Shown here piece after piece: positions 1 to 36,057 of a stretch of 36,057 nt of DNA; the first letter of the stretch is position 1; each line of letters starts with the position of its first letter. The stretch lies in contig JACSRN010000057.1 of the NCBI GenBank assembly GCA_014879735.1, positions 1 through 36,057 of the forward strand. Direction: 5' to 3'. The notes beneath the pieces are model-generated. The model saw only the letters and a program-made list of their open reading frames with translations. It was not told where the DNA came from and made no database searches. This DNA comes from Paracoccaceae bacterium. GTDB taxonomy: Bacteria > Pseudomonadota > Alphaproteobacteria > Rhodobacterales > Rhodobacteraceae. The translations under genes were made by a program, and so were the position numbers.

Positions 1-69
<69 letters not shown>

Positions 70-166
70 GCCGTCGGTGGCGGGGAAATAGTCGAAGGCG
101 GCCGCAGGCGCAACCCCCTTTTCGCGGTGGCTGGACCGTCCTGCGCCGCTGGGGTATGTGAACGGC

Positions 167-358
167 ATGACCCGCCGCCCGCCCCCTGCTGCACCGGAAG
201 GCCGGCCCGCAAAGGCCGGAGCCGGGGCTGCGGCGCGCGACGAGCGGTTGAAGGCCGCGCTCAAGGCCAATATGGCGCGGCGCAAGGCGCAGGTCCGGGG
301 GCGCGCGGCCGCGGCGCAGGCGGCAGACACGGCAGACAACGACACGAAGGACGCATGA
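167..358 (+). CDS. small basic protein of unknown function upstream of murA
   Basis: An ORF of 63 codons ends three bases before the murA start, so the two are probably co-transcribed. I start it at the ATG at 167; an in-frame GTG at 158 would add three residues. The protein is rich in Ala, Arg and Lys and Pro near the N-terminus. A central stretch (DERLKAALKANMARRKAQ) should form an amphipathic helix. There is no signal peptide or membrane segment, and I recognise no domain. Its position and the helical core make it a plausible real gene, but in DNA of this GC content a short open frame is weak evidence alone. Confidence 0.55.
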   Translation: MTRRPPPAAPEGRPAKAGAGAAARDERLKAALKANMARRKAQVRGRAAAAQAADTADNDTKDA

Positions 359-361
359 GGC

Positions 362-1633
362 ATGGATTCTATTCTGGTCAGGGGCAATGGCCCGCTCAGC
401 GGGGAAATCCCGATCGCGGGGGCAAAGAACGCCTGCCTCACGCTGATGCCGGCGACGCTTCTGACCGATGAGCCGCTGACGCTGTCGAACGCGCCGCGGC
501 TGTCGGACATCCAAACCATGACCCAGCTTCTGGCCAGCCTGGGCGCCGAGGTGGCGGCGCTGCAGGACGGGCTGGTGCTGGCGATGTCCTCGCATCGCAT
601 CGACAATCACACCGCCGATTACGACATCGTGCGCAAGATGCGGGCCTCGATCCTGGTGCTGGGGCCGATGCTGGCGCGCGACGGGCATGCCGTCGTCTCG
701 CTGCCGGGCGGCTGCGCGATCGGGGCGCGTCCGGTGGATCTGCATCTTCGCGCGCTGGAGGCGATGGGGGCGGATCTGGATCTGCGCGACGGCTATGTCC
801 ATGCCCGCGCCCCGGGCGGGCGGCTGAAGGGCGCGGTGGTGGACTTTCCCTTCGTCTCGGTCGGCGCCACCGAAAATGCGCTGATGGCGGCAACGCTGGC
901 CAAGGGCACCACGGTGCTGAAAAATGCCGCGCGCGAGCCGGAGATCGTCGATCTTGCGCAATGCCTGCGCAAGATGGGCGCGCAGATCGAAGGCGAGGGC
1001 ACGGCGGAGATCACCGTTCAGGGCGTCGACCGGCTGCGCGGCGCGACGCATCCGGTGGTGGCGGACCGGATCGAGCTGGGCACCTACATGCTGGTGCCCG
1101 CCATCACCGGCGGCGAGGTGGAATGCCTGGGCGGGCGGATCGATCTGGTTGCCGCCTTTGCCGAAAAGCTGGACGAGGCGGGGATTTCCGTCACCGAAAC
1201 CGACCGCGGGCTGAAGGTCGCGCGCAAGAGCGGCCGCATCGGCGCGGTGAATGTGGTAACACAGCCCTTCCCCGGCTTTCCGACCGATCTGCAGGCGCAG
1301 ATGATGGCGCTTCTGTGCACCGCAGACGGCGTCAGCGTGCTGGAGGAGACCATTTTCGAGAACCGCTTCATGCATGCGCCAGAGTTGATGCGGATGGGTG
1401 CGAAGATCGACGTCCATGGCGGGCATGCCACCGTCTCGGGGGTGGAGAAGCTGAAAGGCGCCCGGGTGATGGCAACGGATCTGCGCGCCTCGGTCAGCCT
1501 GATCCTGGCGGCACTGGCCGCCGAGGGCGAGACCCTGGTCAGCCGGGTCTACCATCTCGACCGCGGCTATGAGCGGGTGGAGGAAAAGCTGCGGGCCTGC
1601 GGGGCACAGATCGAACGGGTGAAGGGCGAGTGA
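362..1633 (+). CDS. murA: UDP-N-acetylglucosamine 1-carboxyvinyltransferase (MurA)
   Basis: MurA transfers enolpyruvate from PEP to UDP-GlcNAc, the first committed cytoplasmic step of peptidoglycan synthesis. The 423-residue protein has the usual family length. It shows the N-terminal GAKNACL segment (Lys22-Asn23, substrate binding). The catalytic cysteine is in [15 protein letters not shown] (Cys118; Cys115 in E. coli). The conserved [12 protein letters not shown] segment around residue 305 holds the catalytic Asp, and the C-terminal [19 protein letters not shown] segment is present. Having Cys rather than Asp at the active site predicts fosfomycin sensitivity of the enzyme. The stop codon overlaps the start of the next gene by one base, implying translational coupling. 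Confidence 0.97.
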
Positions 1634-2109
1634 TGGCAGACGCACGGTTCGAGGATGGCGACGAGGGTCCGCTGCATCTGATGGCGCAGGCCGAGACGGA
1701 TGTGCCGGTGCTGGCGGCGCTGGTGCAGGATGCGGTGCTGACAGCGGCCGATGTGGTCTTCGACCGCCGCCGCCGGCGCTTTGCCGTGCTGGTCAGCCGC
1801 TTCCGCTGGGAAGACCGGACCGCCGCCGAAGCGCAGGCCCGCCCCTACGAGCGGGTCCGCAGCCTGCTGACGGTGGGGGATGTGCTGGCCGTGCGCTCGC
1901 AGGGGATCAGCCGCGGCAATGGCGATCAGGTGCTGTCGATCCTCGATCTGGTCTGGACCCCCGAGGCCGAGGGTGCAGGCGTCCTGACGCTGGTGCTGGC
2001 GGGTGACGGGGCGGTGGAACTGCGGGTCGAGACGCTGGAACTGGCGCTGGCGGATGTCAGCCGCCCCTACCGCGCGGTCTCGGGAAAGATGCCCGATCAC
2101 GGCGCCTGA
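1633..2109 (+). CDS. DUF2948 family protein
   Basis: This 158-residue protein begins at the ATG whose A is the last base of the murA stop codon; a GTG one codon upstream is possible but less likely. The sequence, with FDRRRRRFAVLVSRFRWED near residues 40-60 and SILDLVWTP near 108, matches the DUF2948 family. In Alphaproteobacteria this family is typically found directly after murA. It has no signal peptide or membrane segment, so it should be cytoplasmic. No function is established that I know of. The overlap with murA suggests shared expression and perhaps a role linked to cell-envelope growth, which is inference only. In many relatives hisD follows, but here the next gene is on the other strand. 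Confidence 0.85.
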   Translation: MADARFEDGDEGPLHLMAQAETDVPVLAALVQDAVLTAADVVFDRRRRRFAVLVSRFRWEDRTAAEAQARPYERVRSLLTVGDVLAVRSQGISRGNGDQVLSILDLVWTPEAEGAGVLTLVLAGDGAVELRVETLELALADVSRPYRAVSGKMPDHGA

Positions 2110-2126
2110 GGCGCCCGCCACACGAT

Positions 2127-2146
2127 CCTGCCCCCCCGGCGGCAGG
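2127..2146 (+). terminator. possible terminator hairpin after the murA-DUF2948 operon
   Basis: CCTGCC at 2127-2132 can pair with GGCAGG at 2141-2146, followed by CTTT. It lies 17 bases after the DUF2948 stop codon. The stem is short and the T-run minimal, so it is a weak intrinsic terminator at best. Confidence 0.35.
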
Positions 2147-2202
2147 CTTTGCCCCGCGCGGGACGGACCTGCCGGTTTTGCCTTCCCCCGATCCGGCGGC
2201 CG

Positions 2203-2470
2203 GCCTGGCCCCGCGCGCCCGCGCGGGACAGGCCAGAACACCAGCGCATAAACTTCGACGGCCTGTCCCGCGCCCGCGTGGGACGGGCATATCTGGAGAT
2301 CACATGTCCGACCCGACCGGAGCCTGTCCCGCGCCCGCGTGGGACGGGCCCTTCCACGGCGAACGGACTTCATCCTTTCACAGCTTGTCCCGCGCCCGGG
2401 CGGGACGGGCTTCGCACCTTCCCCAACGGCGGCAGCGTTGCCGCTTGGTCGCGCGCCCGCGCGGGACGGA
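2203..2470. CRISPR. small orphan CRISPR-like array, type I-E-like repeats, degenerate
   Basis: Five copies of a 28-bp GC-rich near-palindrome start at 2203, 2261, 2322, 2383 and 2443. Copies 2 and 3 are identical, with core GTCCCGCGCCCGCGTGGGAC. Copy 4 differs at three positions. Copies 1 and 5 carry indels and substitutions, as end repeats often do. The shared anchor GCGCCCG falls at 2270, 2331, 2392 and 2453, exactly 61 bp apart; copy 1 is off-register (55 bp). Intervening segments of 32-33 bp are unrelated to each other, and two of them are visibly less GC-rich than the repeats. The 61-bp period and the anchor offset match E. coli type I-E repeats. A sixth, loop-deleted copy may lie at 2146-2168. 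No cas gene is in the window. Alternatives are a cluster of palindromic (REP-like) elements or bidirectional terminators between convergent genes. The rest of the gap, 2471-2736, shows nothing I recognise. Confidence 0.6.
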
Positions 2471-2736
2471 TCCCGGACCGGCCCCGGCCAGGCGGCGCGG
2501 GCCAGGGGAGGGATTCGCGGCGGATGCCGGCGGCCGGACCCCGCGGCGCGGGCGTCACCGACATTGCCGGATACTGCCCGGCGCTGCCCCGCCTGCCCCG
2601 CCACGGCCCGCAGGTGAAGGGTCGGCCCGCCGCCCGACTCCGGCCCCGCCCCCGGCGCAGGGCGCAAAGACCGGGCAACGGCTTCCACCGGCCGAAACGG
2701 CGGCGCGGATCCTGACCAGCCGGCCCCCCGGGGCAC

Positions 2737-4170
2737 CTAGTCCAGATAGGCGCGCAGCGTGGCCCTGGTCCCATCGGCCCAGAGCCGCTGCAGCCAGCGC
2801 GCGAAGGCCGCGGAGAAGCGGGCATTTCCGGCAAGCCCGCCATAGACCGAGGTCATCTCCAGCCAGGCCTGCGGCCGCAGCCGGGCGGCAGCCGCCCGCG
2901 CGGTCAGCGCCTCCCAGTCGGGGTCGTTGGGTGCGATCACGGCACCGCTGTCGGTGGTTGCAGCGCAATAGCGGCACCACAGCGCCGAGACCAGCGCCAG
3001 CCCCTCGACCGGACCGCCGGCCGCCAGCGCATCGCGAAGCGACGGCAGGATGAACTTCGGCTGCCGGTTCGATCCGTCGAAACACAGCCTGCGCTCGGTA
3101 TCGGCAATCTCGGGATTGGAAAACCGCGCGCGGATCAGCCTGTAATAGGCCGCGATGTCGGTGCCGGGAACGGGCGGCACATAGGGGATCACCTCCTCGG
3201 CCTCGACCCGGTCGAGAAAGGCAGAGATCAGCGGATCGGCCATCGCCTCGTGCACATGCTCGATCTCCATCAGCCCGCCGGGATAGGCGATGATCGCATG
3301 CCCGCCGTTCAGGATGCGGATCTTCATCGTCTCATAGGCATGGACATGATCCGAGAAGGTGACGCCCACCCGGTCCAGCGCCGGGCGGCCGGCGGGGAAA
3401 TTGTCCTCGACCACCCATTGCCGGAACGGCTCGCAGGTGACGGGGACCGGGTCGGCAAGGCCGAAGCTGGCCGCCATCTCCCGCTCGCGCGGGCCAGTCG
3501 CCGGGGTGATGCGGTCGACCATGGCATTGGGAAAGGCCACGTTCGCCGCGATCCATCCGGCCAGTTCGGGATCGGACAGCCGGGCCAGCCCGGTGACGGC
3601 ATTGCGCGTGACCAGCCCGTTCGAGGGCAGGTTGTCGCAGCACATCACGGTGAAGGGCGGCGTGCCGGCGGCGCGGCGGGCCTTCAGCGCGGCCAGGATG
3701 GCACCGAAGGCCGTGGCCGGCCGGTCGGGGGTCCGGGCATCCGCCACGATCTCGGGCGCGGAGGGATCGAAGGCGCCGCTGCGGGCATCGATGAAATAGC
3801 CGCCCTCGGTGACGGTCAGGCTGACGATGCGGATCGACGGCAGGCTCATCGCCGCGATCAGGCTGCGGTTGTCGGGCTCGACCGGCAGGAAGTCGATCAT
3901 CGCGCCGACGCGACGGCAACTGCGACCGGCCGGATCAAGCTCGATCACCGTCGACAGGCAGTCCTGCGCCCGCAGCGCATCGCGCATCGCCGCATCGGGC
4001 GCACGCACCCCGGCGCCAAGGATCGCCCAGTCGTGCCCCTGCCCCAGGTTGAACAGGTCGTCGAGATAGACGGCCATATGCGCGCGGTGAAAATTGCCCA
4101 GCCCGATATGGACGATGCCCGGCGTCAGACGGCTGCGGTCGTAGGCCGGAAGTGCTGCGGTCCTCTCCAT
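2737..4170 (-). CDS. mtlK: mannitol 2-dehydrogenase (polyol dehydrogenase)
   Basis: This enzyme oxidises D-mannitol to D-fructose with NAD+, and family members also accept D-arabinitol and related polyols. The 477-residue length equals that expected for Rhodobacter MtlK. The N-terminal Rossmann segment reads IVHIGLGNFHRAH (residues 19-31). The catalytic signature of this long-chain dehydrogenase family, KxxxxNxxH, is Lys283, Asn288, His291 in MKIRILNGGH. I chose the ATG at 4170, one base after the smoS stop codon (TGAGATG); an upstream ATG would bury the start in smoS. It is the last gene of the polyol operon. Xylulokinase and fructokinase genes reported after it in Rhodobacter sphaeroides are absent here. 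Confidence 0.93.
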   Translation of the reverse strand: MERTAALPAYDRSRLTPGIVHIGLGNFHRAHMAVYLDDLFNLGQGHDWAILGAGVRAPDAAMRDALRAQDCLSTVIELDPAGRSCRRVGAMIDFLPVEPDNRSLIAAMSLPSIRIVSLTVTEGGYFIDARSGAFDPSAPEIVADARTPDRPATAFGAILAALKARRAAGTPPFTVMCCDNLPSNGLVTRNAVTGLARLSDPELAGWIAANVAFPNAMVDRITPATGPREREMAASFGLADPVPVTCEPFRQWVVEDNFPAGRPALDRVGVTFSDHVHAYETMKIRILNGGHAIIAYPGGLMEIEHVHEAMADPLISAFLDRVEAEEVIPYVPPVPGTDIAAYYRLIRARFSNPEIADTERRLCFDGSNRQPKFILPSLRDALAAGGPVEGLALVSALWCRYCAATTDSGAVIAPNDPDWEALTARAAAARLRPQAWLEMTSVYGGLAGNARFSAAFARWLQRLWADGTRATLRAYLD

Positions 4171-4171
4171 C

Positions 4172-4938
4172 TCAGGCCATCCAGTTGCCGCCGTCCACGC
4201 CGAAGCACTGGGCGACGATGTAATCGGCATCCGGCGTGGCGAGGAACACCGCCATGCCGGTCAGGTCGGCCGCCGTCGCCATGCGCCCGAACGGCACCGC
4301 ACGGCCGACTTCCTGCTTCTTCTGCCCCGGAGGCTTGCCCTCGTAGCGGGCGAAGAATGCATCCACCCCATCCCAGTGTTCGCCGTCCACCACCCCCGGG
4401 GCGATGGCATTGACGTTGATGCCGTGGGCGATCAGGTTCAGCCCGGCGCTTTGCGTCAGGCTGATGACCGCCGCCTTGCTGGCGCAATAGACCGCAACCA
4501 GCGATTCGCCCCGGCGCCCGGCCTGGCTGGCCATGTTGATGATCTTGCCGCCCTGCCCCTGCGCGATCATCTGCCGGGCGGCGGCCTGCATGCAGAACAG
4601 CGTGCCCGCCACATTCACCGCAAACAGCCGATCGTAGTCGGTGCGGGCAATCTCGGCGATGGGGGCGGCCGAAAACAGCGCGGCATTGTTGACCAGGATG
4701 TCCAGCCGCCCCAGCTCTGCCACCGCCGCCGCGAACCCTGCGTCGATGCTGTCCTGCCGGGTGACATCCATGTCCACCGCCATCGCCTGCGGCCCGAGGT
4801 TCCGCGCGGCGGCCCGGACCGCCTCGCCGTTCACATCGGCCAGCGCCACGCGGGCGCCCTCGGCAATATAGGCGCGGGCGAATTCCAGCCCGATCCCCCG
4901 CGCCGCGCCGGTGATCAGCGCGCATTTTCCCTGAAGTT

Positions 4939-4942
<4 letters not shown>
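4172..4942 (-). CDS. smoS: sorbitol dehydrogenase, short-chain dehydrogenase/reductase
   Basis: This 256-residue short-chain dehydrogenase is predicted to oxidise sorbitol to fructose (and galactitol to tagatose) with NAD+, as the Rhodobacter sphaeroides enzyme of the same length and operon position does. It shows the cofactor motif TGAARGIG (11-18), NNAA (85-88), and the catalytic Ser139, Tyr152, Lys156 (YCASK). The C-terminal [11 protein letters not shown] is typical of the family. The start codon overlaps the smoK stop by four bases (ATGA), and mtlK begins one base after its stop, so translation is coupled across all three. A longer upstream reading frame was discarded because it runs through the 3' end of smoK. 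Confidence 0.93.
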
Positions 4943-5937
<995 letters not shown>

Positions 5938-5944
5938 GGGTCCC

Positions 5945-6775
5945 TCACTTCACGGCGCCGAAGGTCAAGCCGCGGACGAGTTGTTTCTGGCTGAACCAGC
6001 CGAGGATCAGGATCGGCGCGATGGCCATGGCCGAGGCCGCCGACAGTTTCGCGTAGAACAGGCCCTGCGGCGCCGAGAAGCTGGCGATGAAGGCCGACAG
6101 CGGCGCCGCCCGGACGGTGGTCAGCGTGATGGTCCAGAACGCCTCGTTCCAGGCCAGGATGACGTTCAGCAGCAGTGTCGAGGCGATGCCCGGCACGGCC
6201 ATCGGCGTCAGCACATGGACGATCTCGTTCCAGAGGCTGGCGCCGTCCATCCGCGCCGCTTCCAGGATCTCGCCGGGGATTTCCTTGAAATAGGTGTAGA
6301 GCATCCAGACAATGATCGGCAGGTTCATCAGCATCAGCGCCAGGACAAGGCCGATGCGGGTATCGAACAGCCCGGTCTTCTGGAAGACCAGGTAGAGCGG
6401 AACCATCACCGCCACCGCCGGCATCATCTTGGTCGACAGCATCCACATCAGCAGATCCTTGGTGCGCCGGCCGGGCACGAAGGCCATGGACCAGGCCGCC
6501 GGAATGGCCAGCGCCAACCCCAACAGCGTGGATCCGACCGAGATCACGACCGAATTCCAGAAGAAGCGGGGATAGTCCGACCGGGCCCAGACCTCGGCAT
6601 AATTCTCGGTCGTCCAGTCGGCGGTGAACAACTGCGGCGGCGAGGCGACGGCCGAGGCTTCGGTCTTGAAGCTGGTCAGGATCATCCACAGCACGGGAAA
6701 GAAGATCAGCAACGCCACGCCCCAGGCGGCGATGGTGGTGATCAGCATGCGGCGGGGGGAATGGGCGCGGGCCAT
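5945..6775 (-). CDS. smoG: polyol ABC transporter permease (MalG type)
   Basis: This inner-membrane permease of 276 residues has six predicted membrane helices, the first at about residues 12-32 ([20 protein letters not shown]). The cytoplasmic EAA loop that docks the ATPase is [20 protein letters not shown], near residue 180. The size and the C-terminal sequence place it in the MalG-like carbohydrate-uptake family. It pairs with the smoF product to form the channel. It lies ten bases after smoF and seven before smoK in the polyol operon. Confidence 0.92.
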
Positions 6776-6785
6776 GGGTCGGTCC

Positions 6786-7658
6786 TCAGCTGTCGAGATG
6801 GCGGCCGATGCCGCGCATCAGGAAATAGGCAATGATATTCGCCAGGATCACCGCGATGATGCCCCCGGCCGCGGCACGGCCGATATCCTTCGCCACGATG
6901 GCCTGTTTGAAGATCATGTAGGGAAGCGTGGTCGATGCCGATCCGGGGCCGCCCTGGGTGGTGGTGAAGATCTCGCCGAAGATCCCCAGCAGGAAGATGG
7001 TCTGGATCAGGATCACCACGGTGATGGCGCGGGTCAGATGCGGCAGGATGATGTAGCGGAAGCGGCCGAAGGCGCCGGCGCCGTCCATCTCGGCCGCCTC
7101 CAGCTGCTCGGGCGACAGCGATTGCAACGCGGTCAGCAGGATCAGCGTGGCAAAGGGCAGCCATTCCCAGGCAACGATGCCGATCACCGACATCATCGGA
7201 TAGCTTTCCAGAAACAGGATCGGCTCGGCCCCCAGCCCGCGGGCCAGCGCGGCAAACAGCCCGTTCTGGGGATGCATGAACAGGTTTTCCCAGATCGAGG
7301 CGGCAACCGGCGGCATCACGAAGAACGGCGCGATGACCAGGATGCGCAGCACGCCCTGCCCCTTCACCGGCTGGTCGATCAGCAGCGCGATCAGGATGCC
7401 GAAGACGATGGTCAGCGCCAGCACCCCGCCCACCAGCGCCAATGTGTTGGCGATGGCCTGCCAGAAATCGGGAGATCGGAAGAACCACAGGTAATTGGTG
7501 AACCCGACCCAGCCGCTGCGGTCGGGCGACAGCAGGCGGTACAGGCGGAACGAATAATACAGCGTCATCGCCAGCGGCACGGCCATCCAGACGAACAGGA
7601 CGAAGACCGAGGGCGCGACCATCAGGCGCGCGGCGAGACGGCTGGACTGCGTGGCCAT
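6786..7658 (-). CDS. smoF: polyol ABC transporter permease (MalF type)
   Basis: This is the second inner-membrane permease, 290 residues. An N-terminal helix at about 15-35 (PSVFVLFVWMAVPLAMTLYY) is followed by further helices. The EAA loop EAAEMDGAGAFGRFRYIILP lies near residue 195. It belongs to the MalF/UgpA-type carbohydrate permeases and forms the channel with SmoG. It is separated from smoE by 215 bases containing hairpins and a tandem repeat, the largest gap inside the operon. Lower expression than the binding protein is therefore likely. Confidence 0.92.
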   Translation of the reverse strand: MATQSSRLAARLMVAPSVFVLFVWMAVPLAMTLYYSFRLYRLLSPDRSGWVGFTNYLWFFRSPDFWQAIANTLALVGGVLALTIVFGILIALLIDQPVKGQGVLRILVIAPFFVMPPVAASIWENLFMHPQNGLFAALARGLGAEPILFLESYPMMSVIGIVAWEWLPFATLILLTALQSLSPEQLEAAEMDGAGAFGRFRYIILPHLTRAITVVILIQTIFLLGIFGEIFTTTQGGPGSASTTLPYMIFKQAIVAKDIGRAAAGGIIAVILANIIAYFLMRGIGRHLDS

Positions 7659-7736
7659 GGGGGCAACTCCGAGATCGGGAAACCGGCATTGCGGGGCGCA
7701 GGGGCATGCGCGGACCGGAGGCGGAGAAAACGGTTC

Positions 7737-7771
7737 GGGCCGGCGATGGTGGGGCCGGCGATGGTGGGGCC
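7737..7771. repeat. 15-bp tandem duplication in the smoE-smoF gap
   Basis: GGGCCGGCGATGGTG occurs at 7737-7751 and again, perfectly, at 7752-7766, followed by a partial third copy GGGCC. It lies in the non-coding gap between smoE and smoF. It may be a replication-slippage product or part of a structured intercistronic RNA. Confidence 0.85.
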
Positions 7772-7830
7772 TGCGGGCGCCGGAAGGGGCTCCGCGGGCG
7801 CCTCCACCCGCGGGCCGGTAGGAACGAAGG

Positions 7831-7862
7831 GGGGCGCGGGCCGCAGAGGGCGGCCCCGCCCC
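7831..7862 (-). promoter_or_regulatory. intercistronic hairpin just after smoE
   Basis: The arms 7831-7843 and 7851-7862 pair as 5 bp plus 6 bp around a small internal loop, closing a seven-base loop. It begins 11 bases after the smoE stop codon in the transcript. Stable hairpins after the binding-protein gene are a known way for ABC operons such as malEFG to keep binding-protein mRNA in excess of permease mRNA. No T-run follows, so partial termination or 3'-end protection is more likely than full termination. Confidence 0.55.
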
Positions 7863-7873
7863 GGGGGCGCCGG

Positions 7874-9184
7874 CTACTGGATGTAGCCCGCCGCCGTCAT
7901 CTCGTCGGTCACGATGCTCTGCGCCTCGGCCAGCGCATCATCGGCGGATTTCTGGCCGGCCAGCGCCGCCGAGAAGATCTCGCCCACCGTGGTGCCCAGG
8001 CCCTGGAACTCGGGGATCGCCACGAACTGCACGCCCACATAGGGCACGGGCTTGACGGTCGGCGCGTTCGGATCGGCCGAGTTGATCGAGTCGAGCGTCA
8101 TCTTGGCGAAGGGAACCTTCTGGTATTCCGGGTTCTCGTAGAGCGAGGTGCGGGTGCCGGGGGGCACATTGGCCCAGCCCTCGCGCGAGGCGACAAGGGC
8201 GAGGTAGTCCTTGTCCGTCGCCCAGTCGATGAAGGTCTTGGCGGCTTCCTGCTTCTGGCTGGAGGCCGGGATCGCCAGCGACCAGGCCCAGAGCCAGTTG
8301 CCGCGCTTGCCAAGCCCGTTGTCGGGGGCAAGGGCGAAGGCGACGTGATCGGCCACGGTCGAATCCTTGCCGGTGACGAAGGACGCCGCAACCGTGGCGT
8401 CGATCCACATGCCGCAATGGCCCTGCTGGAACAGCGTCAGATTCTCGTTGAAACCATTGTTCGAGGCCCCGGGCGGACCGTATTCGTTCATCAGGTGCAG
8501 ATAGGTGTCCAGCGTCGCCTTCCATTCCGGCTGGTCGAACTGCGGCACCCAGGCCTCATCGAACCAGCGGGCGCCAAAGGAATTGGACATGGCCGTCAGG
8601 AAGGCCATGTTCTCGCCCCAGCCGGCCTTGCCGCGCAGGCAGATGCCGTATTGTTCCTTGGCCTTGTCGGTCATCGCGGCCGCAGCCTTCTCGATGTCGG
8701 CCCAGGTCGGCGCATCGGGCATGGTCAGGCCGGCGGCATCCATCAGATCCTTGCGGTACATGACCATCGAGCTTTCGCCGTAGAACGGCGCGGCAAAGAG
8801 GTTGCCGTCGACCGTCAGCCCGCCGCGGATCGCCGGCAGCAGATCGTCCACGTCATAATCGGCCGGCAGGTCGTTCAGACTGACCAGCCAGTTCTGCTTG
8901 CCCCAGATCGGTACCTCATAGGTGCCGATCGTCATCACATCGTACTGGCCGCCGCCGGTGGCGATGTCGGTCGTCACGTTCTGGCGCAGGACGTTTTCCT
9001 CCAGCGTCACCCACTCGACCTTGATGTCGGGGTTCTTGGCATAGAAGTCGTCCATCAGGCCCTGCATGCGGATCATGTCGCCATTGTTCACGGTGGCGAC
9101 GGTGATCGTGGTTTCGGCCAATGCGGCACCCGCCAGGGCAAGCGCGACCGACCCGCCCAACAGGGCGCGGAGCGTCAGTGTCAT
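7874..9184 (-). CDS. smoE: periplasmic sorbitol/mannitol-binding protein
   Basis: This extracellular solute-binding protein (family 1) captures polyols for the SmoFGK transporter. The 436 residues match the expected SmoE length. A signal peptide of about 23 residues ends at ALA (MTLTLRALLGGSVALALAG..., cleavage before Glu24). I chose the ATG at 9184, which has GGGAGG eight bases upstream; the longer frame lacks this site and would hide the signal peptide. The mature protein carries the usual ATVNNGDM start and mid-protein FIDWATDKDY region. It is the first gene of the transport operon and has a probable operator directly upstream. Confidence 0.94.
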   Translation of the reverse strand: MTLTLRALLGGSVALALAGAALAETTITVATVNNGDMIRMQGLMDDFYAKNPDIKVEWVTLEENVLRQNVTTDIATGGGQYDVMTIGTYEVPIWGKQNWLVSLNDLPADYDVDDLLPAIRGGLTVDGNLFAAPFYGESSMVMYRKDLMDAAGLTMPDAPTWADIEKAAAAMTDKAKEQYGICLRGKAGWGENMAFLTAMSNSFGARWFDEAWVPQFDQPEWKATLDTYLHLMNEYGPPGASNNGFNENLTLFQQGHCGMWIDATVAASFVTGKDSTVADHVAFALAPDNGLGKRGNWLWAWSLAIPASSQKQEAAKTFIDWATDKDYLALVASREGWANVPPGTRTSLYENPEYQKVPFAKMTLDSINSADPNAPTVKPVPYVGVQFVAIPEFQGLGTTVGEIFSAALAGQKSADDALAEAQSIVTDEMTAAGYIQ

Positions 9185-9204
9185 TGTTGAACCTCCCAAA
9201 CTGC

Positions 9205-9239
9205 GTGAGCAATTCATCGCATTACGGTCAAATGCTCAC
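9205..9239. promoter_or_regulatory. probable operator upstream of smoE
   Basis: GTGAGCAATT (9205-9214) and AAATGCTCAC (9230-9239) form an inverted repeat with 7-bp perfect inner arms (GTGAGCA/TGCTCAC) centred about 38 bases before the smoE start codon. It is in the only sizeable gap (112 bp) between the regulator and smoE. A TTGACG hexamer (minus strand, 9253-9258) lies just upstream and could be a -35 element; I see no clear -10. The likely ligand is the SorC-family regulator encoded next door. This is inference from position and symmetry. Confidence 0.5.
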
Positions 9240-9296
9240 AAACATGTCAGTTCGTCAATCCCCCTCTTGCAGGGCAACCGCCGGGGCCGGCGGCGC

Positions 9297-10253
9297 TCAG
9301 CCGCGGGTCAGCAGCGCCTGCGCAGTGGGCGCATCGGTGACGAGGCCGTTGATGATGCGGGATTTCAGCGCGGCATGGATGGCGGGAACCTTGGTCGCCC
9401 CCGCGGCTATGCCGATGGCGGGCCGGTCGAGACCAGGCTCGACCCGGACCCCTCCGGTGCGGGTGTTGATGCCGAAATCGAGATACCGGCCCTGCGAATC
9501 GAAGGCCCAGCCCGCCACCTCGCCTGCGGCGCCCGCGGCCTGCATCTCGGCCAGTTCGGCCGCCGAGACAAAGCCGTCCTGGTGCAGCGGCGCATCGTCG
9601 GACATCTGGCCCAGGCCGATGAAGACGACATCGGCGCCGCGGGCCAGTTCCAGCACCCGCTGCACCGGCGCCAGCGCATGGAAGGCCGCGCGCTCGGCCG
9701 TGGTCGAGGATACCACCGGCACCAGCATCGGATAATGCGGCGCCATCACCCGGTCGGCCAGGCGCATGACCACATCGAAAAACGAGGCCGAGCCGTCCGG
9801 CGCGATATTGCCGATCAGCGAGACCAGCCGGTGCTGCGGCGCCTCCATCGGCTCCAGCGCCTCGACCAGGCCACGCAGCGCACGCCCGGTGCCCAGGCCG
9901 ATGACCAGCGGCTCGGGCATCCGCAGGAAGCGTTCCAGTTCCGCCGCCGCGGCGCTGGCGATGCCGGCCACCGCATCCGCCCCGGGGCCAAGGCCCGGCA
10001 CCACCCGCACCCGGCGCAGGCCGAAGCGGTCCCGCATCTGCGCCTCCAGATCCATGCAGGCGCCGATCCGGTGGTTCAGGCGGACATGGATCAGCCCCTC
10101 GGCCATGGCCCGGCTGACCAGCCGCTGCGCCCGTTGCCGGCTGATCCCCAGTTCGGCGGCGATCTGGTCCTGCGTCATGCCGCCGACATAATACAACCAG
10201 CCCGCGCGCGCGGCCTCGTCCTGCAGGCTGGGTTCGGGATCGGCTCTGCTCAT
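9297..10253 (-). CDS. SorC-family sugar-binding transcriptional regulator
   Basis: A 318-residue regulator with an N-terminal helix-turn-helix (about 26-47, MTQDQIAAELGISRQRAQRLV) and a C-terminal sugar-binding domain of the SorC/DeoR-like type. The latter has LVIGLGTGRALRGLVEAL near residue 115, DVVFIGLGQM near 210, and the C-terminal PAIHAALKSRIINGLVTDAPTAQALL. These regulators bind DNA as tetramers and respond to a (phospho)sugar. Its location immediately upstream of smoE makes it the probable controller of the polyol operon. Its start codon overlaps the stop codon of the HAD gene (ATGA), so the two are co-translated. Confidence 0.9.
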   Translation of the reverse strand: MSRADPEPSLQDEAARAGWLYYVGGMTQDQIAAELGISRQRAQRLVSRAMAEGLIHVRLNHRIGACMDLEAQMRDRFGLRRVRVVPGLGPGADAVAGIASAAAAELERFLRMPEPLVIGLGTGRALRGLVEALEPMEAPQHRLVSLIGNIAPDGSASFFDVVMRLADRVMAPHYPMLVPVVSSTTAERAAFHALAPVQRVLELARGADVVFIGLGQMSDDAPLHQDGFVSAAELAEMQAAGAAGEVAGWAFDSQGRYLDFGINTRTGGVRVEPGLDRPAIGIAAGATKVPAIHAALKSRIINGLVTDAPTAQALLTRG

Positions 10254-10930
10254 GGCGTCCTCGCAAGCTCCGGCATGGCCCGGAAGATTTCATCGAAGGC
10301 GGCAAGCCGGCGGGCGGCGCGGGCGTCCTCGGGCTCTTCGGGCGTGTCGGGGCCCATGTGGCTGCCGCCGGTAAAGCGCCAGACCTCCATCCCCGCGGCC
10401 AGGGCGGCGCGGATGCCGGTCAGGCTGTCCTCGATCACGAGGCATTCCTCCGGCGCCACCGCCATCCGCGCCGCGGCATGCAGGAACAGGTCGGGCGCGG
10501 GCTTGCCGCGCGCCACCTCGCTGGCGGTGAAGGTGACGCCACCCAGCCGATCCCAAAGGCCGACCAGCCGCAACGACATCTCGACCCGCCGCGGGCTTGA
10601 GGAGGTGGCGACGCAGCAGGGCACCGCCAGCCGGTCCAGCAGGTCGGCCACGCCGGGCATGATGCGCAGCTCGCGCGCGAAGGCCGACAGCAGCCCCTCG
10701 CGATAGCGCTCTTCGAATCCGGCCGGCAGATCGAGGCCGAACTCGCGCCGGATCGTCGCCATCACCGTGGGATAGCTGCGGCCCAGGAAATGCCGGGCGA
10801 CATAGGCAAGGTCGATCCCGACCCCCAGCTTCGCCAGTTCCGCCACCAGCATGCGGGCGCTGATGATCTCGCTGTCGATCAGCACACCGTCGCAATCGAG
10901 GATCAGAAGGCCGGGCGTCCGGCGGGCCAT
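10250..10930 (-). CDS. HAD-IA family sugar-phosphatase-like hydrolase
   Basis: This 226-residue haloacid-dehalogenase-type hydrolase has motif I DCDGVLIDSE (Asp12 nucleophile, Asp14), motif II Thr/Ser in ATSSS (about 109-113), motif III Lys in GKPAPD (about 143) and motif IV VIEDSLTGI. It resembles beta-phosphoglucomutase/sugar-phosphatase members. It probably dephosphorylates a sugar or polyol phosphate, but the substrate cannot be read from sequence. I placed the start at the ATG at 10930 with AGGAG nine bases upstream; the frame extends much further upstream only because the opgH 3' region happens to be open. It overlaps the SorC regulator by four bases, so the signal or pool it controls may belong to polyol metabolism. 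Confidence 0.88.
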   Translation of the reverse strand: MARRTPGLLILDCDGVLIDSEIISARMLVAELAKLGVGIDLAYVARHFLGRSYPTVMATIRREFGLDLPAGFEERYREGLLSAFARELRIMPGVADLLDRLAVPCCVATSSSPRRVEMSLRLVGLWDRLGGVTFTASEVARGKPAPDLFLHAAARMAVAPEECLVIEDSLTGIRAALAAGMEVWRFTGGSHMGPDTPEEPEDARAARRLAAFDEIFRAMPELARTP

Positions 10931-10987
10931 GGCGGGAAACTCCTGTCGCGCTGGCCCAGAGTTCGGCGAAATGCCGCGAAATGGCAA

Positions 10988-11018
10988 CAGGCCGCGGCGG
11001 CGGTGCCGCCCCGGCCTG
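10988..11018 (-). terminator. strong hairpin after opgH, probable terminator
   Basis: A 31-bp element: a 7-bp outer stem (CAGGCCG/CGGCCTG), a single C-C mismatch, then a 6-bp inner stem (GGCGGC/GCCGCC) closing a 3-base loop. It starts 10 bases after the opgH stop codon in the transcript. It is followed by TTGCCATTTC rather than a clean T-run, so termination may need Rho. Confidence 0.55.
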
Positions 11019-11028
11019 CGGCCCGCGA

Positions 11029-12759
11029 TCAGTCCAGCCGGCCGGTCGCGACGGCAGGCAGCCAGTCGCCCCTGCCGCCGGTCAGCGCCGAAAGCGGTAC
11101 GGCCGCGATCAGCCCCAGCGCCACCGGCAGCGCCCAGAGGCTGATCAGGCCGAAGGGCATGGCCGCCAGCAGCCCCAGACCGATCAGGGTTTCCGGCGCG
11201 TGAAACCGCAGCAGCGCGCCCCAGGGCTGGCGGCCCTGGCCATGCTGCGGCCAGCCGGTATCGGTTCCGGTCAGCGCGCGGGCGATGATCCGGATGTGAT
11301 GGATCATCATCACCGGTGCCGACAGGACGGCGACCGCCGTCTCCACCGCCAGCACCCGGGCAAAGCCCAGCCGCCGGCCGCGTGGCACGCCGGTCCGGCG
11401 CAGATAATCGGCCAGCCCGAAGAGGCGCGGCGCGAACAGCAGGAAGACCACCGTCGCGGCCAGCCCCGCCTGCAGCCCGGCGGTGCCCGGCAACCCCACG
11501 GCATCGCGCCCCGCCGTGGCCCAGAGGATCAGGATCAGCGCCAGCACCGGCGAGCCGATATAGCTCATCGCGCCGGTGGCAAAATGCAGCCGCGACAGGG
11601 GCGCAAGACCCCGGGTCTTCAGCAGGCGCACATGCTGCAGGTTGCCCTGGCACCAGCGCGCATCGCGCCTGATATGGCCGATCAGGCTCGCGGGGGCCTG
11701 TTCGTGGCTGTCGGGCGCCTCGGGCAGGAAGCGCACGCCCCAGCCTGCGCGGCGCAGGAGGGCCGCCTCGACGAAATCATGCGACAGGATCACGCCGCCC
11801 AGGGGGCGCGGACCCGACAGATGCGGCAGCCCGGCGCAGGCCGCAAAGGCGCGCAACCGCACCACGGCATTATGGCCGAGGAAATTGCCGTCCGATCCGG
11901 TCCAGAGCGCATGGCCCCGCCCATGCGGCCCGCCATAGACGCGGCTGGCAAAGCTTTGCAGCCGTTGCCAGACCGTCTCGCCCGGCAAGGTGATCGGCAG
12001 GCTCTGCACCAGCGCGCAGCCCGGGTCGGCCACCAGCGCATCGGCCATTGCAAGGACGGTCGCGCGGCCCATCACGCTGTCGGCGTCAAGGATCAGCGCC
12101 GCATCATAGGCGCCGCCACTGCGGCCGATCCAGTCGCGGATGTTGCCCTGCTTGTAATCGGTGTTCTTGGCGCGGTGCCGGTAGGTCAGCGCCAGATCCG
12201 GGCGGCGGGCCGACAGGCGGGCGACCAGCGCCGCCTCATCCAGTGCCGCCCGGCCGGACCGGGTATCCGACAGCACATGCAGCGAGAAGCGGTGGGCATG
12301 GCCCGGACCGCGCAGCGAGGCCAGAAGCCGGACCGCGGGGGCAAGCGTTTCCTCGGGATCCTCGCCATACATCGGCAGCAGGATCGCGACGCGCAACCCC
12401 GGCGCTGCGGCATTGGCGCGGGGACGCGGGCGCCAGAACAGGCCGCAGAACGACGAGACCGTCGACATTGCCATCCAGAAGACGGCAAAGCCCGACAGCA
12501 CCGCCAGAAGCCCGTCGGCGGGCGACAGCGGCCCGGCCCCGGCCAGGACCTGCGCCGTGGCCCAGCCGAACCCGGCGGCAAAGGGCAAGGGCAGCGTCAT
12601 AACCGCAAGGCGCACCAGCCAGGCATGGTGACGCGCCGGCCGCGGACCCGGTGCCGCAGGGTCGCGGAAGGGCCGGTCCAGCCGCTGGTCGGGCATGGCC
12701 AGCGGGGCCGGCAATGCCACGGGGCGAAAGCCGAACTGGGGACGGAAGGCACGGGTCAT
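11029..12759 (-). CDS. opgH: glucan glucosyltransferase OpgH (MdoH)
   Basis: This inner-membrane family-2 glycosyltransferase polymerises the beta-1,2-linked glucose backbone of osmoregulated periplasmic glucans from UDP-glucose. The 576-residue protein has two N-terminal membrane helices (about 50-73 and 82-108). The GT2 catalytic domain follows with ILLPMYGEDP (127-136), the DxD pair Asp225/Asp227 (LDADS), SHD (326-328) and the RRDARWCQGN motif (364-373) that corresponds to QxxRW. Several C-terminal helices follow. It starts two bases after the opgG stop codon, so the two are co-translated. A longer frame reading back into opgG was discarded. Confidence 0.93.
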   Translation of the reverse strand: MTRAFRPQFGFRPVALPAPLAMPDQRLDRPFRDPAAPGPRPARHHAWLVRLAVMTLPLPFAAGFGWATAQVLAGAGPLSPADGLLAVLSGFAVFWMAMSTVSSFCGLFWRPRPRANAAAPGLRVAILLPMYGEDPEETLAPAVRLLASLRGPGHAHRFSLHVLSDTRSGRAALDEAALVARLSARRPDLALTYRHRAKNTDYKQGNIRDWIGRSGGAYDAALILDADSVMGRATVLAMADALVADPGCALVQSLPITLPGETVWQRLQSFASRVYGGPHGRGHALWTGSDGNFLGHNAVVRLRAFAACAGLPHLSGPRPLGGVILSHDFVEAALLRRAGWGVRFLPEAPDSHEQAPASLIGHIRRDARWCQGNLQHVRLLKTRGLAPLSRLHFATGAMSYIGSPVLALILILWATAGRDAVGLPGTAGLQAGLAATVVFLLFAPRLFGLADYLRRTGVPRGRRLGFARVLAVETAVAVLSAPVMMIHHIRIIARALTGTDTGWPQHGQGRQPWGALLRFHAPETLIGLGLLAAMPFGLISLWALPVALGLIAAVPLSALTGGRGDWLPAVATGRLD

Positions 12760-12761
12760 GA

Positions 12762-14372
12762 TCACGGCATCCAGCGATAGAGCCAGACTTCGCCGACAAG
12801 GGTCCTGCCCCCCCGCCACAGCTCGATGCGCAGTTCCGAAGGCTGGTCCGCCGGCAGGACCAGCGTCGCCGCCACCTGCACCCCGCCCGTCCCCGGATTG
12901 GCGAAGACCTGCGCGCCGCGCACCTCGCCGGCGCTGGTCGTCACCCGCGCCTCCAGGTCGGCCGGATCCTGACCCAGCGCGGGATGCGCGCCGTAGTCGA
13001 CAGAGAACAGCCGGCCCTCCTCGAACACCCGCTCGCCGGTGCGAGTGGCAATGACCGGCGCCACCTCGCCATCGACCGGGGGCGCCCCGGCGGCCCACCA
13101 CAGCCGATAGCCGAACCGATGTTCCTGCCCCGCCACCAGCGGCGCCTTCGGCCGCCAGAAGGCGACCACATTGTCGTAGATTTCCTTGTCAGCCGGAATT
13201 TCCACCAGCACGACCGCGCCTTCGCCCCAGTCCCCCTTCGGTTCCACCCAGAGCGACGGGCGCCGTTCGTAATGCGCGGCCAAATCGTTATAGGCCAGCG
13301 GATCGCGGGCGCGCTGCATCAGGCCGAAACCGCGCGGGGCTGTATCGGCGAACCAGCTCGTCTCCACCCCCTGCGGGTTCATCAGCGGCCGCCACATCGT
13401 GGCCCCCGACCCCGAAGCGATCAGAAGCCCGTCGCTGTCATGCACCGCTTCGCGGAAATCGTCGAAACGCAGCCGGTTCAGGTCAGAGAACAGATACATC
13501 GAGGTTTCGGGCGCGATTCCCACCTCGTCGAGATCCACGCGGGGGAAAAGCACGGCCTCGACATCCATCACCGTGGCATCGCCGGGCGAGACGGTGAAGC
13601 GATAGGCCCCCGTCACCGAGGGGCTGTCCATCAGCGCATGGACCGTCGCGAAAGTGGCGTGTTTCTCGGCCTGCTCGATCCAGAACGACCGGAACAGCGG
13701 AAATTCCTCCGGCCCCTTGCCCGAGGCGGTGCGCAGCGCCAGCCCGCGGGCCGACAGCCCGTATTGCTGGCCGCGGCCCACGGCGCGGAAATAGGTCGCG
13801 CCCTGCCAGACGGCATATTCCTGAAAGACGCCGGGTGTCTCGACCTGTCCGGTCAGGCGGAAGCCGGCAAAGCCGGTGCCGGTCTCGGGCAAGGCGGGGA
13901 ACCGATCGGTCCGCACGAAAAGATCGAGCGCGAAGATCACCTCGCGCGCCATGCCGTCCTGCACCGCATGAACGGCGACCGGGGTCTTCTGATAAAGGCT
14001 GGCCGCGAACATTTCGGCGCGGACCGGGCTGTCGGTCTCGCCGAACAATGCCCGCGCGCCATCATACCAGATCTCGCGTGTCTCGTCATAGGTCAGGCCC
14101 TGCCAATCGGCCGAGATCTCGGGCGGGGCCGCATAGGGCGCGGCCGCAAGCGCGCGCGCCATGTCCTCGACGGTCGCGGCCGAAAACGGCTGCGCCTCGC
14201 CGAACTGCAGGCCATTGGCGGCCGCGGCGGCGGCCTGTTCCCCTGCCCCGGCGCCAGCCGCAGCCTCGCCCTCGGCCTGTGCCATCCGCGGGATCAGCCC
14301 TCCGGCCGCCAGCGCCAGCGCCCAACCCAGTGCCCCGCGACGGGACAACCCCTCCGCGCGCTCTGCCGTCAT
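12762..14372 (-). CDS. opgG: periplasmic glucan biosynthesis protein OpgG/OpgD (MdoG family)
   Basis: This 536-residue periplasmic protein of the MdoG family is needed for glucan backbone formation or branching. The N-terminus is a clear twin-arginine signal: SRRGALGWALALAAGGLIP with Arg11-Arg12 and a hydrophobic stretch, cleaved near AQA (about 33). It is therefore exported folded by Tat, a feature typical of E. coli OpgD rather than OpgG. The remainder (GLTYDETREIWYDG near 90; FRVTGQVETPG-like segment near 190; WVEPKGDWGEGAVVLVEIPADKE-type region near 395) is full length. It sits between opgC and opgH with very short gaps, so the name opgG follows operon context rather than the signal type. 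Confidence 0.92.
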   Translation of the reverse strand: MTAERAEGLSRRGALGWALALAAGGLIPRMAQAEGEAAAGAGAGEQAAAAAANGLQFGEAQPFSAATVEDMARALAAAPYAAPPEISADWQGLTYDETREIWYDGARALFGETDSPVRAEMFAASLYQKTPVAVHAVQDGMAREVIFALDLFVRTDRFPALPETGTGFAGFRLTGQVETPGVFQEYAVWQGATYFRAVGRGQQYGLSARGLALRTASGKGPEEFPLFRSFWIEQAEKHATFATVHALMDSPSVTGAYRFTVSPGDATVMDVEAVLFPRVDLDEVGIAPETSMYLFSDLNRLRFDDFREAVHDSDGLLIASGSGATMWRPLMNPQGVETSWFADTAPRGFGLMQRARDPLAYNDLAAHYERRPSLWVEPKGDWGEGAVVLVEIPADKEIYDNVVAFWRPKAPLVAGQEHRFGYRLWWAAGAPPVDGEVAPVIATRTGERVFEEGRLFSVDYGAHPALGQDPADLEARVTTSAGEVRGAQVFANPGTGGVQVAATLVLPADQPSELRIELWRGGRTLVGEVWLYRWMP

Positions 14373-14375
14373 GTC

Positions 14376-15617
14376 CTACACCTCTTGTCTTGGTCCCGGG
14401 CCAATTCCGGCCGGACCCCGTCCATCTGCCTCGGCGGCGCGGGAATGCCCCCGCTCTGCCTTCCAGGGCTGGCTCTTGAACCAGCCCGCGATGCGCGCCA
14501 CCGCCCAGATCAGGGCGATACCCGCGAGATTCAAAATCGCCGTGACCAACGGGCCGCGACCGAAAAGTTCGAGAAAAGCGCCCAGAACCCGCGCCAGCAC
14601 CATCGAGGCTGCAAAGACCGCCAGCGACTGCCGCCCGATGTCCACCACCGCGCCGACAGGCCCGCGAAAGGTCGCGGCAAGGCGCTTCAGCCGCTGACCG
14701 CCCGGACCGCAGGCGACCCAGGCCAGATAGGCCAACGCCAGGAAATGCACATAGCGCAGCACGCCCATGCCGGTCTTGTCATAGAGCGCCACCCAGTCGT
14801 GCCGCCAGGCCCGCAGCGCAGGCGAGGCACCGATGGTGACATGCCAGGCGAAGGGCAATGCCAGCGCAACGATGCCCAGCGCCAGCCAGACCAGCCCGCG
14901 ATGGACGGGCGGCACCGGCAGCCAGCCCGCCCTGAGCCCGAAGCCGGTGAAGAACACAAGCTGCCAAGCGAAGGGGTTGAAGAACCAGGACCGGCCGGGC
15001 GTCGCCGGAAACCACCATTCCGCCGGGATCGCCAGCCCGCCCGAGGTTCCCACCGCCCAGAGCCCCAGGCTGACCAGAAGCGCCAGCCGCGGCTCGACCC
15101 GCGCCAGCGCCACCATCGGCGGCACCAGCGCCAGAAGCACGATGTACATCGGCAGGATGTCGAAGAAGTTCGGCACATAGGTCAGCGTCATCAGCCCGAC
15201 CAGATTCGGCCCGGTGTTGCGCAGGAACGGATAGAGGTTCAGCGCGCCAACCTCGTCGCGGGGAAAGAGATGCGAATAGTTCGCCAGCAAGGTCAGCAGC
15301 ATCAGCGTCATGAAGATGCCGATATGCACCCAGTAGACCTGCCAGATCCGCAACAGGACCCGCGCCGTGCCCATGGCCCAGCCCGCCCGTGCAAAGATCG
15401 CGCCATAGGCGATGGCCGAGGCCATGCCCGAGCAGAAGACGAAGATCTCGGTCGAATCGGAGAATCCGAACCGGCCGGGGATCCACAGCGTCCAGGGATT
15501 GTCGGTGATATGGGCGACAAGGATGACGATCATCGCCACGCCCCGGAAGAAATCGAGCCGGATGTCGCGTTCCCGCGCAGGAGCCGGAACTGCGGCGGGG
15601 GTCTTCAGGGGGCTCAC
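14376..15617 (-). CDS. opgC: OpgC-family acyltransferase (glucan succinyl transferase)
   Basis: An integral membrane protein of about 413 residues of the OpgC family. It begins its conserved part with RDIRLDFFRGVAMIVILVAH, the usual first helix with the Asp-Phe-Phe-Arg-Gly motif, and carries about ten hydrophobic segments. OpgC attaches succinyl groups to periplasmic glucans in Rhodobacter. I prefer the GTG at 15617, preceded by AGAGG at a suitable distance; an ATG 120 bases upstream opens the same frame but adds a Pro/Arg-rich N-terminus unlike the family. It is first of the opgC-opgG-opgH set, ending three bases before opgG. Confidence 0.88.
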   Translation of the reverse strand: MSPLKTPAAVPAPARERDIRLDFFRGVAMIVILVAHITDNPWTLWIPGRFGFSDSTEIFVFCSGMASAIAYGAIFARAGWAMGTARVLLRIWQVYWVHIGIFMTLMLLTLLANYSHLFPRDEVGALNLYPFLRNTGPNLVGLMTLTYVPNFFDILPMYIVLLALVPPMVALARVEPRLALLVSLGLWAVGTSGGLAIPAEWWFPATPGRSWFFNPFAWQLVFFTGFGLRAGWLPVPPVHRGLVWLALGIVALALPFAWHVTIGASPALRAWRHDWVALYDKTGMGVLRYVHFLALAYLAWVACGPGGQRLKRLAATFRGPVGAVVDIGRQSLAVFAASMVLARVLGAFLELFGRGPLVTAILNLAGIALIWAVARIAGWFKSQPWKAERGHSRAAEADGRGPAGIGPGPRQEV

Positions 15618-15794
15618 GTCGCGCCTCTGGCCTGCGGCCTTGTTACGGTCTGCTCCGGCCTCGGGTCGCCCCTCCGCGCAAGCCGCCTCCCGTGGGTTGC
15701 ATCGCGGGACCGGCACGCGATCTTGCAACCGCAGCATCCGGGCCCGCGGCGCATCCGATAGATCGCCGCCGCAGCGCCCGCAATGGCCAAGCGC

Positions 15795-15827
15795 TTGAAA
15801 TCACCGAGTTGCGATTGAAATTCACCG
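15795..15827. promoter_or_regulatory. direct repeats upstream of the opg operon
   Basis: TTGAAATCACCG (15795-15806) and TTGAAATTCACCG (15815-15827) start 20 bases apart, about two helical turns. A related ATTTCACCG follows at 15887-15895. They lie in the gap between opgC and tdh, about 180 bp upstream of opgC, and are AT-richer than their surroundings. Spaced direct repeats suggest a regulator binding on one DNA face, but no regulator can be named. Confidence 0.35.
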
Positions 15828-15948
15828 CGAGAACCACCCGTTTGCGCGGCTTTCCACCGAACCGTGCATGTTGCAGGTGCGAAGGGATTTCACCGCCGCA
15901 TGGCGGCCTTGCAGCGGCTGCATGGCGCAGGCCGCTGCCGCGGTGCGC

Positions 15949-16974
15949 TCAACCCCAGTCCAGCACCACCTTGCCCGAACTTCCCCCCCGCATCGCCGCG
16001 AATCCCTCGGCGAATCTGGCGGCAGGGAAGCGGTGGGTGATCACCCGGCCGATATCGAGGCCGTTCTCCAGCATGGCGATCATCTTGTACCAGGTCTCAA
16101 AGATCTCGCGGCCGTAGACGCCCTTGATCGTCAGCGCCTTGAAGACGATGCGGCTCCAGTCGACGGCGGTCCGCCCGGGCGGGATGCCCAGCATGGCGAT
16201 GCGCCCGCCCATCACCATGGCCTCGACCATCTGCTCGAAGGCCGCGGCATTGCCAGACATCTCCAGGCCGACGTCGAAGCCCTGCACCAGCCGCAGCCGC
16301 GCCTTCACCTCCGCCAGATCCTCGCGCGCAACATTCACCGGCAGGCAATCGGCGACCTCGGCGGCCAGCCGCAGCCGGTCCTCGTTCACATCGGTGATGA
16401 CGACATGGCGCGCGCCCACATGCCGCGCCACCGCCGCCGCCATGATCCCGATCGGCCCGGCGCCGGTGATCAGCACATCCTCGCCGATCAGATCGAAGCT
16501 CAGCGCGGTGTGGACGGCATTGCCCAGCGGATCGAGGATCGCGCCGATCTCGTCGGGAATCGCATCGGGCAACGGCACGACGTTGAAGGCCGGCAGCCGC
16601 AGGTATTCGGCAAAGGCGCCCGGCTCGTTCACGCCGATGCCGCGGGTCTCGGGATCAAGATGGAACCGCCCCGAGCGGCTTTGCCGGCTGGTCTTGCCGA
16701 TCAGATGCCCCTCGCCCGAACATCTTTGCCCCAGGCTCAGCCCGGTGACGTCGCGCCCGATCTCGACGATCTCGCCGGCGAATTCATGCCCCGTCACCAG
16801 CCCGACGGGCACGGTTCGCCGCGCCCAGTCGTCCCAGTTCCAGATATGCACGTCGGTGCCGCAGATGCCGGTCCTGTGCACCCGGATCAGCACATCCTCC
16901 GGTCCGATCTCCGGGATCGGCCGCTCCTCCAGCCACAATCCCGGCTCGTCCTTCGCCTTGACCAGACAGCGCAT
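15949..16974 (-). CDS. tdh: L-threonine 3-dehydrogenase
   Basis: It oxidises L-threonine to 2-amino-3-ketobutyrate with NAD+, the first step of threonine conversion to glycine. The 341 residues equal the E. coli length. Catalytic zinc ligands are present: Cys38 (GICGTD), His63 and Glu64 (GHE). The NAD-binding ITGAGPIGIMAAAVA lies near 170. The four cysteines that hold the structural zinc in E. coli (93, 96, 99, 107) are all replaced here by Gly93, Ser96, Ser99 and Asp107, within an otherwise well-aligned loop (GEGHLIG...FHLDPETRGIGVN). So this enzyme should lack the structural zinc. It begins one base after the kbl stop codon. Confidence 0.93.
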   Translation of the reverse strand: MRCLVKAKDEPGLWLEERPIPEIGPEDVLIRVHRTGICGTDVHIWNWDDWARRTVPVGLVTGHEFAGEIVEIGRDVTGLSLGQRCSGEGHLIGKTSRQSRSGRFHLDPETRGIGVNEPGAFAEYLRLPAFNVVPLPDAIPDEIGAILDPLGNAVHTALSFDLIGEDVLITGAGPIGIMAAAVARHVGARHVVITDVNEDRLRLAAEVADCLPVNVAREDLAEVKARLRLVQGFDVGLEMSGNAAAFEQMVEAMVMGGRIAMLGIPPGRTAVDWSRIVFKALTIKGVYGREIFETWYKMIAMLENGLDIGRVITHRFPAARFAEGFAAMRGGSSGKVVLDWG

Positions 16975-16975
16975 C

Positions 16976-18166
16976 TCAGATCACCCCCAGCTCGCGGCCC
17001 GCATCGGCAAAGGCCGACAGGGCAAAATCGAGATCCTCGCGCGTCAGCCGCGCATTCATCTGCGTCCGGATCCGGGCCTGGCCCCTGGGCACGACGGGAA
17101 AGAAGAACCCCGCGACATGGACCCCACGCTCGCCCAGCGCCGCCGCCATCCGCTGCGCCAGCACCGCATCGCCCAGCATGACCGGCACGATCGGGTGCTC
17201 CCCCGGCAGCAGCCGAAAGCCCAGCCGCTCCAGCCCCGCCCGCCAATAGCCGGCGTTTTCGGCCAGCGCCGCCCGCAGATCCTCCGCCGCCTCGGCGATC
17301 TCCAGCGCGGCCAGGCCCGCCCCCACCACCGCCGGCGGCAGCGCATTCGAGAACAGATAGGGCCGCGCGCGCTGGCGCAGCAGGTCGATCACCGGGCGCG
17401 AAGCCGCGACATAGCCGCCCAGGGCACCGCCAAGCGCCTTGCCCAGCGTCCCGGTCAGGATATCCGCCTGCACCCCCGCCCGAGCCGGGGTGCCGCGCCC
17501 CTGCGGCCCGACAAAGCCCGTGGCATGGCAGTCATCCACCATCAGCAGCGCGCCGTAGCGGTCGGCCAGCGCCCGGATCCCGGCCAGCGGCGCAAGGCTG
17601 CCATCCATCGAGAAGACGCCATCCGTCGCCACCAGCACGAAACGGGCGCCCTCGTCACGCGCCTTGCGCAGTTGCGCCTCCAGGTCGGACAAGTCGCCAT
17701 TGGCATAGCGATAGCGCCGCGCCTTCGACAGCCGTATGCCGTCGATGATCGAGGCATGGTTCAAGCTGTCCGAGACCACCGCATCCTCCGGCCCCAGCAG
17801 CGGCTCGAACACCGCGCCATTGGCATCGAAACAGGCGGCGAACAGGATCGCCTCCTCCTGGCCCAGATATTCCGCCAGCCGCCGCTCCAGCGCGCGATGG
17901 ATATCCTGCGTGCCGCAGATGAAGCGCACGCTGGCCATGCCATAGCCGTGGCTGGCCATCGCCCGCTCCGCGGCGGCGATCAGCCGCGGATCATCGGCCA
18001 GACCCAGATAGTTGTTGGCGCAGAGGTTCAGCATCCGCCGCCCGCCCACCGCGATCCAGCTGCCCTGCGCCCCCTCGATCTCCCGCTCGACCTTCCACAG
18101 CCCCTCGTGCCGGATGCCGTCGAGAACGCCCGCCAGATGATCGAGAAATATCCGATTTTCCGTCAT
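16976..18166 (-). CDS. kbl: glycine C-acetyltransferase (2-amino-3-ketobutyrate CoA ligase)
   Basis: This PLP enzyme cleaves 2-amino-3-ketobutyrate with CoA to glycine and acetyl-CoA, completing the threonine route begun by Tdh. The 396-residue protein belongs to the alpha-oxoamine synthase family: [11 protein letters not shown] (51-61), HASIIDG (137-143), DDCHATGF (211-218) and the PLP lysine Lys243 in [10 protein letters not shown]. The ATG at 18166 has GGAGGG ten bases upstream. It is the first gene of a kbl-tdh operon; the two products are known to associate and channel the unstable intermediate. Confidence 0.95.
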
Positions 18167-18192
18167 GACAGATAACCCTCCGCTTTACAGGA

Positions 18193-18221
18193 TTCATGTA
18201 CCAGGTTCCGGCGTCCGTCAA
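18193..18221 (-). promoter_or_regulatory. possible kbl-tdh promoter
   Basis: On the minus strand TTGACG (18221-18216) is a good -35 match. A weak CATGAA (18198-18193) follows after 17 bases as a -10 candidate, which would put transcription start about 20 bases before the kbl start codon. The -10 is poor, so the site would probably need an activator. Confidence 0.3.
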
Positions 18222-18224
18222 GAT

Positions 18225-18261
18225 AGCGGATATAGTTCCGTGAAACCGGAAATCATCCGCT
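18225..18261. promoter_or_regulatory. nested inverted repeat upstream of kbl, probable operator
   Basis: Outer arms AGCGGAT (18225-18231) and ATCCGCT (18255-18261) enclose inner arms TTCCG (18236-18240) and CGGAA (18247-18251). The element sits directly upstream of the candidate -35 of kbl and has no T-run after it. That makes a binding site for the adjacent XRE-cupin regulator more likely than a terminator. Confidence 0.45.
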
Positions 18262-18280
18262 TCTTCTCTGCCGAAATATC

Positions 18281-18309
18281 CCGGGGTGCGGGGCAGCGCC
18301 CCGCCCCGG
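18281..18309 (-). terminator. terminator-like hairpin with GGGATATTT tail after the XRE-cupin gene
   Basis: GCGGGGC (18288-18294) and GCCCCGC (18298-18304) close a 3-base loop, and the outer CCGGGG/CCCCGG extends the stem. In the transcript it is followed by GGGATATTTCGGCAGAGAAG. It starts three bases after the regulator's stop codon. A similar hairpin plus TATTTTGG...AAGAGGAAG tail occurs at 33501-33562, so this is probably a family-specific 3'-end repeat. Confidence 0.6.
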
Positions 18310-18311
18310 CC

Positions 18312-18866
18312 TCAACTGTCCTGCACGATCAGGATGGCGCGCGCCGGCCCGCCCTCGGCGGCGATCTCATGGCGCCGGTCCGCCGGATAGCGCGCGACAT
18401 CGCCCGGGCCCAGGCTCTCGCCCTCCTCCCCCGACCGCACGGACAGCCGGCCCTCGATCACCGTCAGATGCTCGCGGCAACCCGGGCCGTGGGGGTCGGA
18501 TGCCAGCCGCGCACCGGCCGTGAAGGCAAGATCATAGACCTCGTGCTCGCCCACCGCCTCGGCCGGCGACAGGATGCGGATCTTCACGCCGTTGCGGTCG
18601 ATCACCGGGGCGGCCGTGCCGCGCGTGACCTCGATTCCCGGCCGTTCGCGCCCCTCCAGCAGGCCGGCGAAATCCACCTGCAGCGCCTGGGTCAGATTCC
18701 ACAGCGTCGCCACGGTGGGCGAACTCTCGCCGCGCTCGATCTGGCTGACCATGCTGCGCGACACTCCCGACAGCTTGGCCACCGCATCAAGCGACAGCCC
18801 GCGCGCGCGCCGCGCCTCGCGCAGCGAGGCGGCCAGCCGGTCGTGGATGTCGGAACGCGGGTTCAT
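18312..18866 (-). CDS. XRE-family regulator with C-terminal cupin sensor domain
   Basis: A 184-residue DNA-binding protein. The N-terminal XRE helix-turn-helix occupies about residues 10-65 (SLREARRARGLSLDAVAKLSG, then SMVSQIERGESSPTVATLWN). A cupin beta-barrel fills about 105-184 (GCREHLTVIEGRLSVRSGEE, GPGDVARYPADRRHEI). Such regulators usually sense a small amino-acid-like or polyamine ligand in the cupin. Its location next to kbl-tdh, with an inverted repeat between, suggests control of threonine breakdown, which is inference. It is on the same strand as kbl and is followed by its own hairpin. Confidence 0.9.
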   Translation of the reverse strand: MNPRSDIHDRLAASLREARRARGLSLDAVAKLSGVSRSMVSQIERGESSPTVATLWNLTQALQVDFAGLLEGRERPGIEVTRGTAAPVIDRNGVKIRILSPAEAVGEHEVYDLAFTAGARLASDPHGPGCREHLTVIEGRLSVRSGEEGESLGPGDVARYPADRRHEIAAEGGPARAILIVQDS

Positions 18867-18879
18867 CACCGAAAGCCTA

Positions 18880-20298
18880 TCACGTCCCGCAATAGGTGAC
18901 ATAGCGCCCGAATCCGGTCGGCGCCGGCAGCATGAAATCCGGCGCCGCGACAAAGGGTGCGCGGACGGCGGCGAGCAGTGCCTCGAAAGGCGCCATGTCG
19001 CCCGAGTTGGCGGCCTCCAGCGCCGCCTCGACGCGGTGGTTGCGCGGGATGACGGCAGGATTTTCCCGCCGCATCGCCACGGGGTCGGGGCCACGCGCGC
19101 GCCAGCGCGGCAACCAGGCCGCCATTGCCGTGAAATCGGCAAACAGCGGCTGCAGCCGGGACAAATCGCCCGATGATGCCTCGGACAGGCGATGAAAGGT
19201 CAGCGTCCAGTCCGCCCCGGCCATCGCGGCCAGAAGATCGTCGGCCAGCGCGCCATCGCCGTCCTCCTCGCCCGAAAGCCCCAGCTTGCGCCGCATCACG
19301 GCAAGCCATTCCGCGCGGTAGATGCCGGCGATCCCTGCCAGCCGCAGATTCGCCGCGGCCACCGCCGCTGCCTCCTCCGCCGCAAACAGCGGCAGCAGCG
19401 CTTCGGCCAGCCGGGCAAGGTTCCAGGCAAGGATCAGCGGCTGGTTGGCATAGGCATAGCGCCCCTGATGATCGATCGAGGAAAATACCGTGCCCGGCGC
19501 ATAGCCCTCCATGAAGGCACAGGGGCCATAGTCGATGGTCTCGCCAGAGATCGCCATGTTGTCGGTGTTCATCACGCCATGGATGAAGCCCACCCCCATC
19601 CATTGCGCGATCAGCCGGGCCTGCCGGCCGATCACCGCATCGAAAAAGCCGAGGTAGTCGCCAGCGGCCAGAGCGGGATCATGCCGGGCCATGGCGTAAT
19701 CGGCCAGCGCCCGCACCCTGTCCTGCTCGCCCCGGGCGGCATGGAACTGGAAGCTGCCCACCCGGATATGGCTGGCCGCCACCCGCGCCAGCACCGCGCC
19801 GGGCTGCCGCCGGCCGTCGCGCAGCACGGTCTCGCCCGTCGCGGTCACGGCCAGCGCCCGCGTCGTGGCGAGTCCCAGCGCGGCCATCGCCTCGGACACC
19901 AGATATTCCCGCAACATCGGCCCCAGCACCGCCTTGCCGTCGCCGCCGCGCGAAAACGGCGTCCGGCCAGAGCCTTTCAGCTGCAAATCCCAGCGCCGGC
20001 CCCCCGCATCGAGAAATTCGCCCAGAAGATGCGCCCGGCCATCGCCCAGGACCGGGGAAAACCCGCCGAACTGGTGGCCCGCATAGGCCAGGGCGATGGA
20101 TTCCGCCCCTGCCGGCAGTTCTGCGCCGGAAAACCACGCTGCCGCCTCGGCCTCCAGCACCGCGGGATCCAGCCCGAGTTCCGCCGCCAGCACGGTGTTC
20201 AGCGCCACCAGCCGCGGCGCGGCCGGCACATCCGGCTGCAGCGCCAGAAAGCTGCCCGGCAGGGTACGGGCCCAGGAATTGTCGAACCGGAAGGTCAT
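18880..20298 (-). CDS. selO: SelO/YdiU-family protein adenylyltransferase
   Basis: SelO is a pseudokinase-fold enzyme that transfers AMP from ATP to Ser/Thr/Tyr residues of target proteins, with a role in redox stress in E. coli. This 472-residue copy carries AYAGHQFGGFSPVLGDGRAHLLGE (residues about 71-94), LQLKGSGRTPFSRGGDGKAVL (with the unusual nucleotide-binding residues), and GFIHGVMNTDNMAISGETIDYGP (catalytic Asn/Asp). It ends in YCGT with a single Cys near the C-terminus. I chose the ATG at 20298, preceded by GAGG; an ATG 12 bases upstream is possible. Confidence 0.92.
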   Translation of the reverse strand: MTFRFDNSWARTLPGSFLALQPDVPAAPRLVALNTVLAAELGLDPAVLEAEAAAWFSGAELPAGAESIALAYAGHQFGGFSPVLGDGRAHLLGEFLDAGGRRWDLQLKGSGRTPFSRGGDGKAVLGPMLREYLVSEAMAALGLATTRALAVTATGETVLRDGRRQPGAVLARVAASHIRVGSFQFHAARGEQDRVRALADYAMARHDPALAAGDYLGFFDAVIGRQARLIAQWMGVGFIHGVMNTDNMAISGETIDYGPCAFMEGYAPGTVFSSIDHQGRYAYANQPLILAWNLARLAEALLPLFAAEEAAAVAAANLRLAGIAGIYRAEWLAVMRRKLGLSGEEDGDGALADDLLAAMAGADWTLTFHRLSEASSGDLSRLQPLFADFTAMAAWLPRWRARGPDPVAMRRENPAVIPRNHRVEAALEAANSGDMAPFEALLAAVRAPFVAAPDFMLPAPTGFGRYVTYCGT

Positions 20299-20702
20299 CG
20301 CGCGCCTCATGTCATCGCGATGATATGGGCCGCGCGGGCCGCGGTGGCAAGAACCGCGCCAGCGGAACCGGGCCTGCCGGCGCCTGGCAGGGCAAGTTCC
20401 GGTCCCCCCCGCCGGCGCCGCCGGCCGGTGTCGCCGATATTGGATGCAGGCGGCGGATCGGCCATGGCCGCGAACCCGGGGCGGAGATCCGGCTGGCCGC
20501 GCACAGGACCCCAGCCCGCATGCGCCCGCCCGCGCCGGCGAAACCCGCCCGGCGACGACCGCGCAAGGACAATCGCGGCAAGGGCAGGCTCGCAAGGGAT
20601 GTCGGATGGCCATGCCGAAAGCCAGCCACTTGTCGGCAAGAGGCCATGAACGATTCTGCAAAACGAATGGCAAAACGCGCGGCCGCAAAATCCGCCACAG
20701 GA
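20299..20702. other. intergenic region between selO and tRNA-Pro
   Basis: About 400 bases with no gene I can support. Open frames exist on both strands but are low-complexity, Pro/Arg/Ala-rich and without a ribosome binding site. The region should contain the 3' end of the tRNA-Pro transcript and the selO promoter. I find no convincing promoter hexamers. Two loosely similar GC-rich segments (20520-20547 and 20466-20492) match at about half their positions and are not a credible repeat. Confidence 0.6.
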
Positions 20703-20779
20703 TGGTCGGGGCGAGAAGATTCGAACTTCCGACCTACGGTACCCAAAACCGTCGCGCTACCAGACTGCGCTACGCCCCG
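20703..20779 (-). tRNA. tRNA-Pro (TGG anticodon)
   Basis: Complete on the minus strand: acceptor CGGGGCG / CGCCCCG, D arm with GCGCAGTCTGGTAGCGC, anticodon arm ACGGT-TTTGGGT-ACCGT with TGG at 34-36, T arm with GTTCGAAT, and an encoded CCA (20703-20705). It reads CCA/CCG-type proline codons. Confidence 0.96.
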
Positions 20780-20942
20780 ACACCCGCCCCATAGCGCGGA
20801 TCGGCGCGAAGGGAAAGCTGTTCCCGCAGCCATCCGCGCGTGCTACGGCGCGGAGGCCCCGCAGCATCCGCGCCGGTCGCAGCGGGGGGGGCCTGCCGCA
20901 TCTGGGCCTGCGGCATCTGCGCCGGCCGCGGTGCGTGTGCAC

Positions 20943-21431
20943 TCAGCCGCAGGGCCAGAGCGCGCCGGGGCCAAGCGCGGGGTGGCGCAGTTCGGCGCCC
21001 GGCGCGATGCCAAGCCGTGCGGCCAGGCCGGCGTTGATCTCCAGCACGAACTGCACGCCTTCGCCGCCGTCGATCGCGGTGCGGTCCAGCGGCACGGCGT
21101 CGGGATGTACCGACGTCACCCGCCCCTGCGCATCGAGAAAGATCATGTCCAGCGGAACAAGGGTATTTTCCATCCAGAACTGCGCCCGCCGCGGCGTCTC
21201 GTAGACGAAAAGCATGCCCTGGTCGGGTGGCAGGCTTTCGCGATGCATCAGCCCCAGGGCGCGTTCCGCCGGGGTATCGGCCACCTCGACGGCAAAGCTC
21301 TGGCCGCCACCGGGCCAGCGCAGGTCAACCCGCGCGGGCGAGCAGGTCCCGGGTGCGGCAGTGGCACGGCCCGCTTCCAGAAGAACGACAAGAGCGGCCG
21401 AGGCCGCCCGCAAGACCGGGCCGGCCGGCAC
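20943..21431 (-). CDS. DUF192 family secreted protein
   Basis: A 162-residue protein with an N-terminal hydrophobic signal sequence (about 1-27, ending ATAA) and a DUF192 domain: VEVADTPAERALGLMHRESL (about 49-68), GMLFVYETPRRAQFWMENTL and PLDMIFLDAQGRV. Exported small DUF192 proteins are widespread and have no settled function that I know of. It starts at a GTG two bases after the stop codon of the double cold-shock gene, so it is translated from the same message. Pairing of a cold-shock protein with DUF192 is a recurring arrangement in Rhodobacterales, in my recollection. Confidence 0.85.
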   Translation of the reverse strand: MPAGPVLRAASAALVVLLEAGRATAAPGTCSPARVDLRWPGGGQSFAVEVADTPAERALGLMHRESLPPDQGMLFVYETPRRAQFWMENTLVPLDMIFLDAQGRVTSVHPDAVPLDRTAIDGGEGVQFVLEINAGLAARLGIAPGAELRHPALGPGALWPCG

Positions 21432-21433
21432 GG

Positions 21434-21967
21434 TCAGACCTTGTCCTTCAGCGCGCTTTCCCAACTCAGCACCTGCACGGCCATGCGACCGCGCCTCCCC
21501 TCGACGATCCGCAGCGCCACTGCCTCGCCCGAGACAAGATCGGCGAGACCCGAAACCCGCAGCACCTCCACATGGATGAACACATCCTCCGGACGGCCGA
21601 AGACATTGGCAAAGCCGAAACCCTTGCTCTTGTCGAACCATTTCACCCTTGCGGGCTCCATCGGCAGGTCAAGCAGCGCATCCATGGAAAGGCCGCCGGC
21701 ATCGTCGCCCAGCGGGACAGACACGCCTTCGGGCGGCTCGATCTTCAAGACTTCGACAGCCTGCACGCCGCGCGGTGTGGTCTGAATCCGGACGGTGATA
21801 CCCGCGCCATCGGCAACCGAACTTTGCCCGAAATTGCGAAGGACGTTCGCATGCAGGAGAATGTCGGCGATAGTGCTCTCGCTGACGATGAATCCGAAGC
21901 CCTTGGCCGGATCGAACCACTTCACCCGGCCTTGCAATACCTGCACGGCCTTCTCTTCTTCCGTCAT
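21434..21967 (-). CDS. double cold-shock-domain protein
   Basis: A 177-residue protein with two cold-shock domains. The first is at about 12-75 (GRVKWFDPAKGFGFIVSE, then DILLHANVL). The second is at about 107-170 (ARVKWFDKSKGFGFANVF, then DVFIHVEVL). The RNP1-like KGFGF and RNP2-like VFIH motifs are intact in domain 2; domain 1 has ILLH in place of VFVH. The acidic linker (about 76-105) is typical of the alphaproteobacterial two-domain form. It should bind single-stranded nucleic acid and act as an RNA chaperone. It is followed, two bases on, by the DUF192 gene. Confidence 0.92.
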   Translation of the reverse strand: MTEEEKAVQVLQGRVKWFDPAKGFGFIVSESTIADILLHANVLRNFGQSSVADGAGITVRIQTTPRGVQAVEVLKIEPPEGVSVPLGDDAGGLSMDALLDLPMEPARVKWFDKSKGFGFANVFGRPEDVFIHVEVLRVSGLADLVSGEAVALRIVEGRRGRMAVQVLSWESALKDKV

Positions 21968-21990
21968 AACAAGGACTATCTCCCCAGATT

Positions 21991-22014
21991 AAGCCCTGCC
22001 CGTTGATGGGGCTT
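21991..22014. promoter_or_regulatory. small hairpin in the leader of the cold-shock gene
   Basis: AAGCCC (21991-21996) pairs with GGGCTT (22009-22014) across a 12-base loop, 24 bases upstream of the start codon of the double cold-shock gene. Leaders of cold-shock genes are often structured, but this stem is short and could also be incidental. Confidence 0.3.
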
Positions 22015-22079
22015 TCCGGGGTCCGGGTTCAAGAGGAAATCGTCAGCGGGGTGAAGAATAGTTTACTGCTCAACCGTAA

Positions 22080-22709
22080 TCAGGGATTGAGCCGCATGAT
22101 CGACCAGTGGGAGGCGAGTTCGTCGCGCGTCCAGCGAAAGCGGTCGTGCAGCCGGAACGCGCCATCCGCCCAGAATTCGATTTCCAGCGGAAAGATGCGA
22201 AATCCGCCCCAGAACGGCGGGCGCCGGGGAATCGGCCCCTCGCGCAGCGTGACCTTCGCCACCTCGGCCAGCAGCGCCTCGCGCGAGGCCAGCGGCTGGG
22301 ACTGTCGGCTTGCCCAGGCGCCAAGCCGCGACTTCAGGCTGCGGCTGTCGTAATAGGCATCCGCCTGCGGCCCCTCTTCGCGCCCGACCAGGCCTCGGAC
22401 GCGAATCTGCCGGCGCAGCGTCTTCCAGTGCATGACAAAGGCCGCCTTGCCGGTGGCGGCAATCTCCTGGCCCTTGGCGCTGTCGTAATTGGTGTAGAAG
22501 ACGAAGGCGCCGCCGCCCGGCCCCGAGGTCTCGATCTCCTTGAGCAGGACCATGCGGGCATTGGGCATGCCGGCCGCATCGACCGAGGCCAGCGCGATGG
22601 CATTCGGGTCGTTCGGCTCGGTCTTTTCCGCCTCGGCCAGCCAGCCCTGCGCGATGCGGAACGGATCGCTTCCCGCGAATATTCCCGACCTCTCCGGCGT
22701 TCGTTCCAT
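22080..22709 (-). CDS. pdxH: pyridoxine/pyridoxamine 5'-phosphate oxidase
   Basis: This FMN enzyme converts pyridoxine or pyridoxamine phosphate to pyridoxal phosphate with O2, the last step of vitamin B6 synthesis and salvage. The 209 residues are of normal length. Family features are [11 protein letters not shown] (about 48-58), [13 protein letters not shown] (FMN phosphate contacts), the RQIRVRGLV strand, [19 protein letters not shown], and the C-terminal RFRWTRDE...W segment with RLNP at the end. The ATG at 22709 follows GGAGGAAG at good spacing; an earlier in-frame ATG lacks a site. It is divergent from fabI, so the two share the 99-bp gap for promoters. Confidence 0.95.
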
Positions 22710-22808
22710 CGTCTTCCTCCGCTGCGGACGCATCCCCTGCCCTTGCGGCACGCCCGCAATCCGCCTACACGTCGCTGAACGAGCCTAAGGGTGTGCGAGG
22801 GGCGGGGA

Positions 22809-23639
22809 ATGTCAACCGGACTGATGGCGGGAAAGCGCGGCCTGATCATGGGGCTGGCCAATGACAGGTCGATCGCCTGGGGGATTGCCCAGGCCGTCGC
22901 GGCGCAGGGGGCGGAACTGGCCTTCAGCTACCAGGGCGACGCGCTGCGAAAGCGGGTGGAGCCATTGGCGGCAAGCCTTGGCAAGCCACTCCTTTACGAA
23001 TGCGACGTCGCAAGCGACACAAGCATGGATGCCTTGTTCGAAGCCCTGGGTGAAACCTGGGGCGGGCTGGATTTCGTGGTCCATGCCATCGGCTTCTCCG
23101 ACAAGAACGAACTGCGCGGCCGCTATGTCGACACCAGCCGCGCGAACTTCCTGATGTCGATGGACATCTCGGTCTATTCCTTCACCGCCATTGCGCGGCG
23201 GGCGGGCGCGCTGATGGGTCCGGGCGGCAGCATGCTGACGCTGACCTATTACGGCGCCGAAAAGGTGATGCCGCATTACAACGTGATGGGCCTGTGCAAG
23301 GCCGCGCTGGAGGCTTCGGTCAAATACCTGGCCGAGGATTTCGGGCGCGACGGCATCCGGGTGAATGCGATCAGCGCCGGGCCGATCAAGACCCTGGCCG
23401 CCAGCGGCATCGGCGATTTCCGCTATATCCTGAAGTGGAACGAGTTGAACTCGCCGTTGCGCCGCAACGTGACGCAGGACGAGGTCGGCAAGGCGGCGCT
23501 GTTCCTGTTGTCCGACCTCGGCTCGGGCACCACGGGCGAGAACCTGCATGTCGACTGCGGCTACCACGCCGTCGGCATGAAGGCGATCGACGCGCCCGAC
23601 ATCGCCATCGTCACCGGCCGCAAGGACGGCGGTGAATGA
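22809..23639 (+). CDS. fabI: enoyl-[acyl-carrier-protein] reductase (NADH)
   Basis: FabI performs the last reduction in each fatty-acid elongation cycle. The 276-residue protein shows the FabI form of the nucleotide-binding region (GLIMGLANDRSIAWGIA, about 11-27), VVHAIGFSDK (about 89-98) and the catalytic Tyr-x6-Lys in HYNVMGLCKAALE (about residues 160-167). C-terminal ISAGPIKTLAASGIGDF forms the substrate-binding loop that contacts triclosan in homologues. The ATG at 22809 has a purine-rich site upstream; a GTG 18 bases earlier is less likely. Its stop codon overlaps the next start (ATGA). Confidence 0.94.
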   Translation: MSTGLMAGKRGLIMGLANDRSIAWGIAQAVAAQGAELAFSYQGDALRKRVEPLAASLGKPLLYECDVASDTSMDALFEALGETWGGLDFVVHAIGFSDKNELRGRYVDTSRANFLMSMDISVYSFTAIARRAGALMGPGGSMLTLTYYGAEKVMPHYNVMGLCKAALEASVKYLAEDFGRDGIRVNAISAGPIKTLAASGIGDFRYILKWNELNSPLRRNVTQDEVGKAALFLLSDLGSGTTGENLHVDCGYHAVGMKAIDAPDIAIVTGRKDGGE

Positions 23640-24256
23640 CGCTGGCCGCTTTCCTTGCGGTGGCGTTCCTGCATCTGATGGCAGCGATCAGCCCCGGCCC
23701 GGCGGTGCTGATGGCCGCGCGGACCGGCGTGACCGAGGGGCTGCGGACCGGATTCTTTCTTGCCTGTGGCATCGGTGCGGGCGGCGTGGTCTGGGCGCTG
23801 GCGGCACTGTTTGGGCTGAATCTGGTGTTCGAGGCGGCGCCGCGCCTGCTGTGGTCGCTCAAGATCGCGGGCGGGCTGTATCTGATCTGGATGGCTGTCC
23901 GGATGTGGCGGGAGGCGCGGACGCCGCTCGACCTGTCCGCTGGCGCTGCGGCGCGTCCGCCGCGCAGCCGGCTGTCGGCATTCCGCCTTGGCCTGACCAC
24001 CCAGCTTGCCAATCCCAAGCCCGCCGTGCTGTTTTCCGCCATCTTCGTCGGCACTGTGCCGCAGGGCACGCCGATCTGGGTCTATGGCGCGCTTCTGGCC
24101 GTGGTCTTCCTGAACGAGACGGTCTGGAACACCCTTGTTGCCCGCGTATTTTCCTTTGAGCCCACCCGCACAGGCTATATCGGCCTGAAAACGCTTGTCG
24201 ACCGCGCCTTCGGGGGGATGCTCGCCCTCCTCGGGCTGAAGATCGCCGCCACCTGA
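23636..24256 (+). CDS. LysE/RhtB-family amino-acid exporter
   Basis: An integral membrane protein of 206 residues with six predicted helices. The LysE-family signature comes at the N-terminus: [24 protein letters not shown] (about residues 16-39). The second half has [17 protein letters not shown] (about 122-138), the family's conserved Asn-Pro-Lys segment. Members export amino acids or related metabolites by proton exchange; the substrate is not predictable. It overlaps fabI by four bases and precedes gpt by ten, so the three form one transcript, though their functions are not obviously linked. Confidence 0.88.
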
Positions 24257-24266
24257 GAGGATCGCC

Positions 24267-24776
24267 ATGGCCGCCGACCGCCTGCCGCACGAGAAGGGAT
24301 TTCACGTCAGCTGGGACCAGATCCACCGCGACGCCCGCGCGCTGGCCTGGCGGATGGACGGCAAGGGGCCGGGCGAAAACGGCAGTTGGCGTGCGGTGGT
24401 GGCCATCACCCGCGGCGGGCTGGTGCCGGCAATGATCGTCAGCCGCGAACTGGACGTCCGGGTGATCGACACGATCAGCGTCCGCTCCTACAGCCATCAG
24501 TCGCAGACCGAGGCGCGGGTGGTGAAATCGCCGCAGGCCGAGCTGATGGGCGATGGCTCGGGCATCCTGGTCGTCGACGATCTGGTCGATTCCGGAAAGA
24601 CGCTGGATCTTGTCCGACGGCTTTACCCCAAGGCGCATTTCGCCACCGTCTACGCCAAGCCCCACGGCAAGCCGCAGGTCGATACCTATGTGACCGAGGT
24701 CAGCCAGGACACCTGGATCTTCTTCCCCTGGGACATGGCGCTGCAATATGTCCAGCCGTTCCGCGGTACGGACTGA
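24267..24776 (+). CDS. gpt: xanthine(-guanine) phosphoribosyltransferase
   Basis: A purine-salvage enzyme that joins xanthine or guanine to PRPP. The 169-residue protein has the PRPP-binding loop [18 protein letters not shown] (about 99-116), the ITRGGLVPA segment (48-56) for the pyrophosphate, and FPWD (near 153) for base recognition. These are characteristic of the Gpt subfamily rather than Hpt. It lies ten bases after the LysE-type gene. The stop codon is inside the first copy of a 16-bp tandem repeat. Confidence 0.92.
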
Positions 24777-24804
24777 CAGACAGGCGGGCTGACAGACAGG
24801 CGGG
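24773..24804. repeat. 16-bp perfect tandem repeat at the gpt stop codon
   Basis: CTGACAGACAGGCGGG at 24773-24788 is repeated without change at 24789-24804. The gpt stop codon TGA is within the first copy, and the second copy supplies another TGA. It looks like a slippage duplication that the gene end tolerates. Confidence 0.9.
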
Positions 24805-24899
24805 CCGGCGGCGCGATGGCCGCGGCCGCCCGTCGCCGTTGTCCCGTCATCAGCTGATGCCAGAGAGCCGCCAGCCGGCCCAAGCAGACGGAGGACCCG

Positions 24900-26093
24900 A
24901 TGTCCCTGCCCCTGAACCCCGCCTTTGCCGCGACCGAGCCGCCCCCGGTGATGGAGGCCCGGCGCTGGGTCGAAGGCAAGAGCTTTGCCGTCGACCGCCC
25001 GCTGATCAACGTCAGCCAGGCCGCACCTGTCGACAGCCCGCCGCTGGCGCTGCGCGAGGCGCTCGCCGATGCCGCGCTGAACGATCCGCAGGCGCATCTC
25101 TACGGCCCGGTCCTTGGCCTGCCCGCCCTGCGCGAAGAGATCGCGCTGCAGTTCTCGGCCGCCTATGGCGGCACCATCGCGCCGGCGCAGGTCGCGATCA
25201 CCCAGGGCTGCAATCAGGCGTTCTGCGCAATCCTTGCAACGCTGGCCGGCGCGGGCGATGAGGTGATCCTGCCGACACCCTGGTATTTCAACCACAAGAT
25301 GTGGCTTGACATGCAGGGCATCACGACGGTGCCGCTTGACTGTGGCGATGGGCTGATCCCTTCGGCCGAGGCCGCCGCGGCACTGATCGGGCCGGCCACC
25401 CGGGCCATCGTCCTTGTGACCCCCAACAATCCCGGCGGCGTGGAATATCCCGCCGAAACCGTCGCCGCCTTCCGCGATCTTGCCCGGGCGCGCGGCCTGG
25501 CGCTGGTGATCGACGAAACCTATCGCGACTTCGACAGCCGGCATTCCGGCGGCCCCGGCGGGCGGCCGCACGACCTGTTCGCAGCCCCCGACTGGGACGA
25601 AACCGTCATCCAGCTTTACAGCTTCTCCAAGGCCTACCGGCTGACCGGCCACCGGGTGGGCGCCATCGTCGCGGCCGCGGCGCGACTGGCCGAGGTGGAG
25701 AAATTCCTCGATACCGTGGCGATCTGCCCCGGCCAGCTTGGCCAGATCGGCGCGCTCTGGGGGATGCGGAACCTGCGCCAGTGGCTGGCGGGCGAGCGTG
25801 ACGAGATCCTCGCCCGCCGCCGCGCCATGACCGATGGCTTTGCGGCACTGGAGGGCTGGCGGCTGCTCGGCTGCGGCGCCTATTTCGCCTATGTCGAGCA
25901 TCCGTTCGACATGGCTTCGGACGCGCTTTGCAAGCGGCTGGTCGACGATTGCGCCATCCTGATGCTGCCGGGCACGATGTTCCAGCCCGAAGGCAGCGCG
26001 GCCGGGCGGCGGCAGATCCGCATCGCCTTTGCCAATGTCGATGTGGCCGGGATTGCCGAACTGTTCCACCGTCTGGCCGCCTTCCGGCCCTGA
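24900..26093 (+). CDS. class I/II PLP-dependent aminotransferase
   Basis: A 397-residue fold-type I aminotransferase. It has TQGCNQAFCAILATLAGAGDEV (about residues 101-122), PTPWYFNH, LVTPNNPGGVEYP (conserved Asn-Pro, about 176-188), VIDETYRDF, and the PLP lysine in YSFSKAYRLTGHRVG (about residue 244). The C-terminal arginine that binds the substrate carboxylate is in RRQIRIAF. It resembles aspartate/aromatic aminotransferase-like proteins, but the substrate is not clear. The start ATG has GGAGG at seven bases. It is separated from gpt by 123 bp, so it may have its own promoter. Confidence 0.88.
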   Translation: MSLPLNPAFAATEPPPVMEARRWVEGKSFAVDRPLINVSQAAPVDSPPLALREALADAALNDPQAHLYGPVLGLPALREEIALQFSAAYGGTIAPAQVAITQGCNQAFCAILATLAGAGDEVILPTPWYFNHKMWLDMQGITTVPLDCGDGLIPSAEAAAALIGPATRAIVLVTPNNPGGVEYPAETVAAFRDLARARGLALVIDETYRDFDSRHSGGPGGRPHDLFAAPDWDETVIQLYSFSKAYRLTGHRVGAIVAAAARLAEVEKFLDTVAICPGQLGQIGALWGMRNLRQWLAGERDEILARRRAMTDGFAALEGWRLLGCGAYFAYVEHPFDMASDALCKRLVDDCAILMLPGTMFQPEGSAAGRRQIRIAFANVDVAGIAELFHRLAAFRP

Positions 26094-26106
26094 GCGGACG
26101 GCGGCG

Positions 26107-26126
26107 GCGGGGCGCCCTTGCCCCGC
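26107..26126 (+). terminator. hairpin between the aminotransferase gene and ppiD
   Basis: GCGGGGC (26107-26113) pairs with GCCCCGC (26120-26126) across a six-base loop, 13 bases after the aminotransferase stop. It is followed by a C/T-rich but not U-rich stretch, so it is a moderate terminator candidate. Confidence 0.45.
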
Positions 26127-26180
26127 GCCCCCCTTCCCTCTAGACAGTCCCAGACCAAAGCGACCCCGGGGCCTTCGACC

Positions 26181-28049
26181 ATGGCGAAAGACAGCGACGA
26201 CGACGTGAAGAAGCCGAAGCGCGGCGAGCGGACGGCCGGCTGGATTGTGACCGGCCTGCTGGTCCTGGGCCTTGGTGGCTTTGGCGTGCAGAGCTTCACC
26301 GGCGGCACCATCGTCAACATCGGTTCGGTGGGCGATGTCGACATCCCGGCCAAGAGCTATGGCCGCGCGATCCAGCAGCAGATGGCGACCATCTCGCAGC
26401 AACTGGGCCTGCAGGTCGACGCCGCCACGGCGCAGGCCTTCGGGCTGTTCAATCAGGCGCTGTCCTCGGTGGTGACGGCGGCCGCGCTGGACAACGAGGC
26501 GCAAAAAATCGGCCTTTCGGTCGGCGACGAGACGGTGGCCGCCGAGATCCGCAAGCAGGCGGCATTCCAGGGCACGGCGGGCGCCTTCGACCGGCAGGCC
26601 TATACCATGGTGCTGGACCGCAACGGCTGGACCGAGGAGGAATATGAGGAATCGCTGCGCGGCGACGCGGCACGCTCCCTGTTGCAGGGCGCCGTGACCG
26701 GCGGTTTCATCGCCCCCGCCGCAACCACCGATGCGCTTTACGCCTGGGCGGCCGAACGGCGCGGCTTCTCGCTGATCCGCCTGTCCGAGGCCGATCTGGC
26801 CGAGACCCTGCCCGGACCGACCGACGACGAGTTGAAAGCCTGGTATGACGGCCATATCGCCGATTTCACCCGGCCCGAAGCCACCCGCCTGCGCTATGCC
26901 GCGCTGCTGCCCGACGCGATCGCCAAGGATCAGCCGGTGGACGAGGCGACGCTGCGCAAGCTCTATGACGAGCGGATCGACGAATTCGTGGTGCCCGAAC
27001 GGCGGCTGGTCGAGCGGCTGGTCTATCCCGATGCCGCCGCCCGCGATGCCGCGATGGCCGAGGCCGCGGCGGGCGCCCGGTTCGAGGATCTGGTGGCGGC
27101 CCGCGGGCTGACGCTGGATGCGATCGATCTGGGCGACCTGTCGGAACAGGATCTGGGCGCCGCCGGCGCCGCGGTCTTTGCCGCCGAGGAAGGCGAGGTG
27201 GTCGCGGCCGAATCCGATCTGGGCCCCGCGCTGTTCCGGGTCAATGCCGCGCTCGACGGGCAGAACATCAGTTTCGAGGATGCGCGCGCCGACCTTGCCG
27301 CGGAAATGCAGGTCGATGCGGCAAAGCGCGCGATTGCGGCCAAGATCGAGGGGATCGACGACCTGCTCGCCGGTGGCGCTACGCTTGAAGAGCTGGCCCG
27401 CGACGAGGGGATGGAGCTTGGCACGCTGGACCACGTTCCCGGCCGGCAGGGCGACGAAAAGATCGCCGGCTACCAGGCTTTCCGCGAGGCGGCGGACAAG
27501 CTGAAGGAGGGCGATTTCGCCGAGGCGATCATCCTCGACGACGGCGGGGTCGTCACGATGGAATATGTCGAAACCGTCGCCTCCGCGCCGATCCCGCTCG
27601 ACGAGGTGCGCGAGGCCGTGGCAGAGGCCTGGCGCGCCGATGCGCTGGCTCGGGCGCTTGCCGCGCAGGCACAGACCTTCAAGGCCGCAGCCGAGGGCGG
27701 CGCGGCGCTGGGCACGCTGGGCATCGTCGACCGCACGGCCGAGATCGGCCGTGACGGCACGGTCAGGGCCGCACCCGACGGGCTGCTGAGCGAGATCTTC
27801 GCGATGAAGGAAGGCGAGATCCGGATCTTCGAAGAGGGGGATTTCGTGGCGCTGGTCCGGCTTGACGCGGTTGCGCCGGCGGCACAATCCGGCGAGGGCG
27901 CAGATGCGATGAAGGCCGCCATTGCCGGTCAGTTCGAACAGGCCTTTGCCGAGGATGCCTTCGCGGCCTTCGCCGCCGCCGTGACCGCGGGCGCCGGCAT
28001 CGCCCTTGACCAGTCGGCGATCAATGCCGTCAACGCCAGCGTGCAGTGA
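26181..28049 (+). CDS. ppiD: PpiD-like membrane-anchored periplasmic chaperone/peptidyl-prolyl isomerase
   Basis: A 622-residue protein with a short basic cytoplasmic start (KKPKRGERT), one membrane helix (about 21-40, WIVTGLLVLGLGGFGVQSF) and a large periplasmic part. An N-terminal SurA-like chaperone domain (about 45-220) is followed by a parvulin-like domain (about 270-370, with RLVERLVYPDAAARDAAMAEA and GDLSEQDLG), and a second helical and C-terminal domain. It should help folding of exported proteins near the translocon. I start it at the ATG at 26181 (MAKDSDDD); an upstream ATG adds unlikely residues. It overlaps trpE by one base, a pairing I associate with Rhodobacterales. Confidence 0.9.
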   Translation: MAKDSDDDVKKPKRGERTAGWIVTGLLVLGLGGFGVQSFTGGTIVNIGSVGDVDIPAKSYGRAIQQQMATISQQLGLQVDAATAQAFGLFNQALSSVVTAAALDNEAQKIGLSVGDETVAAEIRKQAAFQGTAGAFDRQAYTMVLDRNGWTEEEYEESLRGDAARSLLQGAVTGGFIAPAATTDALYAWAAERRGFSLIRLSEADLAETLPGPTDDELKAWYDGHIADFTRPEATRLRYAALLPDAIAKDQPVDEATLRKLYDERIDEFVVPERRLVERLVYPDAAARDAAMAEAAAGARFEDLVAARGLTLDAIDLGDLSEQDLGAAGAAVFAAEEGEVVAAESDLGPALFRVNAALDGQNISFEDARADLAAEMQVDAAKRAIAAKIEGIDDLLAGGATLEELARDEGMELGTLDHVPGRQGDEKIAGYQAFREAADKLKEGDFAEAIILDDGGVVTMEYVETVASAPIPLDEVREAVAEAWRADALARALAAQAQTFKAAAEGGAALGTLGIVDRTAEIGRDGTVRAAPDGLLSEIFAMKEGEIRIFEEGDFVALVRLDAVAPAAQSGEGADAMKAAIAGQFEQAFAEDAFAAFAAAVTAGAGIALDQSAINAVNASVQ

Positions 28050-29554
28050 TGCTGCAGCCTGCCTTCGACGTCTTCGAGAAAGCCTGGAACGAGGGCCGGA
28101 ACCAGATCGTCTGGGCACGGATCGCCGCCGACCTCGACACGCCGGTCAGCCTGATGCTGAAACTGGGCGAGGCAAGGGCCGATACCTTCGTGCTGGAATC
28201 GGTGACGGGGGGAGAGGTTCGCGGCCGTTATTCCATCGTGGGCCTGAAACCCGATCTGATCTGGCGCTGCAACGGCACGGTTTCGGAAATCAACCGCGAC
28301 GCCCGGTTCGACCGGGCCGCCTTCCGCCCGCTGGCAGGCCATCCGCTCGATACGCTGCGGGCACTGATCGGCGAATGCCGGATCGAGATGCCCGAGGGGC
28401 TGCCCGCCGCCTCGGCTGGGCTGTTCGGCTATCTCGGCTATGACATGATCCGGCTCGTCGAGCGGCTGCCGGCGGTGAACCCCGATCCCATTGGCCTGCC
28501 CGATGCGCTGCTGATGCGGCCCTCGGTCATCGCCGTCCTTGACGGGGTGAAGGGCGATGTCACGCTGGTCGCGCCGGCCTGGGCCGGATCGGGCCTTTCC
28601 GCGCGGGCGGCCTATGCCCAGGCGGCAGAACGGGTGATGGATGCGCTGCGCGACCTCGACCGCGCGCCGGCCGTTCCGCGCGATCTCGGGCCGTCGCTCA
28701 GCGTCGGCACTCCACGGTCGAACTTCAGCCATGACGGCTACAAGGCCGCGGTCGAACAGGCCAAGGACTATATCCGCGCCGGCGACATCTTCCAGGTCGT
28801 GCCGTCGCAGCGCTGGGCGATGGATTTCCCGCTGCCGCCGTTTGCCTTCTACCGCAGCCTGCGGCGCACCAACCCCTCGCCCTTCATGTTCTTCTTCAAC
28901 TTCGGCGGCTTTCAGGTCATTGGCGCCAGCCCCGAGATCCTCGTGCGGCTGCGCGATGGCGAGGTGACGGTGCGCCCCGTTGCCGGCACCCGCAAGCGCG
29001 GCGCCACGCCCGAGGAGGACCGCGCACTGGAGGCCGACCTGCTGTCGGACCGCAAGGAACTGGCGGAACATCTGATGCTGCTCGACCTCGGGCGCAACGA
29101 CGTGGGCCGGGTGGCAAAGATCGGCACCGTGCGCCCGACCGAGAAATTCACCATCGAGCGCTACAGCCACGTCATGCACATCGTCTCGAATGTGGTGGGC
29201 GAGATCCGCGAGGGCGAGGACGCGCTGTCGGCGCTGCTGGCGGGGCTGCCGGCCGGCACCGTCTCGGGCGCGCCCAAGGTGCGGGCGATGGAGATCATCG
29301 ACGAGCTGGAGCCGGAGAAGCGCGGCGTCTATGGCGGCGGTGTCGGCTATTTTGCCGCCAATGGCGAGATGGATTTCTGCATCGCATTGCGCACCGCGGT
29401 GCTGAAGGACGAGACGCTCTATATCCAGGCCGGCGGCGGCGTGGTCTATGACAGCGACCCCGAGGCAGAGTATCAGGAAACCGTCAACAAATCCAACGCG
29501 CTGCGTCGCGCGGCCGAGGATGCCGGCCTGTTCGCCGGCCGCGGCAACGGCTGA
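28049..29554 (+). CDS. trpE: anthranilate synthase component I
   Basis: TrpE makes anthranilate from chorismate with ammonia or glutamine, the entry to tryptophan synthesis. The 501-residue protein has the N-terminal allosteric segment LESVTGGEVRGRYSIVG (about 50-66; the LLES-type motif binds tryptophan in homologues). The chorismate-binding C-terminal half has GDIFQVVPSQR (about 245-255), ASPEILVRL, RPVAGTRKRGATPEED, LLDLGRNDVGRVA, and GGGVVYDSDPEAEYQETVNKS. The ATG shares one base with the ppiD stop codon. No trpG follows: the next gene is on the opposite strand, so the amidotransferase subunit must be encoded elsewhere. Confidence 0.96.
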   Translation: MLQPAFDVFEKAWNEGRNQIVWARIAADLDTPVSLMLKLGEARADTFVLESVTGGEVRGRYSIVGLKPDLIWRCNGTVSEINRDARFDRAAFRPLAGHPLDTLRALIGECRIEMPEGLPAASAGLFGYLGYDMIRLVERLPAVNPDPIGLPDALLMRPSVIAVLDGVKGDVTLVAPAWAGSGLSARAAYAQAAERVMDALRDLDRAPAVPRDLGPSLSVGTPRSNFSHDGYKAAVEQAKDYIRAGDIFQVVPSQRWAMDFPLPPFAFYRSLRRTNPSPFMFFFNFGGFQVIGASPEILVRLRDGEVTVRPVAGTRKRGATPEEDRALEADLLSDRKELAEHLMLLDLGRNDVGRVAKIGTVRPTEKFTIERYSHVMHIVSNVVGEIREGEDALSALLAGLPAGTVSGAPKVRAMEIIDELEPEKRGVYGGGVGYFAANGEMDFCIALRTAVLKDETLYIQAGGGVVYDSDPEAEYQETVNKSNALRRAAEDAGLFAGRGNG

Positions 29555-29558
29555 AACC

Positions 29559-30452
29559 TCAGCCCTTTGCAGCCGGATCGGTCGCCGCCAGCGCCTTGAT
29601 CAGCCGCGCCCGGAGCGGGCCGAGATAGCGGTCGGACCACTCCATCCGCCGCCCCTTGCGGTCAGTGACGATGGCCCCCTCGGGCAGGTCACGCAGCACC
29701 TCGGCCTTCACCGCATCGCCCGGCAGCGTCACCGCCACCAGCCGCCCCCGCCGCGCCCGGACCCAGGGCAGCGCACCGTAGAGCCGGCCGAACCACAGCC
29801 GCGGGAACATCGTCTCGGTCGGCAGCTTCACGGCCAGCCGGCGCGGCACCGCGCGCATCCGCGGCTGCGCGACCCAGCTGATGAACCGCTCGTCGGCGAT
29901 CAGCGGGCGGAAACCGCCATTCGGATGCTGCGCCACGAGATCGAGAAAGCGCGCGGCGATGAAACCGCACCGGGCGGGATGGAAGACCACGACCGAGGAA
30001 TTTCCCCTGGCATAGCGCCGGCCCCCGGTCAGCCGGTAAAGCCGCCGCGCCACCGCGCCGAAGGGCAGGATCGCGCTTTGCAGGATGGCGATCTGGGCAT
30101 CATCGGCGACGGCGCCCAGCAATTGCGCGACATCGCCCAGAATCAGCGTATCAAGGTCGAGAAAGATCGCCGGCAGATCCGTGGGCAGCACGCCCTCGGC
30201 AAACATGCCAAGCTTGGCCTGGCAGCCTGACCGCTTCATCCAGGGCAGCAGAAACGCTTGGGGATGCGGCCTGGTCTCGATTCCGGCGTCAAGCCCCGGG
30301 CGCGGCCGGTCGGTGATCAGCACCGTGCGCGCCGGGCCGCGGCCCTGGGCATGAACCTCGCGCACCAGTGCATTCACATCGGCGCTGCCGTATTTCTCGC
30401 CCCAGGCGATCAGCACCAGTTGCCAGTCGTCCCCTCTTGCCTGTCCTGCCAT
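29559..30452 (-). CDS. GT-A-like glycosyltransferase-family protein, function unknown
   Basis: A 297-residue cytoplasmic protein with an N-terminal Rossmann-like start (WQLVLIAWGEKYGSADVNALV) and a DxD-type motif in PAIFLDLDTLILGDV (about residues 96-110). That motif, followed by SSVVVFHP (about 152-159), is typical of nucleotide-diphospho-sugar transferases of the GT-A fold (GT8-like). There are no membrane segments. The ATG at 30452 has GGGGGGA upstream. It ends four bases from trpE on the other strand, convergently, and may follow speB in one transcript. The acceptor and sugar are not predictable. Confidence 0.7.
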   Translation of the reverse strand: MAGQARGDDWQLVLIAWGEKYGSADVNALVREVHAQGRGPARTVLITDRPRPGLDAGIETRPHPQAFLLPWMKRSGCQAKLGMFAEGVLPTDLPAIFLDLDTLILGDVAQLLGAVADDAQIAILQSAILPFGAVARRLYRLTGGRRYARGNSSVVVFHPARCGFIAARFLDLVAQHPNGGFRPLIADERFISWVAQPRMRAVPRRLAVKLPTETMFPRLWFGRLYGALPWVRARRGRLVAVTLPGDAVKAEVLRDLPEGAIVTDRKGRRMEWSDRYLGPLRARLIKALAATDPAAKG

Positions 30453-30500
30453 GATCCCCCCATCGCCGCGGCCCGGCCCGGGCCGGGCAGCCTGCCACAA

Positions 30501-31466
30501 TCAGCGCTGCGTCCGCGCCCAGTGATAAAGGCAGATCAGGTCATAGGCCACATGGGCGCCGGCAATGGCGGTGGCGCCGGTGGTGTCATAGGGCGGTGAA
30601 ACCTCGACGATATCGCCGCCGACCAGATTGATCCCGGCCAGGTCGCGCAGCGCCGCGGCCGCCTGCCAGCTGTGCAGCCCGCCCCAGACCGGAGTGCCGG
30701 TGCCTGGCGCCACCGAAGGGTCGAGACAGTCGATGTCAAAGGTCAGATAGCAGGGCCGGTCGCCCACCACATCCTTGGCCACCGCGACGACATGCGCGAT
30801 GCCGCGCTCATGCACCTCGCGGGCGTCGAGAACGCGAAAGCCGAGGTAATCCTCGGTGGTGGTGCGGATGCCGATCTGAACCGAGGTCGCGGGATCGACG
30901 ATCCCGGTCTTCACCGCCTTGTACATCATCGTGCCATGGTCGATGCGGGTCAGGTCGTCATCGGGCCAGAGGTCGGAATGGGCGTCGAAATGGATCACCG
31001 ACAACGGCCCGAACTTCTCGGCATAGGCGCGCAGGATGGGATAGGTGATGTAATGGTCGCCCCCCAGCGTCACCGTGCCCGCCCCTGCGGCAAGGATGGT
31101 GCGAATATGGGCGGTCAGCCGGTCGGGGAAATCCGCGATCCTGGCATAGTCGAAGGCCAGGTCGCCGTAATCGATGACCGACAGGTCTTCCAGCGGATTG
31201 GTCGGCCAGCCATAGGGTGGATCATAGGGCTGCAGTGCACTGGCCTCGCGGATGGCGCGGGGACCGAAACGGGTGCCGGCGCGATGCGTCACCGCCTGGT
31301 CGAAGGGCACACCGGTGATGGCCAGGTCGACGCCGGCCAGATCCTTGCTATAGGTCCGGCGCAGGAAGCTGGTTGCGCCGCCAAACGCATTTTCAAAGGA
31401 ATAGCCCCGCAAACCTTGCCGGGTGAACGCAGTGTCGACCTGCGTCTTTGCATCTTCGAGTGCCAT
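30501..31466 (-). CDS. speB: SpeB-family ureohydrolase (agmatinase)
   Basis: A 321-residue manganese-dependent ureohydrolase, probably splitting agmatine to putrescine and urea. All metal ligands are present: His138 (GGDHYITYP), Asp161, His163, Asp165 (DAHSD), and Asp244, Asp246 (FDIDCLDP). The GTRFGPRAIREAS segment (64-76) is family-typical. I begin at the ATG at 31466 with GAGG upstream; the longer frame has no similarity. A class III aminotransferase of the type that uses putrescine lies upstream on the same strand, which supports the agmatine route. Guanidinobutyrase is the main alternative. Confidence 0.88.
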   Translation of the reverse strand: MALEDAKTQVDTAFTRQGLRGYSFENAFGGATSFLRRTYSKDLAGVDLAITGVPFDQAVTHRAGTRFGPRAIREASALQPYDPPYGWPTNPLEDLSVIDYGDLAFDYARIADFPDRLTAHIRTILAAGAGTVTLGGDHYITYPILRAYAEKFGPLSVIHFDAHSDLWPDDDLTRIDHGTMMYKAVKTGIVDPATSVQIGIRTTTEDYLGFRVLDAREVHERGIAHVVAVAKDVVGDRPCYLTFDIDCLDPSVAPGTGTPVWGGLHSWQAAAALRDLAGINLVGGDIVEVSPPYDTTGATAIAGAHVAYDLICLYHWARTQR

Positions 31467-31589
31467 GAGTGCCTCGGGTCTGTCAGTCGCCACGTCATTG
31501 CCAAGCGGGCCGGAGACGCGCGGATCCGGGTGGTGCAAGGGGCCATGATGCGGCGAATCTGTCAAGACCCCCAACAGCGGCCGCGCATG

Positions 31590-31658
31590 CCGGTTTCTTC
31601 AAAGAAACCGGACCGGAGCCTTCAAAAGGCTCCGCCGCGGAGTTTTCGAAAACTCCGC
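31590..31658. repeat. three consecutive hairpins (transcription terminator-like array)
   Basis: Three perfect inverted repeats follow each other within 69 bp. Hairpin 1 is CCGGTTTCTT/AAGAAACCGG at 31590-31611 (10-bp arms, 2-base loop). Hairpin 2 is CGGAGCCTT/AAGGCTCCG at 31614-31634 (9-bp arms, 3-base loop). Hairpin 3 is GCGGAGTTTT/AAAACTCCGC at 31637-31658 (10-bp arms, 2-base loop). Each has a GC base, an A/T apex and a loop of two or three bases. They lie between speB and the end of the class III aminotransferase gene, about 375 bp past its stop, and could act on either strand. Confidence 0.8.
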
Positions 31659-32032
31659 GCTGCGGCGGATCGGCCTGGCCGCCGCAGGCGGCAGGCCTGC
31701 CTGGGCGGCCGACCAGGGCGGGCGAAGGCCGATTGGCAGCCATCGGCAGGAAGCAGGCCGGATCACCGCGAACCCGGGCGCCAAAGGCAAGGCACCGGGC
31801 AAGCCCGCCCCGCATCGCCGCAGCCGCGGCGATGGCCAGGCCGGCCCGCGCGGCACCCGATACCGCGGCAGCGCCAGCACCACCGCAAAGCAAGCGAATG
31901 TCGGAACCCGCCCATCTGGCCCGGCAGTTCCCCTGCCCCCGGGTCCCGCGATCTGCGCCAGCCCCGGCATTCCCCGCCCGAGGCAAGTGCAGGGCCGCGG
32001 TCCTCACGCCTGGCCCCGTTGATCGGACCGCA
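31659..32032. other. non-coding stretch between the hairpin array and the class III aminotransferase
   Basis: About 375 bases of GC-rich DNA. Frames open on both strands give Pro/Ala/Arg-rich products that run through the hairpins and lack start signals or domains, so I do not call a gene. The speB promoter is expected to the left of the hairpins. Confidence 0.6.
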
Positions 32033-33436
32033 TCAGCCGATGCGATAGCCTTCCCGCACGAGGTCGTCCGTCACCTGCCGGATGGCGCGGTCCAGCACCT
32101 CGGCAACCCGGTCGACCTGGGCTTCGGTGATGACAAGCGGCGGCGACATCACGTTCAGATGACCGATCGGTCGGACAAGCAGGCCCATCGCCTCGCAGGC
32201 ATCCGAGATGCGCTTCGATTCCCCCGCCTCGTCAGGCAGCGGTGCCCGCGTCGCCTTGTCGCCAACGTTCTCGACGCAGAGCATCAACCCCTGCCCGCGC
32301 ACCTGCCCGACCAGCGGCAGATCGGCCAGTCCGGCCAGCCGGTCCTGGAAATACCGTCCCACCCGTGCCGCCTGCGCCAGAAGGTCCTCGCGCTCGATGA
32401 TCTCGATGTTTTTCAGCGCGGCCGCCGCGGCGACCGGATGGCCGGAATAGGTAAGACCGGAGGTGAACCAGCGATGCCCGCCCGCCGCCATTGCCTGCCA
32501 GATCCGGTCGGAAAAGATCACCGCCCCCAGGGGCACATAGCCCGAGGTCAGGCCCTTGGCGGTGCAGATGATGTCGGGCATCGCACCGAAGCAGGCTTCT
32601 GCAGCGAACCAGTGCCCCAGCCGGCCGAAACCCGTCACCACCTCGTCGGCGACGAACAGGATATCGTGCCGCCGGCAGACCGCCACCATCCGCGCCAGAT
32701 AGGTTTCGGGCGGCACGATCACCCCGCCCGAGGCCTGGATCGGCTCGGCGATGAAACCGCCGATCCGATCGGCGCCCACCCGCTCGATCAGCGCCTCGAA
32801 CTCTGCCACCAGCGCATCGCAGAACCCGGCCTCGGTCATGCCCTCGGGCCGGCGCCAGGGATCGGGGCAGGTCAGATGCCAGATGCCGTCCTCCTTGTAG
32901 CGAAACTCCTCCACCCGGTCGCCCGGTCGCTTGCCCACCGATTGCGACAGATAGGTCGAGCCGTGATAGGAATGGTCGCGGGCCACGATCCCGGTCTTCC
33001 CGGGCCGGCCCAGCGCATGCTGCACATAACCCACCATCCGCACCGCAGTATCGACCGCGGTCGAACCGCCGGTGGTGAAATGCACCCGGTTCAGGTCGCC
33101 CGGCGCGATTTCCGCCAGCTTTGCCGACAGCCGCGCCGAAGGATCGTTCGTCATGTCGACAAAGGTCGAGGAGAAGGCCAGGCGTTCGGCCTGTTCCGCG
33201 ATGGCCTGTGCCATCTCGCGGCGGCCAAGCCCGATGTTGGTGCACCAGAGCCCGCCCACCGCGTCAAGATACTGCCGCCCCTCCGCATCCCAGAGATCGC
33301 AACCCTGACCGCGCGAGATCACCAGCGCGCCCTCGCGCTCGAAAGAGCCGAAATTGGTCCAGGGATGCAGGGCATGGCGACGGTCCATCTCGCGCAGATC
33401 CGCGGGCGACGGGCGGTTCGTCAGGATGTCGGTCAT
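32033..33436 (-). CDS. class III (omega) aminotransferase, probably polyamine-related
   Basis: A 467-residue PLP enzyme of the class III family. It has HPWTNFGSF (24-32), YLDAVGGLWCTNIG (about 56-69), FTTGGSTAVDTAVRM (PLP phosphate), YHGSTYLSQSVG, the conserved FVADEVVTGFGRLG, and the PLP lysine in TAKGLTSGY (about residue 292). It resembles putrescine/beta-alanine-pyruvate transaminases (SpuC-like). The ureohydrolase gene downstream on the same strand suggests it removes the amino group of putrescine made from agmatine; this is inference. Alternatives are taurine or beta-alanine transaminase. Confidence 0.88.
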   Translation of the reverse strand: MTDILTNRPSPADLREMDRRHALHPWTNFGSFEREGALVISRGQGCDLWDAEGRQYLDAVGGLWCTNIGLGRREMAQAIAEQAERLAFSSTFVDMTNDPSARLSAKLAEIAPGDLNRVHFTTGGSTAVDTAVRMVGYVQHALGRPGKTGIVARDHSYHGSTYLSQSVGKRPGDRVEEFRYKEDGIWHLTCPDPWRRPEGMTEAGFCDALVAEFEALIERVGADRIGGFIAEPIQASGGVIVPPETYLARMVAVCRRHDILFVADEVVTGFGRLGHWFAAEACFGAMPDIICTAKGLTSGYVPLGAVIFSDRIWQAMAAGGHRWFTSGLTYSGHPVAAAAALKNIEIIEREDLLAQAARVGRYFQDRLAGLADLPLVGQVRGQGLMLCVENVGDKATRAPLPDEAGESKRISDACEAMGLLVRPIGHLNVMSPPLVITEAQVDRVAEVLDRAIRQVTDDLVREGYRIG

Positions 33437-33500
33437 CTCGGGTCCTCCTCGCCCCTTCTAGCGAATTGATCAAATTCGCGCCAGCCCGCCGCGGACCAAC

Positions 33501-33562
33501 CCCTTCCTCTTGACCAAAATACCCTCGGGGGAGGCCCGAATGGGCCGGGGGCGGAAGCCCCC
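33501..33562 (-). terminator. terminator-like repeat downstream of the DUF6636 gene
   Basis: In the minus-strand transcript two hairpins (GGGGGC/GCCCCC at 33547-33562 and GGCCC/GGGCC at 33533-33546) are followed by GAGGGTATTTTGGTCAAGAG. The layout and tail match the element at 18281-18309 near the XRE-cupin gene. It lies downstream of the DUF6636 stop codon (33752). Confidence 0.55.
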
Positions 33563-33645
33563 AAGACGGTGGATGCTGGGGCGAAAGCCCCCAGATGGTG
33601 ACGCCGGGCGAAAGCCCCCAGGCGGTGGCGCCGGGCAAAACGCCC
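33547..33645. repeat. four tandem hairpin units, about 27-30 bp each
   Basis: Units have stems GGGGGC/GCCCCC (33547-33562), GGGGC/GCCCC (from 33577), GGGC/GCCC (33606-33617) and GGGC/GCCC (33633-33645). On the plus strand the loops read GGAA, GAAA, GAAA and AAAAC, so the first three are GNRA-type tetraloops. The first three units share downstream GGTGG/GGTGA-type sequence and are clearly diverged copies of one repeat. On the minus strand they would follow the DUF6636 gene. They overlap the start of the terminator-like element. Confidence 0.75.
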
Positions 33646-33751
33646 TGCTTTCACAGACGGTCCCGCCGCGCGGCCCCGCGGGGCGCGTTCCGCGAAAGTT
33701 TCCCCGGGGCGGGCGAACCGCACGCCCCCCGCCGCACGCCCCGCGGGGGGC

Positions 33752-34168
33752 TCAGAACACGCGCTGCTTTGCCTTGGCGATGGAAAAGCCGTGACCCTGG
33801 CCATTGGTGCAGGTCATCCCGGATTTTTTCGAGGTGCAGGTCAGGGCGCCGAGGCTGACCGACTTGCCATAGCCCAGCACGAAGGCGCCGGGATCGAAGA
33901 CGCTGTCGCCCACGCAGGCCAGATAGCCCGGACCCCGGGCATCGACCTCGAAGGAGCTGCCCCATTCCAGATCGCAATCGGCCGGTCGCCTGCGGTAGCT
34001 CGGCGTCAACTCGGTCATGTCGCAGCGCACGCCCGCCCATTCGCCGGTCCAGATCGCACAGACGATATTGCCCGAGGGCGACCGGAAGGCGAGGTAATCC
34101 TGTGCCGCCGCCGGCAGCGCTGCCATGGCGAGCAGGAACGTCGAAGGTAGAATCAGCTTGAGCCGCAT
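33752..34168 (-). CDS. secreted DUF6636 protein
   Basis: A 138-residue protein with a clear signal peptide (about 1-22, ending AAA before QDYLAF). A compact domain follows that matches DUF6636: FRSPSGNIVCAIW (about 26-38), RCDMTELTP, the CDLEWGSSFEV segment, YLACVGDS, and the C-terminal LTCTSKKSGMTCTNGQGHGF. Six conserved Cys suggest disulfides in the periplasm or outside. The ATG at 34168 has GGGAGGG upstream. No function is known to me. Its first 44 bases lie on the opposite strand from the start of the Rep-like ORF. Confidence 0.85.
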   Translation of the reverse strand: MRLKLILPSTFLLAMAALPAAAQDYLAFRSPSGNIVCAIWTGEWAGVRCDMTELTPSYRRRPADCDLEWGSSFEVDARGPGYLACVGDSVFDPGAFVLGYGKSVSLGALTCTSKKSGMTCTNGQGHGFSIAKAKQRVF

Positions 34169-35075
34169 CGAAACCCTCCCGAAATCCCCCTTCATCGACA
34201 AGATCAGCATAGTTCTGAAGCCCGAGAGCAAGCAGGATGCACACGACATCTATATGGGGCTTTTCCAGAGCGTCGATGATCCCGAGGTGTGGACGAACGC
34301 CCCGAAGGGTAAGGGGTTCAACCTCGGCAAGCGGATCAAGCTGCCCTCGGTAGTCGATCATAAGAGATGGCCGCTGCTTCAAGCGAGATACGATGCCAAG
34401 AGCCAGCAGGTCGAGAGCATCCGGCTGGAGTTCGTGCCCGTCGATCTCGGCCCGCAGGGCATGGGCGAGCTTCACTCGGTGATGATGACCATCATGGATG
34501 GCGGGTGGGAGTACGTGGCAAAGCACGGTCATGTTTCCCGGATCGACGTGACGGTGGACCTTCCCGGCGTACGAATGGACGGGTTCCAATTCCTGCCGAA
34601 ATCCCCGAGCACCACCATGAGGTGGACCCTGAACGGTGTCTTGCAGAACGTCGCCTTCGGGAAGACCAAGGGGAACCAGACGCTGATCTACAACCGCAAG
34701 ACCAAACGGTTGAGCAAGAAACAGGGGTGGGACGGGCAGTCTGTCGTGCGTATCGAGAGGCGGCTGGTGAATGTCGCGATCAAGCTCCACGAGCTTCCCA
34801 GCCTGTCGAACCCCTTTGCCGATATGCAACTCACGGAGAACATGCCTGCCGCGCCGTCAGACGTGGATGACGGGCTCTGGACCATGTTCTGTGACAGCGT
34901 GAAGGTACGGGGATTGAAGGACGCGCTTGCGCTATTGAAGAAGGAGCGCCGTACGAAATTCCGCAAGTATCTTGCTGCGCATCCCGTGCCGTGGTGGCAG
35001 CCAGATGACATCTGGAAGGGTTGGGAGCCGATGCTGTTGTCGCTTAAGATCGCGACGGTGAAGTGGCCGGGCTGA
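34125..35075 (+). CDS. Rep-like protein (replication-initiation factor family), possible truncated N-terminus
   Basis: A 316-residue protein. The segment PFIDKISIVLKPESKQDAHD (about residues 22-41) resembles the start of known plasmid/phage Rep proteins. HVSRIDVTVDLPGVRMDGF (about 136-154), NQTLIYNRKTK (about 184-194) and VVRIERRLVN (about 207-216) follow the order of Rep_trans/inovirus pII-type initiators: an acidic DVTVDL strand, a tyrosine-containing segment, then an Arg-Glu-Arg strand. I cannot assign a catalytic tyrosine with certainty. The first ~20 residues overlap the DUF6636 5' end in antisense and look non-native, so the true start may have been lost at an integration junction. Codon use is lower in GC than in neighbours. 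Confidence 0.6.
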   Translation: MASRNVEGRISLSRIETLPKSPFIDKISIVLKPESKQDAHDIYMGLFQSVDDPEVWTNAPKGKGFNLGKRIKLPSVVDHKRWPLLQARYDAKSQQVESIRLEFVPVDLGPQGMGELHSVMMTIMDGGWEYVAKHGHVSRIDVTVDLPGVRMDGFQFLPKSPSTTMRWTLNGVLQNVAFGKTKGNQTLIYNRKTKRLSKKQGWDGQSVVRIERRLVNVAIKLHELPSLSNPFADMQLTENMPAAPSDVDDGLWTMFCDSVKVRGLKDALALLKKERRTKFRKYLAAHPVPWWQPDDIWKGWEPMLLSLKIATVKWPG

Positions 35076-35096
35076 ACGGGCTGTCAGTTCCAGCCG

Positions 35097-35432
35097 CTAC
35101 TGCTGCCTTCGCAGCGCGACGTCGAGCAGGTCTCCGACCCACTGCAAGTCCTTTTCCGGCAGCACCGCCAGCGAGATCGTAATCTCGTTCAGCTTCGCCC
35201 GCTTCAGCGCCCCGGAAGGAACCTCTGGGCTGAATAGCTCGGCAGGATCGACCTGAAGCGCAGAGGCAATCCGCTCGATCATCGGAAACCGCGCTCCCGT
35301 CGCGCCGACTTCGATCTTGGAGATTGTATCTACGCTGACACCTGCGCGTTCCGCCAGTTGTTCCTGAGTGTAGCCATGACGCCTGCGGTGAGCCGTCACC
35401 AGTCGTCCAAACCGTTTCCGCAAATCGTCCAT
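35097..35432 (-). CDS. XRE-family repressor-like DNA-binding protein
   Basis: A 111-residue regulator with an HTH_XRE domain at about residues 5-65 (RFGRLVTAHRRRHGYTQEQL, then SVDTISKIEVGATGARFPMI) and a short C-terminal part without a sensor domain. It resembles phage or plasmid repressors in size and form. It is divergent from the small membrane protein across a 145-bp gap with repeats that could be its operator, and convergent with the Rep-like gene, 21 bp from its stop. The likely job is to keep the element quiet; this is inference. Confidence 0.85.
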   Translation of the reverse strand: MDDLRKRFGRLVTAHRRRHGYTQEQLAERAGVSVDTISKIEVGATGARFPMIERIASALQVDPAELFSPEVPSGALKRAKLNEITISLAVLPEKDLQWVGDLLDVALRRQQ

Positions 35433-35506
35433 GCTCGCCCTCAGCCATAGCTGTAGGAGGCGTTGGCCCTGCGATTTAGTGCGGCTTAATCAGAAATGGA
35501 CATAAA

Positions 35507-35546
35507 CTAGGAAGCTAATTGCAACTAATTGCAAATACGCTCCTAG
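35507..35546. promoter_or_regulatory. operator-like element between divergent island genes
   Basis: A perfect 10-bp tandem repeat, CTAATTGCAA at 35515-35524 and again at 35525-35534, is flanked by inverted arms CTAGGAAGC (35507-35515) and GCTCCTAG (35539-35546; one bulge). The 10-bp period places both copies on one DNA face. It lies between the XRE gene and the small membrane protein gene, and is the best candidate for the XRE binding site. AT content is much higher than in the rest of the window. Confidence 0.6.
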
Positions 35547-35577
35547 ATGCAGGAAATCTGGCAAGTTGAGAGGAACC

Positions 35578-36030
35578 ATGGTGAGCACCAAATCGCTCGC
35601 GTCAAAGGCCGTTGGCGCTACCGAGGCCTCTGCGTCGAAAAACCCGTCGCTGTTCTGGCCCATCTGCGCGATCATTGGCGTGTTGGTACCTGTTGGCCAG
35701 TTTGGTGGAGACGACCAAAGCTCGGCAGCTCGTACCGCCAGTGACGCGCCTCGCTCCGGCTTCGCGATCACGTTGCAGGAAGTCCTCGCGTGCGAAACCA
35801 GCAGCGATTACGGTCGCGTCGGTCGCCTTTGGCGTGAAGGACAAAGGGAGGAAGCTGATTACCATGCCCGTAAGCATTGCATCCTCATTCCCAAGGGTAG
35901 GAAGGTCCTACTAGTCCAAGGCGGCTTCACTGCTGGCATGATGAGCCATCAAGAACTGGAAGTTGACTACCTTGGAAGCACGAGGCGGCTGTTCACCGCC
36001 ACCGGAGGCGGCATTTTTTTTCGCAGTTGA
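35578..36030 (+). CDS. small membrane-anchored protein of unknown function
   Basis: A 150-residue protein that starts at the ATG at 35578 with GAGAGGAA a few bases upstream; a TTG 12 bases earlier is less likely. One hydrophobic segment (about 28-43, LFWPICAIIGVLVPVG) would anchor it. The rest is polar, with two Cys (in VLACETSS and KHCILIP), a helical RLWREGQREEADYHARKH stretch and a beta-rich end. I recognise no domain. It is under the same operator region as the XRE repressor. A run of eight T at 36014-36021 falls six codons from the end and makes the last residues sensitive to indels. Confidence 0.65.
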   Translation: MVSTKSLASKAVGATEASASKNPSLFWPICAIIGVLVPVGQFGGDDQSSAARTASDAPRSGFAITLQEVLACETSSDYGRVGRLWREGQREEADYHARKHCILIPKGRKVLLVQGGFTAGMMSHQELEVDYLGSTRRLFTATGGGIFFRS

Positions 36031-36057
36031 GAGATTGACGGTCAGTTCTCGGGCCGA

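Follow-up and report, generated by a model that had tools for sequence, protein, structure and literature searches.

A CRISPR-like array with type I-E-like geometry and a non-canonical palindromic repeat between convergent genes of a Paracoccaceae bacterium

The window analyzed here is contig C200 (36,057 nt; GC 68%) of a Paracoccaceae genome of 4.39 Mb in 201 contigs. A 627-bp intergenic stretch (2110-2736) between two convergent genes hosts the repeat array. The upstream gene (1633-2109, + strand), which follows murA, has homologues in all 13 genus genomes (this one included). It gave no NCBIfam match, and we take it to be DUF2948-like. Downstream of the array lies a convergent polyol dehydrogenase-like gene (2737-4230, - strand), whose best NCBIfam matches, fructuronate reductase and D-arabinitol 4-dehydrogenase, are both below the curated cut-offs. 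Identity to the closest homologues of the upstream gene is 62-68%, and no close sister genome was found. In the 12 congeners, the 720 bases that follow the DUF2948-like gene were judged by eye to be other DNA without such an array. The next gene in several of these congeners resembles what is presumably hisD; in the window, a polyol transport and dehydrogenase cluster stands in its place. Because the neighbor gene of the congeners differs from the polyol cluster of the window, the array site (2110-2736) may, judging from gene order, be a rearrangement point.

The repeat unit, GCCTGTCCCGCGCCCGCGTGGGACGGGC (28 bp), is a palindrome over nearly its full length (12+4+12). Four copies on the + strand start at positions 2261, 2322, 2383 and 2444, with spacings of 61, 61 and 61 bp. 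Copy 1 (2261-2288) and copy 2 (2322-2349) are identical (28/28), while copy 3 (2383-2410) differs from copy 1 at 3 of 28 bases and the degenerate copy 4 (2444-2471) at 8 of 28. A further degenerate hairpin copy, C0 (2202-2234), lies 55 bp upstream of copy 1 and thus 6 bp off register. A weak outlying hairpin copy, C-1 (2136-2172), is also off register and has 25 nt (88%) in common with C0 at a distance of 57 bp. This bears out the preliminary description of the locus as a row of near-palindromic repeats, four of them at a 61-bp period with a fifth copy upstream, and with degenerate copies at the ends (copy 4 and C0). A 26-nt repeat probe (up to 3 mismatches) matched 3 sites in the window versus none in 100 dinucleotide shuffles. 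Divergence from copy 1 rises toward copy 4 (0, 3 and 8 differences for copies 2, 3 and 4), a gradient that resembles an array growing at its left end. However, C0, the leftmost near copy, is degenerate and displaced to 55 bp, although growth at the left would make it the freshest.

The repeats enclose segments S0 (2235-2260; 26 bp, GC 0.50), S1 (2289-2321; 33 bp, GC 0.545), S2 (2350-2382; 33 bp, GC 0.545) and S3 (2411-2443; 33 bp, GC 0.70). With segment borders taken one base further right, similarity among the segments was at the level of shuffled sequence in 12 comparisons (lowest fraction 0.07 of 500). The segments had been described as mutually unrelated and 32-33 bp long. They are indeed unrelated and three measure 33 bp, but the upstream segment S0 has only 26 bp. 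Low GC, first noted for two segments, is instead found in three of the four (S0, S1 and S2). A GC content of 0.58 or less was reached by none of 312 flanking intergenic 33-mers, versus 16% of all 33-mers of the window. Thus, the GC content of the segments is odd for the intergenic stretch and ordinary for the contig. Tandem duplication of a 61-bp unit, with conservation of the hairpins alone, would give a constant period. Nevertheless, all 28 bases agree between copies 1 and 2, yet the segments adjoining them are as dissimilar as shuffled sequence; this explanation, already disfavored on these grounds, is in our view very improbable.

Comparison of the segments with phages and plasmids, proposed in the preliminary description, returned no significant match (best E 0.03), and neither S1 nor S2 has a significant protospacer. 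The single-segment searches covered S0, S1 and S2 for phages and S1 and S2 for plasmids. The match of S1 to a Microcystis phage (23 of 24 bases, E 0.03) and that of the surroundings of S0 to an Erythrobacter phage tail gene (84% over 32 bases, E 0.3) were judged to be due to chance. An exact 25-nt pattern was derived from each of the four segments, with 2-4 positions left free; none matched viral contigs. Of genuine spacers, roughly 10% have a match among known sequences (PMC8616872). At such a rate, missing protospacers are weak evidence against a working array.

The significance of the 61-bp offset was assessed by scanning for direct-repeat pairs at offsets of 40-90 bp in 907,479 sampled bases of the same genome (1,950 masked). 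Pairs were commoner at multiples of 3, the kind of offset seen in coding repeats (18 pairs at 54 bp). At all other offsets they were rare, and 61 bp led these with 6 pairs (score at least 14). Three of the 6 belong to this array, one to a genuine type I-E array and two to other repeats. By visual inspection, the last two were rejected as spacer-type scars, being a ~31-bp tandem repeat and an inverted repeat at a contig end. Pairs at 61 bp that enclose unrelated DNA therefore occur, within the ~0.9 Mb sampled, only in this array and in the I-E array on contig C114, and the sample held no further off-target scar. A sample of 320,000 bases from a congener without a Cas7e match (G012) contained no 61-bp pair with a score of at least 16. 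A near-perfect inverted repeat at a contig end of the genome under study (contig C12, L144, 8604-8732) is perhaps an assembly artefact.

Searches of the genome itself, the 12 congeners and 394 family genomes (own included) revealed no other convincing copy of the repeat. With up to 3 mismatches, the genome contains two weak single sites outside the array, and a 24-nt core found no further copy at up to 4 mismatches in 0.9 Mb of it. In the 12 other genus genomes, 6 matches were obtained at 2 mismatches, versus 11 control matches across all 13 genomes. Among the 394 family genomes, three besides our own had one 3-mismatch match each; a reversed-pattern control gave 13. A looser palindrome pattern yielded one more site in the own genome; in the congeners it matched six rows, representing five places. 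A genus-wide BLAST search with the intergenic stretch as query returned no more than short pieces lying away from the locus (best E 1e-4; up to 40 candidates scored per genome), and the sole BLAST match inspected, on C104, showed no array by eye. GC-rich intergenic palindromes in a row are also typical of REP and BIME clusters. In contrast to these, which are found as many scattered copies, the present repeat occurs at one genome locus and in an exact 61-bp register. A scattered REP-like family, which the preliminary description had named as the finding that would speak against an array, is thus rejected for lack of dispersed copies in genome, genus and family.

The chief rival to an array made by spacer integration is a group of hairpins, in RNA or DNA, maintained for their structure, for example as a barrier or 3'-end stabilizer between convergent transcripts, with the 61-bp spacing being incidental. 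The position between convergent genes is consistent with such a role. All six copies (1-4, C0 and C-1) fold, and the out-of-register copies form hairpins as well. The four in-register copies fold more strongly as + strand RNA (copy 1, -20.2 versus -13.7 kcal/mol on the - strand), and folding of the whole stretch gave a z-score of -4.08 on the + strand versus -1.14 on the - strand. This bias could reflect either a selected RNA hairpin or a crRNA-like sense strand, and it is the strongest argument for a structural cluster. However, the strand preference is not common to all copies, as C0 (-28.7 on +, -32.4 kcal/mol on -) and C-1 (-11.5 on +, -13.4 kcal/mol on -) favor the - strand, and the best fold of the whole stretch pairs the copies with one another rather than forming hairpins in a row. 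A scan for terminators (hairpin plus T run) found no site, leaving the earlier suggestion of bidirectional terminators unsupported. The best Rfam matches (E 0.34-4.8, about 20 bits) fell far below gathering scores of 92-120, which speaks against a known RNA family. Moreover, incidental spacing fits poorly with three exact 61-bp intervals around unrelated segments, and the absence of further copies in the genome is unlike REP or BIME families. On this evidence a structural cluster is a possible explanation, though the less likely one.

A complete type I-E cas locus is present in the same genome on contig C114 (L032, 1-8739), with Cas3, Cas8e (481 bits), Cas11e (136 bits), Cas7e, Cas5, Cas6e, Cas1e (475 bits) and Cas2 encoded on one strand. 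Cas1e, Cas8e and Cas11e were called by PADLOC, and Cas2, Cas3, Cas5 and the Cas6e- and Cas7e-type proteins by protein families; the names Cas6e and Cas7e are those we assume for the matched Pfam families. Cas11e (Cse2) was recognized by PADLOC and missed by Pfam and NCBIfam. The genome contains only one Cas1 match and one Cas7e match. The contig start truncates the C114 array, leaving two repeats in a 61-bp unit at this contig end. Cas7e was also detected in 2 of the 12 other genus genomes (G001 and G003), the negatives of this family search being weak because it misses the E. coli control. These two congeners carry 24 and 13 canonical repeats, a count that excludes one isolated 6-mismatch match in L078, with units of 61 bp (one of 60) and spacers of 31-32 bp. 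The mean GC of their spacers is 0.62 and 0.64 (range 0.41-0.78), and the GC of the window segments falls inside this range. No spacer is common to the window array and the arrays of G001, G003 or C114 (best score 9).

The canonical type I-E repeat consists of a 6-bp CCCCGC/GCGGGG stem and an ATRAACCG-like 3' handle. Both elements are seen in the repeats of C114, G001 and G003. In alignments, the window repeat shows neither the CCCCGC-N4-GCGGGG stem nor an ATRAACCG-like 3' handle, and it differs in stem, loop and handle from the canonical C114 repeat, GGCTCCCCCGCCCCCGCGGGGATAGACCT. It aligns best with the G001 repeat, at a score reached by a fraction of 0.001 of 2,000 hairpins with shuffled arms; the best score against any of four I-E repeats was reached by 0.0095. 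Alignment to the repeat of the own genome and to the sequence we take as the E. coli repeat was weaker (fractions of 0.04 and 0.08 under that null). Since these alignments require gaps, the likeness to the G001 repeat is suggestive only. As to the alignment with the E. coli repeat that was first reported, GCGCC does occupy the same position, but random hairpins attain this similarity at fractions of 0.08 and 0.02 under two null models.

Scans of flank GC, of a motif and of IHF-like sites found no leader beside the first repeat. Both flanks of the array have 70-90% GC in 30-base steps. The motif TTTGANATCG adjoins the genuine arrays of C114, G001 and G003; it is absent near the window array, its sole occurrence in the window being at 30731. 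No IHF-like site with 0-1 mismatch lies near the array, although the scanned stretch beside the C114 array has none either. The observation that no cas genes are visible holds, as PADLOC identified none among the 26 proteins of the window. Its matches were a cold-shock domain, an ABC ATPase and a helix-turn-helix protein; those to cold-shock-domain and helix-turn-helix control-protein models lie at 21437-21967 and 35100-35432.

The window array thus resembles the type I-E arrays of E. coli type (as in G001, G003 and C114) in its 61-bp unit with unique segments, apart from C0 at 55 bp, in its short GC-rich inverted repeat and in a similar GC content of the segments. It differs from them in that its 28-bp repeat is almost perfectly palindromic and lacks both the canonical stem and the 3' handle, and in having no leader and no adjacent cas genes, with both ends degenerate. 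The I-E-like character first proposed is therefore supported by the geometry, but not by repeat or leader, and because of the latter two we do not file the locus as a type I-E array. The possibility that it is served by cas genes elsewhere gains from the complete I-E locus on C114, which has the same period, but the repeat of that locus is canonical and different. For an active second array, processed and used by the C114 Cascade, the difference in stem, loop and handle is compounded by the missing leader, the degenerate copies and the lack of protospacers, and we give this explanation hardly any credence.

We favor, with moderate confidence, the explanation that I-E-style Cas1-Cas2 integration produced a short repeat-spacer array of CRISPR type at this locus, which is now orphaned, leaderless and probably inactive. 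Directly seen are the geometry, the unrelated segments, the confinement of the repeat to this locus and the complete I-E cas locus elsewhere in the genome; spacer integration by a Cas1-Cas2 of I-E type, most likely the builder, agrees with the exact geometry, the unique segments and the locus-private repeat. Each integration event would have duplicated the 28-bp hairpin and added a 33-bp fragment, giving exact 61-bp units. Later the array would have been orphaned and left without a leader, probably neither growing further nor conferring immunity. It is thus probably a fossil or misplaced immune memory and not a working one.

Orphan arrays are usually put down to the loss of cas genes. Two origins could account for the present case: a diverged I-E array may have lost its leader and left this relic, or an off-target array may have begun at a hairpin similar to the inverted repeats of the I-E repeat. 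Wherever copy 1 departs from the canonical repeat, copy 2 does so in the same way, suggesting that the odd repeat probably predates array growth; simple decay of a canonical array would then not explain the repeat. Loci made by non-canonical Cas1-Cas2 integration are termed neo-CRISPR. A natural event of this kind, in which the cell's own I-E Cas1-Cas2 would repeatedly have integrated foreign fragments at a repeat-mimicking intergenic hairpin outside any CRISPR locus, is a tentative and rather doubtful proposal, for which the required Cas1-Cas2 is present in the genome.

Non-canonical integration outside arrays upon overexpression of Cas1-Cas2 is attributed to Nivala et al. 2018 (as cited in PMC11788318; also cited in PMC9456107). 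Cas1 of Sulfolobus islandicus is reported to prefer stem-loop DNA, and the authors propose that an accessory factor blocks integration at stem-loops elsewhere (PMC9456107). Compared with the loci of Nivala et al. 2018, the window array would be similar in that a local sequence acts as the repeat around inserts in a host with Cas1e and Cas2; it differs in having several units instead of one and in that the parent site is not seen. A further difference is that no IHF-like site (0-1 mismatch) lies near the window array, as is also the case for the C114 stretch. Titles and abstract openings of the literature surveyed make no report of natural neo-CRISPR formation in bacteria evident, and the experimental precedent cited relied on overexpressed Cas1-Cas2 (PMC11788318). 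An array of several units, with a non-canonical palindrome confined to its locus and a host that still carries Cas1e-Cas2, would be a natural test case for the birth of a CRISPR locus.

We also searched for comparable loci in a collection of genomes from 84,980 species, from which near relatives of the window may have been left out, using a gapped pattern of two cores with 59-63 bp allowed. This tandem-core pattern identified three loci in unrelated bacteria, all three at exactly 61 bp, a regularity that counts in favor of I-E-style integration. An earlier scan of the collection with a longer core had given no matches, and viral contigs contained no match to the tandem-core pattern. No Cas7e match was found in the three genomes, which counts against that reading, though by a search that also misses the E. 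coli control. In Peptidiphaga gingivicola (L041, 6161-6305), the members of a perfect 31-nt pair are spaced by 61 bp, and a degenerate copy lying 53 bp upstream overlaps the stop codon of a gene. The metagenome-assembled genome BP5.bin25 has a perfect 28-nt pair with 33 bp between its members. If the window array did arise as a neo-CRISPR locus, the Peptidiphaga locus with its copy at 53 bp and the single 28+33-bp unit of BP5.bin25 would be parallels by analogy. The third locus, in Candidatus Bilophila faecipullorum (L043, 5078-5525), contains four different degenerate direct-repeat pairs side by side, at 60-61 bp.
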